Shown: positions 1 through 64,000 of the stretch, piece by piece
How positions within the stretch are numbered: the first letter of the stretch is position 1
Layout of the letters: every line of letters starts with the position of its first letter
From: Verrucomicrobiota bacterium
Lineage (GTDB): Bacteria; Verrucomicrobiota; Verrucomicrobiia; Limisphaerales; VHDF01
Direction: 5' to 3'
Assembly: GCA_016871495.1 (NCBI GenBank)
Contig: VHDF01000009.1
Span: 1-64,000, forward strand
DNA length: 64,000 bases
The notes under the pieces: generated by a model
The model's input: the letters and a program-made list of their open reading frames with translations, nothing else
What the model was told of the DNA's origin: nothing
The model's database searches: none
Program-made: the position numbers and the translations under genes

Positions 1-85
1 GTGACCATATAGTTGCATTAGTCGTTCTGAGAGAAAAGCTCAATAGGTCCGAAAAAACCCACAGTTCAAGATTGACTCCTCGGCC

Positions 86-125
86 CATTTGGTGGCAGTC
101 TAAACCAAAACCAGGCATTTGGTGG
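86..125 (+). promoter_or_regulatory. Direct-repeat operator candidate upstream of mraZ
   Basis: The 10-mer CATTTGGTGG occurs twice, at 86-95 and 116-125, exactly 30 bp apart (about three helical turns), 55-94 bp upstream of the mraZ start. MraZ proteins are known to bind short direct repeats containing GTGG/TGGG in their own promoter. A CATAAT hexamer at 136-141 could be the -10 element, with the second repeat covering the -35 position. The repeat is seen directly; its role as an MraZ autorepression site is inference. Confidence 0.45.
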
Positions 126-179
126 GGGATGCTCCCATAATGCTGTTGTCCACGTTGAAACAAAAAAGCGAGCCGATTC

Positions 180-647
180 ATGGCGGAAGTCCTTTATCAG
201 GGCACCTTCGAGCAGACGGTCGATCTGAAGCGGAGGCTTTTGGTCCCGCAGCGGTTCCGTCCTGGCGACACTGCGAACGAGCTTGCGGTGGTGCCGTGGG
301 GAGGGGAATCGGGGTGTCATCTGCGGGTCTTTTCGCGAGATCAGATGGAGGTGATGCGCGAGAAGGTCAAAGCGATACCCCCGACGGATACCCGGAAAGC
401 CGCCTTGAAGCGGCTCATTTTTGGGAATGCGGAACCGATGGGCCTCGACGGGAGTGGTCGCGGATGCATTCCCGAGCGGGCGGCTCGGGAGGCGGGCATT
501 ACCTCGAAGGCGATTTTGGTGGGTTGCATGGAGCATTGGGAGATTTGGTCGCCCGAGCGGCATCAAGTCGTCAAGCAAGCCGACTTCGAAACGGTTCTGA
601 AGACGGGCGGTGCGGACGGCATCGGAGGCTTTGAATTGCTGGAGTAA
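180..647 (+). CDS. mraZ: Transcriptional regulator MraZ
   Basis: MraZ is a DNA-binding protein that usually represses the dcw (division and cell wall) operon, of which it is the first gene. The 155-aa product has the two tandem SpoVT/AbrB-like MraZ half-domains. The first carries DLKRRLLVPQRFR near residue 15. The second carries DGSGRGCIPERAAREAGI near residue 90, followed by the family-typical VGCMEHWEIWS. The length fits the family (about 140-155 aa). No strong Shine-Dalgarno lies before the ATG. A 30-bp-spaced direct repeat lies upstream and the cell-wall gene series follows directly, which supports the assignment. Confidence 0.92.
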   Translation: MAEVLYQGTFEQTVDLKRRLLVPQRFRPGDTANELAVVPWGGESGCHLRVFSRDQMEVMREKVKAIPPTDTRKAALKRLIFGNAEPMGLDGSGRGCIPERAAREAGITSKAILVGCMEHWEIWSPERHQVVKQADFETVLKTGGADGIGGFELLE

Positions 648-656
648 ATACCTGCT

Positions 657-1334
657 ATGAACCTCAGCCAATTATTATCTCACGGATCGGTCCTCACCCG
701 GCAAAGCGCGAGCGCAAGTCCTTACCGCATGCAGGGGGACGGGCGTTTGCCGGATTTTTCGCAGGGCCGGAAGCCGCATTTCTCCAAGACGACACGAACG
801 GAAGCGATTTTCCAGCAGGATTTTTTCTCACCGGCGCCCCAGAGGGATACCAAGGTTCCTCCGGCGATCTCCACCCCAGCGGCCGCGGCTACGGCGGTTC
901 ACTCGCTGCCCGCGGCTGCAGAGGGGGGGGGAGGAGGGGCTTCAGCTCAAGAGGAGCTTTTGATGCTGCCCTCCGAGTTGGCTTGGGAGATGCAGGATGG
1001 CTTGGTGGACACGCGGGAGGAGCGCCGTGTGGATCCGCCGCTGATGAAAAGGTTGCTGGGTCGTGAAAACACGCGGTCCCAGCGGAAAACGGCCACGCAG
1101 CAGCACGAGGCGTTGAAAGGTGTGCTCCCCTTGCGAAATGATTTGATGGAGTCCGATCTGGAGCTGGTCTCGAGCCCGCGGACGGCGCCCCTGAACGAGA
1201 GTGAAGTTGAACCGTTGGAATTGGGAGGGGAGTCGCACGTGGCGTTGGGCGAGAAGAGTGCCGGGTCCCCGGTGAGGTGGAGCCGTTTCGTGGGTCGGCT
1301 CTTTTTGCGGCGAGCCCGGTTATCCCCCAGTTGA
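657..1334 (+). CDS. Unknown 225-aa protein between mraZ and rsmH
   Basis: I do not recognise a family. The reading frame begins 9 nt after mraZ and ends 9 nt before the GTG of rsmH, so it fills the gap exactly and is probably co-transcribed. The product has no signal peptide or membrane segment. Its N-terminal half is low in complexity: Ser/Thr/Gln-rich, then an Ala/Pro stretch and a poly-Gly tract near residues 90-95. The C-terminal half alternates acidic and basic patches and ends in an Arg-rich tail (RLFLRRARLSPS). It looks largely disordered. A role in division or in regulating the cluster is only a guess from position. A competing minus-strand frame covers part of it, so the gene is moderately certain. 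Confidence 0.55.
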   Translation: MNLSQLLSHGSVLTRQSASASPYRMQGDGRLPDFSQGRKPHFSKTTRTEAIFQQDFFSPAPQRDTKVPPAISTPAAAATAVHSLPAAAEGGGGGASAQEELLMLPSELAWEMQDGLVDTREERRVDPPLMKRLLGRENTRSQRKTATQQHEALKGVLPLRNDLMESDLELVSSPRTAPLNESEVEPLELGGESHVALGEKSAGSPVRWSRFVGRLFLRRARLSPS

Positions 1335-1343
1335 CGAGATTCC

Positions 1344-2276
1344 GTGCAGACTTTCTTCCATCGACCCGTGATGGTGTCCGAAGTGATCCAGGCTTTGCAG
1401 CCCCGGGACGGCGGTCGTTACCTGGACGGTACTGTGGGCGGAGGCGGCCACGCCGAGGCAATTTTGGAGGCGTCGTCGCCGAGTGGTTTTTTGGTCGGGT
1501 CCGACCGCGATTCGGCGGCCGTGGAGGCTTCGACGGAGCGTTTGCGAAACCGGGGATATGGAGGTCGATTTGAGATTCGCCGGGGCACTTTTGAAACCTT
1601 GGGAGACTGGGTGGAAGAGGGAAGTTGTGATGGTGCATTGCTGGATCTTGGGGTGAGTTCCCCTCAGCTTGACGGTGCTGACCGCGGGTTTTCATGGCAA
1701 GCCGACGGGCCCTTGGACATGCGGATGGACCGTCGCCAATCGCTGACGGCGGCGGCGATCGTCAACGACTGGCCGGCGCGCGACCTCGCGGATGCATTCT
1801 ATCGATTGGCGGACGAGCGGCATTCCAGAAGGCTGGCGGCGGCCATTGTGGAGCGACGAGGAAGCCGTCCGTTCGAGACGACACAGGACCTGGCGACTTT
1901 GGCGGAATCGGTCTTGCCGGGTGGGGGCAAAACGCATCCGGCTACCCGGTTGTTCATGGCTTTGAGGATGCTGGTCAATGACGAGTTGGGTGCATTGGAG
2001 CGGGGATTGCCCGTGGTCTTTGCCCGGCTGAAACCGATGTCGCGTCTGGCGATTTTGACCTTTCATTCGGTGGAAGATCGGAAGGTGAAGTGGTGGGGCC
2101 GCGGCTTGACGCGCGATTACGCGGTGGCTGGGGATTGCGATGTGCCGGCGCTGCGACAACCCAAACCGGTCGAAGCGCGGTGGGTCACCCGCAAGGCGCT
2201 GGCGCCCAGTGAAGACGAAGTGAGGTCCAACCCTCGAGCCCGCAGCGCGCAATTGAGAGTTTTGGAGCGGTTGTAA
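1344..2276 (+). CDS. rsmH: 16S rRNA (cytosine(1402)-N(4))-methyltransferase RsmH (MraW)
   Basis: This SAM-dependent enzyme methylates N4 of C1402 in the 16S rRNA decoding centre and is a standard dcw member. The 310-aa product shows the family series in order: FHRPVMVSEV at the N-terminus; the SAM loop DGTVGGGGHA at residues 28-37; DLGVSSPQLD and RGFSW; PLDMRMD; HPATRLFMALRMLVNDEL; TFHSVEDRKVK; and the C-terminal NPRARSAQLRV. The start is GTG, chosen because it gives the usual spacing to the HRPV motif. ftsL follows after 12 nt. Confidence 0.95.
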   Translation: MQTFFHRPVMVSEVIQALQPRDGGRYLDGTVGGGGHAEAILEASSPSGFLVGSDRDSAAVEASTERLRNRGYGGRFEIRRGTFETLGDWVEEGSCDGALLDLGVSSPQLDGADRGFSWQADGPLDMRMDRRQSLTAAAIVNDWPARDLADAFYRLADERHSRRLAAAIVERRGSRPFETTQDLATLAESVLPGGGKTHPATRLFMALRMLVNDELGALERGLPVVFARLKPMSRLAILTFHSVEDRKVKWWGRGLTRDYAVAGDCDVPALRQPKPVEARWVTRKALAPSEDEVRSNPRARSAQLRVLERL

Positions 2277-2288
2277 GCAGGAGAACGC

Positions 2289-2675
2289 ATGGCGAAGAAG
2301 CACAAAGTCAAAGGCAGTCTGATCGGATCCGTCATCCTGGCCCGGGTCGCGTTAATCATGGGATTAGCGGTTTCGGCGGGAGTTGGTTATGTGTGGCTCC
2401 AGCAGCAGATCTTCAATTTGACAAAACTTCACGCGGAGAAAGAGCGGCAGCTGCAAAGGCAGAAGGATTATAACAAATCGATGGGGGAAACTCTGAACGC
2501 GCTTTCCACTCCGGCCGCGGTCGAGGCGCAAATTCGGCGACTGGGATTGAACCTGGTGATTCCGGCGCCGCATCAAATCGTGCGGGTCGTGGACCAAGGG
2601 CTGGGCACGTCCCAAGGGGCTGCATCGGGTTCCGCGGTTCTGGCCTTGAGTCCTTCCGACTCGGCTCTCCGGTGA
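2289..2675 (+). CDS. ftsL: Cell division protein FtsL-like
   Basis: This small bitopic membrane protein fits the FtsL position between rsmH and ftsI. The 128-aa product has a short basic N-terminus, one transmembrane helix at about residues 12-36, and a periplasmic coiled-coil segment (about 40-70) rich in Glu, Lys and Gln. A predicted helical and extended tail follows. FtsL forms the FtsQLB complex that activates FtsWI. Sequence conservation in this family is weak, so the call rests on topology and context. An AGGAG Shine-Dalgarno at 2279-2283 precedes the ATG. The stop overlaps the GTG of ftsI (GTGA). Confidence 0.75.
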   Translation: MAKKHKVKGSLIGSVILARVALIMGLAVSAGVGYVWLQQQIFNLTKLHAEKERQLQRQKDYNKSMGETLNALSTPAAVEAQIRRLGLNLVIPAPHQIVRVVDQGLGTSQGAASGSAVLALSPSDSALR

Positions 2676-4675
2676 CCCCGGGCTCCGGGACGAGTGACGG
2701 CTTCCTCTTTTTTGTGACTGACGCGCGTTTCAATCGAAGGCTGGCAGTGCTCGGCACGCTTCTGTGCTTGGCGCTGGCATCGCTTTCCTGGCGGTTGGTC
2801 GAGTTGCAGGTTTGGCGTCACGGGGAGTTGAAAGACCGGGTGGCGGACAATACTCGAAGTGTGTCCACGAGCCAGCCTCGCCGCGGCGATATTCGTGACA
2901 GGCGGGGTGCGATTCTGGCGACGAGTGTACCGGTCCGCCGGGTGATTGCGGACCCCACGGTGATGGGGACGAACCAGGCGTTGGTGGCGAGGGCGATTGC
3001 CCCGGTCTTGGGCCTCGATGCGGCCGAGTTGGAACTTCGTTTGCAGCCGCAGATCCTGCGCTACCAGACCAACGGCAAGCCCGTTTTTCGGGCCTATGTT
3101 CCGTTGAAGGACAAAGTCTCCCTGGACGACTGGGAGCGGGTGCGCAAGGCCATGCAGGAGATTTCGTTTGGACCGAGCGAGGCCACGAACCGTGCCTCGA
3201 GCCGGGCCGAGTATTATTTCCGGAACCGCGTGCGGCAGATGTCGATTTTTAGCGAGCAGGATTTTCGGCGTGTTTATCCCAACGGGTTTCTGGCTTCTCA
3301 TGTCATCGGGTACTTGGGAACCCGGGAAGTGGAGACTCCGGAAGGCAGGTTGCGGGAAGAGTTTGGGGTGGATGGCATTGAAAGAGTGCAGGATTCCAAG
3401 CTCCAGGGCATCCGCGGGTACCGGGAAACGGAGGTCGATGGCAAGGGGGTGGAGGTAGCGATGTACCGGAAGCAGAATGTGGCGCCTCAGGCCGGCCACA
3501 ACGTGGTGTTGACCCTGGATTTGGGGTTGCAGCACATCGCCCAAACCGAGTTGACGAATGCCTACGCCAGACTTGCTCCTGCGAGTGCGTCATGCGTGAT
3601 TTTGCGTCCGGACACCGGCGACGTGCTGGCCATGGCGAACCTTCCTGGGTTTGACGCCAACGAGCCGGGCGAATCACCGGTCTCGAACCGCAAGAACCGG
3701 GCGATCAGCGAATACGTCGAGCCTGGCAGCACCTACAAGTGTCTCGTGCTTGCGGCCGCGCTGAACGAGGGGTTGTTCAGCTTGAACGATCGCTTTGATT
3801 GCGGGAATGGAAGCTTTGTCTATCAAAAGCGACGGCTGCGGGATGGAGGACATAGCTACGGCCTTTTGACATTGGAAGAGGTATTGGCGAAATCCTCGAA
3901 CATCGGAGCCGCCAAGGTGGGTATCGCGCTGGGTTCGGAGCGTCTCTGGCGCTACTCGAAGGCCTTCGGCATCGGATCGCACACCGACGTGGGGCTGCCG
4001 GGTGAGGGGGCCGGGTTGTTGAACCCTCTTTCGGCGTGGAATGGTTTCTCAATCACCAGTGTGCCCATGGGGCATGAGGTGGCGGTGACCCCGTTGCAAA
4101 TGGCGGTGGCGATAGCAGCCATTGCCAACAAGGGGGTCCTCATGCGTCCGCGCTTGACGACGCGGATTGAAGACGAGTCCGGACGGATCGTGCAGGAGTT
4201 TCCGGTGGCGCCGGTGCGGCAGGTGATCAGCCCTGCGGCGGCGACCATGATCACGCGGGCGATGAAGAAAGTTGTTTCTCCCATCGGCACCGGGAGATCC
4301 ATCATCATGGAGCACTACACGGTGGCTGGTAAAACGGGGACGGCGCAAAAGCCCAGAGCGGGTCCGGGCGGCAGCTACAGCGACGACCTTTATGTTTCAT
4401 CGTTCATCGGTTTTTTCCCGGCGGACGATCCGCAGATTTTGATTTCGGTGACGCTGGACGAACCCAAAGGAGAGCACACGGGAGCGGTCACCGCGGCGCC
4501 GGTTTTCAAGGCGATTGCCGAACGCGCCGGTAATTATCTTAACATCCCACCGGACAAGACGCCGGAGTCACCTTCGCAGACCCGGCAGGGCGGTGGAGAC
4601 CGCGGAGACTGGGTGGGGCGGACGGCGGGGGCTGGCTCATGGGTCATGGGGTCGGCGAGGAAGACTTCGCCTTGA
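2672..4675 (+). CDS. ftsI: Penicillin-binding protein, FtsI/PBP3-type transpeptidase
   Basis: This is the septal peptidoglycan D,D-transpeptidase (class B PBP), partner of FtsW. The 667-aa product has one transmembrane helix at about residues 28-48 and a pedestal/dimerisation domain containing RRGDIRDRRG. The catalytic domain carries the three signatures S353-T-Y-K356, S408-S-N410 and K554-T-G. There are no PASTA repeats. The C-terminal 40 residues are Gly/Pro-rich and probably disordered. The GTG start overlaps the ftsL stop, which suggests translational coupling. In many bacteria murE comes next; here it is absent and murF follows after a gap of about 180 bp. Confidence 0.93.
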   Translation: MTPGSGTSDGFLFFVTDARFNRRLAVLGTLLCLALASLSWRLVELQVWRHGELKDRVADNTRSVSTSQPRRGDIRDRRGAILATSVPVRRVIADPTVMGTNQALVARAIAPVLGLDAAELELRLQPQILRYQTNGKPVFRAYVPLKDKVSLDDWERVRKAMQEISFGPSEATNRASSRAEYYFRNRVRQMSIFSEQDFRRVYPNGFLASHVIGYLGTREVETPEGRLREEFGVDGIERVQDSKLQGIRGYRETEVDGKGVEVAMYRKQNVAPQAGHNVVLTLDLGLQHIAQTELTNAYARLAPASASCVILRPDTGDVLAMANLPGFDANEPGESPVSNRKNRAISEYVEPGSTYKCLVLAAALNEGLFSLNDRFDCGNGSFVYQKRRLRDGGHSYGLLTLEEVLAKSSNIGAAKVGIALGSERLWRYSKAFGIGSHTDVGLPGEGAGLLNPLSAWNGFSITSVPMGHEVAVTPLQMAVAIAAIANKGVLMRPRLTTRIEDESGRIVQEFPVAPVRQVISPAAATMITRAMKKVVSPIGTGRSIIMEHYTVAGKTGTAQKPRAGPGGSYSDDLYVSSFIGFFPADDPQILISVTLDEPKGEHTGAVTAAPVFKAIAERAGNYLNIPPDKTPESPSQTRQGGGDRGDWVGRTAGAGSWVMGSARKTSP

Positions 4676-4768
4676 GCAAGGGCCGATCATGACCAAGTTC
4701 ACCCGTTTTTTCAGACCATTTACGCGCGAGCAGCGCGTTTCGAATTGGGCTATGGGAAAGGGATAAAT

Positions 4769-4843
4769 GTTACGCGTTGCGGACTGCAAAGCCTGGCTAA
4801 TCCCGCGCAGGTTTCGCGGAGCTTGCAGTCCGCAACCAGTAAC
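4769..4843. repeat. 75-bp palindromic element in the ftsI-murF gap
   Basis: The left arm at 4769-4789 and right arm at 4823-4843 are inverted repeats matching at 19 of 21 positions; the core is GTTGCGGACTGCAA. A 33-nt GC-rich loop separates them. The element sits where murE is usually found. It would force an unlikely N-terminal extension on MurF if translation began upstream. It resembles an intergenic REP/MITE-like hairpin; no second copy was seen in this window. Confidence 0.8.
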
Positions 4844-4853
4844 CCCCTTGAAC

Positions 4854-6287
4854 ATGGCGTGGATCGACATGGATCCCATGACCCTGGCGCAAGTTAGCGA
4901 GGCCTGCGGTGGTCGTCTCCTTCGGGGCGACCCTGCCCGGCGTGTTCATCGAGTTTGCACGGACACGCGGGCGATCCTGCCGCAGGATTTGTTCATTGCG
5001 TTGCGGGGGCTCCGATTCGACGGTCATTCTTTTTTGGAAGCGGCCGTGCGGGCTGGAGCGGAGGCGGCTGTGGTGGAGGCGGCATGCGAGGAGGGCGCTC
5101 CCCCGGGGATCGCGCTCATTGGCGTGCAGGATACGCGCGCGTCACTGGGACAGTTGGCGGGTCATTGCCGGCGCGGCTTGAATGCCACCTGCGTGGCCGT
5201 GGCGGGGTCGAACGGAAAGACCAGCACGAAAGAGCTCCTGGCGTCGGTGCTCGCCCAGCAGGGCCGGACTCATGCCAGCGCGGCGAGTTTCAACAACGAC
5301 GTGGGTGTGCCGCTGACCTTGCTGGGTGCCGATGCGAGCCATCGATATGTGGTGGCGGAAGCCGGTTCCAATCATCCCGGCGAACTGGCTCCGCTTTTGC
5401 AATGGATCCAGCCTCAGCATGGCATCTTGACGTCCATCGGACGCGAGCACTTGGAGTTTTTCGGAAGCCTCGAAGGAGTGATCGAGGAAGAATCCCAGCT
5501 TGCCGCGGCGCTGCCGGAAGAGGGTCTTTTGGTGATGCCGGGAGGCGTGCCGGGCGAGGCATTGATTCGGAAGCGTTCGCGTGCCCGCGTCGTGACGGCG
5601 GGACTGGAGGAGGGGTGCGATTGGGCGGGGAAAGTGGTGCGTCAGGATTGGGGCGGAACCGAATTTGTCGTGGCGGCTCCGCGCGCACGTTATTCGGGCA
5701 CTTACCAAATTCCGTTACTCGGGAAACAGCAGGCGGGAAACGCCATCCGGGTTGTGGCCTTGGCGGCACAACTGGGGTTGGAACCTGAGGCCATCCGTCG
5801 CGGACTGGCCGCGTCGGCGGGGGCGCCCATGCGCATGGAACCGAGGATGCGGGGTGGATTGAGGATTCTCAATGACGCTTACAATGCCAATCCCGACTCG
5901 ATGGCAGCGGCTTTGGATGTCTTTCGGGAATTGCCGGTGGAGGGAAAGCGCGTCGCGGTTTTGGGAGACATGGCCGAATTGGGAGTGCATTCGGATGGTT
6001 TGCATGCCGAGGCGGGGAGGAAGTCGGCGGAATCCCGATTGGACTGGCTGGTGGGAGTAGGGGAAGGGGGGAAGGAACTGGCCCTGGCCGCGGGGCAGGC
6101 CGGCGGGATTGGCCGCGTGGACTGGGTGAATGGGACTGAAGCCGCGGCGGGTTTGTTGAACGCGTCGCTGGTGGCGGGGGATGCGGTATTGCTGAAGGGT
6201 TCGCGGCGGATGCGCTTGGAGAAGCTGGCGGAGGTTCTGACGACCGGCGAAGTGGCGGTGGGGAAGGAAGCAAGCATTCGGGGCTAA
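4854..6287 (+). CDS. murF: UDP-N-acetylmuramoyl-tripeptide--D-alanyl-D-alanine ligase MurF
   Basis: MurF adds the D-Ala-D-Ala dipeptide to UDP-MurNAc-tripeptide in the cytoplasm, using ATP. From this ATG the product has 477 aa, in the usual family range. An upstream in-frame ATG at 4767 would add 29 residues encoded by the palindrome, so it was not chosen; ATG 4869 is a further alternative. Visible are the N-terminal Mur ligase domain, the P-loop GSNGKTST at 118-125, the central ATPase domain with NDAYNANPDSM typical of MurF, and the C-terminal Rossmann domain (VAVLGDMAELG). mraY starts 3 nt after the stop. Confidence 0.93.
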   Translation: MAWIDMDPMTLAQVSEACGGRLLRGDPARRVHRVCTDTRAILPQDLFIALRGLRFDGHSFLEAAVRAGAEAAVVEAACEEGAPPGIALIGVQDTRASLGQLAGHCRRGLNATCVAVAGSNGKTSTKELLASVLAQQGRTHASAASFNNDVGVPLTLLGADASHRYVVAEAGSNHPGELAPLLQWIQPQHGILTSIGREHLEFFGSLEGVIEEESQLAAALPEEGLLVMPGGVPGEALIRKRSRARVVTAGLEEGCDWAGKVVRQDWGGTEFVVAAPRARYSGTYQIPLLGKQQAGNAIRVVALAAQLGLEPEAIRRGLAASAGAPMRMEPRMRGGLRILNDAYNANPDSMAAALDVFRELPVEGKRVAVLGDMAELGVHSDGLHAEAGRKSAESRLDWLVGVGEGGKELALAAGQAGGIGRVDWVNGTEAAAGLLNASLVAGDAVLLKGSRRMRLEKLAEVLTTGEVAVGKEASIRG

Positions 6288-6290
6288 TGG

Positions 6291-7439
6291 ATGTTTTTCT
6301 ATCTCAGTCAATGGATGCTGGAGCAGGCGAAGGGAACCTCGTGGGAGGACACCCTCAGCGGGTTGCGGGTTTTTCAGTATGTGACCTTTCGCAGCGCGGG
6401 GGCGGCGGTGACGGCGATGTTGTTGAGTTGGTGGCTGGGGCCGCGGGTCATTCAGTGGTTGAAGGAGCTGAAATTCGGCCAAACGTATCAGGACAAAGCG
6501 ACGGAGGCGGGAGGGTTGACGGCGCGGGTGCTGGACAAGCGAGGCACGCCAAGCATGGGCGGTTTGCTGATCGTAACCGTGATCGATTTGACGGTGCTGT
6601 TGTGGGCGGATTGGAACGAGTTGGTTCTGATCACGTTGCTGTCGCTCGTGGTGCTTTCGGGGCTGGGTTTTTACGACGACTACACCAAAATTGTTCAGCG
6701 CAGCAGCCGCGGGGTGCAGGCACGTGTGAAGCTCGTCGTTCAGTTTCTCCTCGCGGGATTCGTTGCGGTTTATCTTTGGCGCAACGCCGGAACCCGGTTC
6801 TTGATCACGGACGTGATGGCGCCATTTCTCAAGGAGCCGGTCTTGCGGGACATGGCTTGGGTTGGCATGGGGCTGACCGTCCTGGTGATCGTTTCAAGTT
6901 CAAATGCCGTGAATTTGACCGACGGGTTGGACGGGTTGGCGATTGGTTGTGTGGTGATTGTGGCGGCGGCCTTTCTTGTGCTCACCTATGTGGCCGGGCA
7001 CGCGCGGTTCGCGGCCTATCTTCATGTTCCTTACGTGGCGGGTTCGGGGGAATTGACCGTGTTTTGTTCGAGCATGGTGGGTGCTGGCCTGGGCTTTCTC
7101 TGGTTCAACTGCCACCCCGCGAAAGTTTTTATGGGGGATACCGGGTCGCTTGCCCTGGGGGGGGCTTTGGGGATTATTGCGGTGCTCATTCAGCAGCCGT
7201 TGCTGCTGCCCATCGCCGGAGGCGTCTTTGTCCTGGAGGCGGGTTCGGTATTGATTCAAACTTCATGGTTTCGCTTCACGCGCAAGCGTTTCGGCGAGGG
7301 AAGAAGAGTTTTCCTGATGGCTCCTTTGCATCATCATTTCGAGAGGAAAGGATGGTACGAGTCCCAGGTGGTGACTCGGTTTTACATCCTCTGTTTCCTG
7401 TTCGTGGTGGTGGCGCTCAGCTCCTTGAAACTTCGATGA
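6291..7439 (+). CDS. mraY: Phospho-N-acetylmuramoyl-pentapeptide-transferase MraY
   Basis: MraY transfers phospho-MurNAc-pentapeptide to undecaprenyl phosphate, forming lipid I at the inner face of the membrane. The 382-aa polytopic protein has about ten hydrophobic segments. Diagnostic motifs are GTPSMGG, the DDYTK aspartate pair, NAVNLTDGLDGLA, FMGDTGSLALGG and the C-terminal MAPLHHHFE. All the catalytic Asp residues known in the family appear to be present. The gene follows murF by 3 nt. A gap of about 220 bp separates it from the LysM gene, at the place usually held by murD. Confidence 0.96.
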   Translation: MFFYLSQWMLEQAKGTSWEDTLSGLRVFQYVTFRSAGAAVTAMLLSWWLGPRVIQWLKELKFGQTYQDKATEAGGLTARVLDKRGTPSMGGLLIVTVIDLTVLLWADWNELVLITLLSLVVLSGLGFYDDYTKIVQRSSRGVQARVKLVVQFLLAGFVAVYLWRNAGTRFLITDVMAPFLKEPVLRDMAWVGMGLTVLVIVSSSNAVNLTDGLDGLAIGCVVIVAAAFLVLTYVAGHARFAAYLHVPYVAGSGELTVFCSSMVGAGLGFLWFNCHPAKVFMGDTGSLALGGALGIIAVLIQQPLLLPIAGGVFVLEAGSVLIQTSWFRFTRKRFGEGRRVFLMAPLHHHFERKGWYESQVVTRFYILCFLFVVVALSSLKLR

Positions 7440-7660
7440 AACTCGAAATCCGTTGCGCCGGATCCTTTACTCCTTGCAGCCACGCGGGGTGGTTGCTAGA
7501 AAACTTTCATTCGCTTACCGCGCGACCGGCGGTGGTCGCCCGCGGATTTTTCCGACTCTTTTCGCCCTCGGATTCTTTCGTGGGAGATTCCCGCCCGGGC
7601 GAACGAAGGCCATGTTGATCCAACCCACGCACTCCGCATCTTTTTTCCATCACTCGTCGT
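7440..7660. other. Gap in the usual murD position
   Basis: These 221 bp between mraY and the LysM gene contain no recognisable gene. A frame from 7453 encodes an Arg/Gly/Phe-rich peptide of unlikely composition that runs into the next start, so I treat it as non-coding. No convincing terminator or promoter is visible. Confidence 0.5.
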
Positions 7661-8569
7661 ATGAATAACCCGAATCCCCTAGTGCCCCAAGGCTCGCTGC
7701 TCGAGGAAAAGGCCCGCAGCAAGACCTCGTTGCCGGTGGCCTTCTTCATCTTCCTCGTCCTGCACGTCCTGGTGCTGGGGGGATTCTTGATGGTGGGCTG
7801 CGGCAAAACCGAGGATCCCTCCAAGGCCCGGAGCACGCTTCCGCCCTTGACCAACGATCTGCCGCCGCTGGACACGAATGTGGTTTATACTCCCCCGCCC
7901 CCGGCCTCGAACGCGGCCGTCGCGTCGCTCACGTCGAGTCTACCCTCAACCACCGCCGGTGGCGCCAGCCTGGCAGGAGGGGGGAGCGGAAATTTGGGCA
8001 GCGGTTCGAACGCCGCCGCGCTCCCACTCCAGAACGAGATGCCGCTTCACTCTCAGACTGATGCCGGCGTGACAGCGACGTCGGCCGAAGGTTTGATCGA
8101 GTATAAGGTTGCGAAGAACGACAACTTTGCCCTCATTGCCAAGAAGCATCACACCACCATCAAAGCGATCGAGCAGGCCAATCCCGGCGTCAAGTCGAAC
8201 AAACTCAAGGTGGGGCAGAAGTTGAATGTGCCCGCGGGCACGGCGGCGGCTCCCTCAACCAAGACCGGGACGGGCAGCGGCCCGGAGGACGGGGCGGCGG
8301 CCGCGCCATCATCCACTCAAGCTTACGTCGTCAAGCCGGGGGACAATTTGACAAAGATCGCCAAGGCGCATGGCACAACCCTCAAGGCTATTCGAGCCGC
8401 GAACGGCATGAAAACGGATCGGATCAACGAGGGACAGAAATTGAAGATTCCCGTGGCGGGCGGTTCCTCGGCCGCCGCGACGGAAACCTCCGCGACCGTC
8501 CCGTCCCCGCCATTTCAGGGCGGTGGCAGCGCACCCTCGGGGAATCCGACTGCCTCGCCGCGGCCCTGA
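7661..8569 (+). CDS. Membrane-anchored protein with two LysM domains
   Basis: The 302-aa product has a cytoplasmic N-terminus of about 24 residues and one hydrophobic helix (about 25-46, ending in a Cys). A long Ala/Ser/Gly/Pro linker follows. There are two LysM peptidoglycan-binding domains at about 147-191 and 221-264; the second begins AYVVKPGDNLTKIAKAHG. The tail is low in complexity and there is no catalytic domain. It probably tethers something to the cell wall or senses peptidoglycan from the periplasmic side. It sits between mraY and ftsW, where murD is usual, suggesting a division-linked role. That is inference; the domain call is firm. Confidence 0.85.
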   Translation: MNNPNPLVPQGSLLEEKARSKTSLPVAFFIFLVLHVLVLGGFLMVGCGKTEDPSKARSTLPPLTNDLPPLDTNVVYTPPPPASNAAVASLTSSLPSTTAGGASLAGGGSGNLGSGSNAAALPLQNEMPLHSQTDAGVTATSAEGLIEYKVAKNDNFALIAKKHHTTIKAIEQANPGVKSNKLKVGQKLNVPAGTAAAPSTKTGTGSGPEDGAAAAPSSTQAYVVKPGDNLTKIAKAHGTTLKAIRAANGMKTDRINEGQKLKIPVAGGSSAAATETSATVPSPPFQGGGSAPSGNPTASPRP

Positions 8570-8588
8570 ACCGCGTTGGAACGCGGTT
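8569..8588 (+). terminator. Short hairpin at the end of the LysM gene
   Basis: AACCGCGT and ACGCGGTT form a perfect 8-bp stem with a TGGA loop, overlapping the last base of the stop codon. No T-run follows, so it is not a classical intrinsic terminator. It could stabilise an mRNA 3' end or weaken transcription into ftsW. Confidence 0.35.
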
Positions 8589-8706
8589 GCACGGGATGGG
8601 GCGGAGTCGGGCTGGAAGTGAAATGGAAGCATGGGGCCGAGTGGAAGCGTCGGGTTGCCTCGAACGGCGGGAGCCATTTTGAGGGTGCGGTCGTCGGGGC
8701 GGCAAA

Positions 8707-9795
8707 GTGTGGCGAATGAGATTCACCGCGATCATCTTGGTGATTGGCATGACCGGGCTGACCGGGTTGGGCATGGTGACCTTGTCCAGCGCGGGGTTGG
8801 CCAAAGGGGGATCCCAAATGTTGCTGGAGCAGGTGGCATTCGCCCTCGTGGGTTTGACGCTGTGCGGCACGCTGGCTTCGATCGATTACCGGAGTCTGAA
8901 GCCCTGGATCCTGCCGTTGTGGGTTTTGACCCTCGGGCTGTTGGTGGCGGTGTTTTTTTTCGACGAAGTCAAAGGAGCCCATCGCTGGATTCGGATTGGA
9001 CGGATTGGATTTCAACCGTCCGAAGTGGCGAAGGTGGTGTTGATCTTGTTGCTCGCGCAGTACGTCGAGGCTCATGCGCGATTCATGAACACCTTTCACC
9101 GCGGCCTGTTGGTGCCAGGCTTATTCATCGGTTTGACCCTGGGGTTGATTTTCGTGGAACCCGACCGGGGAACGACGGCGCTGATGGCGGGCGTAACCGG
9201 GGCGATGTTGATCGCGAGCGGGGTTCGTGGGTTGTATTTGGTGCCGGTGGGAGTGGTGGGGTTGGCGGGGTTCGTGGGGCTGTTGCTCGTTGATCCCGTG
9301 AGATACAAGCGGATCATGGGCTGGCTGCATCCGGAGTTGTATCGCGAGAGTTCGGGCTATCAAGCCTGGCAGGCGATGCTGGCTTTGGGGGCCGGAGGAT
9401 GGAATGGGGTGGGGTTGGGGGAGGGCCGTCAGAAGCTTGGCTGGGTGCCCGAGCATCAAACGGATTTCATCTTTTCGGTGGTGGGAGAGGAGTTGGGATT
9501 GGTGGCCACCCTGCTTGTGCTGGCGACGTACGTGGTGATGGTGGTTTGCGGTCTTGCCATCGCGGCAAACGCGAGGGACACCTTCGGAAAATTTGTGGCC
9601 GCAGGAGTCAGTTTTCTCTTCGGCTTGCAAGCCTTCATCAACATTGGCGTGGTGACCAGCGTCCTGCCGAACAAGGGCATTGCGCTGCCCTTCGTCAGCA
9701 AAGGAGGATCCAATTTGGTGATGATGATGGCCTGTGTGGGATTGCTTTTGAGCGTGGCCAGGCTCGCGCGCTTGCGAGGGGAGGAATCTTCGTAA
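8707..9795 (+). CDS. ftsW: Peptidoglycan glycosyltransferase FtsW
   Basis: FtsW is the SEDS-family septal glycan polymerase that works with FtsI. The 362-aa protein has about ten transmembrane segments. Family signatures include AHRWIRIGRIGFQPSEVAK, EPDRGTTALM, a large periplasmic loop with GLGEGRQKLGWVPEHQTDF, GEELG, and the C-terminal NIGVVTSVLPNKGIALPFVS. The GTG start at 8707 is nine bases before an in-frame ATG (8716), and either could be used. The 137 bp before it hold a small hairpin. murG follows after 14 nt. Confidence 0.94.
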   Translation: MWRMRFTAIILVIGMTGLTGLGMVTLSSAGLAKGGSQMLLEQVAFALVGLTLCGTLASIDYRSLKPWILPLWVLTLGLLVAVFFFDEVKGAHRWIRIGRIGFQPSEVAKVVLILLLAQYVEAHARFMNTFHRGLLVPGLFIGLTLGLIFVEPDRGTTALMAGVTGAMLIASGVRGLYLVPVGVVGLAGFVGLLLVDPVRYKRIMGWLHPELYRESSGYQAWQAMLALGAGGWNGVGLGEGRQKLGWVPEHQTDFIFSVVGEELGLVATLLVLATYVVMVVCGLAIAANARDTFGKFVAAGVSFLFGLQAFINIGVVTSVLPNKGIALPFVSKGGSNLVMMMACVGLLLSVARLARLRGEESS

Positions 9796-9809
9796 CCCAC
9801 CCCTCGCGC

Positions 9810-10994
9810 ATGCCGGCCGTTGCTCCTTCATCCATTCGGATCGCTCTCGCCTGCGGAGGGACCGGAGGGCATTTGTTTCCGGGGGTTGCGGTCGCGGAGT
9901 GGCTGGTGGATCAAGGGGTCGAGGCGCGGTTGTTGGTCTCTGAGAAGGAGATTGACCGCCTCGCCCGGGAAGGAGCGCCGGGACTTCGTTTTGTTCCGTT
10001 GGCAGGAGGAGGGTTCTCGGCGGGGCGCCGGTGGATGAGCTTGGCGGCCACCTGGAGGGGATGGAGACAGGCGAGGAGGATGTTCCAGGATTGGAGGCCT
10101 CACGTGCTCCTTTCGATGGGCGGTTTTGCCGGTGTGGCTCCGGTTCTGGCGGCTCGCACCTTGCGCATTCCCTATGTCTTGCATGAAGCCAACGCCTTTC
10201 CCGGCCGAGCCACCCGCTGGCTGGCGAGTGGGGCGAAACAGGTGCTCCTGGCTTTTGAGGAATGCCGGCCTTGGTTGAAGTCCGCCCGGTCCGACTGGAC
10301 CGGCATGCCCGTGAGGAGGGATTTGGGCAGGATGGAGAAGGTTCAGGCGCGTCGAGAACTGGGGCTTTCCGCGGAAAGGCCGGTGATGTTGGTCATGGGT
10401 GGGAGCCAGGGCGCGCGGGCGATCAACGACCTTTTCCTGGCGATTCGCGAGACGCTTCGTTCTCAATGGAAAGAGCTGCAAACGATCCATGTGACGGGGC
10501 CGCGGGATTTCGAAAGGGTGAGCCAACGGGCGGGAGCTCTTGGACCGCATGAAAAGATTACCGCGTTCGAGACGCGCATGGATCGGGTTCTTGGCGCGGC
10601 GAGTTTTGTCGTGACGCGGGCGGGGGGATCATCGATTGCGGAGCTGGCCGCCATGAGTTTGCCTTCGATCCTGATTCCGTTTCCGGCCGCGGCGGACGAT
10701 CACCAGCGTCGTAATGCCGAGGTCGTGGTCGGGTGGGGCGGAGCCCGGATGCTGGCGCAATCGGAGACGACGCCAGATCGATTGTTGAGGGAAGTGCTGG
10801 CGTTTCGAGATGAGGACTTGCGTTTGAGGATGGCGGAAGCGATGTCCCGAGTGCCGGTTCGCCAGGCGGCGGCGCGGGTGGGAGTATGCCTGTTGGAAGC
10901 GGCGGGTTGCCGCGTCGAGCCAGGGATGGAGGGCGAAGCGGTTTTCGAGTCGGCGCCTTCGTCACCGCGACCTCGTGAGGGGGTGCCGACATGA
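9810..10994 (+). CDS. murG: UDP-GlcNAc--undecaprenyl-pyrophosphoryl-MurNAc-pentapeptide transferase MurG
   Basis: MurG converts lipid I to lipid II at the cytoplasmic face of the membrane (GT28 family). The chosen ATG gives 394 aa and places the first glycine-rich loop GGTGGHLFPG at residues 16-25. An open frame further upstream lies inside ftsW and is not part of the gene. Other motifs are MGGFAGVAPVLAA, HEANAFPGRATRWLA, the second-domain MVMGGSQGARAIND, and VVTRAGGSSIAELAAMSLPS, typical of the UDP-GlcNAc site. The stop overlaps the murB start (ATGA). murC, normally near here, is absent. Confidence 0.94.
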   Translation: MPAVAPSSIRIALACGGTGGHLFPGVAVAEWLVDQGVEARLLVSEKEIDRLAREGAPGLRFVPLAGGGFSAGRRWMSLAATWRGWRQARRMFQDWRPHVLLSMGGFAGVAPVLAARTLRIPYVLHEANAFPGRATRWLASGAKQVLLAFEECRPWLKSARSDWTGMPVRRDLGRMEKVQARRELGLSAERPVMLVMGGSQGARAINDLFLAIRETLRSQWKELQTIHVTGPRDFERVSQRAGALGPHEKITAFETRMDRVLGAASFVVTRAGGSSIAELAAMSLPSILIPFPAAADDHQRRNAEVVVGWGGARMLAQSETTPDRLLREVLAFRDEDLRLRMAEAMSRVPVRQAAARVGVCLLEAAGCRVEPGMEGEAVFESAPSSPRPREGVPT

Positions 10995-11989
10995 GCGGAC
11001 ACAACGAGAATCCTGTCGCGGGTCTCTCCTCGGACCGGTTGGATGCTACCCACGAATTCTTGCGGGAACTCGAAAAGGCTGCCTCCGGGGAGGCGCGGAT
11101 CCGGTGTGGCGAGCTTTTGGCCAAGCGCACCACGCTGCGGGTGGGCGGTCCGGCGGAATTCTTTGTCGAGCCTCGATCGGAAGCGGCGCTCGCGGGGGTG
11201 GTTCATCTTTGCCGACAGGAGGGCAAGCCAGTTTTTGTGTTGGGCCGGGGGTCGAATCTCTTGATCAGGGACGGAGGGATTCCGGGCGTGGTTCTCAGTT
11301 TGGGGGACGGGTGTTTTTCGAAAATCGAACCCTGGGAGAAGGGACTGCGCGTAGGAGCTGGAGCCAGGCTCAAGGATGTCGCGCATGCCGCGAGACGGCT
11401 TGGTTGGGCGGGGTTGGAGTTTTTGGAGGGCATTCCCGGCAGCGTGGGGGGAGCCTTGCGGATGAATGCCGGGGCCATGGGATCCGAGATTTTTGACCGG
11501 GTGGAGAGGGTGCGGAGCATGGATCGGGAGGGCATGATCCGGGAGCGGGTTCGCGGCGAGATCAAGGCGAGGTATCGTGGCTGTGCCTTGCTCGAGGAGG
11601 AGATTGCTTTGGGCGCCTGGTTTTGTGGCGAGCCCGCGGAGGAGCCGCGCATTCGAGAAGCGATGGAACGTTTCAATCGCAAGCGGTGGGAAACCCAGCC
11701 GCCGCAACCCAGCGCGGGCTGCATCTTTCGCAACCCGGAGGGAACGCCCGCCGGCCGGCTCGTAGACGAACTGGGGTTGAAGGGCTCGCGGGAGGGAGGC
11801 GCTCGGGTTTCAGAGGTGCATGGTAATTTCATCGTGAATGAAGGCGGGGCCACGGCGAGCGATGTGCTGAAGTTGATCGAGCGAATCCAGCGAGTGGTTC
11901 GGGATTCGCGCGGGATTGACTTGCGCACCGAGGTGGAAATCGTGGGCGTGGACCGTGCCGGCGCGCCGAGCGGGGGAGGGCGGACATGA
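10991..11989 (+). CDS. murB: UDP-N-acetylenolpyruvoylglucosamine reductase MurB
   Basis: MurB is an FAD/NADPH enzyme that reduces the enolpyruvyl group to make UDP-MurNAc. The 332-aa protein shows TTLRVGGPAEFFVEP, the FAD-binding FVLGRGSNLLIRDGG, EFLEGIPGSVGGALRMNAGAMG, the catalytic-serine motif PQPSAGCIFRNP and the C-terminal EVEIVGVD. It lacks the extra loop of E. coli-type (type I) MurB and fits the shorter type II form. An N-terminal extension of about 35 residues precedes the conserved core. Four-base ATGA overlaps with murG upstream and ddl downstream suggest translational coupling. Confidence 0.93.
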   Translation: MSGHNENPVAGLSSDRLDATHEFLRELEKAASGEARIRCGELLAKRTTLRVGGPAEFFVEPRSEAALAGVVHLCRQEGKPVFVLGRGSNLLIRDGGIPGVVLSLGDGCFSKIEPWEKGLRVGAGARLKDVAHAARRLGWAGLEFLEGIPGSVGGALRMNAGAMGSEIFDRVERVRSMDREGMIRERVRGEIKARYRGCALLEEEIALGAWFCGEPAEEPRIREAMERFNRKRWETQPPQPSAGCIFRNPEGTPAGRLVDELGLKGSREGGARVSEVHGNFIVNEGGATASDVLKLIERIQRVVRDSRGIDLRTEVEIVGVDRAGAPSGGGRT

Positions 11990-12915
11990 ACCGGCGACGC
12001 GTGGTGGTGATGGCGGGCGGACCCTCGGCCGAACGGGAAGTTTCACTTCGGTCGGGTGAGGCCGTGGCTCGGGCGCTCTCGCGGATAGGACACCGCGTGG
12101 AGAGTCTTGATCCGCGTCCCGGGGCGTGGTCATTGCCGGCCGGGACGGAGATGGTCTTTTTGGCCTTGCACGGAACTTACGGCGAAGATGGAACCCTTCA
12201 AGCGGAACTCGACCGCCTGGGCGTCCGGTACACCGGATGTGATGCGGAGGCGAGCCGGTTGGCCTTTGACAAGGTTCAGACCAAGCGCCGCTGCCGGGAG
12301 GCGGGAGTGCCGGTGGCGCGAGATGTGGTGATTGGAAAGAGTGAAGCTCCGTGGCCGGAAGGCTGGGCTCCGCCCGTGGTGATCAAGCCGGCGAGGCAGG
12401 GATCGAGTGTGGGACTTCAGTTCGTGGACCGGGTGGAAGAATGGCAGGAGGCACTGCGGAAGGCATTCGAGCATGGCGACGAAATGCTGGTTGAAGAACG
12501 CATTCTTGGGATTGAGGCAACCGTTGGGGTTTTGAACGGAAGGGCCCTGCCTGTGGTAGAGGTGCGTCCGAAGCGAGGGGCTTATGATTATGCGAACAAG
12601 TACACCCCGGGCTGCACCGAGTATTTTTGCCCGGCGCCATGGCCGAAGGAGCTTACGGAGCGGGTGCAACGCGAGGCTTTGAGGGCTTTCGCCTCGGTGG
12701 GGGGGCGTGACTATGGCCGGGTGGACGTCATGGTCAGGGAGAGCGGCGAACCTGTGGTGCTGGAGGTGAACACCCTGCCCGGGATGACGGAGACTTCGTT
12801 GCTGCCGAAAGCGGCGGCGGCGGCGGGACTGGGATTCGACGCGTTATGCCAAAGCATGCTGGAGCTTGCCTGGGCGCGTCGCGAGAGGACGACGGACATG
12901 GTTTCGGGGAGTTGA
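11986..12915 (+). CDS. ddl: D-alanine--D-alanine ligase
   Basis: Ddl joins two D-alanines with ATP for MurF to use. The 309-aa ATP-grasp protein contains GGPSAEREVSLRSG near the N-terminus, LHGTYGEDGTLQ, the loop KPARQGSSVGL (about 135-145), AYDYANKYTPG, and GRVDVMV followed by EVNTLPGMTETSLLPKAA. The YDYxxKY omega-loop tyrosine is what D-Ala-D-Ala enzymes have, as opposed to D-Ala-D-lactate ligases linked to vancomycin resistance. The start overlaps the murB stop (ATGA). Confidence 0.95.
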   Translation: MNRRRVVVMAGGPSAEREVSLRSGEAVARALSRIGHRVESLDPRPGAWSLPAGTEMVFLALHGTYGEDGTLQAELDRLGVRYTGCDAEASRLAFDKVQTKRRCREAGVPVARDVVIGKSEAPWPEGWAPPVVIKPARQGSSVGLQFVDRVEEWQEALRKAFEHGDEMLVEERILGIEATVGVLNGRALPVVEVRPKRGAYDYANKYTPGCTEYFCPAPWPKELTERVQREALRAFASVGGRDYGRVDVMVRESGEPVVLEVNTLPGMTETSLLPKAAAAAGLGFDALCQSMLELAWARRERTTDMVSGS

Positions 12916-12927
12916 AAGGAACGCGTG

Positions 12928-13887
12928 ATGTGGTTTCGAAAATCGGCTCAAAATCGGAAGTGCAACCGCGAGTTGGTGCTCGATGTGCGGTTGCGGCATG
13001 ACGCCGCGCGAGTGGGCCGGGTACGGGTGGCGGCGAGAATTCTGACCCTCGTGTTCGGAGGCGTGGCGGCCGGGTTCATTGCCTGGTGGTGCGGGGCCTG
13101 GGCTCTGAACCGCTTCATTTACCGGAATCCCTCCCTGGCCATCGACACCATCGTGGTGACAAACCGGGGAGGACTGGTGTCGGACGATCAAATCCGGCGC
13201 TGGGCGGGCGTGGATTTGGGGGAGAATTTGCTGGCCCTCGACATGCGGAAGGTTCGCCGCAATTTGGAACTGGTGCCTTCCATCGAATCTGCGCTGGTGC
13301 GGCGAGGGATGCCGCGGACCCTCTTCATCGAGGTCATCGAGCGTGAAGCCGTGGCGCAGATTCATGTGGCGGGCCGCACAACGAACGGAATCGAACTGGT
13401 CAAGTTCATGGTCGATCCAAACGGCGTGCCCGTTCATCCGCGCGACTTTGGCGCCGCGGCGGCGGAGGCGGAAGGGACGATGGAGAATCTGACGGTGATC
13501 CTGGGTTTGACGGCAGATCAGTTGCGTCAGGGCACGCCCATTGATTCCCCGAAGCTGCGGTCGGCCCTGGATCTGGTGGATCAGTTCAGCCGCTCGGAAC
13601 TGGTCGGGGCGGCCGACCTGGCCAGTCTGGATCTTTCGCCGCCCGAGGTCTTCGTGGTCAGGACCTCTCAGGGTGCCTCGATCACGCTTTCGCCCCTTCA
13701 GATTGCCGACCAATTGCGCCGGTGGAAACTGATTCATGACCGGGCCTTCGCCTCGGGCAAGGCCGTGGCCTCGCTCGATTTGTCGATCACCAACAACAAC
13801 CCGGCGGTGTGGATCGAGGCGAGCCTGGCGCCTTCCGTGCCTCGCAAATCCGTCAAACCGCCCCGCGCTCGTAAGAAAAATGCGTAG
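12928..13887 (+). CDS. ftsQ: Cell division protein FtsQ
   Basis: FtsQ is a bitopic membrane protein that scaffolds FtsL/FtsB in the divisome. The 319-aa product has a basic cytoplasmic N-terminus of about 35 residues and one transmembrane helix at about 40-62. A POTRA-like segment follows (AIDTIVVTNRGGLVSDDQI through LFIEVIEREAVAQIHV), and the C-terminal FtsQ domain shows weak conservation. A GTG directly precedes the ATG; the ATG is preferred because AAAGGA at 12915-12920 then has a 7-nt spacing. The last eight bases overlap ftsA. Confidence 0.88.
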   Translation: MWFRKSAQNRKCNRELVLDVRLRHDAARVGRVRVAARILTLVFGGVAAGFIAWWCGAWALNRFIYRNPSLAIDTIVVTNRGGLVSDDQIRRWAGVDLGENLLALDMRKVRRNLELVPSIESALVRRGMPRTLFIEVIEREAVAQIHVAGRTTNGIELVKFMVDPNGVPVHPRDFGAAAAEAEGTMENLTVILGLTADQLRQGTPIDSPKLRSALDLVDQFSRSELVGAADLASLDLSPPEVFVVRTSQGASITLSPLQIADQLRRWKLIHDRAFASGKAVASLDLSITNNNPAVWIEASLAPSVPRKSVKPPRARKKNA

Positions 13888-15097
13888 GACATCATCCATT
13901 GTGGCCGGCCTGGAGACCGGCACATCCAAAGTCTGTGTCACGGTCGGCGAGGTGTCCGGGGACGGATCGGTGCGCGTCCTCGGCGTGGGGCAGTCCAAAT
14001 CGCGGGGCGTGCGCAAGGGTGAAATTGTCGATTCATCCGCCGCGGCCGAAGATATCCGCGAGGCGATCGTCGAGGCCGAGACCAGTGCTGACGTGGAGAT
14101 CACGAGCCTTTTCCTCGGTGTGACCGGCAATCACATGGTGGGGCTCAACAGTCACGCGACCCATCCGATCGTGTCGGAGGGCCGTGTGATCACGGAGGAG
14201 GATGTTCAGGAAGTCATCAAGAATGCCAAGATCATCAGCTTGCCCCATGAGAATTCGGTGGTGCATATCGTGCGGCAGCATTTCACCGTCAATGGGCAAA
14301 GCGGCATCGTCAATCCCGCGGGCATGGTGGCGAACGCGGTCGAGGCCGACGTCCATATTTTTCACGGGAACTACAACCGCATTCAAAGCGCGATTCATTT
14401 GGTGAAGGGGCTGCAATTCGAGGTGGAGGACGTGGTTTTCAATGGCATCGCCTCGAGTCTGTCCGTGTTGACTCACGAACAAAAAGAGCTGGGCACGCTG
14501 GTTCTTGATTTAGGCGCCGGCTGCTCCGAATACGTGGCCTATTCGAAAGGCATCATCAAGCACAGCGGCGTGCTCGCGGTGGGGGGGGATCATGTTTCCA
14601 ATGACCTGGCGTATGGTTTGAAGGTTCCCTTGGGCCGGGCCGAGCAGTTGAAGATCGATCACGGCTGCGCCTTCGTCGATCCTTCGACCCACAGTGGCAT
14701 GCTGGAACTGCCAAGCGACGTGGGCTTGCCGCCGCGTTCGGTCAATCTCGAGCATCTGGCACGGATCATGTCCATGCGGCTCGAGGAGACCCTGGAATTG
14801 ATCGAGCAGGATTTGTCGTCCACCGGGGTCATGGATTACCTGCGCGGCGGGGTGGTGTTGACCGGCGGCGCTTCGAGAGTGCCGGGGTTGGACACTCTGG
14901 CGGCCCGCATTTTCCGGATGAATGTTTACCGGGGCCGGCCCTCGACGCTGGAAGGGCTGCCGTCGAACCTGCAGCAGGCGGAGTTTGCCACGCCGCTGGG
15001 CTTGTTGAAGTTCGGCGCCTTCCGGATGGGGCCGCGTCCCGCATGGGCCGAACGTGTGAAGGGCCGCTTGAAGCGATTTGTTTTCGGCCGCGCCTGA
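13880..15097 (+). CDS. ftsA: Cell division protein FtsA
   Basis: FtsA is an actin-like ATPase that anchors FtsZ to the membrane. The chosen ATG lies inside the ftsQ end (8-nt overlap) and gives 405 aa beginning with the phosphate-1 segment VAGLETGTSKVCV. Open frame upstream of it lies within ftsQ. Phosphate-2 is at about 207-219 (LVLDLGAGCSEYVAY), and the adenosine motif GVVLTGGASRVPGL is near residue 320. The C-terminal AERVKGRLKRFVFGRA can form the amphipathic membrane-targeting helix. The SHS2 (1C) domain is present at about 80-160. Confidence 0.94.
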   Translation: MRRTSSIVAGLETGTSKVCVTVGEVSGDGSVRVLGVGQSKSRGVRKGEIVDSSAAAEDIREAIVEAETSADVEITSLFLGVTGNHMVGLNSHATHPIVSEGRVITEEDVQEVIKNAKIISLPHENSVVHIVRQHFTVNGQSGIVNPAGMVANAVEADVHIFHGNYNRIQSAIHLVKGLQFEVEDVVFNGIASSLSVLTHEQKELGTLVLDLGAGCSEYVAYSKGIIKHSGVLAVGGDHVSNDLAYGLKVPLGRAEQLKIDHGCAFVDPSTHSGMLELPSDVGLPPRSVNLEHLARIMSMRLEETLELIEQDLSSTGVMDYLRGGVVLTGGASRVPGLDTLAARIFRMNVYRGRPSTLEGLPSNLQQAEFATPLGLLKFGAFRMGPRPAWAERVKGRLKRFVFGRA

Positions 15098-15109
15098 GAC
15101 TCATTTTCT

Positions 15110-16438
15110 GTGATCAAACCCATGAACCCTGACCCTGAGACGCCCGCCAACGGCAACGGGATGGAAACGGTATTCTTGCCGGTGCGGATCCGCGTGATCG
15201 GCCTGGGTGGAGCCGGCTGTAATTTTGCCGAGCACATGACGCGTGCCGGACTGGAAGGCGTGGAGTTTTTCGCGGCCAACACGGACATTCAAGCGTTACG
15301 ATCGAACTTGGTGGCGAACAAGATTCAGTTGGGAGCGCGCCTCGTGCGAGGGTTGGGGGCGGGCGGAGACTCTGAAAAAGGACGAGCCTGCGCGGAGCTC
15401 GACACCCCCGCGTTCAAGGAGATTTGCGAGGGGGCGGACGTTGTGTTTGTGTTGGCGGGTTTGGGAGGGGGAACCGGCACGGGTGCCGCGCCGGTCGTGG
15501 CGAGGATTGCCAAGGAGTGCGGAGCTCTGGTCTTGGCGATCACGACGCTGCCGTGGGACTTTGAAGGGCCGGGCCGCCGGCGCCAGGCGTTGCATGGCCT
15601 GCGCGAGGTTCAATCGCAAGCGGATGCGGTTATTTCACTTCCGAATCAGAGGTTGTTCGGCCAATTGGAGGATCATCTCAATCTTCCCGATTCTTTCGCG
15701 CGCATCAATGAAGTGCTGACCCAGGGGTTGCGAGGAGTCTGGCAGATGCTGGCGATGCGAGGCATGGTCAACATCGATTTCGCGGATCTTCGCGCGGTGC
15801 TGGGTGGGCGTCACTCCGAGACGGTTGTCGCGACTGAGGGGGCGGCGGGATCGAACCGCGCTCTCGATGCCGTTCACCAACTGTTGGCCAGCCCCTACCT
15901 GGAGCACGGAGCCGCTTTGGCGCAGTGTGATCGGCTGTTGCTCTCGATTGTGGGAGGCGCAGACCTTCAGTTGGGCGAGGTCAACCGGATCATGGAGCAC
16001 GTGCAACGGCAATCGCCGGAAGCCATGGTCACCATGGGGGCTGCGATCCATCCCGCTTTTGCCGGCCGCGTGTCCGTGACGATCCTGGCTTCGAAGAAGC
16101 CGGTGGAAACGCCCGCGGAAATCCCGGCGCCTCCGTCAGAGATGCTGCCGCCGACGGAAGCGGACACGAGTTTCATGAAGCCAATCGCTGTGGACAAGGT
16201 CTCACCAAGCAAGATGGTGCCCCCTCCTCCCGCGATCTCGCAGGAGAAGAAACAGCAGATGTTTGCCAAGCAATCCCCGCATCGCCGGTCCAAAATTCCG
16301 GGCAAGAAAATGGAGCAGGCCTTGCTGCCATTGGATGTGGTGTCGAAGGGCCGGTTTGACAAAAGCGCCCCGAACATTCGCGACGGCGAGGATCTTGATT
16401 ACCCGACCTACGTGAGGCGGGGTACCCCGCTCAACTGA
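15110..16438 (+). CDS. ftsZ: Cell division protein FtsZ
   Basis: FtsZ is the tubulin-like GTPase that forms the division ring. The 442-aa product has GLGGAGCNFAE, LVRGLGAGGDSEKG, the GTP signature GLGGGTGTGAAP at 117-128, and a T7 loop NIDFADLRAV that keeps the Asn and both Asp needed for GTP hydrolysis. A Pro-rich linker of about 100 residues leads to the C-terminal peptide DLDYPTYVRRGTPLN, a recognisable but divergent form of the FtsA-binding tail. The GTG start at 15110 is four codons before an ATG (15122). This is the last gene of the cluster; no clear terminator follows. Confidence 0.95.
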   Translation: MIKPMNPDPETPANGNGMETVFLPVRIRVIGLGGAGCNFAEHMTRAGLEGVEFFAANTDIQALRSNLVANKIQLGARLVRGLGAGGDSEKGRACAELDTPAFKEICEGADVVFVLAGLGGGTGTGAAPVVARIAKECGALVLAITTLPWDFEGPGRRRQALHGLREVQSQADAVISLPNQRLFGQLEDHLNLPDSFARINEVLTQGLRGVWQMLAMRGMVNIDFADLRAVLGGRHSETVVATEGAAGSNRALDAVHQLLASPYLEHGAALAQCDRLLLSIVGGADLQLGEVNRIMEHVQRQSPEAMVTMGAAIHPAFAGRVSVTILASKKPVETPAEIPAPPSEMLPPTEADTSFMKPIAVDKVSPSKMVPPPPAISQEKKQQMFAKQSPHRRSKIPGKKMEQALLPLDVVSKGRFDKSAPNIRDGEDLDYPTYVRRGTPLN

Positions 16439-16737
16439 AGCTGCGCCCCAGCCCCCACCACGGCTGAGGCCGACCGCGACGCAGGCCAGCGGTCCGTCGC
16501 GTCATTTCGAGTCCCATCCCACGCCGAGAAGGGCCAGCTCATCGTGGTTCTGGAAAACTCAATCCCTTTCACCCGGGAGACGGCCATTGATCCGCATCGA
16601 TCGATCGCAAGATCACGGCGGCAAAGTCCTTGCTCAAGTTTCGATCGATCACCCTGCGGATCCGGCTCAAAGTCCGGCAGGTCTTTGACGCTCGAGCTTT
16701 TGCGCATCTCGACGCTGCCGAATTGCCGTTTCCAGGT
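16439..16737. other. Intergenic region between convergent ftsZ and DUF1501 genes
   Basis: About 300 bp separates the ends of two convergent transcription units. I see no gene, no copy of the repeat families found elsewhere in the window, and no hairpin followed by a T-run. Confidence 0.5.
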
Positions 16738-18177
16738 TCAGGCAAGAATTCCACGCACCACGTGTCCGAAAACGTCCGTCAACCGGAAATCCCGGCCCGC
16801 GTAACGATACGTCAGCCTTTCGTGATCCAGCCCGAGCAGATGCAGCACGGTCGCGTGCAAGTCATGGATGTGGACCGGCTTTTCCACCGCATGCCATCCC
16901 AGCTCGTCCGTCGCGCCGTAGGCCATGCCACCTTTCACTCCGCCGCCCGCCAACCACATGCTAAAGCCATAAGGATGATGATCACGTCCGTCTGTGCCCT
17001 GGGCGGCAGGCGTGCGTCCGAATTCTCCGCCCCAAAGGACGAGGGTTTCGTCCAAAAGACCGCGCGATTTCAGGTCGCGGATCAAACCGGCAATGGGCAG
17101 GTCGGTCGCGGCCGAATTTTTTTCGTGACCTCCCTTCAGGTCCCCGTGCTGATCCCATGGCTGGAAACCTCCGGTGGTGTGATAGAGTTGGACGAAGCGC
17201 ACGCCGCGCTCGACGAGCCGTCTGGCCAGCAAGCACTGCTTCCCAAAGGTGGATGTGTGGGGTTGGTCGATGCCGTAGAGTTTTCGGGTGGCGTCCGATT
17301 CCTTGGTCAGCGCGAATGCTTCCGGCGCTTCGGATTGCATCCGATACGCCAGTTCGAAGGAAGCGGTGCGCGAAGCGAGCCGGAGATCTTCGGGACGGTC
17401 GGCCGCGTGCAGGGCATTGAGTCGTTGCAGGGCATCGAGCTCTTGCCGCTGCTGATCGAGGCCAGCCTTGGGGTTCTTCAGATTCCGGATCGGGTTGTCC
17501 AGATCGGAGACGAACGTGCCCTGGTAGGACGCGGGCAGAAAACTCGCGCCGTATTGGCGCGCCCCTTCGATGATCGGCCCGGGGCCGATCGCGATGAATC
17601 CCGGCAGGTTCTGATTCTCGGTCCCCAGTCCATAGGTGACCCAGGCACCCATGCTTGGCCGGGAGAAAACGCGTTCCCCGGTGTTCATCTGCAAGCACCC
17701 GCCTGGATGGTTCGTGTCGTCGGCCACCATGGAGCGGATGACACAAATGTCATCGATACATCGGGACGTATGGGGAAACAATTCGCTGACTTCGATTCCG
17801 GACTGGCCATGCCGTTGAAATTTCCACGGAGAGGCCAGGAGATTTCGTCGCTCTCCCAGGTAGAGTTCGGGCGATGGCTTGCCGTGGTCGCGGGTCAGGC
17901 GTGGCTTGGGATCGAAGGTGTCCACCTGGGAGGGGCCTCCCGGCATGAAAAGGAAGATGACCCGTTTGGCGCGGGCCGAAAAATGGGGCGCTTTCGAGGT
18001 GAGAGGATGAGTTGAGGAGCCGGGCAGTTTCGGCTCAAGCGCGGCACTCCGGAAAGTTCCTGCCTCCTTCAGCAGGCTGGCCAAAGCGAGATAGCCAAAT
18101 CCACCACCCGTGCGCCGCAGCATTTCGCGGCGGTTGATCTGAGTGCTGCGCGGGTGGAACCATCCACGGTCATTCAT
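16738..18177 (-). CDS. DUF1501 family Tat-exported protein
   Basis: The 479-aa product belongs to the sulfatase-like DUF1501 family, abundant in Planctomycetes and Verrucomicrobia and almost always paired with a DUF1549/DUF1553 protein, as here. The N-terminus carries a twin-arginine-like signal (INRREMLRRTGGGFGYLALA). Typical motifs are RVIFLFMPGGPSQVDTFDPK, HPGGCLQMNTG, LLARRLVERGVRFVQLYHT, WDQHGDLK, ETLVLWGGEFGRTP and GRDHHPYGFSMWLAGGGV. The start at 18177 is preferred over an ATG 63 bases upstream, because it lies 34 nt after the partner gene and leaves a normal Tat leader. The biochemical role is unproven; degradation of sulfated polysaccharides is a common suggestion. Confidence 0.88.
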   Translation of the reverse strand: MNDRGWFHPRSTQINRREMLRRTGGGFGYLALASLLKEAGTFRSAALEPKLPGSSTHPLTSKAPHFSARAKRVIFLFMPGGPSQVDTFDPKPRLTRDHGKPSPELYLGERRNLLASPWKFQRHGQSGIEVSELFPHTSRCIDDICVIRSMVADDTNHPGGCLQMNTGERVFSRPSMGAWVTYGLGTENQNLPGFIAIGPGPIIEGARQYGASFLPASYQGTFVSDLDNPIRNLKNPKAGLDQQRQELDALQRLNALHAADRPEDLRLASRTASFELAYRMQSEAPEAFALTKESDATRKLYGIDQPHTSTFGKQCLLARRLVERGVRFVQLYHTTGGFQPWDQHGDLKGGHEKNSAATDLPIAGLIRDLKSRGLLDETLVLWGGEFGRTPAAQGTDGRDHHPYGFSMWLAGGGVKGGMAYGATDELGWHAVEKPVHIHDLHATVLHLLGLDHERLTYRYAGRDFRLTDVFGHVVRGILA

Positions 18178-18211
18178 ACACTTGGACGATGAAGCATGAG
18201 GAGTGAAACAG

Positions 18212-21200
18212 CTAATCGATGAAAACAAATTCATTCGCACTGAGCAAGAGCTGGCAATAGCGCCCCAAACGTTCCGACGGGTTCGTCCCCGTGAGTTGTT
18301 CCCGGCCGATGTCGAGTTCCTCGCTCGTTGGCGCCCGCCCCAGGGTCAAGCGGTAGGCCTCCCGGATTTGAGTCTCGGCATCGGTCGCCGTGGTCCCAAG
18401 CAGGATGCGCTGAGCCAGTGCTTCCGCCTGTTGCCGGGAGAAAGGATCGTTGAGGAAAAAGAGAGCTTGGGGAGCGACGATCGAGTCACCTCGCTTCTCC
18501 ACGACCGCACTACAGTCCGGCCCATCGAAGACGGAAGCGAATCCCGAGGATGTCCCCGTTCGGACGGACATCATGTAGAGTGTGCGCCGCGGGAGCAATT
18601 CATCCCGAAAAGCCTCGCCACCCTGCCTGGAATGGAGCCGGTTTGCGACGTAAAGCAGGCTGTCCCGGAGTGATTCCGCGTCCAAGCGCCTGCGTGGCAT
18701 CCGGCCCCAGAGTTGGTTTTCCGGATCGGCTGCCAGGGTTTCCGGTGCGGCGCGGCTGCTTTGTTGGTAAACGGAGGAGAGCATGATGAGGCGGTGGATG
18801 GCTTTGATGGACCAGCCGGACTCCATGAAACGCACCGCGAGATGATCCAGGAGTTCCGGATGGGAGGGACGGTCACCTTTTTCGCCGAAGTTGGTCGTGG
18901 TGCGGACGATGCCTTCCCCAAAATGATGCTGCCAGATTCGATTTACCGCGACGCGAGCCGTGAGAGGGTTTTGGGTGCTGGCAATCCATTCCCCCAGGGG
19001 CAGGCGGCCGCTCCCTTCCGTGATGACCGGTGGCGGGTGATTCGAGAGAACTTTCGGAAAGCCACGAGGCACGACCTTGCCTGGGTTCTTGGGATTCCCT
19101 CGAAGTGAGATTGGGGCATCTCTGAACCCCTCGTGCTTCGTGCCCACGGGGCCGCCGTCCTGAACGACGACCGCTTGTGGAACGGTGGCAGGAATGGACT
19201 TCCGAAGCGTGTGGAGTTGCTCGCGTGCCTGCACGAGCCGACGCGCTGACTCGGATTCCATCAAAGCCTCGCGCTCGCCCGCATCGAGCCAGTACGGACC
19301 CTGTGGAGAGCTCAACTCGTCGGCCAGTCGGGCGACGGGATCAGGCGGGGACGGCCCCCGGCCGTTGGGATCGACCCAGGCATCGAAAAGCTCCTTCTCC
19401 ACCTCCGCCCGGTCGTGCTCGTCGAGGGGCCGGTTGTAAACGCGAAGTTCTGCCAGATCGCCCCGAAACTTGGCGCTGTTGCCAGAGCCTGGTCCGCCAA
19501 TGCGCAACGATTTGATCTCGGGATCTGAGGAAACCCCGTCCACAGCACTGTTTTTCCCCGCATCCAAGCCTTGACGATGCAGGGTCGTGCCAAGAGGGCC
19601 CCAGGACAAACTTGCGATTTCGAAGCCGGCATTCGTTTTCGCATCACTGATGACATCGCCATGGGCGCCGTGCTTTCGCACAATCGCATGCAGGCCACCC
19701 CCTGGCGTGGGCATCAGGCCAATGCCATGCTTCCCGGAACTGGAATCTTCCCAGCCGATCAGGCGCTGTCCGGAAGTGGAGGCGTCAGCGATGCGAAAGA
19801 CTGCAAACAGGCTGCCCGCAGGGGGAACGGTCAAAGGAGCTTCCAGCCCTTCGTTGCCCGTGAAACGCAGGACCGGGCGACTCCTTCCGCCGACTTTGAG
19901 GTTCGTCTTAAGCGGGCCTCGGGCAGGGGCGGCGACGGCGGCAAACTTCACCGGAGAGCGACTGTGATTGGGCCACCACGTGACCCGGCCTTCGCCTGAA
20001 CTCGTCGGGTGCGCGTCGCTGGCTTGGAGTTTCAACAACTCGGAATGGCGATGGGATGGACGAGGAGTGCGGGAGGATTCGAGGCCCGTGAGCCGATCTC
20101 TTTGAACTGCGGCGAGGGCTCTTCCCACGGCGAACGCCGCGGCTTCGGCTCCCGATCGATCGATCGGCTCCTGGCCCGCCCGAGTGAGGGTGCGCTGCCA
20201 GGCGGTGAGTGCTTCCCAGCCCTGGCCAGGCTCACGGCCCGGGCGCTGCACGTCTGCCGTCTCCAGGAAGCTCCACGACCCTGTCGCTTGCGGATGGTCC
20301 CGGTGCGAGATTTCCAGCGGAGCGTGATCGGGTGTTTGGGTCACGTCATGGCGCAGATTCCAGACTCGCCCTGCCGGGGTTTGTTCGATCGTCCATTCCA
20401 CCAGCGCTGTCGGAGCTCCCGTGGCCTGCGGCAAGACCACCAAATCGAGACTGTCTCCGGACTGGAGGGTGATTTCGGCGAGATGCCCAAGGTTGAAAGC
20501 GGACTCCAACTTCGCGCTGCCACCGGCTGCGACCTGGAACGAAGCCAGTTCCTTCCGGCTGGACGCCGCTCGCAAATCGAGCGACACGACGAAACCCTTG
20601 CGAGCGGTGCTTGTCGCATCGGTGACGGAGCCGGTCCATCGCACGGTCATGTTCGTTGGGCTGGTCCAACGAAGGACCGCTCCACTCGATTGGGATGGCG
20701 TGAGCGCAACGCTGCGGGAGGGAAACTTTGCCCCATGGTGCTCAACCGTTTCCTTCCGAAGACTGACGTGGATGGCGGGGGTCGAGTTCGGGCGATGGCT
20801 CCAGCGGTGAAGCCCGGCCCATCCTCCCTCGTCGCGGGAGAACCAAGTGAACGCGCGATAGTCTCTCAAGCCCAGGTAATCGAGCCACTGGGTGAGGATT
20901 TTCGGGTGCAGCCCGTGCTCCCTGGCGAGCTCGGTCAAAGCTCGATCGGGAGCGTGAATGCTGCGGCTGACAAACTCCCAGCATGCGAGGAGATAGCGAG
21001 CGGTTTGCTCCGTGGCAATCCGATCGAGGCGGGTGGCAAATTCCAAATCCGTTTCGAGCTGGAGATTTTGAATTTGCTTCTCGAGCTCCGCCACGCGTTT
21101 TTTCCGGTCAGCCATACGTTCGACTTCGGCCCTGGGCAGGAGGGGAACACGAACGAGCGGAGTATTTCCGGGCACGGGACTGGGAATCAGCCGGGTGCTA

Positions 21201-21985
21201 AAAAAAATGCCGGCCAGCGCGTAGTAGTCTTCCATGGAGATGGGGTCGAACTTGTGATCATGACAGCGCGCGCAGCTGAGCGTGAGCCCCAGGAAGGCTC
21301 GGCCCACCACCTCGATCTGGTCGTTGACGTAGTCGGCGATCATCTGCTCCTTGTCGACATCACCCGGAACGAAATCCGCGATCGCCAGCATGCCGGTCGC
21401 GATCAGCGCCTGAGTGTCCATGAGCTCCGGGTCGGCTGGCTGGAGGAGATCCCCGGCGATTTGGTGGCGGATGAAATCCGGATAAGGCAAATCTCGGTTG
21501 TGGGCGTCGACGACCCAATCCCGATAACGCCACGCTTCTCGGAAATCGCTTTCCACGGGCAGTTGAATCAAGTCTCGGGCATCAGCGTAGCGGACGACAT
21601 CCAGCCAATGACGGCCCCATCGTTCGCCGTAAGCGGGCGAGGCGAGCAACCGATCGACTCTTTTGGCGAAAGCATCCGGTGAGTCATCGGCCAGAAAAGC
21701 ATCGATTTCTTGCGGGGTTGGCGGGAGCCCGATGAGGTCGTAGGTGGCGCGGCGGAGAAGGGTGCGCCGGTCCGCAGGCGGGGCTGGGGACAGGTTCTTT
21801 TTTTCGAGTGAAGCGAGGATGAAGGCGTCGATGGGAGTTTTGATCCAGCGATCCTCCTTCACGGCGGGCACCGGGGGCCGCTGGATGGGACGGAATGCCC
21901 AATGAAAAGCGGGTGGCACTGGGGAATCCTTTGGCTCGGCGGCCTGGAGAGCCAGGAGGGTCAGCAGTGACACGATCATGACCAT
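18212..21985 (-). CDS. Secreted DUF1549/DUF1553 protein with an internal LamG-like domain
   Basis: The 1257-aa protein has a short N-terminal signal peptide (about 1-16). DUF1549 (PSD1) spans about 45-255 and includes TYDLIGLPPTPQEIDAF, SPAYGERWGRHWLDVVRYAD and a c-type heme-like C238-A-R-C241-H242. The middle holds a concanavalin/LamG-like beta domain (about 690-840, with AELRVYNRPLDEHD). C-terminal DUF1553 includes WIASTQNPLTARVAVNRIWQ, NFGEKGDRPSHPELLDHLA and RRRLDAESLRDSL. Unlike many family members it lacks the separate N-terminal PSCyt1 cytochrome domain. It is upstream of and co-oriented with its DUF1501 partner. The substrate is unknown. Confidence 0.87.
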   Translation of the reverse strand: MVMIVSLLTLLALQAAEPKDSPVPPAFHWAFRPIQRPPVPAVKEDRWIKTPIDAFILASLEKKNLSPAPPADRRTLLRRATYDLIGLPPTPQEIDAFLADDSPDAFAKRVDRLLASPAYGERWGRHWLDVVRYADARDLIQLPVESDFREAWRYRDWVVDAHNRDLPYPDFIRHQIAGDLLQPADPELMDTQALIATGMLAIADFVPGDVDKEQMIADYVNDQIEVVGRAFLGLTLSCARCHDHKFDPISMEDYYALAGIFFSTRLIPSPVPGNTPLVRVPLLPRAEVERMADRKKRVAELEKQIQNLQLETDLEFATRLDRIATEQTARYLLACWEFVSRSIHAPDRALTELAREHGLHPKILTQWLDYLGLRDYRAFTWFSRDEGGWAGLHRWSHRPNSTPAIHVSLRKETVEHHGAKFPSRSVALTPSQSSGAVLRWTSPTNMTVRWTGSVTDATSTARKGFVVSLDLRAASSRKELASFQVAAGGSAKLESAFNLGHLAEITLQSGDSLDLVVLPQATGAPTALVEWTIEQTPAGRVWNLRHDVTQTPDHAPLEISHRDHPQATGSWSFLETADVQRPGREPGQGWEALTAWQRTLTRAGQEPIDRSGAEAAAFAVGRALAAVQRDRLTGLESSRTPRPSHRHSELLKLQASDAHPTSSGEGRVTWWPNHSRSPVKFAAVAAPARGPLKTNLKVGGRSRPVLRFTGNEGLEAPLTVPPAGSLFAVFRIADASTSGQRLIGWEDSSSGKHGIGLMPTPGGGLHAIVRKHGAHGDVISDAKTNAGFEIASLSWGPLGTTLHRQGLDAGKNSAVDGVSSDPEIKSLRIGGPGSGNSAKFRGDLAELRVYNRPLDEHDRAEVEKELFDAWVDPNGRGPSPPDPVARLADELSSPQGPYWLDAGEREALMESESARRLVQAREQLHTLRKSIPATVPQAVVVQDGGPVGTKHEGFRDAPISLRGNPKNPGKVVPRGFPKVLSNHPPPVITEGSGRLPLGEWIASTQNPLTARVAVNRIWQHHFGEGIVRTTTNFGEKGDRPSHPELLDHLAVRFMESGWSIKAIHRLIMLSSVYQQSSRAAPETLAADPENQLWGRMPRRRLDAESLRDSLLYVANRLHSRQGGEAFRDELLPRRTLYMMSVRTGTSSGFASVFDGPDCSAVVEKRGDSIVAPQALFFLNDPFSRQQAEALAQRILLGTTATDAETQIREAYRLTLGRAPTSEELDIGREQLTGTNPSERLGRYCQLLLSANEFVFID

Positions 21986-22051
21986 GACGCGAGCCTCGAA
22001 GGCCGGGAGGAGATGTCAAGGCCGGCCTTTCATCGAAGGTGTGTCCCCGTG

Positions 22052-22176
22052 CATCCCGATGTTGTTGGTAGGGCGGGCCTGTCCGTGCCCGCCGCCCACT
22101 GGATGCAAAACATCATGCTCCGGCGGCGCGCCGGGACGGACGCGCCCTACCTGCATCACCGGCAACATCGGGATGC
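22052..22176 (+). repeat. Repeat family A, copy 1 (125-bp hairpin element)
   Basis: The ends are a perfect 14-bp inverted repeat, GCATCCCGATGTTG and CAACATCGGGATGC. An inner pair GGTAGGGCG / CGCCCTACC also folds. A nearly identical copy lies at 39982-40107. It contains no gene. Confidence 0.9.
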
Positions 22177-22213
22177 ACCGGGTGTGTCCCGGTGCATTTG
22201 CAAGGGGGCGGAG

Positions 22214-22359
22214 CGAGCCGTTCACGGCGCTTCCGCACGCGCCAACCTGCCGCGGCGATCTCCTCCCGTTCCATGGCCCGCCCTGGGTGGATGCCTTGGC
22301 CCTGACAGCATCCTTGCCTGTTGAACTTGCCTTGCCCCGTTGAAGACACGCCCTGAAGC
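22214..22359 (+). repeat. Repeat family D, copy 1 (about 146 bp)
   Basis: This stretch matches the reverse complement of 56813-56957, for example GCTTCAGGGCGTGTCTTCA, GGCGGGCCATGGAACGGG and GATCGCCGCGG in the same order. It includes a family C core at 22215-22230 with one mismatch. Weaker similarity continues to about 22410. It lies between the DUF1549 gene start and the MFS gene end; no gene is encoded. Confidence 0.8.
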
Positions 22360-22442
22360 GGCTTGAACGCCGCGCGCATCACTGATGATCTATGGATGCA
22401 CCGGGTGCGTCCAAAAGTTGAAAGGAGGACCCCGGCCTCCCT

Positions 22443-23672
22443 TCACCGGACACTCTTGTTTCCTTGCTTTGAGGGATCGCGGAAAAAGAGGAGGAACACC
22501 ACCAGCACTCCGACCGAGAGATACGCGGGAGTGAGCCAGATTTCTCTCCAGTGGTGACCGACGACCTGTCCGGTGGCGTCGGTGATCCCATGCATGGCCA
22601 GCACCTTGCCGGAAAGCATCGTGCCGACGAAGGCGCCCACGCCCCAAAGGATGAAGGCGATGAATCCCTGGCACGCCCCGCGGATGCGCTCGTTGGCCTC
22701 GTCGTCCACGTAGAGCTGTCCCGCGATGAATAAGAAGTCGTAACACACCCCGTGCAGCAGAATCGCCGCGAAAATGAGCGACGAGGAGAGTCCGGAGGCG
22801 TGGACGCTGCCCGCCAGGAAAAAGTAGCGCAAGACCCAGGCGAGAATGCCAAGAAAGATCGTCTTCTTGTAACCCAGCCGGTGCAGCATGACGGGCAGCA
22901 GGAACATGAAGATCACGTCGGAGACCTGAGCCAGTGTCATTTTCCCCGCGATGCCCTCCCATTTCATCTCCGTGAGATAGATGCCCATCATCACGAAATA
23001 GAAGTAGAGCGGAACGCAGATCAGGAACATGCAGAGGATGAAAATCGCGAACGAGCGTTTCCGGAGCAGGGCCAGCGCGTCGAGGCCGAGCAGTTCTCCG
23101 ACGCTCACGTTCGCGCCGGTCTTGCGCGGCGGGGTGTGCGGCAGCGTCAGCGCGAACCATCCGAAGAGGATCGAAACGCCGCCGCCCAGATACCACTGGA
23201 TCGTGGTCTGCTCTCCCTTGAGCGCGCTCAAGGCGAGGCCGCCGGCAATCCAGCCGACGGCGGAAAAAAGTTTCACGCGGGGGAAATCGGTCTTCGCGTC
23301 GGCCAGATGATGCAGTGCCAGAGAATTGCCCAGCGCCAGCGTGGGCGCGTAAAGCGCGCAGTAGAGGATCAGTGCGGGATAGAACGAACCGAAGGTCGCG
23401 GCCTTGGGCAGTGCGCACATGACCAGGCCGCCCAAGACGCCCAGGACGGCAAGCATTTTTTCCGACGCCACGAAACGATCGGCGATCAACCCCAAGAAAA
23501 ACGGCGAGATCATCGAGCCGATCGCGAACGCCCCGTAGGCCGCGCCAATTTCCTGCCCGCTGAACTTTAGCGCGGTGGCCAGATACGAGCCCATGCTGAC
23601 GTACCAGGATCCCCAGATGAAATACTGGAGGAAGTTGAACGCGGAGAGTTTGATTTTCAGCGAGGTTTGCAT
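22443..23672 (-). CDS. MFS permease, nucleoside:H+ symporter (NupG/XapB-like) family
   Basis: The 409-aa membrane protein has about twelve hydrophobic segments. The N-terminus (KLSAFNFLQYFIWGSWYVSMG) and the positions of its charged residues match the Nuc_H_symport group of the major facilitator superfamily. A cytoplasmic loop of about 20 residues follows helix 6. The ATG at 23672 is chosen because the open frame upstream to 23750 adds a non-hydrophobic, Gly-rich stretch unlike the family. Nucleoside uptake is the family's known activity; many verrucomicrobial paralogues are uncharacterised, so the substrate is uncertain. Confidence 0.82.
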   Translation of the reverse strand: MQTSLKIKLSAFNFLQYFIWGSWYVSMGSYLATALKFSGQEIGAAYGAFAIGSMISPFFLGLIADRFVASEKMLAVLGVLGGLVMCALPKAATFGSFYPALILYCALYAPTLALGNSLALHHLADAKTDFPRVKLFSAVGWIAGGLALSALKGEQTTIQWYLGGGVSILFGWFALTLPHTPPRKTGANVSVGELLGLDALALLRKRSFAIFILCMFLICVPLYFYFVMMGIYLTEMKWEGIAGKMTLAQVSDVIFMFLLPVMLHRLGYKKTIFLGILAWVLRYFFLAGSVHASGLSSSLIFAAILLHGVCYDFLFIAGQLYVDDEANERIRGACQGFIAFILWGVGAFVGTMLSGKVLAMHGITDATGQVVGHHWREIWLTPAYLSVGVLVVFLLFFRDPSKQGNKSVR

Positions 23673-24069
23673 CAGGGCGGGAATTCCGATGAGGCAAGCT
23701 GCTCCGGCGCTCCCGGGTTGAAGAAGTCCGCCGAACCGATGACGCCGCATGCCGCGAGCATGGCGTCGCTGAAGTGGCCGACCGAAGGGGCCCGACGAGC
23801 GTGTGGGGACGACGCCACCTGCCTGGCAGCATCTTCGCTCATGGCATGCGCCTCAGGTTGAACATTCTCGATGGGCCTGCGGGCCGGTTCAATCCCCAGT
23901 CCCGGGATGAGGACGCTGGATTGTTGCTGAAGGTTTTCGGTCTTCGTGCCGTTTCCTCAAGACTGCCGAACGTGGGAGGAAGGTTCCCGTCCGTCTGGAG
24001 GCGTTTCCTTTTGCGGGTTGATTGAGAATCTCGGGTCTGGAGTTGCTTTGGCCGGGGGACGGGGACCGA
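23673..24069. other. Intergenic region between the MFS start and the rho end
   Basis: About 400 bp upstream of the MFS gene and downstream of rho (both minus strand). No credible gene or member of the repeat families was seen. It must carry any promoter of the MFS gene; no convincing -35/-10 pair was found. Confidence 0.45.
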
Positions 24070-25884
<1,815 letters not shown>

Positions 25885-26038
25885 AATCTTTTAGGATCAA
25901 GTGTGCAAATTCAAATGTTCAAAAACTCTGACGAGGACTCCCCCACGGTCCAGATGGCATGCGCCTGCCCGGGCTCGGGAAGGGATCGATGTTTGACGCG
26001 GGACCGCTGGATAATCCGCGGCGGGGGGAGTCTTTCGA

Positions 26039-28210
26039 TCAATACGGCAAGGGGTGCTTGGCCGTGAGTTCATGAACACGCTGGCGCACCTTGCGGCTGG
26101 TGTCAACATTTTTGATGTCGAGCAACACTTCGCTGATCATGTCCGCAATGGCGGCCATTTCCGTTTCCCGCATGCCGCGCGTGGTGACAGCGGGCGTGCC
26201 GAGGCGGACGCCGCTGGCCTGAAAGGGAGAACGGGTTTCGAACGGAATGGTGTTTTTATTGACCGTGATGCCTGCCAGATCCAGCGCGGCCTGGCATTCC
26301 TTTCCGGTTAGATTGCGAGCTCCGACATCGACGAGCATGAGGTGATTGTCGGTGCCGCCGCTGACCAGTCGAAAACCATTGCGGGCCATGCCGTCGGCCA
26401 AGGCGCAGGCATTGGCGAGGATTTGCTTTTGGTAATCGAGGAACGAGGGTTGAAGCGCCTCGTGGAAGCAAACGGCTTTGGCTGCGATGACGTGCATGAG
26501 GGGGCCGCCCTGAATGCCCGGGAAGGCCTGAGAATCGATTTCCTTGGCATATTTCGCCTTGCAGAGGACCAGTCCGCCGCGCGGACCCCGCAACGTCTTG
26601 TGCGTGGTGGTGGTCACGAAATCCGCGTGCTCCACCGGACTGGGATGCAGGCCGACGGCGACGAGGCCTGCGATGTGGGCGATGTCGGCCAGCAGAAAAG
26701 CGCCGTTGTCCCGGGCGATTCGCCCCATGCGTTCGAAATCGATCACGCGAGGGTAGGCGCTGGCCCCCACGGTGATCATGCGGGGCTTGTGCTCGGCGGC
26801 CATGCGGGCCAGCAAATCGTAATCGATGCGCTCCCGCTCCCGATCCACTCCGTAGTGAACCACTTCGAAGAATCGACCCGAGAAATTGGCCTTGTTGCCG
26901 TGGGTCAAATGACCTCCGTGGCTGAGATCCATCGTCAGCAACTTCTCCCCCGGCTTGAGCACCGCGAAGTAAACCGCCATGTTGGCGGAGCTGCCCGAGT
27001 GGGGCTGAACGTTGGCGTGCTCGGCTTTAAAGAGCTGTTTGGCCCTGTCGATGGCGAGTTGTTCGGCTTGATCGACAAACTCGCAGCCGCCGTACCATCG
27101 TTTGCCGGGATACCCTTCGGCGTATTTGTTGGTCAGCACCGATCCCTGCGCCTCCATGACGGCAAGGCTGGTGAAATTCTCGCTGGCGATCAGCTCGATG
27201 TTCTCCTGTTGCCGTTTGCGCTCCTCGCGGATGACGCCGGCGATTTCCCGGTCGGCGGCGGCCAGGGAAAGGGCAACGCCAGGACCTGACTCAAGCTTGC
27301 CGACGCGGCGATCGTGGCGTCCGCCCTCCTCCCCGGTGGACAGAAAAGCGTCGACCATGCGGCAGGCTTCCTCTGGCGACACGGTGGAAGCCCCGAGACA
27401 CAGGACATTGGCATGGTTGTGCTGTCGGGCCAGGGCGGCCAGTTTTTCGGTCCAAGCCAGGGCGGCTCGGATCCCGGGGACCTTGTTGGCGGCGATGCTC
27501 ATGCCGATGCCGCTCGAACAAACCAGGATCCCGAAGGCGTGTTTTCCGGCGGCGACGGCTTCGCCGACGCGCCGGGCGAAATCAGGGTAATCGACGGCAT
27601 CCGCGGAAGTGGGGCCGAGGTCTTGGACCTCCACGCCACGGACGGCGAGGTGCGAGTGGAGTCGGGTTTTCAGGGCGAAGCCGGCGTGGTCAGCGGCCAG
27701 GGCAACGGACCCCGTCTGGCTCTGATGGCCTTGTGCGGATTGGGATTCCATCTTGGATTGTCGGATGAACTTGAGGATGCTGGAAAGGCTTTGTTCGATT
27801 TGGTCCCGGCACTCCGCATAGGTTCCGAAGGAACCACCGATCGGATCGGAAATATCCTTTTCGAATTCCTCCAGCGTTTCGTCGAAGTCGCGGAGCAGAA
27901 AGGTTTTCTCCGCCGCCTCGGGAAAGAGCGACACGATGGCGCGAAGATGTCCATGCGTCATGCCCAGGATCAGATGGGCTTGCTTGACCAGCTGGCCGGT
28001 AAGCATCCGGCTTCGGTGGCCGGTGATATCGATGCCCAGTTCGCGCAGCGCTTCCACGGCGTGCTGGCTGGGCCCGCAGCCGTCCATGGCGCTGACTCCC
28101 GCGGACAGGATTCGATAGTCCTCCTGGCCGCGCACCGCATGGCGGAAAAGCCCTTCCGCCATGGGACTGCGACAGATATTACCGGTGCAAACGAACAGGA
28201 TGGTTTTCAT
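26039..28210 (-). CDS. Three-enzyme fusion: LMW protein phosphatase - ribose-5-phosphate isomerase B - serine hydroxymethyltransferase
   Basis: One uninterrupted 723-aa frame carries three complete enzymes. Residues 1-155 are a low-molecular-weight protein phosphatase, with P-loop C8-TGNIC-R14-S and general-acid loop D122-P. Residues 168-300 are RpiB ([15 protein letters not shown], catalytic C231-[19 protein letters not shown]), which interconverts ribose-5-P and ribulose-5-P. Residues 316-723 are GlyA ([26 protein letters not shown] lysine K538 in [11 protein letters not shown]), which makes glycine and methylene-THF from serine. The linkers are short, about 12-16 residues. Start 28210 ([11 protein letters not shown]) is the native phosphatase start; frame upstream is repeat-derived. 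In Bacillus the same genes are neighbours (ywlE, rpiB, glyA). Confidence 0.9.
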
Positions 28211-28302
28211 CAACGGTCGAACAGTGGCCAAGAAGTTGGGCGCGGGTCGAGGAATCGTCAACGGCGAAATCCCCCCGAGCTGCGAGGGCCGTGCATCCTG
28301 AA

Positions 28303-28484
28303 GTTGTCGGTCGTGTGGCGCAGGCTGCTCAGCCTGCCGTATCGCCGACGGCCCGTCGGGTGAAGAACGAGGCCCTTCCATGCTCTCCACGCGCCGGGTT
28401 CCCTCCGTCGCCCCGCAGGCTGGGCAGGCTGCGCCACAGCAGACAGGGCTGTCGGCGTGACCACGCAACCCGGTCACCGACAAC
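28303..28484 (+). repeat. Repeat family B, copy 1
   Basis: The 182-bp element is bounded by GTTGTCGGT and ACCGACAAC (9-bp inverted repeat). An inner pair, GTGGCGCAGGCTGCTCAGCCTG versus the complement of the block ending near 28435, matches at about 20 of 22 positions. Similar copies lie at 57058-57248 and 60113-60308. It occupies the divergent gap between the fusion gene and the MFS gene. Confidence 0.88.
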
Positions 28485-28612
28485 CTCTGGCTGCGTGCGT
28501 TATGATGGGGTCTTCCCCCTCAGAAACAATTTTTGTGGGTATCGAGAGCGTCGTCGAGCTTGTGCGGCGCCTGGAGCGTCCCTTAATCTCCGCGCGTCTC
28601 CTATCGAATCCC

Positions 28613-29968
28613 ATGCAAGCTGAGGCATCGTCCGGCGGTGAGGGAACCCGGGAAGTCCGGTCCCTGCGCGACCTTTCCCCTGCCCAGTGGAAATCGGGCG
28701 CGGCGGCCTGGCTGGGCTGGTTGTTTGACGGCCTGGACATGCATCTTTACGGGCTCGTGGCGGCGCCTTTTGTGGCGCAGCTCCTGGACGTGGCGAGTCC
28801 CGCGGATGCGATGGTTCGGGAGAAAAGCTCGTGGATTCAGGCCGCGTTTCTGGTGGGTTGGGCGTTGGGGGGCGGGTTCTTCGGAAGGCTGGGGGATTTG
28901 ATCGGGAGAAGCCGGGCGCTGTGCCTTACGATTTTGACCTACGCCTTGTTCACCGGACTTTCCTTTTTTGCGCAGACTTGGTGGCAATTGTTGATCTTTC
29001 GATTCATCACCGCGTTGGGCATCGGAGGCGAATGGGCGGTGGGCTCATCGCTCCTCTCTGAAACCTGGCCTAAGCGATGGCGTCCGTGGATCGCGGCCGT
29101 GTTGCAAACCGGGGTCAACCTCGGGGTGTTGCTGGCGTGCGCCACCGTTTTTTTGAGTGCACGCTATGAGGGTGCCATCGGGCAGCTCTTTTCCTCGATT
29201 TTGCCGGATCGATGGACGCCGGAGCACTGGTATCCCCGGTTCGTTTTTCTGGTGGGTGTGCTGCCTGCCTTTCTGGTGTTGTGGATTCGGAGGCATGTGC
29301 CTGAGCCGGAAGAGTGGCACGCGGCGAGGAGGAACGCGTCACGGGCCGCGCCGCCGGGCATCATGGACCTTTTCCGAGGGGAGATTTTGCGGACGACGCT
29401 CCTGACGATCGTGGTGTGTGCCACTTCGCTGACCGCTTGGTGGGCCTTCATGTTCTGGCATTCGCAGCATTTGAGGAATCTGCCCGAGCTGGCTTCGTGG
29501 GCGAGAGAACGGCGGGAGGAACTCGTCAGCACGGCCTTTTTTGTGGTGATCTCGTCTTCGATTGCCGGGAATTTCTTCGCGTCCTGGCTGGCGCGGCGCT
29601 GGGGCTATCGACGGGCCATTGCCCTGACGTGTTTGGGATTTCTGATCACCATGTCAGCCACCTTTATCCAGGATCGGCCGGCCCTGTCGTTGGTATGGTT
29701 TTGGTTTCCGGCGGTCGGATTCTTTTCGGGCGTTTTTGGATTGTTCACGATGTATTTGCCGCCTTTGTTTCCGACCTTGTTGCGCACGACGGGGGCTGGA
29801 TTTTGTTATAACATCGGGCGGATTGTGTCCGCGTGCGGCGTGGTTTTTTCGGGAACGCTCTCGCGCGGAGGCGACTTCAAAACCACCCTGCTCTTCGCCA
29901 GCATGCTTTTCATTCCAGCGATGGTGGTGGCCGTCTGGCTGCCGGAGCCGGACGAGTTGAAGGCGTGA
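28613..29968 (+). CDS. MFS transporter, metabolite:H+ symporter-like
   Basis: The 451-aa protein has twelve predicted transmembrane helices and the MFS loop-2/3 motif FFGRLGDLIGRSRAL. Helix 4-5 (RFITALGIGGEWAVGSSLLSETWP) resembles the aromatic-acid / sugar-phosphate symporter branches. A second half-motif, ASWLARRWGYRRA, starts the second repeat. The start is uncertain: ATG 28613 gives a 40-residue hydrophilic N-terminus before helix 1, while ATG 28502 would add 37 residues next to repeat B. No neighbouring gene indicates the substrate. Confidence 0.8.
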   Translation: MQAEASSGGEGTREVRSLRDLSPAQWKSGAAAWLGWLFDGLDMHLYGLVAAPFVAQLLDVASPADAMVREKSSWIQAAFLVGWALGGGFFGRLGDLIGRSRALCLTILTYALFTGLSFFAQTWWQLLIFRFITALGIGGEWAVGSSLLSETWPKRWRPWIAAVLQTGVNLGVLLACATVFLSARYEGAIGQLFSSILPDRWTPEHWYPRFVFLVGVLPAFLVLWIRRHVPEPEEWHAARRNASRAAPPGIMDLFRGEILRTTLLTIVVCATSLTAWWAFMFWHSQHLRNLPELASWARERREELVSTAFFVVISSSIAGNFFASWLARRWGYRRAIALTCLGFLITMSATFIQDRPALSLVWFWFPAVGFFSGVFGLFTMYLPPLFPTLLRTTGAGFCYNIGRIVSACGVVFSGTLSRGGDFKTTLLFASMLFIPAMVVAVWLPEPDELKA

Positions 29969-30011
29969 CTTCGAACCCTGACATGATTCCGGACGAGAAC
30001 TCGCCGCGCTC

Positions 30012-30791
30012 TCAGCGGGAGGGTTTCCGTGCCGTGATGACGCAACTGCGGGAAGCAAGCATGTCCAGCTGGTTGACGCGCCATACGAGCGGTCGATTGG
30101 CGTGCCAGACTTGAGTGTCATATTTTTTCAAGGCGCGATCATTGAACCATGCCCCCACCCAAAGGAACGGATACCCCAGCACACCAAGAATCAGTGAACT
30201 GCGCTTGAGCCGGTCGGCATGGAATTCGATGTCTTCGAATCCCGCTCGTTTGAGTCCATAGACAAAGTAGGCGTAACTCAGCGGCATAATGTGGCCGCAG
30301 ATGCGTCCGGCGTTCCTATCCTCCGTGGAGGGGGGGCCAAACATGTCGGCATAACCCGTGAGGAGGAGTTGCAATCGTGATTTGAGATGGAGGAGATTGG
30401 GAACCGAGAAGATCACGCTGCCGCCCGGTTTGAGTTTCTTGCCGGCTTCCAGGAGAAAATCGTAAGGACGGGGCAGATGTTCCATCACTTCGATCGCGTA
30501 GATGAGATCCTGGCTGGCGTCCTCGACCGGGATTTCCGAATGAATGCCGATTTTTCGGCAATGAGCTTCGCGATACTGAAAGATCTCCGGGGCCACTTCA
30601 CACGGGGTCAGTTGTTGGTCGATGTTGCGGCCGTGACCTGAGAAGAAGGCCCCCAAGCGCTGGCACATGTGGCCCGGGCCGGCGCCGAAATCCACGACTT
30701 GAGAATCGGGTTGAATACGGGCGAGGATGAGCCTGTGAATGACGTCATTCGTGACGCGGTGAGAGCCGGAGCGGATCGGGGCGTCCTGCAT
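30012..30791 (-). CDS. Class I SAM-dependent methyltransferase
   Basis: The 259-aa product has the Rossmann methyltransferase series: motif I VVDFGAGPGHMCQRLG, an acidic residue at the end of strand 2 (NIDQQ), DLIYAIEVMEHLPRPYDFL (motifs II/III) and LKPGGSVIFSVPN. The C-terminal half has two hydrophobic stretches (ILGVLGYPFLWVGAWF), possibly membrane association. The ATG at 30791 is preferred to 30914, since the extra 41 residues would overlap the divergent sigma-factor promoter and lack family similarity. The substrate is unknown; the type resembles methyltransferases of glycan or quinone pathways. Confidence 0.8.
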   Translation of the reverse strand: MQDAPIRSGSHRVTNDVIHRLILARIQPDSQVVDFGAGPGHMCQRLGAFFSGHGRNIDQQLTPCEVAPEIFQYREAHCRKIGIHSEIPVEDASQDLIYAIEVMEHLPRPYDFLLEAGKKLKPGGSVIFSVPNLLHLKSRLQLLLTGYADMFGPPSTEDRNAGRICGHIMPLSYAYFVYGLKRAGFEDIEFHADRLKRSSLILGVLGYPFLWVGAWFNDRALKKYDTQVWHANRPLVWRVNQLDMLASRSCVITARKPSR

Positions 30792-30912
30792 GGCTTCGAC
30801 GTTAGATCTGGCCTGGCAAATAGCAAGGCGAGGCGGATTGGCTTTGGTCTTTTCCTTTTTCGTCGGTCCGCGATACAAAAGGCGCGCCCTTGGTGTCTTG
30901 TGGATTGAAGCC

Positions 30913-31467
30913 ATGTCCGAATCTGTTCCATCCAGTTGGTTTGCCGCGCTTTATGAAGCGAAGGCGGCGCAATTGGTGTTGTATGGGCGCGCGTTGGGCT
31001 TGAGTCACAGCGAGGCGGAGGACGTGTTGCAAGAGGTGTTTGTGGCCTTGGTGGGGTTGAGGGAGGCGCCCCGGAGTCCTGAGCATTATTGTGTGCGGGC
31101 CTTCCGCAATCGGGCGATGAACTGGCGCCGTGGATTTTGGCGGCGGCTCGCGCGTGAATGGGAATCATCGTGGTGGTTCGAGCGGTCCGCAGATGAACAT
31201 CCCGCCGAGCCTTTCGCGATGAGGTGCCTGGCCTCGCTTCCGCGGGAGCAACGGGAAGCGATTGTCCTCAAATTTTGGCACGGCCATACCTTTGAGGAGA
31301 TCGGGGAGATCACGGGAGTTTCGCCACATACGGCCGCGGGGCGTTACCGGTACGGTTTGAACCGCATTCGAGCCTGCTTGAAAGGAACCCAGCATGAAGG
31401 ATTTGAACGATTTGGAGACGACGTTGCGATCTTGGATTCCCCGGAATCCCTCCAGCAGGGTGCGTGA
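30913..31467 (+). CDS. ECF-type RNA polymerase sigma factor
   Basis: The 184-aa protein has region 2 (ALGLSHSEAEDVLQEVFVAL) and region 4 (SLPREQREAIVLKFWHGHTFEEIGEITGVS, then HTAAGRYRYGLNRIRACL) with no region 3, as in extracytoplasmic-function sigma factors. The start at 30913 lies before MSESVPSSWF; the frame upstream is intergenic. Its last 74 bases overlap the start of a small membrane protein gene that may act as its regulator. The divergent 121-bp gap to the methyltransferase gene would hold its promoter. Confidence 0.85.
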   Translation: MSESVPSSWFAALYEAKAAQLVLYGRALGLSHSEAEDVLQEVFVALVGLREAPRSPEHYCVRAFRNRAMNWRRGFWRRLAREWESSWWFERSADEHPAEPFAMRCLASLPREQREAIVLKFWHGHTFEEIGEITGVSPHTAAGRYRYGLNRIRACLKGTQHEGFERFGDDVAILDSPESLQQGA

Positions 31468-31828
31468 ATCCATCCTCGGGGCCGCCCCAGGAATGGCCCA
31501 CCGGGAACGCCAAGGTGGAGTTTGGCCCGCCCGGTTGTCGGGGGTTGTATCGCCCATTTTCGCACCTGTGTTGGCCTGCGTTTTCTTGGTGCTGGCTGTA
31601 GCCAATGGCCGGTTTGATCGATGGGCCTGGCAAAGCCGCGGGGACACGAGTTCCCGGCCGGCCGGTGGGTCCAATTTTAGCTGGATGACGGTTCCCACAG
31701 GATCCGGCACCCTTGAGCATAACAAACCGCCTCGTTCCACCGTGGCGACAGTGCTTGCGTTCTCAGTGCCCTCACCCTCGAACGAGTATTCGGAAGGGAG
31801 CGCGCGCACGAATCAAGCCACCCCCTAA
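31394..31828 (+). CDS. Small membrane protein, candidate anti-sigma factor
   Basis: The 144-aa product has a cytoplasmic N-terminus of about 50 residues, one transmembrane helix (SPIFAPVLACVFLVLAVANG, about 52-71) and a Ser/Thr/Pro-rich periplasmic tail. The gene begins inside the sigma-factor gene (74-bp overlap) in another frame. A good Shine-Dalgarno AAAGGA at 31381-31386, seven bases before the ATG, argues that it is real. Topology and position match a membrane anti-sigma factor, but no zinc-binding anti-sigma motif is visible. The function is inference. Confidence 0.65.
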   Translation: MKDLNDLETTLRSWIPRNPSSRVRESILGAAPGMAHRERQGGVWPARLSGVVSPIFAPVLACVFLVLAVANGRFDRWAWQSRGDTSSRPAGGSNFSWMTVPTGSGTLEHNKPPRSTVATVLAFSVPSPSNEYSEGSARTNQATP

Positions 31829-31833
31829 TTTTC

Positions 31834-34800
31834 ATGGATAAAACCCATTCCCCCAAGCCGAAGAAAGCCAAAGAAGCCGACGCTCCGAGTTCCCCTTCCA
31901 GCTCGCCACCTGCCAAAGCCAAAATCCCGCCTCTCTTTCGTCCCATCGACTGGTGGGCGTTTGGCCTGACCAGTTTCCTGGTCATGCTGGGCTATTGGCT
32001 CTCGCTGGCGCCGGACGTGACCCTGGAAGATTCGGGTGAACTGGCGGTGGGGTCCATGTACGCGGGAGTGCCGCATCCGCCGGGGTATCCGGTTTGGACG
32101 ATCTACACGTGGCTTTTCACGAAGCTGGTTCCTTTTTCGAACATTGCCTGGCGGGTGGCCTTGGCGTCGGCCTTCGCGGGGGCGATGTCGTGCGGACTGA
32201 TCGCGCTCATGGTATCGCGCGGGAGCAGCATGATGGTGGAAAGCATCGCGGAATTGAAGGACATGGACCGGCGCTGGGAGAACGCGATCTGTTTGGTCTC
32301 GGGTTATGTCTCGGGCATGCTGTTTGGCTTCAACGGGTTCATGTGGAGCCAGTCGGTGATTGTGGAAGTTTACACGCTGAGTGTGTGGTCCCTGACGGCG
32401 GTGATGGTGTTTTTGATGCGGTGGATGTACGCGCCCGACCAGATGCGATGGCTTTACATCGCCTTCTTCCTCTTCGGGATTTGTTTCACCAACCATCAAA
32501 CCCTCCTGGTGGCGGCGATGGGCGTGCAGGTGGCGATTGTGTTTCGGATGCCCAAGCTTGGCCGCGATATGCTGCTGGGGAACAGTGCGGTTTATCTTGT
32601 CGGGTTGATCATGAAGGCCAACGGGCATCTTTCGAGTTTCGACAACAATGCCCCGTTATTCATGATCTACAACATGGTGGGACTGGCCTCCATGGCCGGT
32701 TGCGCCTGGCTGACGATGAAAACCGGCGGGTTCCTGACGGAATGGAGGCCGGTGCTGATCCTTGCGGGCATGTGGGTTCTCGGGGCGGCCTTTTATCTCT
32801 ACATGCCGCTGGCCGGCATGACCAATCCGCCGATGAACTGGGGCTACCCGCGCACGGTCGAGGGGTTCATCCACGCTTTGACACGCGGGCAGTATGAGCG
32901 GGCCAATCCCACCAACATTTTTCAGGATCCATTGCGGTTTATCGGGCAGTTGCGCATGTACACGGTGGGCGCGATCGAGGAATTCAATTTCGTGTATTTG
33001 CTCATCGGGCTGGTCCCGTACTTTTTCTACCGGCGCATGCAGGCCCGGGAGAAGAGTTGGATCGCGGGATTGACGGGCATTTTTCTCTGTTTGGCGGTAC
33101 TGCTGCTGATGCTGCTCAACCCGGCTCCGGACCGGCAAAGCAAGGAGTTGAATCGCGTCTTTTTCACGGCCTCCCACGTGATCGTCGCCATGGGCATCGG
33201 TTATGGAATGGCCTTGATTGGCGCGGTGTTGCAAACGCACTACGAGCTGTACCGGCGCTGGGCGTTGTTCGGGTTTTCCGCTGCCGCCGGATTGGCGTTG
33301 TACGGATTTGCCAGCCTGGAAAGTTTGCAGCCGCTGGCCCGATACACCTCGATGTTCGGGCTTGGCCTGGCCATTGCCGCGGTGGCCTTGGTGTTGTTCA
33401 TGCGCGAGCGTTTCTATTTGCCGGCTTTGCTTGCGCTGTTCTTCGTGACCCCGACGTATTCGATCATGACCCACTGGGCCGACAACGAGCAGCGGGGCCA
33501 TCTGTTCGGATACTGGTTCGGGCACGACATGTTCACGCCGCCCTTCAAGGATACCGCGGGCAATCCGTTGTATCCTGAAATGGCGAAGGACACGGTGTTG
33601 TTCGGCGGCACCGATCCGGGCCGCTTCAACCCCACCTACATGATTTTTTGCGAAAGCTTCATGCCACCTGAGAAAAAGCCCCTGGACCCGAAGTTCGACC
33701 GCCGCGACGTTTATCTCATCACGCAGAACGCTTTGGCGGACAACACGTATCTGAGCTACATCCGGGCGCACTACAACCGCAGCACGCAAATCGATCCGCC
33801 CTTCTTCCAGGAGCTCTTCCGGTCCGAGAAAGAGCGCAACCTGGGGCAGACGAATCTGCTGTCGCGGCTGGTGTCCCCCCTGGACCGCATCTTTACGAGC
33901 CTTGGAGCCAAGATCGAGGCGGACCGTCGGGCGCGGGGCGTGTATCCGCCTCGCGAGATCAAGACGCCGACCCCCGAGGACTCCAGCAAGGCGTTCAATG
34001 ACTACATCCGCGACGCGAGCGAGCGTTTGCAGCGCAATCAATTGAAACCGGGCGAGGATGTGAAGGTGATCGAAAACCGTATCCAGGTGTCGGGCCAGGT
34101 CGCGGTGATGTCCATCAACGGGTTGCTCACCAAGATGATTTTCGACGCCAATCCGGGCCATGAGTTTTACGTCGAGGAGAGTTTTCCTCTCGACTGGATG
34201 TATCCTCATCTGAGTCCGTTCGGGATCATCATGAAGATCAACCGCCAGCCGCTGGGCGAGATCACGGACGAGATGGTCAAGCGCGATCACGACTTCTGGA
34301 GGCAATATTCCACGCGGCTCACCGGGGACTGGATTACGTATGATACTTCCGTGAAGGACATTTGTGACTTTGCGGAACGCGTCTATCGGCGGGGTGATTA
34401 CACGGGATTCACGGGCGATCCCAAGTTCATTCGCGATGACAACGCCCAAAAGGCTTTCTCCAAGCTTCGCAGTGCCATCGCGGGGGTTTACCGCTGGCGC
34501 GTGACCAACGCGAAGACGCCGGCGGAACAGCAACGCATGATGAAGGAGGCCGACTTTGCCTTCCGGCAGGCGCTGGCCTACTGCCCTTACAGCCCGGAAG
34601 CGGTTTACCGCTACATCGATTTGCTCGCTTCCATGAACCGGCTCGATGACGCCCTCCTCATCGCCGAAACCTGTTACAAATTCGATCAGGACAACGCCGC
34701 GATCCAGAATCTGGTCATGCAGATTCGCGGCATGAAACAATCCGGCGGTGGCACCGCCCAAATCCAGCAGCAACTGGAAATGGCGGAAATGCAATTCCGG

Positions 34801-35241
34801 GCCAACAGCTCGAATGCGGCTTTGGGTTTAACGCTTGTCTCCACGTACCTCCAGTTGGGCAAAACGAACGAGGCGGTGCAGGCGCTGGACCGGCTGGCGT
34901 CGAACTCGACCAACGATGTCCAGAGCATGCTGCAAATCGCGCATCTGTATTCGCAGATGGGCATGGGCCAGCGGCTGGAGAAATCGCTCGCCCGCATCGT
35001 CGTGCTCATGCCCGAAAATCCCGAGGCTTGGTACGACCTCTCGGCCGTGCAAACGGCCCTGGGCAAACCGAAAGAGGCCTTGACCGCGCTCGGTCAGGCG
35101 TTGAACGCGAGCGACGTCCGGCTGGCCAAGAAGGCGGATTCCCGCGATCTGCGCCGTGAGGCGCCGTCCGACGCGAGATTTGCCGCCCTCCGGCCGTTGC
35201 CGGAATTCGACCAGGTCGTCGCTTCCAAGCCCGAGCGTTGA
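31834..35241 (+). CDS. DUF2723 polytopic membrane protein with C-terminal TPR repeats
   Basis: The 1135-aa protein starts with a Lys/Ser/Pro-rich cytoplasmic tail. DUF2723 follows (about 40-210), recognised by SLAPDVTLEDSGELAVGS and YAGVPHPPGYPVWTIYTWLF, and about a dozen further transmembrane helices run to about 560. DUF2723 is related to GT-C glycosyltransferases such as protein O-mannosyltransferases; the acidic DxxLEDSGE-type loop is where such enzymes keep catalytic acids. A long extracytoplasmic region follows, then TPR-like repeats (about 960-1110). It begins 5 nt after the candidate anti-sigma gene. Surface glycosylation is likely but unproven. Confidence 0.85.
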   Translation: MDKTHSPKPKKAKEADAPSSPSSSPPAKAKIPPLFRPIDWWAFGLTSFLVMLGYWLSLAPDVTLEDSGELAVGSMYAGVPHPPGYPVWTIYTWLFTKLVPFSNIAWRVALASAFAGAMSCGLIALMVSRGSSMMVESIAELKDMDRRWENAICLVSGYVSGMLFGFNGFMWSQSVIVEVYTLSVWSLTAVMVFLMRWMYAPDQMRWLYIAFFLFGICFTNHQTLLVAAMGVQVAIVFRMPKLGRDMLLGNSAVYLVGLIMKANGHLSSFDNNAPLFMIYNMVGLASMAGCAWLTMKTGGFLTEWRPVLILAGMWVLGAAFYLYMPLAGMTNPPMNWGYPRTVEGFIHALTRGQYERANPTNIFQDPLRFIGQLRMYTVGAIEEFNFVYLLIGLVPYFFYRRMQAREKSWIAGLTGIFLCLAVLLLMLLNPAPDRQSKELNRVFFTASHVIVAMGIGYGMALIGAVLQTHYELYRRWALFGFSAAAGLALYGFASLESLQPLARYTSMFGLGLAIAAVALVLFMRERFYLPALLALFFVTPTYSIMTHWADNEQRGHLFGYWFGHDMFTPPFKDTAGNPLYPEMAKDTVLFGGTDPGRFNPTYMIFCESFMPPEKKPLDPKFDRRDVYLITQNALADNTYLSYIRAHYNRSTQIDPPFFQELFRSEKERNLGQTNLLSRLVSPLDRIFTSLGAKIEADRRARGVYPPREIKTPTPEDSSKAFNDYIRDASERLQRNQLKPGEDVKVIENRIQVSGQVAVMSINGLLTKMIFDANPGHEFYVEESFPLDWMYPHLSPFGIIMKINRQPLGEITDEMVKRDHDFWRQYSTRLTGDWITYDTSVKDICDFAERVYRRGDYTGFTGDPKFIRDDNAQKAFSKLRSAIAGVYRWRVTNAKTPAEQQRMMKEADFAFRQALAYCPYSPEAVYRYIDLLASMNRLDDALLIAETCYKFDQDNAAIQNLVMQIRGMKQSGGGTAQIQQQLEMAEMQFRANSSNAALGLTLVSTYLQLGKTNEAVQALDRLASNSTNDVQSMLQIAHLYSQMGMGQRLEKSLARIVVLMPENPEAWYDLSAVQTALGKPKEALTALGQALNASDVRLAKKADSRDLRREAPSDARFAALRPLPEFDQVVASKPER

Positions 35242-35308
35242 CCGGGCATGCGAACAGACTTCCCTCGAATGCCCGTGTGTGGCATCTGTTATTCCAAAAC
35301 CAGCCGGC

Positions 35309-36559
35309 ATGAACGCGATTCGGCCTCCCGTCCTCACAGACCTGTTGCAGCGTCAACCGCCCGGGCATTCCCTGCTCGCCCCTTTTTACTCGGATCCTGA
35401 AGTCTATCGCGCCGACCTGGAGCTGATTTGGAAGCGGCAATGGATTTTCGCGGGTCACGAATGCGAGATCCCCGAGCCCGGAGATTACTTCTCCGTGCCG
35501 GTGGGGGAGGATTCCATTCTCGTCCTGCGCGATGAGCAGGGCGGAGTGAGGGCGCTGCATAACTTGTGCCGGCATCGGGGTTCCCTTATTTGCGACCAGC
35601 CCTGCGGCCAGCTCCACAAACTGGTTTGTCCCTATCATCGCTGGGTTTACAGCCTGGATGGCTCTTTGCTCCATGCGCCGGGCATGCAGGAGGAATTGCC
35701 CCGCGAAGACCTTGGATTGATTTCCGTTCCTGCGCGCGCGGTGGAGGGGCTGATTTACTTCTGTCTGAACCCCGCGCCCCCGGAGTTCGATGAAGCCGCC
35801 TTGGTGATGGGATCGGTGGCCCGTCCGCAAGGCCTGAGGCAAGCCAAAGTGGCCAAGGCGGTGGATTACCTGGTCGGGGCCAATTGGAAACTGGTGTGGG
35901 AGAACAATCGCGAATGTTATCATTGCAACGCGAATCATCCCCAATACACCAGGGCCAACTTCGATCATTACAACGCGGATGACTCGACCCCCCGCATTCG
36001 GGAGCAAATGGCGGACGCGGTCCGCCAGAGCGAGGCGCGATGGGCTCGGGCGGGGTTGGCCGCGAGCCACAAGCAAACCGGCATGACGACTTTTCCCGAC
36101 GCCGAGCGCAACATCTGGTACTCCGCGAATCGCACGGTGCTCGCCGACGGTTACCTCAGTGAGACGATGGACGGACGAACCGTTGCCCCGCTCATGGGAG
36201 TCTACCAATCACCGGACGTCGGCACGGTGCGCATGAGGTCCTTGCCGAATTTCTGGAACCATTCCAGTTGCGACCACGGAGTGAGCACGCGCCTGCTGCC
36301 CGCCGGACCGGAACGGACCGCCGTTCGAGTCTCGTGGCTGGTCCATCGCGACGCGGAGGAGGGGAAGGACTATGATCTGACCAAGCTTATGCCCTTTTGG
36401 CAGCTGACATCGGAGCAAGACTGGGTCATCTGTGAAAGGCAGCAACGCGGCATCCGATCCAGTGCCTATCGGCCGGGTCCGTATTCGACTTACAAAGAAT
36501 ACAATGTGGACGCCTTCGTTCGCTGGTACTTGAATCATTTGCGGGGGAATTTTGCATGA
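35309..36559 (+). CDS. Rieske non-heme iron oxygenase, quaternary-amine (betaine/carnitine) type
   Basis: The 416-aa product is an oxygenase alpha subunit. The Rieske [2Fe-2S] ligands are C87-x-H89 and C107-x2-H110. The mononuclear iron site has E202-C-Y-H205-C-x3-H210. The ECYHC block with Glu in place of the usual bridging Asp is characteristic of enzymes acting on glycine betaine, stachydrine or carnitine (GbcA, CntA). Such enzymes demethylate or cleave quaternary amines with O2 and need a reductase partner, which is not in this window. ATG 35309 begins the family N-terminus. The stop overlaps the next gene (ATGA). Confidence 0.85.
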   Translation: MNAIRPPVLTDLLQRQPPGHSLLAPFYSDPEVYRADLELIWKRQWIFAGHECEIPEPGDYFSVPVGEDSILVLRDEQGGVRALHNLCRHRGSLICDQPCGQLHKLVCPYHRWVYSLDGSLLHAPGMQEELPREDLGLISVPARAVEGLIYFCLNPAPPEFDEAALVMGSVARPQGLRQAKVAKAVDYLVGANWKLVWENNRECYHCNANHPQYTRANFDHYNADDSTPRIREQMADAVRQSEARWARAGLAASHKQTGMTTFPDAERNIWYSANRTVLADGYLSETMDGRTVAPLMGVYQSPDVGTVRMRSLPNFWNHSSCDHGVSTRLLPAGPERTAVRVSWLVHRDAEEGKDYDLTKLMPFWQLTSEQDWVICERQQRGIRSSAYRPGPYSTYKEYNVDAFVRWYLNHLRGNFA

Positions 36560-37779
36560 GCGCATTGTCTGATGCCGAAGTCGTCATTGTGGGAGGGGGC
36601 GCCGTGGGTTGCGGCGTGGCCTACAGTCTCGCCCGAGCGGGGCATCGGGACCTCCTGCTCATTGAACGCGCTCCGGACGTGGCGCAAGTCACCTCCTCGC
36701 AAGGCGCGGGTTTATGCGGACAACCTCGTGACACCGTGGAGCGGACCCGGCTGGCAATGCATTCGGTGGCGACCTTTCGCGAATTGCAGCGCGATGCCAA
36801 AGTCCAGCCGGAATGGCATGAAGTGGGTTCCCTTCGCGTGGCCCTGACCGCGAAACGGGCCGAAGAATTCAAGCACCTTCAGCGCGTGGCTGCCGAGGCG
36901 GGATTGGAGGTGGAACTCCTGGACCGCGCCTCCGCTGCAAGCATGTGGCCCGAGATGAACTTTGCCGAGGCCACCTCGATCTTGTGGTGTCCTTCGGACG
37001 GTTACATGCGGCCTTACGCCGTGGCGAGTTCCTACGCGTATCAGTGCCGCAAGCTGGGAGTCCGGTTTGCCGTCTCCACTCAAGTGGAAGGCGTTTTGGT
37101 TGAAAACGGAAGGGTGACCGGTTTGCTGACGAATCGTGGCAAAGTGGCGGCCCGTTATGTCATCAACGCGGCGGGAGCGCACGCCTACCATATCGCCAAG
37201 CTGGCGGGACTCGAGTTGCCGATCGTCCCGGTCCGGCATGAATATTTTGTCACGGTCGCGATGGAGGGGATGGTTCCGGAACGCCCCTGTTTTCGCGTCC
37301 CGGACATGACCCTTTATGGCCGGCCTAGCGAGGGCGGTTTGCTTTTGGGTGGTTGGGAAAACCAGGCGCTGAATTTGGATCCGCGTTCCTTTTTGCTGAG
37401 CGAGGCGGCGCCCGCGGTGATTCCTGATCTGCCGGTCTTGAACGGATTCGAGGATCAATTCAGCCGGTTGCTGCCCGCCGTAAAGGGGGCGGAAAGGAAC
37501 AGGGTGGGACGCGGGTGGCCGACCTTTACCCCGGACGGGAGGTTCATCATTGGGGAAAGCCGGCGTTTGCGTGGCTTGGTGATGGCGGGGGGATGCAACG
37601 CGCACGGCATTAGCGGGTCGGCCGGAATCGGCCGGCTCGTGGTGGAGACGATGTTCGATCGGAACCCTTCGGAATACGCGCGCAGCTTGAATCCCGATCG
37701 ATTCTTGGATTCGGCCTGGGATTGGGAGAGCGCCCGCCGCGCCGCGGCCCGGGTTTACGAGACTTATTACGGGGTTTGA
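36556..37779 (+). CDS. FAD-dependent amine oxidoreductase (DAO family)
   Basis: The 407-aa protein has the N-terminal dinucleotide fold VVIVGGGAVGCGVAYSLA and an acidic E at the end of strand 2. Further family features are TSSQGAGLCGQP, GYMRPYAVASSYAYQCRKLG, YVINAAGAHAYHIAKLAG, and the C-terminal FAD contact TPDGRFIIGES plus GCNAHGISGSAGIGRLV. This is the sarcosine/dimethylglycine oxidase-like part of the DAO superfamily. Translational coupling to the Rieske gene suggests that it oxidises the amine the oxygenase releases, for example dimethylglycine or sarcosine. That substrate is inference. Confidence 0.85.
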   Translation: MSALSDAEVVIVGGGAVGCGVAYSLARAGHRDLLLIERAPDVAQVTSSQGAGLCGQPRDTVERTRLAMHSVATFRELQRDAKVQPEWHEVGSLRVALTAKRAEEFKHLQRVAAEAGLEVELLDRASAASMWPEMNFAEATSILWCPSDGYMRPYAVASSYAYQCRKLGVRFAVSTQVEGVLVENGRVTGLLTNRGKVAARYVINAAGAHAYHIAKLAGLELPIVPVRHEYFVTVAMEGMVPERPCFRVPDMTLYGRPSEGGLLLGGWENQALNLDPRSFLLSEAAPAVIPDLPVLNGFEDQFSRLLPAVKGAERNRVGRGWPTFTPDGRFIIGESRRLRGLVMAGGCNAHGISGSAGIGRLVVETMFDRNPSEYARSLNPDRFLDSAWDWESARRAAARVYETYYGV

Positions 37780-37997
37780 TGCTCGCGTGAGGCGGCGCGC
37801 CGGGGATCAGGGACGCGGTGTAATCTCAGACATTCTGACCCGAAGTGAATCAGGATGAGCCCAGTTGGCGATTGATGATGCAGAGGTTGGCGGTCTCAGT
37901 ATCCGACGGTCTGAGGCGGCGAGAAAAAACAACCCATCGGTCGCGAAACACAAGCCTGCTCGACCACGGGTCATCCCGGAGGGACGCGAGCCATTAG

Positions 37998-38032
37998 CCG
38001 GGGGTGGCGTGAGGTACGAGCGCCACCCCCGG
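37998..38032. repeat. 12-bp-stem hairpin
   Basis: CCGGGGGTGGCG and CGCCACCCCCGG pair perfectly around an 11-nt loop. It lies about 220 bp after the FAD oxidoreductase gene. No T-run follows. Confidence 0.7.
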
Positions 38033-38054
38033 ATCCTGGGCACGATAGCGTCGT

Positions 38055-38072
38055 CGACCCCGGCAGGGGTCG
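38055..38072. repeat. 7-bp-stem hairpin
   Basis: CGACCCC and GGGGTCG pair perfectly around GGCA, 22 bp after the preceding hairpin. Confidence 0.6.
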
Positions 38073-38109
38073 CAGCGGGGGTAAGGAACCGTGCAACATC
38101 TACTTCTGG

Positions 38110-38224
38110 TTTTCTCGCTTGTTCTTTTGACCTGGAGCATCGTTGCACTTCGATCACAGACCCATGGCCAGGGCATGCTCCCTCAGTGCGCCTCGCTCCA
38201 GGTCAAAATCCCGGCGCGAGAAAA
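38110..38224. repeat. 115-bp element with nested inverted repeats
   Basis: The outer arms TTTTCTCGC (38110-38118) and GCGAGAAAA (38216-38224) and the inner arms TTTTGACCTGGAGC (38125-38138) and GCTCCAGGTCAAAA (38195-38208) are all perfect. The shape is that of a small MITE or a structured RNA gene. No second copy was seen in this window. Confidence 0.75.
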
Positions 38225-38830
38225 TCGGAATTCATTGTGGCGCGATTCCTAAGTGCGCCTGGCAGGCCCAATCTCCAGCACTCATGACCTGAGAGGCAAT
38301 GCGTTCGAGCTGTTTCTTGAGCCACCACGGGAGTATCAGCTCCGAATGATCAACGGCCTGCCTATGGGGGATCGGCTGCGGTGGTCTCAAGCATGTTCCC
38401 GTCTCCGCAGATGTTCGCTGCTCGAAGTCAGGGGGCCTGAAGCTCAGGGATGAGCGGTCCGCCCCTTGCCCATGAAGAATCGGCCCTGGAGACCTGAAAC
38501 CCGCACACCCCGGGTATTGACACCTGCGACGCTGGCATCCCTCCGGGCTGCACATGCTTGGGTGACTCGGTGGTATCGTCGCTGCGCTTCTCAACCACCG
38601 GCTAATAGCTGGCAAGCCTCCGGCTTGCGACTGAGCCGCTTCACGTCACTCTGGTCTCACATCCCTTCTTCATCCGTCCCGCTTGGGGTCAGGATGTCTG
38701 AATCTATGGCCCCGGCCGGTGTCTTCTGGCTGAATGCCTGCAAAAGACCCTCGCCGAACTTCCGCCGGCCCACAGGGAGCTGACCTTTGATCCGGATTTC
38801 CACGGTTGAAGTGGCAGCCGTGGGTGCGAC

Positions 38831-38863
38831 CCCAGCCCGCCGGAAAGGCTCCGGCGGGCTGGG
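38831..38863 (-). terminator. GC-rich 14-bp hairpin after the beta-propeller gene
   Basis: CCCAGCCCGCCGGA and TCCGGCGGGCTGGG form a perfect 14-bp stem with loop AAGGC. It begins 34 bp beyond the stop of the minus-strand gene at 38897. It lacks a T-run, so it may protect an mRNA end or act with Rho rather than as an intrinsic terminator. Confidence 0.45.
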
Positions 38864-38896
38864 CTGGGATGCGCTGGCGAGGCAGGCAATCGAAAA

Positions 38897-39517
38897 TCAG
38901 TGGCGGCGGCGTTCGCGGCTGGCTTCGACGATCACGCCTGCCGATGTGCAGGTCCAGTAAATGTCGCCGTCGTGACCCACGGCAATATCGGTCGGCTCTG
39001 GATCGCCGGCATCGACCAGCGTTTTCTTCATGGTTCGAAGATTGAGCTCCCACACTTTGTTCTGTCCGCCACTGGCTCCCCCGACGCCAGGGGTCGGCAC
39101 CTCGGTCCAGTAGAGCCGGTCGCCCTGACGATTCAACGCAATGCCGACCGGATGGTTCAGTCCATCGAGGAGCACGCCGATCTCACCGTGCTTGTTGCGC
39201 TCCAAAATTACGCCGGCCGTCTTGCAGGTCCAATAGATCTGTCCATGCCGGTCCATGGCGAGGTTGACCGGTTCCGGTTCCCCTGTGTTGACGACGGTCA
39301 CGGTTCCATCGTCGAGGTCGAGGCGTTTGACACCGTTGCCGGCATTGGGCGTGGCGGGGTTCGGAACTTCGGTGAAGTACAATTCTTCGTCGCCGGCCAC
39401 GATTCCGGTGGGACGATTGAGTCCGGAGGCGATTACGCGCGTGGAAAATTCGCCGGCGACGGAGGTGGTGACGGCGAGCAAGGAGAGCGCGCCAAGGAAT
39501 GAACTGAGGACTTTCAT
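38897..39517 (-). CDS. Secreted beta-propeller (YWTD/NHL-like) protein
   Basis: The 206-aa product has a cleavable signal peptide (about 1-21, ending SVAGEF). Repeating beta-propeller blades follow, with motifs such as RPTGIVAGDEELYFTEV, EPVNLAMDRHGQIYWTC, HPVGIALNRQGDRLYWTEV and EPTDIAVGHDGDIYWTC. It is shorter than a full six-bladed propeller and may be partial or need to oligomerise. The ATG at 39517 is chosen because the signal peptide starts there; frame upstream is poor. The function is unknown; such proteins are common among secreted proteins of Verrucomicrobia. Confidence 0.75.
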   Translation of the reverse strand: MKVLSSFLGALSLLAVTTSVAGEFSTRVIASGLNRPTGIVAGDEELYFTEVPNPATPNAGNGVKRLDLDDGTVTVVNTGEPEPVNLAMDRHGQIYWTCKTAGVILERNKHGEIGVLLDGLNHPVGIALNRQGDRLYWTEVPTPGVGGASGGQNKVWELNLRTMKKTLVDAGDPEPTDIAVGHDGDIYWTCTSAGVIVEASRERRRH

Positions 39518-39749
39518 GGGATGATGAATTGAATAAGGTTTGATGTGATTTGGCATGGTGCGATGGTTGCGATTCGCAGCGACCGCGAGTTGAACGACGC
39601 GCCGCACCGGAACTGTGAGTGTCTCGGAGGATGATTATTCCCATACGTGAAGGAGAACCCAAGTGGACGACAGAATGGCGGCGCGCCGGGAATAAACTTG
39701 GGGCGGCGGTCTCTTCATAAGATTGCCTCCCGGACATCCGAAGTTTGAA

Positions 39750-39765
39750 GCGCCGTGAACGGCGC
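39750..39765 (+). repeat. Repeat family C core, copy 1
   Basis: GCGCCGTGAACGGCGC: 7-bp arms GCGCCGT/ACGGCGC around GA, followed by GGTCCGG. It lies upstream of the beta-propeller gene. Confidence 0.8.
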
Positions 39766-39927
39766 GGTCCGGGGCGGAGCGCGGCGTTTACGCCGCATCA
39801 AGGTGTGTGTGCGAGAGCGGGTGGCGTGTTCAAAGGGGATGGTTTGATGCAAGAGTGAACGATTGCACCTTTGGCAGGCAGCGCGGCAGGAGGGATTCGG
39901 CGCGTGCGAGATTTTGGCGACGCTGAA

Positions 39928-39943
39928 GCGCCGTGAACGGCGC
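39928..39943 (+). repeat. Repeat family C core, copy 2
   Basis: This is identical to the core at 39750-39765 and keeps the flanks (GAA before, GGTCCGG after), 178 bp away in direct orientation. Confidence 0.8.
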
Positions 39944-39981
39944 GGTCCGGCAACCTGCGGATGCTCCCATCCTCGTGCCGT

Positions 39982-40107
39982 GTATCCCGATGTTGTTGGT
40001 AGGGCGGGCCTGTCCCAGCCCGCCGCCCACTGGATGCAAAACATCATGCTCCGGCGGCGCGCCGGGACGGACGCGCCCTACCTGCATCACCGGCAACATC
40101 GGGATGC
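39982..40107 (+). repeat. Repeat family A, copy 2 (126-bp hairpin element)
   Basis: This is a near-identical copy of 22052-22176 in the same orientation, with one mismatch in the left terminal repeat. It ends about 90 bp before the TTG start of the next gene and so lies in its 5' region. Confidence 0.9.
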
Positions 40108-40185
40108 ACCGGTCCTCGTGAAATGCGGAAAATAAACATTGATTTTCCGGAGGATGGAGGGTTAAGCAACGGACGAACCCTTAAC

Positions 40186-40193
40186 AAGGAGGA
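40186..40193 (+). promoter_or_regulatory. Strong Shine-Dalgarno deciding a TTG start
   Basis: AAGGAGGA ends three bases before TTG at 40197, the only plausible start for the downstream secreted protein. The short spacing is slightly unusual. Confidence 0.6.
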
Positions 40194-40196
40194 TTC

Positions 40197-40625
40197 TTGA
40201 AACCTAGTTGGTATTCTCGTGGACTGGCCGTGCTTGCCGCCGGCTCAGTGTTATTCACCTGCAACATCATCATCACCCGGGCCGCCGAGCCCAAACCGCC
40301 TGCGGAAGCAAAAGCGGAATCAAGTGCCCGGCGCCCGTCCCCCTACCGGGGTAAGATCGCCTCCGTCGATCTCGATGCCAAGACGGTGACCCTGGAGGGC
40401 AAGACGCGCCAGCGTGTCCTGGTGGTTTCGCCTCAGACGCGCATTCATCGGGACGGACAAATCATTGCGCTGTCGGAGGCCAAAGCCGGCGAGGACATTG
40501 CCGGCCAATACCGCCGGATGGAGGACGGAAAAATGGAGGCGGTTTCGATGCGAATCGGGCCCAAGCCGGCCGCTTCGGAACCTGCGCCTCGAAAGCGAAA
40601 AGCGAAGGCGGAAAAGCAGCCCTAG
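40197..40625 (+). CDS. Small secreted DUF5666-like protein
   Basis: The 142-aa product begins at TTG and has a signal peptide (about 1-29, ending TRAAEP). A beta-rich domain follows (YRGKIASVDLDAKTVTLEG, TRIHRDGQIIALSEAKAGED, GQYRRMEDGKMEAVSMRIG) that resembles the OB-like DUF5666 family. The tail is strongly basic (RKRKAKAEKQP). The role is unknown. Repeat families A and C lie just upstream. The match to DUF5666 is by eye and not certain. Confidence 0.65.
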   Translation: MKPSWYSRGLAVLAAGSVLFTCNIIITRAAEPKPPAEAKAESSARRPSPYRGKIASVDLDAKTVTLEGKTRQRVLVVSPQTRIHRDGQIIALSEAKAGEDIAGQYRRMEDGKMEAVSMRIGPKPAASEPAPRKRKAKAEKQP

Positions 40626-40647
40626 AAAAGCGTTTGTTCTCGTGCGA

Positions 40648-41664
40648 TCAAGCCCGGGCGAGCGTCGCGAGGGTGGAGCAATCCGCCAGCGCGGCGCCGT
40701 CCCGGGCTTGACCCACCAGGTCGCACACGAGATCGATGGTGCGAAATTCGGGATCGTTGGGATAGAGAACGGACGGGTGCGTGAGCAGGTCGAAGGCGGC
40801 TCCCTGTTCGATCGCCCAGGTCACGCCCGCACGGATGGCGCGGAGGAAATCCTCGAGCGGCCAGCGACAGTTGCGAAAGGCCCCGACGTCACTGATCGGG
40901 CTCATGGGAACTTCGATGAGTCCGGTCGGATACACAAAAGGCTGGGAGTTCGATTGGGCCTTGACGATGCCGGCCAGAACTTCGTGGTCGGCGCGGGTTC
41001 CCGGCTGGCCGTAGGGATGGGCGGGGTAGCGGCAACTGACCCAGGAGAAACCGCAATCGAGGAGCAACTGTTGGATGTCCGGGCGGCCTTGCAGGCCTTC
41101 GGCGAATCCGCCGGGAGTGCGGAATCCGGCGGGAGCGAATCCGAGCCGGTGCCGCATGGCTTGGCTGCATTGCTCGATGTTTTCGCGAATGGCCTGGACG
41201 GGATCTTGAGTGCGGAGGAGCCAGGGAGCGCGTTGGAAACGGAATTGAAGATCCTCCGGGCGCCGGGCGAGCACGTTGACGTGGTCATAGGTGTGGTTGC
41301 CGATGGGATGACCTTCTCGATGAAGTTCCTGCAACCATTCGACGTTCTCCTGTTCGAGTGCCTGTCCAACGAGAAAGAAATGGATGACGCCGCCATGGAA
41401 CTTGACCCGCCGCGCGGCGGCCAGGGCGTAGCGCTTGGTTTCCTCGTTGAGATGGCCCTTGGTGTAGTCCCAGTGGGTGTCTTCCCAGCGTGGAAAATTG
41501 CGGGCCATCTCGAGGTCCATGGTGATGGCGACCCGGGCTTTTCGCCTGGCGGGCGCAGGCGGGTTGGCCGCGGAAACGATGGCGGTCGCGGCAGCCAGCC
41601 CGGCGGCCGCTGTGGTCCGGAGGAATTGGCGGCGGTTGGGTGTCCTGTTCGCGTCGATCGTCAT
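40648..41664 (-). CDS. Tat-exported polysaccharide deacetylase-like protein
   Basis: The 338-aa product has a twin-arginine leader (NRRQFLRTTAAAGLAAATAIVSA). A NodB-type fold follows, with the N-terminal acidic motif ITMDLEM, the metal-binding HTYDH, RTPGGF and a C-terminal LLTHPS. The first motif differs from the usual TFDDG (here Asp-Leu-Glu), as in several divergent or PuuE-like branches, so the substrate may not be a polysaccharide. The ATG at 41664 overlaps the stop of the upstream cysteine hydrolase gene (ATGA), supporting this start over an ATG 39 bases upstream. Confidence 0.8.
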   Translation of the reverse strand: MTIDANRTPNRRQFLRTTAAAGLAAATAIVSAANPPAPARRKARVAITMDLEMARNFPRWEDTHWDYTKGHLNEETKRYALAAARRVKFHGGVIHFFLVGQALEQENVEWLQELHREGHPIGNHTYDHVNVLARRPEDLQFRFQRAPWLLRTQDPVQAIRENIEQCSQAMRHRLGFAPAGFRTPGGFAEGLQGRPDIQQLLLDCGFSWVSCRYPAHPYGQPGTRADHEVLAGIVKAQSNSQPFVYPTGLIEVPMSPISDVGAFRNCRWPLEDFLRAIRAGVTWAIEQGAAFDLLTHPSVLYPNDPEFRTIDLVCDLVGQARDGAALADCSTLATLARA

Positions 41665-42725
41665 GGGTTCCGAGGTTGGTTCTCCGGTGTGAGCTCGATC
41701 CACGAGATTTGAGTGATGAACTGGTTCAGCGAGGCGAAGGCGAGGTGCGCGCTGGTGGCGAACTTGGGAGTGGTGTGGGCGGGGAACGTGGCCAGGGTCG
41801 CGTCGCCGACCAGAAACGTGTTGAAGTCTTTCGATAAATTCTCATAACCCGCGCAGGTCCTCGCGAAGCACATATCGGTGGCGTAGCCGGTGAGCAGGAC
41901 GTGGCGCACGCCTTGAGACTGGAGGAACTTTCTCAGTGATTCGTAACCTTCGGCATCATAGATGACCACGTCGTCCGGGAAGTAAGTGATGTCGCGGGTC
42001 ACGGGGATGGGGAGATCCCAAAAACCGGTGTTGTTGAAGCGGGGTCCGGCATCGAGTCCGGGAAATTGGCGGAAGTAATCGACCGCCGGCGTTTGGGTCG
42101 AAAGCTTCAACGTGGCGGGCAGGGCTTCACCTCGATAATGGAATCCCCGAAGCTTGGCGTCGAGTTCGGCGCGGCCTTGCTGGCGTTGCCCGGCGGTGGG
42201 AGTGTGTGAGAAGGACCGGTAAAGCTTGTGACGGATCGGATCACGCGAACCCGGAAGGCTGAGCAGGATGGCGGCCACCTTCCCTCGCATTGTTTTCAAG
42301 AAGGGATCGATGACCTCACGGGTGTGGCGGGCCGCGAGGTGGTTCTTTTCCGGCGTGCAGAAGTCCGCCACGCCCGCCGGTTCAGGAGTGTTCCAGCCTT
42401 GTCCGTCGTCGATGCCCCAAGGGTGGACCATGATGACGGCGGTTTCGCGGGCTCTCAGGAGGTTCGGGATTTCAATAATGCCGCGGGCGTTGTAGCTCCA
42501 GCGCCAGGCACGAACCCGCAGGTCCGCTCCGGCATCGTTGACGACCGGGGGCGCCTCGAAGCGATGGGTTTCGCGGATGGGTTCGACCCATTCCGGATGA
42601 TCTGCCAGGAGCGGGGCAGGGTGGGACAGGCGCGTCAGGGTGTTGGTGTAATGGACAGGCTCGGAAGCGGCGAGCGCGAGAAGGAAGGCACGGCAGAGAC
42701 CCGTGGCGAGCAGGCGGGAATTCAT
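41661..42725 (-). CDS. Secreted isochorismatase-like cysteine hydrolase
   Basis: The 354-aa product has an N-terminal signal peptide (about 1-21). An isochorismatase-superfamily fold follows, with the acidic segment VIMVHPWGIDDGQG (about 97-110), RHVLLTGYATDMCFART holding the nucleophile candidate C286, and downstream FLVGDAT. Its extracytoplasmic location is unusual for this superfamily. The substrate is unknown. It is coupled by ATGA overlaps to the heme dehydrogenase gene before it and the deacetylase gene after it. Confidence 0.75.
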   Translation of the reverse strand: MNSRLLATGLCRAFLLALAASEPVHYTNTLTRLSHPAPLLADHPEWVEPIRETHRFEAPPVVNDAGADLRVRAWRWSYNARGIIEIPNLLRARETAVIMVHPWGIDDGQGWNTPEPAGVADFCTPEKNHLAARHTREVIDPFLKTMRGKVAAILLSLPGSRDPIRHKLYRSFSHTPTAGQRQQGRAELDAKLRGFHYRGEALPATLKLSTQTPAVDYFRQFPGLDAGPRFNNTGFWDLPIPVTRDITYFPDDVVIYDAEGYESLRKFLQSQGVRHVLLTGYATDMCFARTCAGYENLSKDFNTFLVGDATLATFPAHTTPKFATSAHLAFASLNQFITQISWIELTPENQPRNP

Positions 42726-45700
42726 GGTGGAGAGAATGCCGGGGGCTGGCTCTGGAGGAAAGCGAACAAATCCCGCAGGTCCTGAGGAGTGAGGCCAGAC
42801 AACGTTCCTTCAGGCATGATCGAGATCGCGGATTCTTTGACGGATTGAACTTCGGAAGCGGGGAAGACGATTCGTTCTCCCGTGGCGGTGCCAAGGATCC
42901 ACTGCATGCCACCCTGTTCCAGGAGGACCCCGGAGTACGCGCTTCCCCCGCGCAGTTGAATCTCCTGCGCCAGGTATTCTTTGCGAATGGCGGCGCTGGG
43001 GTCGACGAGGCTGGCGAGCAGGAAAACCCGGTCCTGGCGGTTGGCTGTGGTCAGGTCGGGGCCAATGGAGCCACCCTGGGCGAAGAGGGTGTGACAAGTG
43101 GCGCACCGCGTCGTGAAGTGTTGTCGTCCGCGGTCCGGGTCGCCGCGTCCAGCGTTCAAGTCATTATTCAGGCGGCGCATTTCCGCCAGCTTTTCCTCGG
43201 GTGTTCCCCGGGTGACACGGCCCCAGATCTTCCGAACCCGGCGGTCGAGTGATTCATCATGATGAAGGGCGGTGGCGCGCAGCGATTCAGGACTGAAATG
43301 AGCCGCGGGCAGGCGGCCTTCCTCGACTGCGAGCAAAGCCTGAGGAACCCACGATTTTCGGCTGAGGAGCAAGGTGCGCAGGCGGCTTTGCGTTCTGGCC
43401 GAAAGCTCGGGATAAGCCTGAATGAGTTGGGGAACGAAAGACGGAGAGGCAATCCGTCCGAGAGCGTCGAGCGTTTCGAGAGCCACATTTTCGGGTGATC
43501 GGAACAGGAACGGATGCAAGCGAGGTGCATCGGTCTCGAGTCCGAAGTTTCCGAGAAGTTGAATGAGCTGAAGCGCGCGGGACGGTTCGAGTCCTGGCGT
43601 GGCCAGGAGCGATCGTGCACGTTCCAGCGCGGGTGGATGGCCAAGGCGGGCGGCGAGTTTGAGACGGACGGATTGATCGGGTTGTTCCCGCCAAAGTTGG
43701 AGCAACAGTCGTTCGAGTTTGGGTGAGATTGGGGAAGGGGCACGGGCGGTGGAGGCCTCGATTGAAACTTCGTCGGCCGAGTTGAAAAGTCCGCCGGTGC
43801 CGAAGCCGGGTGGTTGGGCCGGTCGGTCGTCGAAGCCCTGGTCGAGAGCGGCGAGCAGTCGCGCGTGGGTGGCCGGATCAGGCGCGTTTTCCAGGAGTTG
43901 TGTCGCGCCATCCTGACAAGCTTGAGTGCCTTCCGCCATCCATCGGCGCATCAGACGTTCGAGGATGAACTCGCTTGCCAGGCGCGAAGGCCTGGAGAGT
44001 CTCCCGGCAAACAATTCGGATACCGCTTTCACCGATGTGACGGCGTGCTTTTCGACTCCCCACCAAAGAAGATGCGGCAGGAAGGGGTCGTGCACGTCCA
44101 GGTCTCTCTGAATGAGGGTGTGCAGGATGGGGAGGGCAATTTCAGGACGAAGCCTCGCGGCCGTCGAGGCGAGTTGGCCGCGAGCGCGGACGGACGGTTC
44201 GTGTTGTGCCCGTTCCAGCAGGCGTTCTTCAAGCGAAGGGGAAACGGATTTTCGATCGCCGAGCAGCCGGATGGCCCATTTCCTCACCGACGGAGCCGGA
44301 TGCGAAAGGGCGGCGCGGGCGTCTTCATCACGCCAGCCTCCGGCGCCGTGCAGCGCCCAAAGAGCGAGCAACGAGGTTCGGTGATGGACCGTTGAGGAGA
44401 ATAATGCGTGCAGACTCGAGTAAGAAGCGGGATCCCGTCGTTCGCTCAGGATTCGAAGGGCGCGTCGCCGCCACCACGGATTGGGGTTCTCGAGAGCGCC
44501 CGCCAATTGTTCGGTGTTGAGGCGGCGCCAATCGGGGATGGCATCGGATCGGGTAGTGGTCCGCGCGAGCCGGTAGATGCGGCCATTGCTTCGGTCCCAA
44601 TCCGCATCCGGGTCGGGATGCGCGGTGCGCCGGTCATGCCAATCCGCGACAAAGATCGCGCCGTCGGGCGCCAGGGCGAGGTCGCAGGGAGCGAACCAGG
44701 TGTCCGGAGACTCGAGGAGGTAGCCGCCATGGGAGGACGTGAAGGTGGATCCCCAGGGGTACATTCGATGCCACTGAATCCCGTGCCCGAGCAAATCCGC
44801 GTTGAGATAAGCTTGATGAAAATGCGGCGGCAGATTGGTCCCGTTGTAGATCAGTCCGCCGGCGGTGACGTGACCTCCGGTAAAATTCGTGTGCGGGATG
44901 TGGTCGAAGTAACCGAAGGTGTAAGGATTGTGAAGGGCGCCGTGCTTGCCGACGCTCTTCCAGTAGTAGCCGCCCTGGACGCCGTGCAGATTGCGGTAGG
45001 GGCCGACGTTTGTGCTGTAAATCAATTCACCCTCATCGTCAAAATCGATTCCCCACGAATTGCCACCTCCCTCGCAGAAGAGCTCGAATTGCCGGGTTCC
45101 CGGATGGTAGCGCCACACGCCTTGCTGGAATTCAATGTCGCGGATGCGGGACGTCACGGTGCTGCCCTGGCATCCGTAGAGCCATCCATCAGGTCCCCAG
45201 GTGAGTGAATTCGCGACGGAGTGGGCGTCCTCCATTCCGAAACCTGTCAGGCACACTTCGGGATCCCCGTCGGGAACATCATTGCCGTCGCGGTCGGGAT
45301 AGAAGAGCAGATAAGGAACATTGAGTACGAAGACGCCGCCGTGTCCGAAGGCGAGCCCCGTGGCGAGGTTCAACCCGGAAACGAAGTCCCGCGCTTGGTC
45401 GGCCCGTCCGTCGTGGTCAGTATCCTCCAGAATGGTGATCCGATCCGCTCCGCGCGGACCCTTGGGAGGCGGTGGCGGCACACGATCGTAGGTGGTGCGG
45501 GACCACCGGTCCACGCGGGTTCGGGTGAGTCCGGCGGGATTGGGATACTGGAGATATTGGATGACCCAGAGGCGTCCGCGATCGTCGAATTCGATGCAGA
45601 CCGGTTGGACCACCATGGGTTCCGACGCGAACGATTCCACTTGCAGTCCCTCGGCCATTTTCATGCGGGCGGCGGCTTCGGCGGGCGGAGAACCTTGGGA

Positions 45701-45907
45701 TTGGAGTGAGGGGGAAGATGGGAGGAGGAGCAAAGCGGTGATTCCGATCAGCCGGATCCAGCGGAACACGGCCAGGAGCCGGGAGTTTTTTCTGGGTCGA
45801 GGGGGATGGTTCGTGGAGCGCGGCGTTTCGGGAAAGCCGAGGCGGGTTGAAGATGGAACGGTGAGATGGATGCGGATGAGGTTGGAGGAACAAGGTGAGC
45901 AGGGCAA
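42722..45907 (-). CDS. PVC-type secreted dehydrogenase with HEAT repeats and C-terminal cytochrome c
   Basis: The 1061-aa protein has a long N-terminus with a hydrophobic signal at about 47-70. A beta-propeller dehydrogenase domain follows (GLQVESFASEPMVVQPVCIEFDDRG, ITILEDTDHDGRAD, GPDGWLYGCQGS, LALAPDGAIFVADWHDRR). HEAT-like repeats span about 480-880. The C-terminal cytochrome c domain has C935-A-T-C938-H939 and a candidate Met ligand near SIMPEG. This architecture is hugely expanded in Planctomycetes and Verrucomicrobia; substrates are mostly unknown, with sugars or alcohols likely. No Met nearer the signal was found, so the start is uncertain. Confidence 0.88.
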   Translation of the reverse strand: MPCSPCSSNLIRIHLTVPSSTRLGFPETPRSTNHPPRPRKNSRLLAVFRWIRLIGITALLLLPSSPSLQSQGSPPAEAAARMKMAEGLQVESFASEPMVVQPVCIEFDDRGRLWVIQYLQYPNPAGLTRTRVDRWSRTTYDRVPPPPPKGPRGADRITILEDTDHDGRADQARDFVSGLNLATGLAFGHGGVFVLNVPYLLFYPDRDGNDVPDGDPEVCLTGFGMEDAHSVANSLTWGPDGWLYGCQGSTVTSRIRDIEFQQGVWRYHPGTRQFELFCEGGGNSWGIDFDDEGELIYSTNVGPYRNLHGVQGGYYWKSVGKHGALHNPYTFGYFDHIPHTNFTGGHVTAGGLIYNGTNLPPHFHQAYLNADLLGHGIQWHRMYPWGSTFTSSHGGYLLESPDTWFAPCDLALAPDGAIFVADWHDRRTAHPDPDADWDRSNGRIYRLARTTTRSDAIPDWRRLNTEQLAGALENPNPWWRRRALRILSERRDPASYSSLHALFSSTVHHRTSLLALWALHGAGGWRDEDARAALSHPAPSVRKWAIRLLGDRKSVSPSLEERLLERAQHEPSVRARGQLASTAARLRPEIALPILHTLIQRDLDVHDPFLPHLLWWGVEKHAVTSVKAVSELFAGRLSRPSRLASEFILERLMRRWMAEGTQACQDGATQLLENAPDPATHARLLAALDQGFDDRPAQPPGFGTGGLFNSADEVSIEASTARAPSPISPKLERLLLQLWREQPDQSVRLKLAARLGHPPALERARSLLATPGLEPSRALQLIQLLGNFGLETDAPRLHPFLFRSPENVALETLDALGRIASPSFVPQLIQAYPELSARTQSRLRTLLLSRKSWVPQALLAVEEGRLPAAHFSPESLRATALHHDESLDRRVRKIWGRVTRGTPEEKLAEMRRLNNDLNAGRGDPDRGRQHFTTRCATCHTLFAQGGSIGPDLTTANRQDRVFLLASLVDPSAAIRKEYLAQEIQLRGGSAYSGVLLEQGGMQWILGTATGERIVFPASEVQSVKESAISIMPEGTLSGLTPQDLRDLFAFLQSQPPAFSPP

Positions 45908-46355
45908 CGGAGGAAATCGAGGGGGCGTCGTTCGTCAAGTTCGAGAGGGGGGTACGGCGACCGTCGCGGCCTATCCAAACCGGACGAGCGGCCAAGCCGC
46001 ATCAGGTGTGTCCTCCCGATCTCATCTGCGCCAACGCTGGCTCGGACGACCCGGGCTGGGTGCGACATTGGACGTCGAATTGATGAAGCCCGGAAGTTGA
46101 GCCCAACGTTTCCCGTTGCTTGCAATTCCATGGACTACCCAAGAAGCAGTGACGCCGCCGCAACTTTGTTAAGACCTCTCTCCGTTTCCTCAGGCTCATG
46201 CTTTGATCCGGTCCACTCACGGTAGCGGTCGCTTCTGGTGCATCGTATTCTTCTCCGACTCTCCCCTTCCTTCCCGGGCAACAAAACATTGGGCGCAATC
46301 CGAGCTGCAACTCCCGTGCTTTTTGGATCTTTACAAGAACCTTTTCTATGCAAAC
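45908..46355. other. Divergent intergenic region
   Basis: About 450 bp lies between the divergent dehydrogenase and basic-protein genes. It must carry both promoters. A TTG-initiated frame from 46203 could extend the basic protein but has an unlikely composition. No family A-D repeat is present. Confidence 0.45.
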
Positions 46356-46766
46356 ATGCTGGCTATGGATATAACTCAACTAACATCACAGGACCTGAGG
46401 CGCTTGTCGGCACTGCTTGAAGCAAAGGAGAAATTTCAGGCTAAACTGAATGAAATCAACGCCCAATTGGTGGCCTTTGGGGAAGGCACATCGAGCGGGC
46501 CAGCGAAAGGTCCTGCACGGGCCAAACGCCGAGCTGCAGGGGCGAAGGCTCCGAAGCGGCGCCGCGGCGGCGCGCCCCGCGGGGCTTTGCAAGAAGGCAT
46601 TGTCGGCGCTTTGCAAGCAGCCGGTGGCAAAGGGGTTCACATCAAGGAACTCTCTGCCAAGCTGGGCGTAAAGGTGCCTAATCTGCGAGTATGGTTCCTA
46701 ACGACCGGGAAGAAAAACAAATCAATCAAGAAAGTAGCCAAAGCCACCTTCGCCTGGAAAGGTTAA
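46356..46766 (+). CDS. Basic protein with coiled coil and winged-helix-like C-terminus
   Basis: The 136-aa product has an N-terminal amphipathic or coiled-coil helix (LTSQDLRRLSALLEAKEKFQAKL, about 7-30). A Lys/Arg/Ala/Gly/Pro-rich linker resembling histone H1 tails follows (about 48-75). The C-terminal domain (about 76-136) has helices matching a small HTH or winged helix (GVHIKELSAKLGVKVPNLRVWF), ending in a beta strand. Oligomerisation plus DNA binding suggests a nucleoid-associated or regulatory protein. ATG 46365 is an alternative start. No family name is assigned. Confidence 0.65.
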   Translation: MLAMDITQLTSQDLRRLSALLEAKEKFQAKLNEINAQLVAFGEGTSSGPAKGPARAKRRAAGAKAPKRRRGGAPRGALQEGIVGALQAAGGKGVHIKELSAKLGVKVPNLRVWFLTTGKKNKSIKKVAKATFAWKG

Positions 46767-46795
46767 GAGCTCGGAAATAGCTACTTTAGAATATC

Positions 46796-47656
46796 TTAAC
46801 GAGCGGCGGGCGCCGGATTGACAACGGCCCCGCCGCTTTCATTTGCCCTCGGGCCCGCATACAGAGTCATGGCGCCCCCGCGGGCAAATCCAGCCAGAAT
46901 CAAGCCCGCCTCCCGCGCCAGACTCACGGCCAGAGTGGTGGGAGCGGAGACGGCCACCACCGCGGAGATTCCGGCGGCCAGCGCTTTCTGCGCAATTTCG
47001 AAAGAGACCCTTCCGCTGACCGCCAAGGCGCAGTCCGTCAAGGGAATGCGTCCGTCCAAAAACGCGTGTCCCACCACTTTGTCCACGGCGTTGTGGCGCC
47101 CCACGTCTTCCCTCACCACCAGCAACCGCCCCTGCCGGTCGAACAGCGCGGCGGCATGCACGCCTCCGGTCTTTTTGAAGAGGGTTTGCTTCGCCGCCAT
47201 TCGCCCGGGAAGTTCGGCCAGCAAGTCCAAATCGACCCCGCGTTCCACCACCAAAGCCGCGTAGCGCCGGCGCACATTCTCGATCATTTTCGACCCGCAA
47301 AACCCGCAGCTGCTGCTCGTGAGGAAGCCTCGTCCCATGGTCTTCCAATCCAGGCGAACCTTGGCCGAAAGAAAGGCATTCACGACCACGCCTTCCACCC
47401 CCTCGGCGCGGCAGGGGGCGAGCGAAATCCAATCGCTCCGTTTGCGTAGCAACCCCTCCGCGAGCAGAAATCCCGCCACCAGTTCGGTATCGTGCCCCGG
47501 GGTCCGCATGGTGACCCCGAAAACTTTGCCTCGTATGCGGATCTCGAGCGGTTCCTCCACGGCGAGCTCCGAAGCCCAGCCGCGCTTGGAACGTTTCGAC
47601 GCCCTCCAGGCCACCCAGCGCCGGGCTGCGGCTGGCGGGGCTGACTTCATTTTCAA
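46796..47656 (-). CDS. fdhD: Formate dehydrogenase accessory sulfurtransferase FdhD
   Basis: FdhD passes sulfur from a cysteine desulfurase to the molybdenum cofactor of formate dehydrogenases. The 286-aa protein has ELAVEEPLEIRIRG, PGHDTELVAGFLLAEGLL, the essential cysteine pair in SSSCGFCGSK (usual form CGxCG), GGVHAAALFD, REDVGRHNAVDKVVG and ALAVSGRVSFEIAQKA. No formate dehydrogenase gene lies in the window, so its client must be elsewhere. The C-terminus contains a Gly-rich tail (ARGGAMTLYAG). Confidence 0.93.
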   Translation of the reverse strand: MKMKSAPPAAARRWVAWRASKRSKRGWASELAVEEPLEIRIRGKVFGVTMRTPGHDTELVAGFLLAEGLLRKRSDWISLAPCRAEGVEGVVVNAFLSAKVRLDWKTMGRGFLTSSSCGFCGSKMIENVRRRYAALVVERGVDLDLLAELPGRMAAKQTLFKKTGGVHAAALFDRQGRLLVVREDVGRHNAVDKVVGHAFLDGRIPLTDCALAVSGRVSFEIAQKALAAGISAVVAVSAPTTLAVSLAREAGLILAGFARGGAMTLYAGPRANESGGAVVNPAPAAR

Positions 47657-47732
47657 TCGTCGTGGAAAAGGCAGACTCTCCGCCGTCCGGCACGGAGGAG
47701 AGTCGCCTGTCGGATGGGGAAGAGATCCGAGA

Positions 47733-48632
47733 TTACTTCCGCCCTTTTTTGGGGCCGCGCCCTTTGAACGTCAATTCGGCCACGCCCGACTTGTCGAGTT
47801 CTCCCAGGCCCAGCTTGACCATCTTGCTGAACTGTTTGAACGTGGCTGTGGCGAGGGGCAGATCCAGTTTCTTGGCCTTGCCCAGGGACAGGGCGATGCC
47901 GGAGTCCTTTGCGGCGTGGGCTGCCGAAAAGAAGCAGGAATGTTCGCGGTTCTGCATGTCTTCGCCGTCGGTTTGGAGGACGCGCGAATTCGCGCCTGTT
48001 TCCCCGAAGACTTCACGCAGCAAAGCCAGGTCAAGCCCCAGCGCGGCTCCCAGACCCAGTCCTTCGGCAAGGCCCGCGGTGTTGATGTTCATCACCATGT
48101 TGACCAAGGCTTTCACCTCGGCAGCCTTGCCGGTCGCGCCGACATACCTCATCGATTTGCTCAGTTTCTCCAGAATCGGCTTCACCCGCGAAAACGTGGC
48201 TTCCTTGCCGCCGCACATCAGATAGAGGGTTCCCTCACGTGCTTGGGTGATGCTGGAGGCCATGCACCCTTCCAGGGAAGCGGCGCCCGCCTTGGCGGCC
48301 AGTTTCTCGACTTGAAGATGCACCTTGGGGCTGATGGTCGCGCAATTGATGAAAACCCGGCCTCGGGCACCTTTGAGCAGATGGTCCTTCTTGCCGGAGA
48401 AAATGCCCAACATGGCCTTGTCATCCGTCACCACGGTGATAATGACGTCCGAGAGTTCCGTGATCCGGGCGAGTGTCGCGCAAGCCTCCGCCCCGATCTC
48501 TTTCCCCAAATCCTCCGCCGCTTGTTTCCGGACATCAAAGACCGCGGTGACCGCGTATCCGCAATCCTTCAGGCGCCGCGCCATGTTGGCGCCCATGCGG
48601 CCCACCCCGACAAATCCAATGCGTTCTGACAT
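47733..48632 (-). CDS. NAD(P)-dependent beta-hydroxyacid dehydrogenase (3-hydroxyisobutyrate / tartronate-semialdehyde type)
   Basis: The 299-aa product has the Rossmann start RIGFVGVGRMGANMARRL and DVIITVVTDDKAM. The substrate loop EGCMASSITQAREGTL replaces the more usual DAPVSGG. The catalytic lysine lies in EVKALVNMVMNIN, followed by an all-helical C-terminal domain and a basic tail GPKKGRK. The family reduces or oxidises short 3-hydroxy acids; which one cannot be told. The altered substrate loop makes a divergent specificity likely. It is co-oriented with fdhD but 76 bp apart. Confidence 0.85.
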   Translation of the reverse strand: MSERIGFVGVGRMGANMARRLKDCGYAVTAVFDVRKQAAEDLGKEIGAEACATLARITELSDVIITVVTDDKAMLGIFSGKKDHLLKGARGRVFINCATISPKVHLQVEKLAAKAGAASLEGCMASSITQAREGTLYLMCGGKEATFSRVKPILEKLSKSMRYVGATGKAAEVKALVNMVMNINTAGLAEGLGLGAALGLDLALLREVFGETGANSRVLQTDGEDMQNREHSCFFSAAHAAKDSGIALSLGKAKKLDLPLATATFKQFSKMVKLGLGELDKSGVAELTFKGRGPKKGRK

Positions 48633-48970
48633 AGAAGTTCCTCCGATCGAATCGATGTTAAGCCATGCTGTTTGAGTTCAACCACCGGCCCGGCTTCGTC
48701 GGACGTTCCCCACCTGCGAGCGCCGAACTTCACGCCGCAAAGGCAGGAGAGGCGCCTGAGAGGCCGCCGGTGAACACGTTCACTCTATGGCCCGTCCCTC
48801 ACTTCAATCACGACTTTTCTCGTGGACGGAAGTGAAAACTGACTCTTGTTGAAATGTCCAACTGGCATTAGACTTCTAACTGCGAACCGGGCTGCGGATT
48901 GAGCGCGCTGTGCATCGTTCATTCTGAGCGGCTTGGGCCGAACTCGAGATCCATTGAATTCCGATTGAGA
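48633..48970. other. Divergent intergenic region
   Basis: About 340 bp lies between the dehydrogenase (minus) and the lipoprotein-resB-ccsA operon (plus). Promoters for both should be here. I see no convincing sigma-70 pair, hairpin terminator or repeat. Confidence 0.4.
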
Positions 48971-50068
48971 ATGATTGAAATTTTGAAGCCTGGCGGCAGG
49001 ACACCTCATCGACGCACCGTCGTGCCGGGGTTTCTTGCGGCATGTCTGGCCGCGGCGGCCTCGGGCTGCGGCCGCAACGACATTCAGGTCTATTCCATCC
49101 CCAAGGAAAAAGAGCCGGAGCGACGGTCCGCCTCCCGGGAATCGACGGGTCCGGCCGAAATTCCATCGTGGAAGAAACCGGCCCATTGGGAGGAACGCGG
49201 CCCCATGCGCATGAGCTTGGCTTCCTTCAATATTCTCGCGGCGTCGGGCGGTGGGGCTGAAGTGGCGATCATGCCATTTCCACATGGCAACGCCTCGGAG
49301 CTCGATTTTCTCAACATTTGGCGCAGCCAGCTGGGATTGAAGCTGCTGGATGCTTCCTCGGTCACTGGGATTGCCCAAGGCGCGAGGATGGCCGGAGAGC
49401 CCGCTCAGATTTACGATGTCACCGCTCGATTGGCGGAGACGGACGCGGAACCTGCCGAGCGTGTCTTTGTCGCGGTGCAAGCGCGCCGGAGAACGCTCTG
49501 GTTGATCAAGCTCCAAGGCTCGCCCGCCGTCGTGGGATCCGAGCTTGGCACGTTCCAAACCTTTCTTTCAGGCATCGAATTCAAACCCGCCGATCCGGGG
49601 TCCAGCTCCCGAACGACGGCGCAGGATGAGCCTCTCAAATTGCCTGATTGGAAACTTCCGGCCTCCTGGCAGCCGCAGGCGCCGCCGAACATGCTCCTGG
49701 CCAAATTTACCGCCACCGGAGCGAACGCCGCCTCGACCGAGATCACCGTCAGCGCTTTCCCGGGTGCCGCGGGGGGGCTCCTGATGAATGTGAACCGGTG
49801 GCGCGGCCAGATCTCCCTGAACCCTTTGTCCAACGAGGAGCTGGCCAAGCTCGCCCAAACCCTGGAATTGTCGGGCCTTGTGGCGACGGTGGTGGATATG
49901 TCTGGCACCGATTCCAAGTCTCAAAAACCGGCGCGTGTCATCGGAGCCGTGATTCCTCAAGGCGGCCGGACCTGGTTTTTCAAGATGATGGGGGATGTTC
50001 AAGCTTCCGAGGAACAAAAACCCGAGTTTTTCAAATTCATTCAATCCCTGCGTTTTCCCGATGCTTGA
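48971..50068 (+). CDS. Lipoprotein with an internally duplicated domain, upstream of resB-ccsA
   Basis: The 365-aa product has a lipoprotein signal ending in the lipobox AAAASGC (Cys near residue 33). Two copies of one domain follow. The first begins IPSWKKPAHWEERGPMRMSLASF; the second begins LPDWKLPASWQPQAPPNMLLAKF. Each continues with a FPxGxxxxxxxNxWRxQ segment and a helix, so the gene arose by tandem duplication. It overlaps resB by 8 nt, suggesting a role near cytochrome c maturation or heme handling. The role is inference; I do not know a named family. Confidence 0.75.
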   Translation: MIEILKPGGRTPHRRTVVPGFLAACLAAAASGCGRNDIQVYSIPKEKEPERRSASRESTGPAEIPSWKKPAHWEERGPMRMSLASFNILAASGGGAEVAIMPFPHGNASELDFLNIWRSQLGLKLLDASSVTGIAQGARMAGEPAQIYDVTARLAETDAEPAERVFVAVQARRRTLWLIKLQGSPAVVGSELGTFQTFLSGIEFKPADPGSSSRTTAQDEPLKLPDWKLPASWQPQAPPNMLLAKFTATGANAASTEITVSAFPGAAGGLLMNVNRWRGQISLNPLSNEELAKLAQTLELSGLVATVVDMSGTDSKSQKPARVIGAVIPQGGRTWFFKMMGDVQASEEQKPEFFKFIQSLRFPDA

Positions 50069-51221
50069 ACGTCCCTTCCAGTTTTTTTCCTCGCTTCGAT
50101 TGACCGTGGTGTTGCTGGCGATCGCCACGGTGCTGGTCTTTGTCGGAACCCTGGCCCAGGTCGAAGAAGGACTCTACCTCGCTCAGAACCGTTACTTCAA
50201 AAGTTTCCTCATCTTTTGGACACCGGGAAACAGCTCGATCCAGATTCCCATCCTTCCGGGCGGTTACACGGTGGGAACGTTGCTCCTCATCAACCTGGTG
50301 GCGGCCCATGTGAAGCGATTCGAGTTCACACGCAAGAAGGCCGGCATTTTTCTCACGCACATCGGCATCGTGCTCCTGCTGGTTGGGCAGCTCGCCACGG
50401 ACATGCTCTCCACGGAAAGCGCGCTCCGATTCAACGAGGGCGAAACCAAGAATTATTCCGAGGATTTCCACGCCAATGAACTGGTGATCATCGACACTTC
50501 GGATGCGGACAAGGACCACGTGATGTCCATCCCGGATGGACGTCTCCGACCCGGCGCCGAGATTCGCCACGAACGGTTGCCCTTCACCCTTCAGGTGCTG
50601 GAATTCTGGCCGAACTCCGACCTCTTTTCACAGAGCACGAACGGCACGTTGGAGGTTCGGGCTTCCCAGGGTGTGGGAGTGGGATTGCACCTGCTCCCCC
50701 GGCCCATCACCACCAAGATGGATGAGCGCAACTTGCCGAGTGCGCTCGTGAGGATCACCGCCGGGGGACAGGATCTTGGGACGTGGCTGGTTTCGAGCAT
50801 GCTGAGCAGAAAGCAAGTCCTGACGCACGGGAGCAAGACCTACTCGCTGGCTCTGCGCTTCAAGCGCCATTACACGCCTTATTCGATGACCCTCCTGGAC
50901 GCGGACAACGAGTATTACGTTGGCACCAAGAAGCCGAAGCATTTCTCCAGCCGGGTCCGGATCGAACACACCGAATCGAAGGAGAATCGCGAGTCCTTGA
51001 TCTACATGAACAATCCCCTGCGCTATCAAGGATTGACCTATTACCAATTTCAGATGGGAACGGGCGAGGGAGGCCTGGGGCAGAGTTCGACGCTGCAAGT
51101 CGTCCGCAACCCGAGTTGGCTCACGCCTTATTTGGGATGTGTCATCGTCGCCGCGGGATTGACGCTGCAATTCATGATTCATCTTGTCGGATTCGCCACG
51201 CGCCGGAAGGAAGCCGCATGA
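50061..51221 (+). CDS. resB: Cytochrome c biogenesis protein ResB
   Basis: ResB (Ccs1) works with CcsA in system II cytochrome c maturation, holding apocytochrome or heme at the outer face of the membrane. The 386-aa product has an N-terminal helix (SLRLTVVLLAIATVLVFVGTLAQVEEG), two more helices at about 70-120, a large periplasmic domain and a C-terminal helix. NNPLRYQGLTYYQFQM is characteristic of the family. ATG 50061 overlaps the lipoprotein stop by 8 nt, and the gene ends in an ATGA overlap with ccsA. Confidence 0.88.
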   Translation: MLERPFQFFSSLRLTVVLLAIATVLVFVGTLAQVEEGLYLAQNRYFKSFLIFWTPGNSSIQIPILPGGYTVGTLLLINLVAAHVKRFEFTRKKAGIFLTHIGIVLLLVGQLATDMLSTESALRFNEGETKNYSEDFHANELVIIDTSDADKDHVMSIPDGRLRPGAEIRHERLPFTLQVLEFWPNSDLFSQSTNGTLEVRASQGVGVGLHLLPRPITTKMDERNLPSALVRITAGGQDLGTWLVSSMLSRKQVLTHGSKTYSLALRFKRHYTPYSMTLLDADNEYYVGTKKPKHFSSRVRIEHTESKENRESLIYMNNPLRYQGLTYYQFQMGTGEGGLGQSSTLQVVRNPSWLTPYLGCVIVAAGLTLQFMIHLVGFATRRKEAA

Positions 51222-53230
51222 AAAAGAAACTGCCTTGGATTCTGCTTTTCCTCTTCGTCCTGGAGGCGGCCCTCGCCCTCCGTCCCCGGAAGGAAAGGGA
51301 ATATCACACCATCGCTTTTGGACGCCTGCCCGTGCTGCTGGATGGGCGCATTCAGCCGTTGGACTCGGTGGCGCGGAACGCGTTGCTGCAAATCCGCGGC
51401 AATCAGGCTGTGCCCCTCGAGGGCAACGGAGGCGGAGGCAAGGTTTGGGGGGAATGGAGCGCGATCAAAGATCAACGGCCCCTGGAAGAGCGCAAGTGGT
51501 GGCAGTTCCACAAGCATCCCAAGAAGCTCAAGCCCTCGGATTGGATTGCGGAATTGATGTTCAAGCCGGAGCAGGCGGATGAACGCTACGTCTTCCTGAT
51601 TCATCACCCGGAATTGCTGGGGGAATTGAAGCTGGACGGCAAAGGGGTTGAGCACAGCGGCCTGCGCTACTTCACCTTTAGCGAGATTCGCCCTGTGCTG
51701 CCCACCATCGGAGGCCATGCCAAGCAACTGCATGAGTCCGGAAAAAACGCCTCCTTGCAGACGCCGCTTGAAAGGCAGGTCCTCAAGCTCTTCAACGCGG
51801 TCACGATTTATCAACGCCTGCGCCGTAACATCCGGCCCGACACCTCCTCGAACTGGAGCGCTGAAATCGCCGAATTCCAGAAGAAGATCGCCCCCGGGCT
51901 TGCGGCCTGGAGAGCCCGCGAAGCCGGCCGGGCCTACGAGACCAACGTGTTCGAGGACTTTACGCGGGCCCTCGAACCGATCGACGAAATGGCGAATTTA
52001 TCGTATGCCTTGGTGATTCCCCCGGCGAAGCCTGAAACGGACCGCAAAGGCTGGGTGAATCTGGGCGCTTCCTTGCTCGATTCCATCCGTGCAGGAGAAC
52101 TCCATCCCGCCGTCCCGTATTTTGCCGCCATGGCGGATGGTTACCGCCAGGGGAAGGCGGAAGACTTCAACAAAGCGGTGGCTGACTACCGCCTTTGGTT
52201 GGGGTCGCGCCTGGGGATGGAAGTGGACAAGGCGTCCAAGGAATATTTCTTCAACACGCTGCAGCCCTTTTACCGGGCGATGCTGATTTACCTGACGGCA
52301 TTCCTGCTCGGGTGCGCGCATTGGTTTAATCTGTCCGAATGGCTGCGCAAGTCGGCGGTGTATTTGATCGGGTTTGCGTGGATCATCCATACCGTCGGAT
52401 TGATTTTCCGCATGGTGCTGGAGGGGCGTCCCCCGGTGACGAACCTGTATTCTTCAGCCATTTTCATCGGCTGGGGCACGGTGATTCTGGGTTTGCTGCT
52501 GGAACGAATCTATCTTGGCGGGATCGGCGCCGTGGTGGCGGCCATTACGGGGTTTGTGACCCAAATTATTGCGCACAATCTCGCGTTGGGGGGCGACACC
52601 ATGGTGATGTTGGAAGCGGTTCTCGACACCAATTTCTGGCTCGCGACGCACGTGGTGATTATCACGCTGGGGTATTCCGCCACGTTCGTCGCCGGATTTC
52701 TGGCGATGATTTACATCCTGCGCGGGGTGTTTACCCGGGGGTTGACCGGAGAAACCGGCAAGGCCTTGAGCCGCATGGTTTATGGCATCACGTGTTTTGC
52801 CACCCTCTTCAGTTTCACCGGAACGGTGCTGGGCGGCATTTGGGCGGATCAATCCTGGGGGCGTTTTTGGGGCTGGGACCCCAAGGAGAACGGAGCCCTG
52901 ATGATTGTGTTGTGGTGCGCCATCATCCTCCATGCCCGATGGGGAGGCTTGGTGCGCGATCGCGGCATCATGAATCTCGCCGTGTTCGGCAACATCGTCA
53001 CCAGCTTCTCCTGGTTCGGAGTCAACATGCTGGGCGTCGGGCTGCATTCCTACGGTTTCATGGACGCCGCCTTCAAGTGGCTCTCCGTTTTCATCGCCAG
53101 CCAGCTCGTGATCATCGGATTCGGGCTGATTCCCATGAGGCACTGGATGAGCTTCCAGGACCGCGTGCCCCCGGGTTCGAACCCGGGCGGGGCTGAGCCA
53201 GCACCGCGTCCCGTGGGCGCGGCGGCTTGA
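51218..53230 (+). CDS. ccsA: Cytochrome c biogenesis protein CcsA (heme lyase) with large periplasmic N-terminal domain
   Basis: CcsA delivers heme to periplasmic CxxCH apocytochromes. The 670-aa product is far longer than plain CcsA (about 320 aa). An N-terminal helix is followed by about 330 extracytoplasmic residues, then about eight transmembrane helices. The heme-handling WWD loop is present (WGRFWGWDPKENGALM), with flanking conserved His residues. The extension contains HTIAFGRLPVLLDGRIQPLDSVARN, a segment found in long CcsA proteins of Bacteroidetes and Verrucomicrobia. It likely serves the CxxCH proteins at 42722 and 18212. It converges on lptB with a 3-bp gap. Confidence 0.9.
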   Translation: MKKKLPWILLFLFVLEAALALRPRKEREYHTIAFGRLPVLLDGRIQPLDSVARNALLQIRGNQAVPLEGNGGGGKVWGEWSAIKDQRPLEERKWWQFHKHPKKLKPSDWIAELMFKPEQADERYVFLIHHPELLGELKLDGKGVEHSGLRYFTFSEIRPVLPTIGGHAKQLHESGKNASLQTPLERQVLKLFNAVTIYQRLRRNIRPDTSSNWSAEIAEFQKKIAPGLAAWRAREAGRAYETNVFEDFTRALEPIDEMANLSYALVIPPAKPETDRKGWVNLGASLLDSIRAGELHPAVPYFAAMADGYRQGKAEDFNKAVADYRLWLGSRLGMEVDKASKEYFFNTLQPFYRAMLIYLTAFLLGCAHWFNLSEWLRKSAVYLIGFAWIIHTVGLIFRMVLEGRPPVTNLYSSAIFIGWGTVILGLLLERIYLGGIGAVVAAITGFVTQIIAHNLALGGDTMVMLEAVLDTNFWLATHVVIITLGYSATFVAGFLAMIYILRGVFTRGLTGETGKALSRMVYGITCFATLFSFTGTVLGGIWADQSWGRFWGWDPKENGALMIVLWCAIILHARWGGLVRDRGIMNLAVFGNIVTSFSWFGVNMLGVGLHSYGFMDAAFKWLSVFIASQLVIIGFGLIPMRHWMSFQDRVPPGSNPGGAEPAPRPVGAAA

Positions 53231-53233
53231 ACC

Positions 53234-53956
53234 TTACATGCTGAACTCCGGACCGAGATAGATCTCCCGAGCTCTCGCATCGTTCACCAGGAAATCCGCG
53301 GTTCCCTCGCACAATACTTGCCCGCGATGGATGACGTAGGCCCGGTCCACCAGCTTGAGGGTTTCCCGCACGTTGTGGTCGGTGATCAGAATGCCCAGCC
53401 CGCGTTCCTTCAAACGGCGCAGGATCTTTTGAACCTCGAAGACCGCGATCGGATCGATGCCGCTGAAAGGTTCGTCCAAGAGCAGCAGCTTCGGACTGGT
53501 CACCAGGGCGCGAGTGATTTCGAGACGCCGCTTTTCACCACCGCTGAGCATGTAAGCTTTGCTGCGGGCCACACGCGTGAGGTCGAGTTCGTCCAGGAGA
53601 TGCTTCAACCGCACCCGGCGCTCGCGTCCGTCGATCGCGCACGTCTCCAGGATCGCCAGCAGATTCTCCTCCACCGTCAGCTTGCGAAACACGGAAGGTT
53701 CTTGAGTGAGATAACCGATGCCCAGGCGCGCCCGCCGATGCATCGGTAATCCGGTAATGGGTTTCTCCTCGAAACAAACCTTGCCTTCCTCTGGACGGAC
53801 CAATCCCACCACGATGTTGAAGGTGGTGGTCTTGCCGGCGCCGTTGGGGCCAAGCAGCCCCACGATCTCGCCCGCAGCCACCTGGATGGAAACCCCATCC
53901 ACCACACGGCGGCCTTTGTACGATTTGACGAGCTGTTCGGTGCTGAGAAGAGGCAT
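53234..53956 (-). CDS. lptB: LPS export ABC transporter ATP-binding protein LptB
   Basis: LptB is the ATPase that drives lipopolysaccharide extraction from the inner membrane with LptFG. The 240-aa product has Walker A GPNGAGKTT, Q-loop QEPSVF, signature LSGGEKRRLEI, Walker B LLLLDEPFSGIDP and switch TDHNVRETL, the last being typical of LptB. ATG 53956 lies 12 nt after the upstream stop; a TTG at 53968 is possible. It is last in kdsA - lptCA - lptB. LptF and LptG are not in the window. Confidence 0.93.
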   Translation of the reverse strand: MPLLSTEQLVKSYKGRRVVDGVSIQVAAGEIVGLLGPNGAGKTTTFNIVVGLVRPEEGKVCFEEKPITGLPMHRRARLGIGYLTQEPSVFRKLTVEENLLAILETCAIDGRERRVRLKHLLDELDLTRVARSKAYMLSGGEKRRLEITRALVTSPKLLLLDEPFSGIDPIAVFEVQKILRRLKERGLGILITDHNVRETLKLVDRAYVIHRGQVLCEGTADFLVNDARAREIYLGPEFSM

Positions 53957-53968
53957 GGCGATGTCCAA

Positions 53969-55852
53969 TCAAGGAGAGGGTGCGCCCCTGGTTTTCTTCA
54001 ATGAATCGCCACGGCCGGAAACCACATAGTCCTTCAGCCGGAACTTGCGAGTATCCATGTTCCAGTGCACCGGCTCACCGCTTTCGACCCACAAGCCGGA
54101 TTCGGTGGTGAAACGCGGATTGCCTTCAAGCAAGGCCAGTTGATTCGTCGGAGTCAGTGTCAGGCGTTCCCCTTCTCCACGCAGGAACCGCTGGCTGCGC
54201 GACGATAAGAACTTCACCCCGCCCTCCGCCACAAGCCGGTCCAGTCGATTCGTCACCGCGGACATTTCCGCCACCACACTCAGAGCTTCCATGCGATCTT
54301 GATTCTGGCGAATCACCACATTTCCATCGGCCGCAATCCGACGGGCTCTCTTGCCTTCCTCGTCGAGCACGACATTCAGATTCTGGGCGTCGAGAGTGCC
54401 GGCCGGAGTCTTCACCTTGACGGGGCCGGAGAAGGTGACGCGGCCTTCCCGCATCATCATGCCGCTGGACTGAATCTCGGCCTCGGCGGCCTCGAGGGGA
54501 ATGGAGGGAGGAACAGGCTTGGCTTGGAACCCTGACAAGTCCGGAATGAGTCCGCTGGCCAAGACCATCTGCCCGGGCAGAACGAGGGTCGAACCTCCTG
54601 CCACCACGACGTCCGGAGAAGGGGATGTGACCTTGAGGCGCACCTGCCCGCCCTTGCCGCGGTACTCGCGCATTTGCCATTCGGCGCCACCGGCGAGCGT
54701 GAGCCAGCCGCCGGATTCCTCGAACTCCGCCTTGGCGCCTCGCAATTGACCTCGGGATTGGAGATCGATCAAATCGATTTCAACGGAGTCTTCGGCCACG
54801 ATGCGCTCCAGCCGGTTCGTCCCGGTTCCTTGAAACACTTGCAGACGCCCCGCGCGCAACGTCCATTGATTCTCGCTGCGGGCATTGACGCGCCCTTGGA
54901 AATCGGCGCGAGCATCGCGAAACGTGTAACGCTCAGAATCGATCTCCACCCAGTTGGTTTTCCCGGGGTTTGATCCCACGGGAAGCGGCATGCGCAATCG
55001 GGCCTGGCCCTGGGCTTCAAAAATGATCGGGGTGGCGGCCGCGGTGGGAGCCTGTCTTTTCCGAGACGAGGTGATCAGCAGTTGATCGGCCCCGCCTTCC
55101 AACCCTCGCGCCTTGAATTGGGCTCCGCCGCGAAGATCCAGGCGGTCGTTCCCTTCGCTGGACTTGTCCGCGATAAACAAAGCCTGGCGGCCGGAAGCCT
55201 CGTAATGTTCCGCGCCTTCGGTCAGCGCGAGCCGAACATCGTCTTCAGCCTCGATGCGCTCGAAACCGCCACCTTCAACGCCCAGCGTCGCCGTGAGGCG
55301 TTCGCAGGAAAGACGTATTCTCCCCGATTGCTCCGCATTCACGCTGCCCATAAAGATGGCGATGCTGAGACGGGAATCGTATTCGAGCCGGTCGGCTTGA
55401 ACCTTGATGGGCATCTCCGCATCGTCCCGCCCCGCCGGAGGGCGCAAAACCGCCTCAACCCGATTCGAAAGCACCAACTGACCGGACTTCTGCCGCCATT
55501 CGAATCCCACTCCTTCCAGCTCCAGTTTGCCGTCCGCCTGGGTGACCTTCAAATGGCCCGGCGAGGAAGCGGAATGGTCGGCCTGCCGGAAGAAGCATTC
55601 CTCGGCTACGGCGGTCATTTCGGGTTGGCGCTGGGCGCGAAAGGTTTTCAACTGAAACTTCGTGATGAGGAATCTTCCGTCTTTGAGCGGTCGAAACCCT
55701 TCCCCTTCGAACTGGGTGCGGAGTTCCCCCTTCTCGTCAAAAACAGGCGCCTTGAAGCCTCCACTGACCCTGCCGGAGCCAGCCGGAGCGGGACTGGCCG
55801 CCTGGAGTCCGATGCCAGCCAAGGCAAGCACCATGGTCATGGTCCATTTCAT
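53969..55852 (-). CDS. LPS transport periplasmic protein, LptC/LptA (OstA-like) fusion
   Basis: The 627-aa product has a signal or anchor segment (about 1-20, [18 protein letters not shown]). An LptC-like segment and several OstA/LptA beta-jellyroll repeats follow, visible as recurring [54 protein letters not shown] and [12 protein letters not shown]. It probably forms the periplasmic bridge that carries LPS. It is much longer than E. coli LptA (185 aa) and may replace both LptC and LptA. ATG 55852 overlaps the kdsA stop (ATGA), and lptB follows, which fits an export operon. Confidence 0.8.
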
Positions 55853-56667
55853 CGAGCCGCCTCCTGAATTCTCAGCCATCGTTCCAGCAGCTTGGGAACC
55901 TCGCGCAGGGAAATCATGTTGGCGCCATCGCTGGGAGCCCGATCGGGATTCGGATGCGTCTCGAGGAACACTCCGTTTGCGCCGGCCGCCACCGCGCCGG
56001 CCGCCAGGGTCGGCACAAACTCCCGCTGGCCTCCCGAGCAACCGTCACCGGCCCCCGGCAACTGCACAGAATGTGTGGCGTCGAACACAACTGGATAACC
56101 CAAAGCTTTCAGTTGCGGGATGGAACGAAGATCCACGACGAGGTTGTGATAGCCGAACGTGGTGCCCCTTTCGGTCAGCAACAAGGCCCCGGCTCCCGCC
56201 TGCTTCAATTTGTCCACAACTCCTCGCATCTCCCGCGGAGCCATGAATTGGCCCTTTTTCACATTGACCACCCTCCCGGTGGCGGCGCAGGCCAGCAAAA
56301 GGTCGGTCTGGCGGCAAAGAAAGGCGGGCACTTGCAAAACATCCACGACTTCCCCGGCCAGAGCGGCTTGCGTTTCGTCGTGGACATCGGTGAGCAGCGG
56401 CACTCCGAGGATGGATCGGACACGGTCCAAGATCTCCAAACCTCGCTCGAGCCCTGGACCACGGTAGGATTTCGAGGAGGATCGGTTGGCCTTGTCGTAG
56501 CTCGCCTTGAACACGAAGACGACGCCGAGGCGCTCGCAGAGGTCGCGCAAACGTTCGGCGACGCGCAGACAAAGCGCTTCGTTCTCGATCACGCAGGGGC
56601 CCGCGATGAGAAAGAGACGTCCTTCCTTTCGCAGTGACCGCCACAATTGGGATCCATCGGCGCGCAC
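55849..56667 (-). CDS. kdsA: 3-deoxy-D-manno-octulosonate 8-phosphate synthase KdsA
   Basis: KdsA condenses PEP with arabinose-5-phosphate to KDO-8-P for the LPS core. The protein has [66 protein letters not shown] and [14 protein letters not shown]. The Cys in AGPC (C25 from this start) marks the metal-dependent class seen in Aquifex. GTG 56667 gives 272 aa, matching the family. An ATG at 56784 would add 39 residues coded by repeat-like sequence similar to 22374-22410, so it was rejected. AAGGAG lies just before the GTG with short spacing. Confidence 0.9.
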
Positions 56668-56812
56668 GGACTCCTTGTAACAACCGCCGCGGGGTTTTGT
56701 CGATGGCGGGGACGACGTTTCGCGCCCGGACCCGTTCGTGGCCCGCAGGGTCCCTTGCATCCACAGGTGGTCGGTGATGCGCACGGCCGCGCCGGGGCGC
56801 GGCGTTCACGTT

Positions 56813-56957
56813 GCTTCAGGGCGTGTCTTCACATGGGCAGGGCAGGTTCAACGGCCGAGGCTGGTGCCAGAGCGAAGGCATCCACCCGGGGCGGGCCATG
56901 GAACGGGAGGAGATCGCCGCGGCCGATGGGCGCGAGCGGAGGCGCCGTGAACGGCGC
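56813..56957 (-). repeat. Repeat family D, copy 2
   Basis: This is the reverse-complement counterpart of 22214-22359, with the same internal order of blocks. It ends in a perfect family C core (56942-56957). Similarity continues weakly back to about 56750, into the DNA just before kdsA. Confidence 0.8.
56942..56957 (+). repeat. Repeat family C core, copy 3
   Basis: GCGCCGTGAACGGCGC, followed by GCCCCGACAACTTGC. The flank is the reverse complement of that around the core at 60360. Confidence 0.8.
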
Positions 56958-57057
56958 GCCCCGACAACTTGCGGGTGCACCGGGCAGAGTTCCGTGCCTC
57001 CCGAAGCTGTTCTTGGCTCTCCTCGCCCGCGGATGAATGACTTTGGAAACCGTCTCA

Positions 57058-57248
57058 GTTGTCTGCCATGTGGCGCAGGCTGCCCAGCCTGCCGTATCGC
57101 CGACGGCCCCACGGCCCGGCGGGTGAAGAACGAGGCCCTTCCATGTTCTCCACGCGCTTGGTTTCCTTCGTCGCCCCGCAGGCTGGGCAGCCTGCGATAC
57201 AGCCGACAGGGCTGTCTGCGTTACCACGACAACCCGGTCACCGCCAAC
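57058..57248 (+). repeat. Repeat family B, copy 2
   Basis: This 191-bp copy of the element at 28303-28484 begins GTTGTCTG and ends ACCGCCAAC. The inner CAGGCTG...CAGCCTG blocks and the GAGGCCCTTCCATG segment are shared. It ends 79 bp before the serS start. Confidence 0.85.
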
Positions 57249-57327
57249 CTTTAGATGCACCGCGCAAGGCGTGCCTCCTGGGAAGCTGCTTGCCCTTCCG
57301 TTCGGCGCTTACCTAGACTCGTTCTCC

Positions 57328-58635
57328 ATGCTCGATATCAAACGAGTTCGCGAACAGACCGGCCAGATCCAGGAAAGGCTGGCCAGCCGCGGCGCCGGAG
57401 ACGAACGCCACATCCCAACCTTGCTCGACCTCGACGAGCAGAGGCGCAAGGCGCTTGTTTCCGTCGAATCCCTCAAGTCTCAGCGCAATCGCGTTTCGAA
57501 GGAAATCGGCGCCCTCATGAGCCAGAAACGGGTGGAAGAAGCCGGGAACATGAAGGCTGAAACACGGCGGATCGGTGACGAAATCACCGCTTTGGACAAG
57601 CAAGTCGCCGACATCGAGAAGCACCGGGAAGAGTTGCTGCTGCGCCTTCCCAATGCGCCCCATGAAAGCGTCCCGCTCGGCAAATCGAGCGAGGACAATC
57701 CCGTCCTCCGGGTCTGGGGGGAAAAGCCGGTCCTCGATTTCACGCCCCTATCGCATGTGGACCTGTGCCAGTCACTCGGCTTGGTGGATTTCCATCGGGG
57801 CGCGAAACTCTCCGGGAGCGGATTCCTGCTCTACACCGGCTGGGGTGCGAAACTGGAGCGTGCTCTGATCGCTTACTTGCTCGATCTCCACACCACGCAG
57901 CACGGATACACGGAGGTCTCGCCTCCCTATATCATCGGCGAACACTGCATGACGGGGGTTGGCCAATTTCCCAAATTCAGAGATCAAGCCTACGCTCTTC
58001 AAGAAGGGTTGGACGGCGGCACCCTGGGAAAACTCTATTTGCTTCCCACCGCCGAGGCACCCGTGGCGAATATTCATCGCGAGGAACTTCTGCGCGAATC
58101 GCAATTGCCGATCCGTTATTGCGCCTACAGCCCTTGCTTTCGCGCCGAGGCGGGAGCCGCGGGCGTCGGCACGCGTGGCATGATTCGGGTGCATCAATTC
58201 GACAAGGTCGAACTCATCAAAATCGTGCATCCCGACCAAGGCTACGCCGAATTGGACGCGATGGTGGCGAACGCGGAGAAAGTCCTGCAATCGTTGGGGC
58301 TGCATTATCGGGTGATTCTGCTTTGCACCGGGGACATGGGGTTTGCCAGCGCGAAAACCTTCGATATCGAAGTGTGGGCTCCCGGGCAAAACCAATATCT
58401 GGAAGTCTCGAGCTGCTCCAATTGCGAGGATTACCAAGCCCGCAGAATGGGCATGCGATTCAAAACCGAGCAGGGCGAGAATCGTTTTCCTCATATTCTA
58501 AACGGGAGCGGCACGGCTTTGGCCCGCTTGTTTGTGGCCCTGATCGAGAGCGGACAGCAAGCAGACGGCACGGTGGTCATCCCGGAACCTCTGCGGCCTT
58601 ACCTCGGCACCGACCGCTTGCGGCCTGCCGGCTGA
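57328..58635 (+). CDS. serS: Serine--tRNA ligase
   Basis: SerRS charges tRNA-Ser. The 435-aa protein starts MLDIKRVREQ, the usual family N-terminus, so ATG 57328 is preferred to the in-frame start 57 bases upstream. The N-terminal coiled-coil arm spans about 25-105 (QRNRVSKEIGALM and following). The class II catalytic core has LLPTAEAPVANIHREELL, motif 2 AYSPCFRAEAGAAG with GMIRVHQFDKVE, SSCSNCEDYQARRMGMRFK, and motif 3 NGSGTALARLFVALIE. glgA follows after 9 nt, so they may be co-transcribed. Confidence 0.95.
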   Translation: MLDIKRVREQTGQIQERLASRGAGDERHIPTLLDLDEQRRKALVSVESLKSQRNRVSKEIGALMSQKRVEEAGNMKAETRRIGDEITALDKQVADIEKHREELLLRLPNAPHESVPLGKSSEDNPVLRVWGEKPVLDFTPLSHVDLCQSLGLVDFHRGAKLSGSGFLLYTGWGAKLERALIAYLLDLHTTQHGYTEVSPPYIIGEHCMTGVGQFPKFRDQAYALQEGLDGGTLGKLYLLPTAEAPVANIHREELLRESQLPIRYCAYSPCFRAEAGAAGVGTRGMIRVHQFDKVELIKIVHPDQGYAELDAMVANAEKVLQSLGLHYRVILLCTGDMGFASAKTFDIEVWAPGQNQYLEVSSCSNCEDYQARRMGMRFKTEQGENRFPHILNGSGTALARLFVALIESGQQADGTVVIPEPLRPYLGTDRLRPAG

Positions 58636-58644
58636 GCCTCCCTC

Positions 58645-60090
58645 ATGCATATCCTGATCGCGACTGGAGAAGCCTATCCCTACTCGAAAACGGGGGGGTT
58701 GGCCGATATGGCGGGCGCGCTCGCGAAGTATCTGGCCAAGGGCGGGTATCAGGTGACCCTGGTCACGCCCCACTACGCGTGTGTTCGGGATCATTTTCCC
58801 GGCCTTCAACCGTTCGACTGGCAACTGGGATTTCCGATGGACCAGGGATGGGAGGAAGGGGAAATCCTGATCGATGAACCCGAGCGCAATCTGCGGGTTC
58901 TCTTCATCTCGCACAAACGTTATTTCCACCGACCCGGACTTTATGGGCAGGGCGGGCGGGACTATCCTGACAACGCGGAACGATTCGCCTTCTTCGACAA
59001 GGCGGTGGTGAATTTGGCGCGTTACCTTCCGGACAAGCCCGATGTGGTGCACGTGCATGACTGGCAGACCGGGCTGGTTCCGTTGTTGATGTTGCACCAG
59101 GAATGGCAGGAGGGATGGCTGAACGCGCCGCGCACCCTGCTCACCATCCACAATCTGGCTTATCAGGGATTGTTCGAAAGCTCCGAGTTTCGCTGGACCA
59201 ATCTTCCCTGGGATTATTTTCAAGCCGAAGGGGTGGAATTCTACGACAAGTTGAATTTTCTCAAGGCGGCCATTCAGTTTTCGGATCGTTTGACCACGGT
59301 CAGTCCGCGCTATGCGGAAGAGATCCTGGAGGAGCCGATGGGTTGCGGACTGCGCGGCTTGCTTTCCCGCCGGCAGGCCGACCTCTCGGGAATCCTCAAC
59401 GGAGTTGATTACTCCGAATGGCGGACGAAGCGAAATCCGCACCTGCGATCCTCCTACGATTGGAAGCAATTGGCGGGCAAGGCCCGTGAGAAGCGTCGCT
59501 TGCAACAGGAACTCGGATTGGAGCTTTCCCCCAGCACCCCCTTGTTTGGAAACGTGACCCGCCTGACCGAGATGAAGGGCTGTGATTTTGTCCTGGAAGC
59601 TCTCGAACTGCTGGCCGATCGCGAATGGCAGTTCGTGTTGCTGGGAAGCGGGGACGCGCGATTCGAGCAGGCCTTCACGAAGCTCGCCGCCAGCCATCCG
59701 GGCCGGATCGCGGCCCGGATCGGTTTTGACGTCGGCCTCTCCCATCGCATCGCAGCGGCCTGCGATTTCTACGTGATGCCCTCGCGTTTCGAACCCTCGG
59801 GATTGAACCAGCTCTACAGTCTTCGCTACGGCGCGGTCCCGGTGGTGCGAGCCACTGGCGGACTGGAAAACTCGATCATCGACGCCAAAGAAGATTTGGA
59901 ACGGGCCAATGGCATCAAATTTCAGGAACCCTCGGGCAAAGCCTTGGCGAAAGCGATGTTGAAAGCACTGGCCTTGTATGAAAGCCAGGCGTGGCTGAAG
60001 CGCTATCGTCTGTCCGGCATGAAGGCGGATTTTTCCTGGAAATCCACCGCCCCAAAATACGTGGAAATCTACGAAAGCCTTCGCCGCTAA
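58645..60090 (+). CDS. glgA: Glycogen synthase GlgA (ADP-glucose, GT5)
   Basis: GlgA extends alpha-1,4-glucan chains from ADP-glucose. The 481-aa protein has the ADP-glucose binding motif SKTGGLADM at about 14-22, VVHVHDWQTGLVP, TIHNLAYQG, TVSPRYAEEI, GILNGVDYSEW and the C-terminal PSRFEPSGLNQLYSLRYG with GGLENSI. The length is normal for GT5 bacterial enzymes. Other glycogen genes (glgB, glgC) are not in the window. A family B repeat starts 22 bp after the stop and may act as the 3' end structure. Confidence 0.95.
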   Translation: MHILIATGEAYPYSKTGGLADMAGALAKYLAKGGYQVTLVTPHYACVRDHFPGLQPFDWQLGFPMDQGWEEGEILIDEPERNLRVLFISHKRYFHRPGLYGQGGRDYPDNAERFAFFDKAVVNLARYLPDKPDVVHVHDWQTGLVPLLMLHQEWQEGWLNAPRTLLTIHNLAYQGLFESSEFRWTNLPWDYFQAEGVEFYDKLNFLKAAIQFSDRLTTVSPRYAEEILEEPMGCGLRGLLSRRQADLSGILNGVDYSEWRTKRNPHLRSSYDWKQLAGKAREKRRLQQELGLELSPSTPLFGNVTRLTEMKGCDFVLEALELLADREWQFVLLGSGDARFEQAFTKLAASHPGRIAARIGFDVGLSHRIAAACDFYVMPSRFEPSGLNQLYSLRYGAVPVVRATGGLENSIIDAKEDLERANGIKFQEPSGKALAKAMLKALALYESQAWLKRYRLSGMKADFSWKSTAPKYVEIYESLRR

Positions 60091-60112
60091 CGCGCGGCGG
60101 GTGCATCTCGAA

Positions 60113-60308
60113 GTTGTCTGCAGCGTGGCGCCGGCTGCTCAGCCTGCCGTATCGCCGACGGCCCGTCGGCCCGGCGGGTGAAGGATAAAGCCCTTCCATG
60201 CTCTCCAAGCGCCTGGTTCCCTTCGTCGCCCCGCAGGCTGGGCAGCCTGCGTCACAGCAGACAGGGCAGGGCTGTCGGCGTGACCACGACAACCCGATCA
60301 CCGACAAC
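60113..60308 (+). repeat. Repeat family B, copy 3
   Basis: This 196-bp copy begins GTTGTCTG and ends CCGACAAC. It shares inner GC-rich arms and GCCCTTCCATGCTCTCC with the other copies. It lies between glgA and polX. Confidence 0.88.
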
Positions 60309-60359
60309 TTCAGCCTGCATGGCCGCACCGCTCTCGGTGCAGCCGCACGTTGTCGGGGC

Positions 60360-60375
60360 GCGCCGTTCACGGCGC
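60360..60375 (-). repeat. Repeat family C core, copy 4
   Basis: GCGCCGTTCACGGCGC, preceded by GTTGTCGGG and followed by TTCCGCCCCG. It has about 90 bp of extended similarity to the copy at 62502. Confidence 0.8.
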
Positions 60376-60667
60376 TTCCGCCCCGCGACGCCGCCCGCGT
60401 CGAATTCCTCTCACCGCGTTGGCTGCCGAAGGTGCGTTTGATTGCTTTGGAATGACGCCAACACGCGATGCCTTTGACGTTTTCTCCGTGACCTCAGCGT
60501 CCTCTGCGCGAGGAAAAGCAAAACGCCACACGCCAAGCTCGCAACGGGCGCAACCCAACCAGCGCGCTCACCTACCGGCAAAGCTGAAGCGCCGTGAACT
60601 TGCGGATGCGCCGGTTACGGATTGCTCCGCGCTTGGCACGGGGAACGGGTCGCACCATATTCGGCGC

Positions 60668-62422
60668 ATGGACAAAGACCGCGTGGCCGAGATCCTTGTG
60701 GAAATAGGAGTATTGCTGGAACTGAAGGGGGAGAATCCGTTCAAGACCCGCGCTTACTCGAGCGTGGCGCGAGCTTTGGAAACCTTGGGCGAACCGTTGG
60801 ACACCCTGGTGGCAGAGCAAAGGCTGGGGACGATCAAGGGAGTAGGAGAGGCCTTGGAACAGAAGATCACGGAACTCGTCACGACGGGACGCCTGAAGTA
60901 CTACGAAGATCTCAAGGCAAGTATACCCGGTGGACTCCTCGAGATGCTGCAAATTCAAGGGCTAGGGCCCAAGAAAGTGAAAGCCATGCATGAGCAACTC
61001 GGGATCGACACGATCGACGGGTTGGAGGCGGCTTGCAAAGCGGGCCGGGTGGCGGCGCTCGCGGGATTTGGCGAGAAGACGCAAAGCAAGATTCTCGAGG
61101 GCATCCAATTCAAGCGATCCTACGCCAGCCGGCATTTGTTCAGCGACGCCTGGGAAGCAGCCGAGCCTATCCTGGACAGCTTGCGCGGACACCCGGATGT
61201 GATTCGTTGCGGAACAGCGGGAAGTTTGCGCCGCCACAAGGAAGTGATTGGCGATGTGGATCTCCTTGCCTCGACCCGGCGCCCGGCCGCGGTCATCTCG
61301 TTTTTTGTTGAGCAGCCCGGTGTGGAGAAAATTCTCGCCCAAGGGGAAACCAAAGCCAGCGTCATTCTCGCGGGGGGCATTCAGGCTGACTTGCGAGTGG
61401 TGGATGACGCCGAATACCCTTTCGCCCTCGCCTATTTCACCGGCAGCAAGGAACACAACATCGTCATGCGGCAGAGGGCGATTCAGCGCGGACTGAGGCT
61501 GAATGAATACGGACTCTTCCGCGCCACGGAAGAAACACGGGATGCCGCCCTTCGGTTGCCCTGCCGGACGGAAGAGGACCTTTTCGCGGCGCTGGAGCTT
61601 GATTACATTCCGCCGGAGTTGCGGGAAGACCATGGAGAATTCGCTGCCGCGGAGAAGCACGAGTTGCCGAAACTCGTTGAATGGACGGATCTGCGCGGCT
61701 CACTGCACAACCACTCCCATTGGAGCGACGGCCGCGAATCGTTGGAAGAAGTTGCGGCCCACGCGCACGAAATCGGCTGCGATTACTGGGCGATCACCGA
61801 CCATTCCCGCAGCTCGTTTGTCGCCAATGGATTGGATGCGGGCCGTTTGGAGCGTCAATTGGAGGCCATCGCCGCCATCAACCGGTCCTACGAGAAGGAG
61901 GGCAGTGATTTCAGGCTGTTGACGGGGAGTGAGGTGGATATTCTGGCCGAGGGGAATTTGGATTTCGCGGATGATCTGCTGGCGAAACTCGACGTGGTGG
62001 TGGCGAGCATTCACCAGGGATTTAGCGAGAACGAGGCGGTGATGACGCGGCGTCTGATTCGCGCCGCCGAGAACCGCCATGTCCACATGCTCGGTCATTT
62101 GACCGGAAGACTCTTGTTGCAGCGCCAGCCGTATCGCGTCAATCAGCAGGCCGTCATCGATGCATGTGCCGAAACGGGCACCTGGATCGAACTGAACGCC
62201 AATCCGCTGCGCTTCGATTTGGACTGGCGATTATGGCAGTATGCGAAGCGCAAAGGCGTGCGCTGTGTGATCAATTGCGACGCCCATCGCAAGGAGCAGG
62301 CGGGATACTTGCGTCTCGGGGCCGGCATTGCACGAAAGGGCTGGCTCGAGAAGGACGACGTGATCAACACCCTGACCTTGCCCAAGCTCAAGAAAGCCCT
62401 GAACGAAAAGCGCTCCCGTTAA
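60668..62422 (+). CDS. polX: DNA polymerase/3'-5' exonuclease PolX
   Basis: PolX is a family X repair polymerase with a PHP nuclease domain. From ATG 60668 the product is 584 aa, close to the B. subtilis enzyme (570). An N-terminal 8-kDa HhH region is followed by helix-hairpin-helix IQGLGPKKVKAM, then the nucleotidyltransferase CGTAGSLRRHKEVIGDVDLL with metal Asp D196, D198 and D241. The PHP domain has H347-N-H349, SDG, ITDHS, HMLGHLTGRLL and NCDAH. Open frame upstream to 60350 is repeat DNA (family C) and was excluded. It probably acts in base excision or gap repair. Confidence 0.94.
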   Translation: MDKDRVAEILVEIGVLLELKGENPFKTRAYSSVARALETLGEPLDTLVAEQRLGTIKGVGEALEQKITELVTTGRLKYYEDLKASIPGGLLEMLQIQGLGPKKVKAMHEQLGIDTIDGLEAACKAGRVAALAGFGEKTQSKILEGIQFKRSYASRHLFSDAWEAAEPILDSLRGHPDVIRCGTAGSLRRHKEVIGDVDLLASTRRPAAVISFFVEQPGVEKILAQGETKASVILAGGIQADLRVVDDAEYPFALAYFTGSKEHNIVMRQRAIQRGLRLNEYGLFRATEETRDAALRLPCRTEEDLFAALELDYIPPELREDHGEFAAAEKHELPKLVEWTDLRGSLHNHSHWSDGRESLEEVAAHAHEIGCDYWAITDHSRSSFVANGLDAGRLERQLEAIAAINRSYEKEGSDFRLLTGSEVDILAEGNLDFADDLLAKLDVVVASIHQGFSENEAVMTRRLIRAAENRHVHMLGHLTGRLLLQRQPYRVNQQAVIDACAETGTWIELNANPLRFDLDWRLWQYAKRKGVRCVINCDAHRKEQAGYLRLGAGIARKGWLEKDDVINTLTLPKLKKALNEKRSR

Positions 62423-62913
62423 GCGAAGATGGCCGGAGCGCGGGAGGAGCGGGCACGCGGCGCTTTCTGGGTGGGACGGTGCATCTGCAAGTGGTCGGGG
62501 CGCGCCATTCATGGCGCTTCCGCCCCGGCAACCCCCGCTCGCGCCGAATTCCTACCCCACGTTGACCGCCAAAGTTACGTTCGATCGCTCTCGCGTCAAA
62601 CCATCCCCGTCAACCGCGCCAGGCGCGCCGGCAGAGCCACCTTGATCCGGCCTAAGCGGCGCGCCACGGCGATGCCGCGCGCCTCACGGACGACCTGTCG
62701 ATGCACTGTGGGTGGAAGCGGGCATCCGTTCGAGGTTCTGTTGGGCGGCGCGGTGGAGGATCATTCTCCTCACCAATGGCCCGATCCTTCGAGGAGCGTG
62801 ATTGAAGAGGAGTAAGGGTCAACGGCAGACGCGGGCAAATTCGGGAATGATCAGGCCAAGGAACGGGCGGCGGCATCCGCCGGAATCCGTCATGACTTCT
62901 GCGGCATTCAACC
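62423..62913. other. Intergenic region after polX
   Basis: About 490 bp carries a family C repeat with extended similarity (about 62490-62600). Beyond it nothing recognisable is seen until the short membrane peptide ORF at 62914. Confidence 0.5.
62502..62517 (-). repeat. Repeat family C core, copy 5, with compensatory change
   Basis: GCGCCATTCATGGCGC: compared with 60360-60375, both partners of one stem pair changed (G-C to A-T), so the hairpin is kept. Flanks GGTCGGG and TTCCGCCCCGG match the other copy. Confidence 0.8.
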
Positions 62914-63018
62914 ATGCCCACTGAGATTATGATCACGAACCTCTTCATTTTCCTTTGTGCTGCCGGAATTGTGTCAGCCTATCTCTCGATGGTGCATCGC
63001 CTGTTGAAGGACGCCTGA
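62914..63018 (+). CDS. Possible 34-aa single-helix membrane peptide
   Basis: A complete ATG-to-TGA frame encodes 34 residues with one uninterrupted hydrophobic helix (NLFIFLCAAGIVSAYLSMVH) and a short basic tail (RLLKDA). Small membrane peptides of this size exist widely, and the composition is unlike the random GC-rich frames around it. No clear Shine-Dalgarno is visible. It converges on the DUF6807 gene, 21 bp away. The function is unknown and existence uncertain. Confidence 0.35.
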   Translation: MPTEIMITNLFIFLCAAGIVSAYLSMVHRLLKDA

Positions 63019-63039
63019 CGGCGGCCTCCCCACGGCGGG

Positions 63040-63990
63040 TCATCGACCCGGGACTCCGCGCAATCCGGGAGCGGCGTAGTCATTCCAAGCTTGATCGAGC
63101 GAGGCTGGATCGGGCGCGCCGTCAAAGACGACAAGCCGGTATCTTGCGCGGTGGGTGGCGCCGGGTTTGATTTCGAAGTCTCCCGCTTGGGAGGGCGCGA
63201 AGTTGAGGAAAGGTTCTGACGGATGCACTCGAATGGGCTCGGGTGCTCTGAAGTTTCCGGGATGCGCCAGGACGGCGATGCCGCAGTCTCTTCCATCGAC
63301 TCTTCCCCACATCGCGCACCACTTGGCCCGGGTCGCGTGAGCTTTCACACGGTCCGATTCCCCATTCGAAGTTAAGAATCGCGCATGGGGGATGCCATCC
63401 CAGGATCCCGCGCCGCGAATGCCGATGCCTCCATACCGGTATTCGGGAAGAAATAGCGGTTTTTCGGAAGCGCAATTTTGTTGAACATCAAGGTCGAGCA
63501 CGCGGGGCGCATCCGGCTGCATCGGAGCCACCACCGACGCGTCCCAAGTTTCGATCAACACGTTGACGGGCGCGCCGGAGGTGAGGTCCTGGTATCGCTG
63601 CGTGGACCGCAAGCGCGCGTGGAGGGGGCCTGCGTCGAGTTGGTTCAGTTCGACGAATTCAACCAGGCCCTTCCCATCGCCCATGTTCCAAAAATCGGGG
63701 GTTCGACCATCGAAGCGGGTGTTCGTCCAGGCGAACCAAACGCCGTGGTGATGGACGTGGTTGGTCGGAAAATCGTCCGTGACCCAACGACCCGACGGTG
63801 TGACCAGGGGATGAAAATAGCCGCCGCGCCGGAAAATCGGTTTGATGTTGGATCGCGGAAAAGTTCCCGGAAAAGATTGAAACCCCATGAGGAGACGTCC
63901 TCCGGCGCGGAATTCGAGTCGATGATCGTTGGTGGAAATCTGAATGGCGCTGGCGAGCGGGCGCCGTCGAAGGACCGGCTTGACGCGCAT
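63040..63990 (-). CDS. DUF6807 (PF14100, 'PmoA-like') family protein, possibly 5'-truncated
   Basis: The 316-aa product has the family signature RRGGYFHPLVTPSGRWVTDDF with NHVHHHGVWFAW (about 55-90), then WNMGDGKG, EYRYGGIGIRG and a C-terminal YRLVVFDG segment. Despite the Pfam nickname it is not methane monooxygenase; members are common in Planctomycetes and Verrucomicrobia and probably act on carbohydrates. The first ATG is only 10 bp from the window edge. Relatives often have signal peptides, so the true start may lie beyond the edge. Confidence 0.75.
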   Translation of the reverse strand: MRVKPVLRRRPLASAIQISTNDHRLEFRAGGRLLMGFQSFPGTFPRSNIKPIFRRGGYFHPLVTPSGRWVTDDFPTNHVHHHGVWFAWTNTRFDGRTPDFWNMGDGKGLVEFVELNQLDAGPLHARLRSTQRYQDLTSGAPVNVLIETWDASVVAPMQPDAPRVLDLDVQQNCASEKPLFLPEYRYGGIGIRGAGSWDGIPHARFLTSNGESDRVKAHATRAKWCAMWGRVDGRDCGIAVLAHPGNFRAPEPIRVHPSEPFLNFAPSQAGDFEIKPGATHRARYRLVVFDGAPDPASLDQAWNDYAAPGLRGVPGR

Positions 63991-64000
63991 GCTGCCGGAA

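Follow-up and report, generated by a model that had tools for sequence, protein, structure and literature searches.

Family B copies and other elements of the window

The 64,000-nucleotide stretch of DNA analyzed here (the window) contains three related copies of an inverted-repeat element, family B, all in the plus orientation. Copy 1 (28289–28498; 210 bp, with an 8-bp internal deletion) has as neighbors a fusion gene on the minus strand (26042–28210) and an MFS transporter gene. Copy 2 (56992–57262) represents a 271-bp subtype whose left part differs; its neighbors are the genes for seryl-tRNA synthetase and DAHP synthase, with a second element between copy 2 and the DAHP synthase gene. Copy 3 (60099–60322; 224 bp) lies beside a starch synthase gene. 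These assignments come from Pfam and confirm the neighbors named by the first-pass annotation (a glyA fusion, serS, and glgA). The protein encoded next to copy 1 is a three-domain fusion (LMWPc-RpiB-SHMT) of a low-molecular-weight phosphatase, an RpiB-type isomerase, and a serine hydroxymethyltransferase. Relatives of copy 2 were found elsewhere in the genome, at L093:8139–8409 (271 bp) and L120:552–824 (273 bp).

Comparison of the window with itself returned the three copies where the first-pass annotation had placed them, with identities to the reference copy of 69–100% (D1) and 67–100% (D4). The boundaries needed revision. Ends placed by a position weight matrix (PWM) lie 14 bp (in one case 66 bp) farther out, and similarity extends outward in the aligned genome copies; copy 1 was delimited by its scores of 34.5 and 19.8 together with the alignment. 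The shared ends described earlier, GTTGTCGGT/ACCGACAAC, are real but form the inner part of a longer terminal inverted repeat (TIR) of ~25 bp, CGGTGCATCCnnAnGTTGTCGGTGA, which bounds the copies and is common to other families of the genome. The annotation had also attributed false N-terminal extensions of neighboring genes to the elements. This applies on both sides of copy 1, where the open reading frame at 26039–28483 (likely true start 28210) and the one at 28457–29968 start within the element, but not to serS, whose longest frame starts at 57271, just outside copy 2. The long inner arms are genuine: the copy reported at 60113 folds at −102.3 kcal/mol, compared with −83.98 (SD 4.11) for 200 shuffles (z = −4.46). 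An Rfam search of the window gave no match to described structured RNAs at the gathering threshold.

Other elements of the same kind occur in the window. A 134-bp family A MITE (22047–22180, plus strand) is preceded by the 9-mer GGTGTGTCC (22038–22046, read directly) and followed by the same 9-mer at 22181–22189 (9 of 9). A C/D-type MITE (22190–22403) is stacked 9 bp after it and is followed by GGTGCGTCC at 22404–22412 (8 of 9); the left TIR of this second element is weak (PWM 3.8, under the counting cut-off), and the right TIR scores 15.6. Another 134-bp family A MITE (39978–40111, plus strand) has the flanks ATCCTCGTG/GTCCTCGTG (8 of 9); a right TIR (PWM 14.8), belonging to a further, decayed element, has its end 9 bp upstream, at 39968. 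A 230-bp C-type MITE (56753–56982), with flanks CGCAGGGTC/GGCAGAGTT (6 of 9), ends 9 bp before family B copy 2. The 279-bp D-like element at 60335–60613 lies 12 bp after copy 3; its right end is weak (PWM 10.2) and its flanks match at 1 of 9 positions. The last, a 232-bp D-type MITE (62477–62708), is flanked by TGGGTGGGA/TGGGTGGAA (8 of 9).

Length families, target duplications and stacking

The reported count of three family B copies is an effect of the window. A 1.23-Mb sample of the genome yielded 58 merged hits and fragments, and the core 20-mer (up to two mismatches) has 130 matches across the 5.06-Mb genome and none in a reversed control. The consensus end pattern (up to three mismatches) gave 380 sites genome-wide and none in the control, and the TIR PWM at score 12 gave 236 sites compared with 5 in reversed sequence. 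The sample comprised 61 stretches, the window among them. Forty of these (0.8 Mb, L066–L105) were taken in contig order, though picked with knowledge of the hit list. Together they contain 140 end sites and 55 paired elements; end sites are lacking from 11 of the 40. Paired elements alone account for 1.3% of the bases in these 40 stretches and for ~1.5% of the whole sample, where densities may lean high because some of the remaining stretches were picked for hits or Y1 genes.

Adjacent inward-facing ends with a PWM score of at least 8 formed 98 pairs, of which 96 were kept (60–500 bp, with enough flank). Their lengths are 130–138 bp in 39 (another family with this TIR, exactly 134 bp in every copy), 216–221 bp in 26, 225–235 bp in 6, 350–360 bp in 4, and other values in 21. 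The main classes are too short for a transposase gene. The 9-bp flanks of the 96 elements have an identity of 0.765, compared with 0.276 (SD 0.017) in shuffled pairs (z = 28.6). Flank lengths of 3–7 and 11–15 bp remained below z = 2, and those of 8 and 10 bp reached z values of 3–4. All nine positions match in 40 elements, eight in 20, six or seven in 11, and five or fewer in 25. The elements therefore have the features of MITEs: they are short and without coding capacity, they end in TIRs, and they are flanked by a target duplication of constant length. The window copies of family B carry decayed duplications, and for them the 9-bp rule rests on their relatives: the flanks of copy 1 (CTGCGAGGG/GTTATGATG) match at 2 of 9 positions, with no recognizable duplication, those of copy 2 at 4, and those of copy 3 (ACGCGCGGC/CCGCACCGC) at 6.

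Perfect duplications were found in 31 of 39 family A elements and in 2 of 26 B219 elements (8 of 9 in a further 10). Median pairwise identity is ~97% in family A and ~89% in B219; the low percentiles come from wrongly oriented copies and one divergent member. With its higher identity and cleaner duplications, family A looks younger than B219. A 355-bp variant consists of family B with a 136-bp insert and was found at L076:16851–17208, L086:12842–13196, L089:7930–8284, and L121:3247–3601. Three of these four sites have a 9/9 duplication, which indicates that the composite itself moved as a unit.

The elements also stack. Measuring from each right end to the left end that follows gave 74 gaps. 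Exactly 9 bp separate the ends in 13 of them; the others are 8, 10, 12, and 16 bp (two each), 42 bp (one), or at least 93 bp. In 7 of 11 chains of paired elements (L066, L070, L075, L080, L083, L108, and L117, with a one-base shift in L070 and L075), the 9-mer separating the elements is found again, identical or nearly so, on both outer sides. In L093 and in both PWM-paired chains of the window the 9-mers are decayed or unclear; a further window chain, which falls under the PWM cut-off, has the order GGTGTGTCC – family A – GGTGTGTCC – C/D element – GGTGCGTCC. On the simplest reading, stacks arise when elements insert time after time into the duplication that adjoins a resident end. New copies thus appear to prefer such sites, reusing the same 9-mer, and the 9-bp stacking represents a testable target preference. 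A pair of adjacent MITEs at L112:1667–2124 has identical outer 9-mers (ATTTTGGGG) and a different inner one, and this composite possibly moved as one.

Full-size transposons with near-identical ends

Of the 320 genomes searched from the order, 38 have the end pattern (up to two mismatches), the window's own included. The latter has 294 sites; the highest number elsewhere is 130. In other genomes of the order, the TIR bounds transposons of 1519–2278 bp that carry a gene for an ISKra4-like transposase, often together with DruA. Elements of ~2.2 kb lie between such ends in G074:C12 and G088:C212. Two proteins are encoded by the G074 element, DruA (PF14236, E = 4e-23) and a transposase whose best-matching family is ISKra4 (NF033572; E = 4.1e-45, residues 6–407); its 154.6 bits fall under the curated 205-bit NCBIfam cut-off, and we therefore name it ISKra4-like only. 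D276 and E372, candidates for the second and third residues of a DDE triad, are invariant among 15 aligned relatives in columns with at least 12 letters.

Six elements are bounded on both sides (L188, L204, L208, L210, L211, and L214). Only the G088:C212 element (L204:5092–7282) has a perfect 9-bp duplication, GTCCGCAGC. The flanks match at 2 of 9 positions in L188, 1 in L208, and 3 in each of L210, L211, and L214; decay, recombination, or assembly are possible reasons for the missing duplication in these five.

Twelve distinct transposase loci reach at least 48% identity (one of them a 38-residue fragment). In 11 the stop codon is followed by the TIR, at a distance of 30–31 bp in 10 loci and 109 bp in one; the twelfth runs off its contig. 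No TIR was found past the stop of 19 more distant transposases, one of which has a TIR-like site inside the frame. Across genomes, a close transposase (at least 50% identity, whole or partial) predicts the TIR, which is present in 12 of 15 genomes with such a gene and in 26 of 305 without (Fisher p = 4.9e-10); it occurs in 5 of 48 genomes that have only more distant transposases (p = 1). At the search sensitivity used, 26 of the 38 TIR-bearing genomes are thus without a close transposase.

In blastn comparisons (E ≤ 1e-3), 9 of 12 tested MITEs match five full-size elements, with similarity limited to 21–34 bases at the termini; the window's B, C, and D copies gave no match to the full-size elements. 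Since matches are confined to the termini, the interiors of the MITEs did not arise by deletion from the full-size elements examined. Some MITEs of different genomes are alike over longer stretches, as in family B and an element of G051 (72% over 71 columns). Exact matches to the end pattern among named genome records fall in 41 stretches, 38 of them titled Verrucomicrobia or Verrucomicrobiales, in a search from which the window's own records may be missing. The others are from Akkermansia muciniphila and an Oscillospiraceae (single unpaired ends) and from one other bacterium. Of 27 paired elements in these records, several of which are places already met in the full-size search, 16 match at 8 or 9 of 9 flank positions.

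Gene context, alternative explanations and DruA

The first-pass annotation had offered two explanations, mobile elements or transcript-end structures, and had set random placement and lack of preserved pairing against its proposal. Placement is not random: only 2 of the 96 elements lie within called genes (5 are at stretch edges), despite ~85% of the sample being called coding by a home-made gene caller (908 genes). This scarcity fits the removal of gene-breaking insertions as well as it fits a function. Biases in gene orientation are modest. Of 89 placed elements, 47 are in tandem, 35 in divergent, and 7 in convergent gaps, which hold 57.8, 28.6, and 13.7% of intergenic bases, respectively (p = 0.045), and 69 of 96 elements have a 5′ end as their closest gene end, against 57.6% of 6000 points drawn at random from intergenic DNA (p = 0.005).

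Selection on RNA structure, with the elements acting as terminators or as mRNA-stabilizing hairpins of the BIME type, would account for the strong fold (z = −4.46) and for nearly all copies being intergenic. However, pairing is not preserved beyond chance in the covariation test proposed by the annotation: in 28 aligned copies the hairpin pairs in 96.1% of cells, compared with 96.0% in shuffled alignments, without any compensatory excess; two pairs changed on both sides (1.0, SD 0.9, in shuffles), the covariation score is 0.044 against 0.043, and the RNAalifold covariation term is unfavorable (+1.17). Convergent gaps are not enriched and 5′ sides are favored, which together with the lack of covariation leaves a terminator role unsupported, and fixed ends with 9-bp duplications require insertion. 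We consider this explanation very unlikely. Palindromic, intergenic, high-copy repeats also recall REP/REPIN elements moved by RAYT, a Y1 tyrosine transposase, and PF01797 hits occur at five places on four contigs of this genome. Of these four Y1 contigs, however, only C81 has a strong TIR close by, in a B fragment at a distance of ~170 bp from a Y1 frame that contains a stop; none of the Y1 genes of the genome is flanked by TIR pairs, and the TIR tracks the ISKra4-like transposase instead. To our knowledge, 9-bp target duplications, as seen among the 96 paired elements, and ~25-bp TIRs are not REPIN features, and this origin has next to no probability.

A third alternative concerns the source of the transposase. 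The window's own assembly gave no close match to the ISKra4-like transposase at E ≤ 1e-20 (5 of 11 candidates were scored) and one 43-position transposase fragment at E = 4.5e-4; the short contigs C162–C201 and C117 were scanned for TIRs, and the own-genome loci examined lacked an ISKra4-like transposase. An autonomous partner was thus not encountered in this fragmented assembly of 201 contigs, from which a multi-copy element could be missing. MITEs are able to outlive their partners, so a partner in the same genome is not strictly defining. The genome does encode a 734-aa DruA-IS4 transposase fusion (G000:C15:2401–4605; L237:91–2295, minus strand) within a C/D-type MITE. If DruA recognized the ends, this fusion, flanked by MITE-type TIRs at 2122 and 4716, might mobilize the MITEs. 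Yet the fusion element inside the MITE has a separate inverted repeat (19 of 22), with flanks GACCGCGCCG/GGCCGCGCCT (8 of 10). Other DruA-IS4 elements have other TIRs and perfect duplications of 8 bp (L317 and L321) or 9 bp (L311), and the MITE TIR was found at none of 18 scanned DruA-IS4 loci (some places counted twice). A DruA-IS4 partner is therefore largely refuted and hardly credible.

The fixed lengths, common TIRs, 9-bp duplications, and full-size relatives with a transposase elsewhere bear out the mobile-element explanation. Family B is very probably a MITE moved in trans by a TIR-acting DDE transposase with 9-bp target duplication. It would be a gene-less DNA transposon of ~219 bp with a ~25-bp TIR, on which the transposase would act in trans, duplicating 9 bp of target. 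We infer that an ISKra4-like transposase moved the copies of this genome, though none is in the assembly, and that selection removed insertions within genes; the hairpin would be a by-product of the inner inverted repeats rather than a selected RNA.

In the passage of one account that defines them, MITEs have 70–300 bp, TIRs of 15–30 bp, and no coding capacity (PMC3733652). The present elements resemble the bacterial MITEs RUP, NEMIS, and Nezha in size, TIRs, lack of coding, target duplication, copy number, and ends common with a larger element. They differ in that a single TIR serves several fixed-length families of one genome whose interiors are mostly different, this TIR is met again across an order, stacked elements are spaced at 9 bp, and one variant (355 bp) is longer than 300 bp. 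ISKra4 proper makes a 9-bp duplication, a likeness that accompanies the best transposase match; the score under the family cut-off and the DruA gene often carried set these elements apart. With REPIN/BIME sequences they have an intergenic location, palindromic structure, and high copy number in common, but not the long TIRs and 9-bp duplications. Family B is thus a MITE family whose ends are common with ISKra4-like transposons often carrying DruA, and its stacking habit is unusual. This explains a large class of intergenic repeats here and in related uncultured Verrucomicrobia, and it supplies a TIR for annotating these elements and their transposases.

DruA is known from the Druantia defense system. 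Its domain (PF14236, E ≤ 1e-10) was found in 89 of the 320 genomes. Some of these domains adjoin transposases or are fused with them, and at least two kinds of transposase (ISKra4-like and IS4) are represented; such repeated occurrence in transposons bears on the origin of a Druantia component. Five of the 12 close-transposase loci have a complete or almost complete DruA and two a partial one; in the other five, some of which run off their contigs, it was not seen. DruA is thus common, not universal. In L331 and L334, where the ISKra4-like transposase accompanying DruA is more distant, the TIRs are different and the 9-bp duplications perfect. A role for DruA as recognizer of the TIR across transposase classes was discarded, since the DruA-IS4 loci lack the MITE TIR and have TIRs of their own. 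It is conceivable, if rather doubtful, that the transposase, perhaps with DruA as accessory, targets resident ends one duplication away and so stacks elements in intergenic safe sites, DruA being a widespread transposon cofactor in the order. Neither protein of the G074 element gave a PADLOC match at E ≤ 0.1, and its stand-alone DruA had no NCBIfam match; exact peptide patterns of this DruA hit two stretches among viral contigs, none confirmed. We found no open-access paper that mentions DruA together with a transposase, with or without ISKra4, or with an insertion sequence.

Other genomes of the order have DruA-IS4 fusions similar to that of C15, and the TIRs of these are different. In the window's genome, a DruA fragment (114–350) at G000:C117:1–720 (L162) lies between reading frames resembling IS66 accessory and transposase genes. 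The DruA part of the L237 protein (residues 187–264) has a weak Pfam match, below cut-off, to the Mom family (E = 0.017). If a transposon carried a Mom-like enzyme, it would be reminiscent of phage Mu. DUF4338 is termed a GNAT-like domain in one passage of a published study (PMC10853773).
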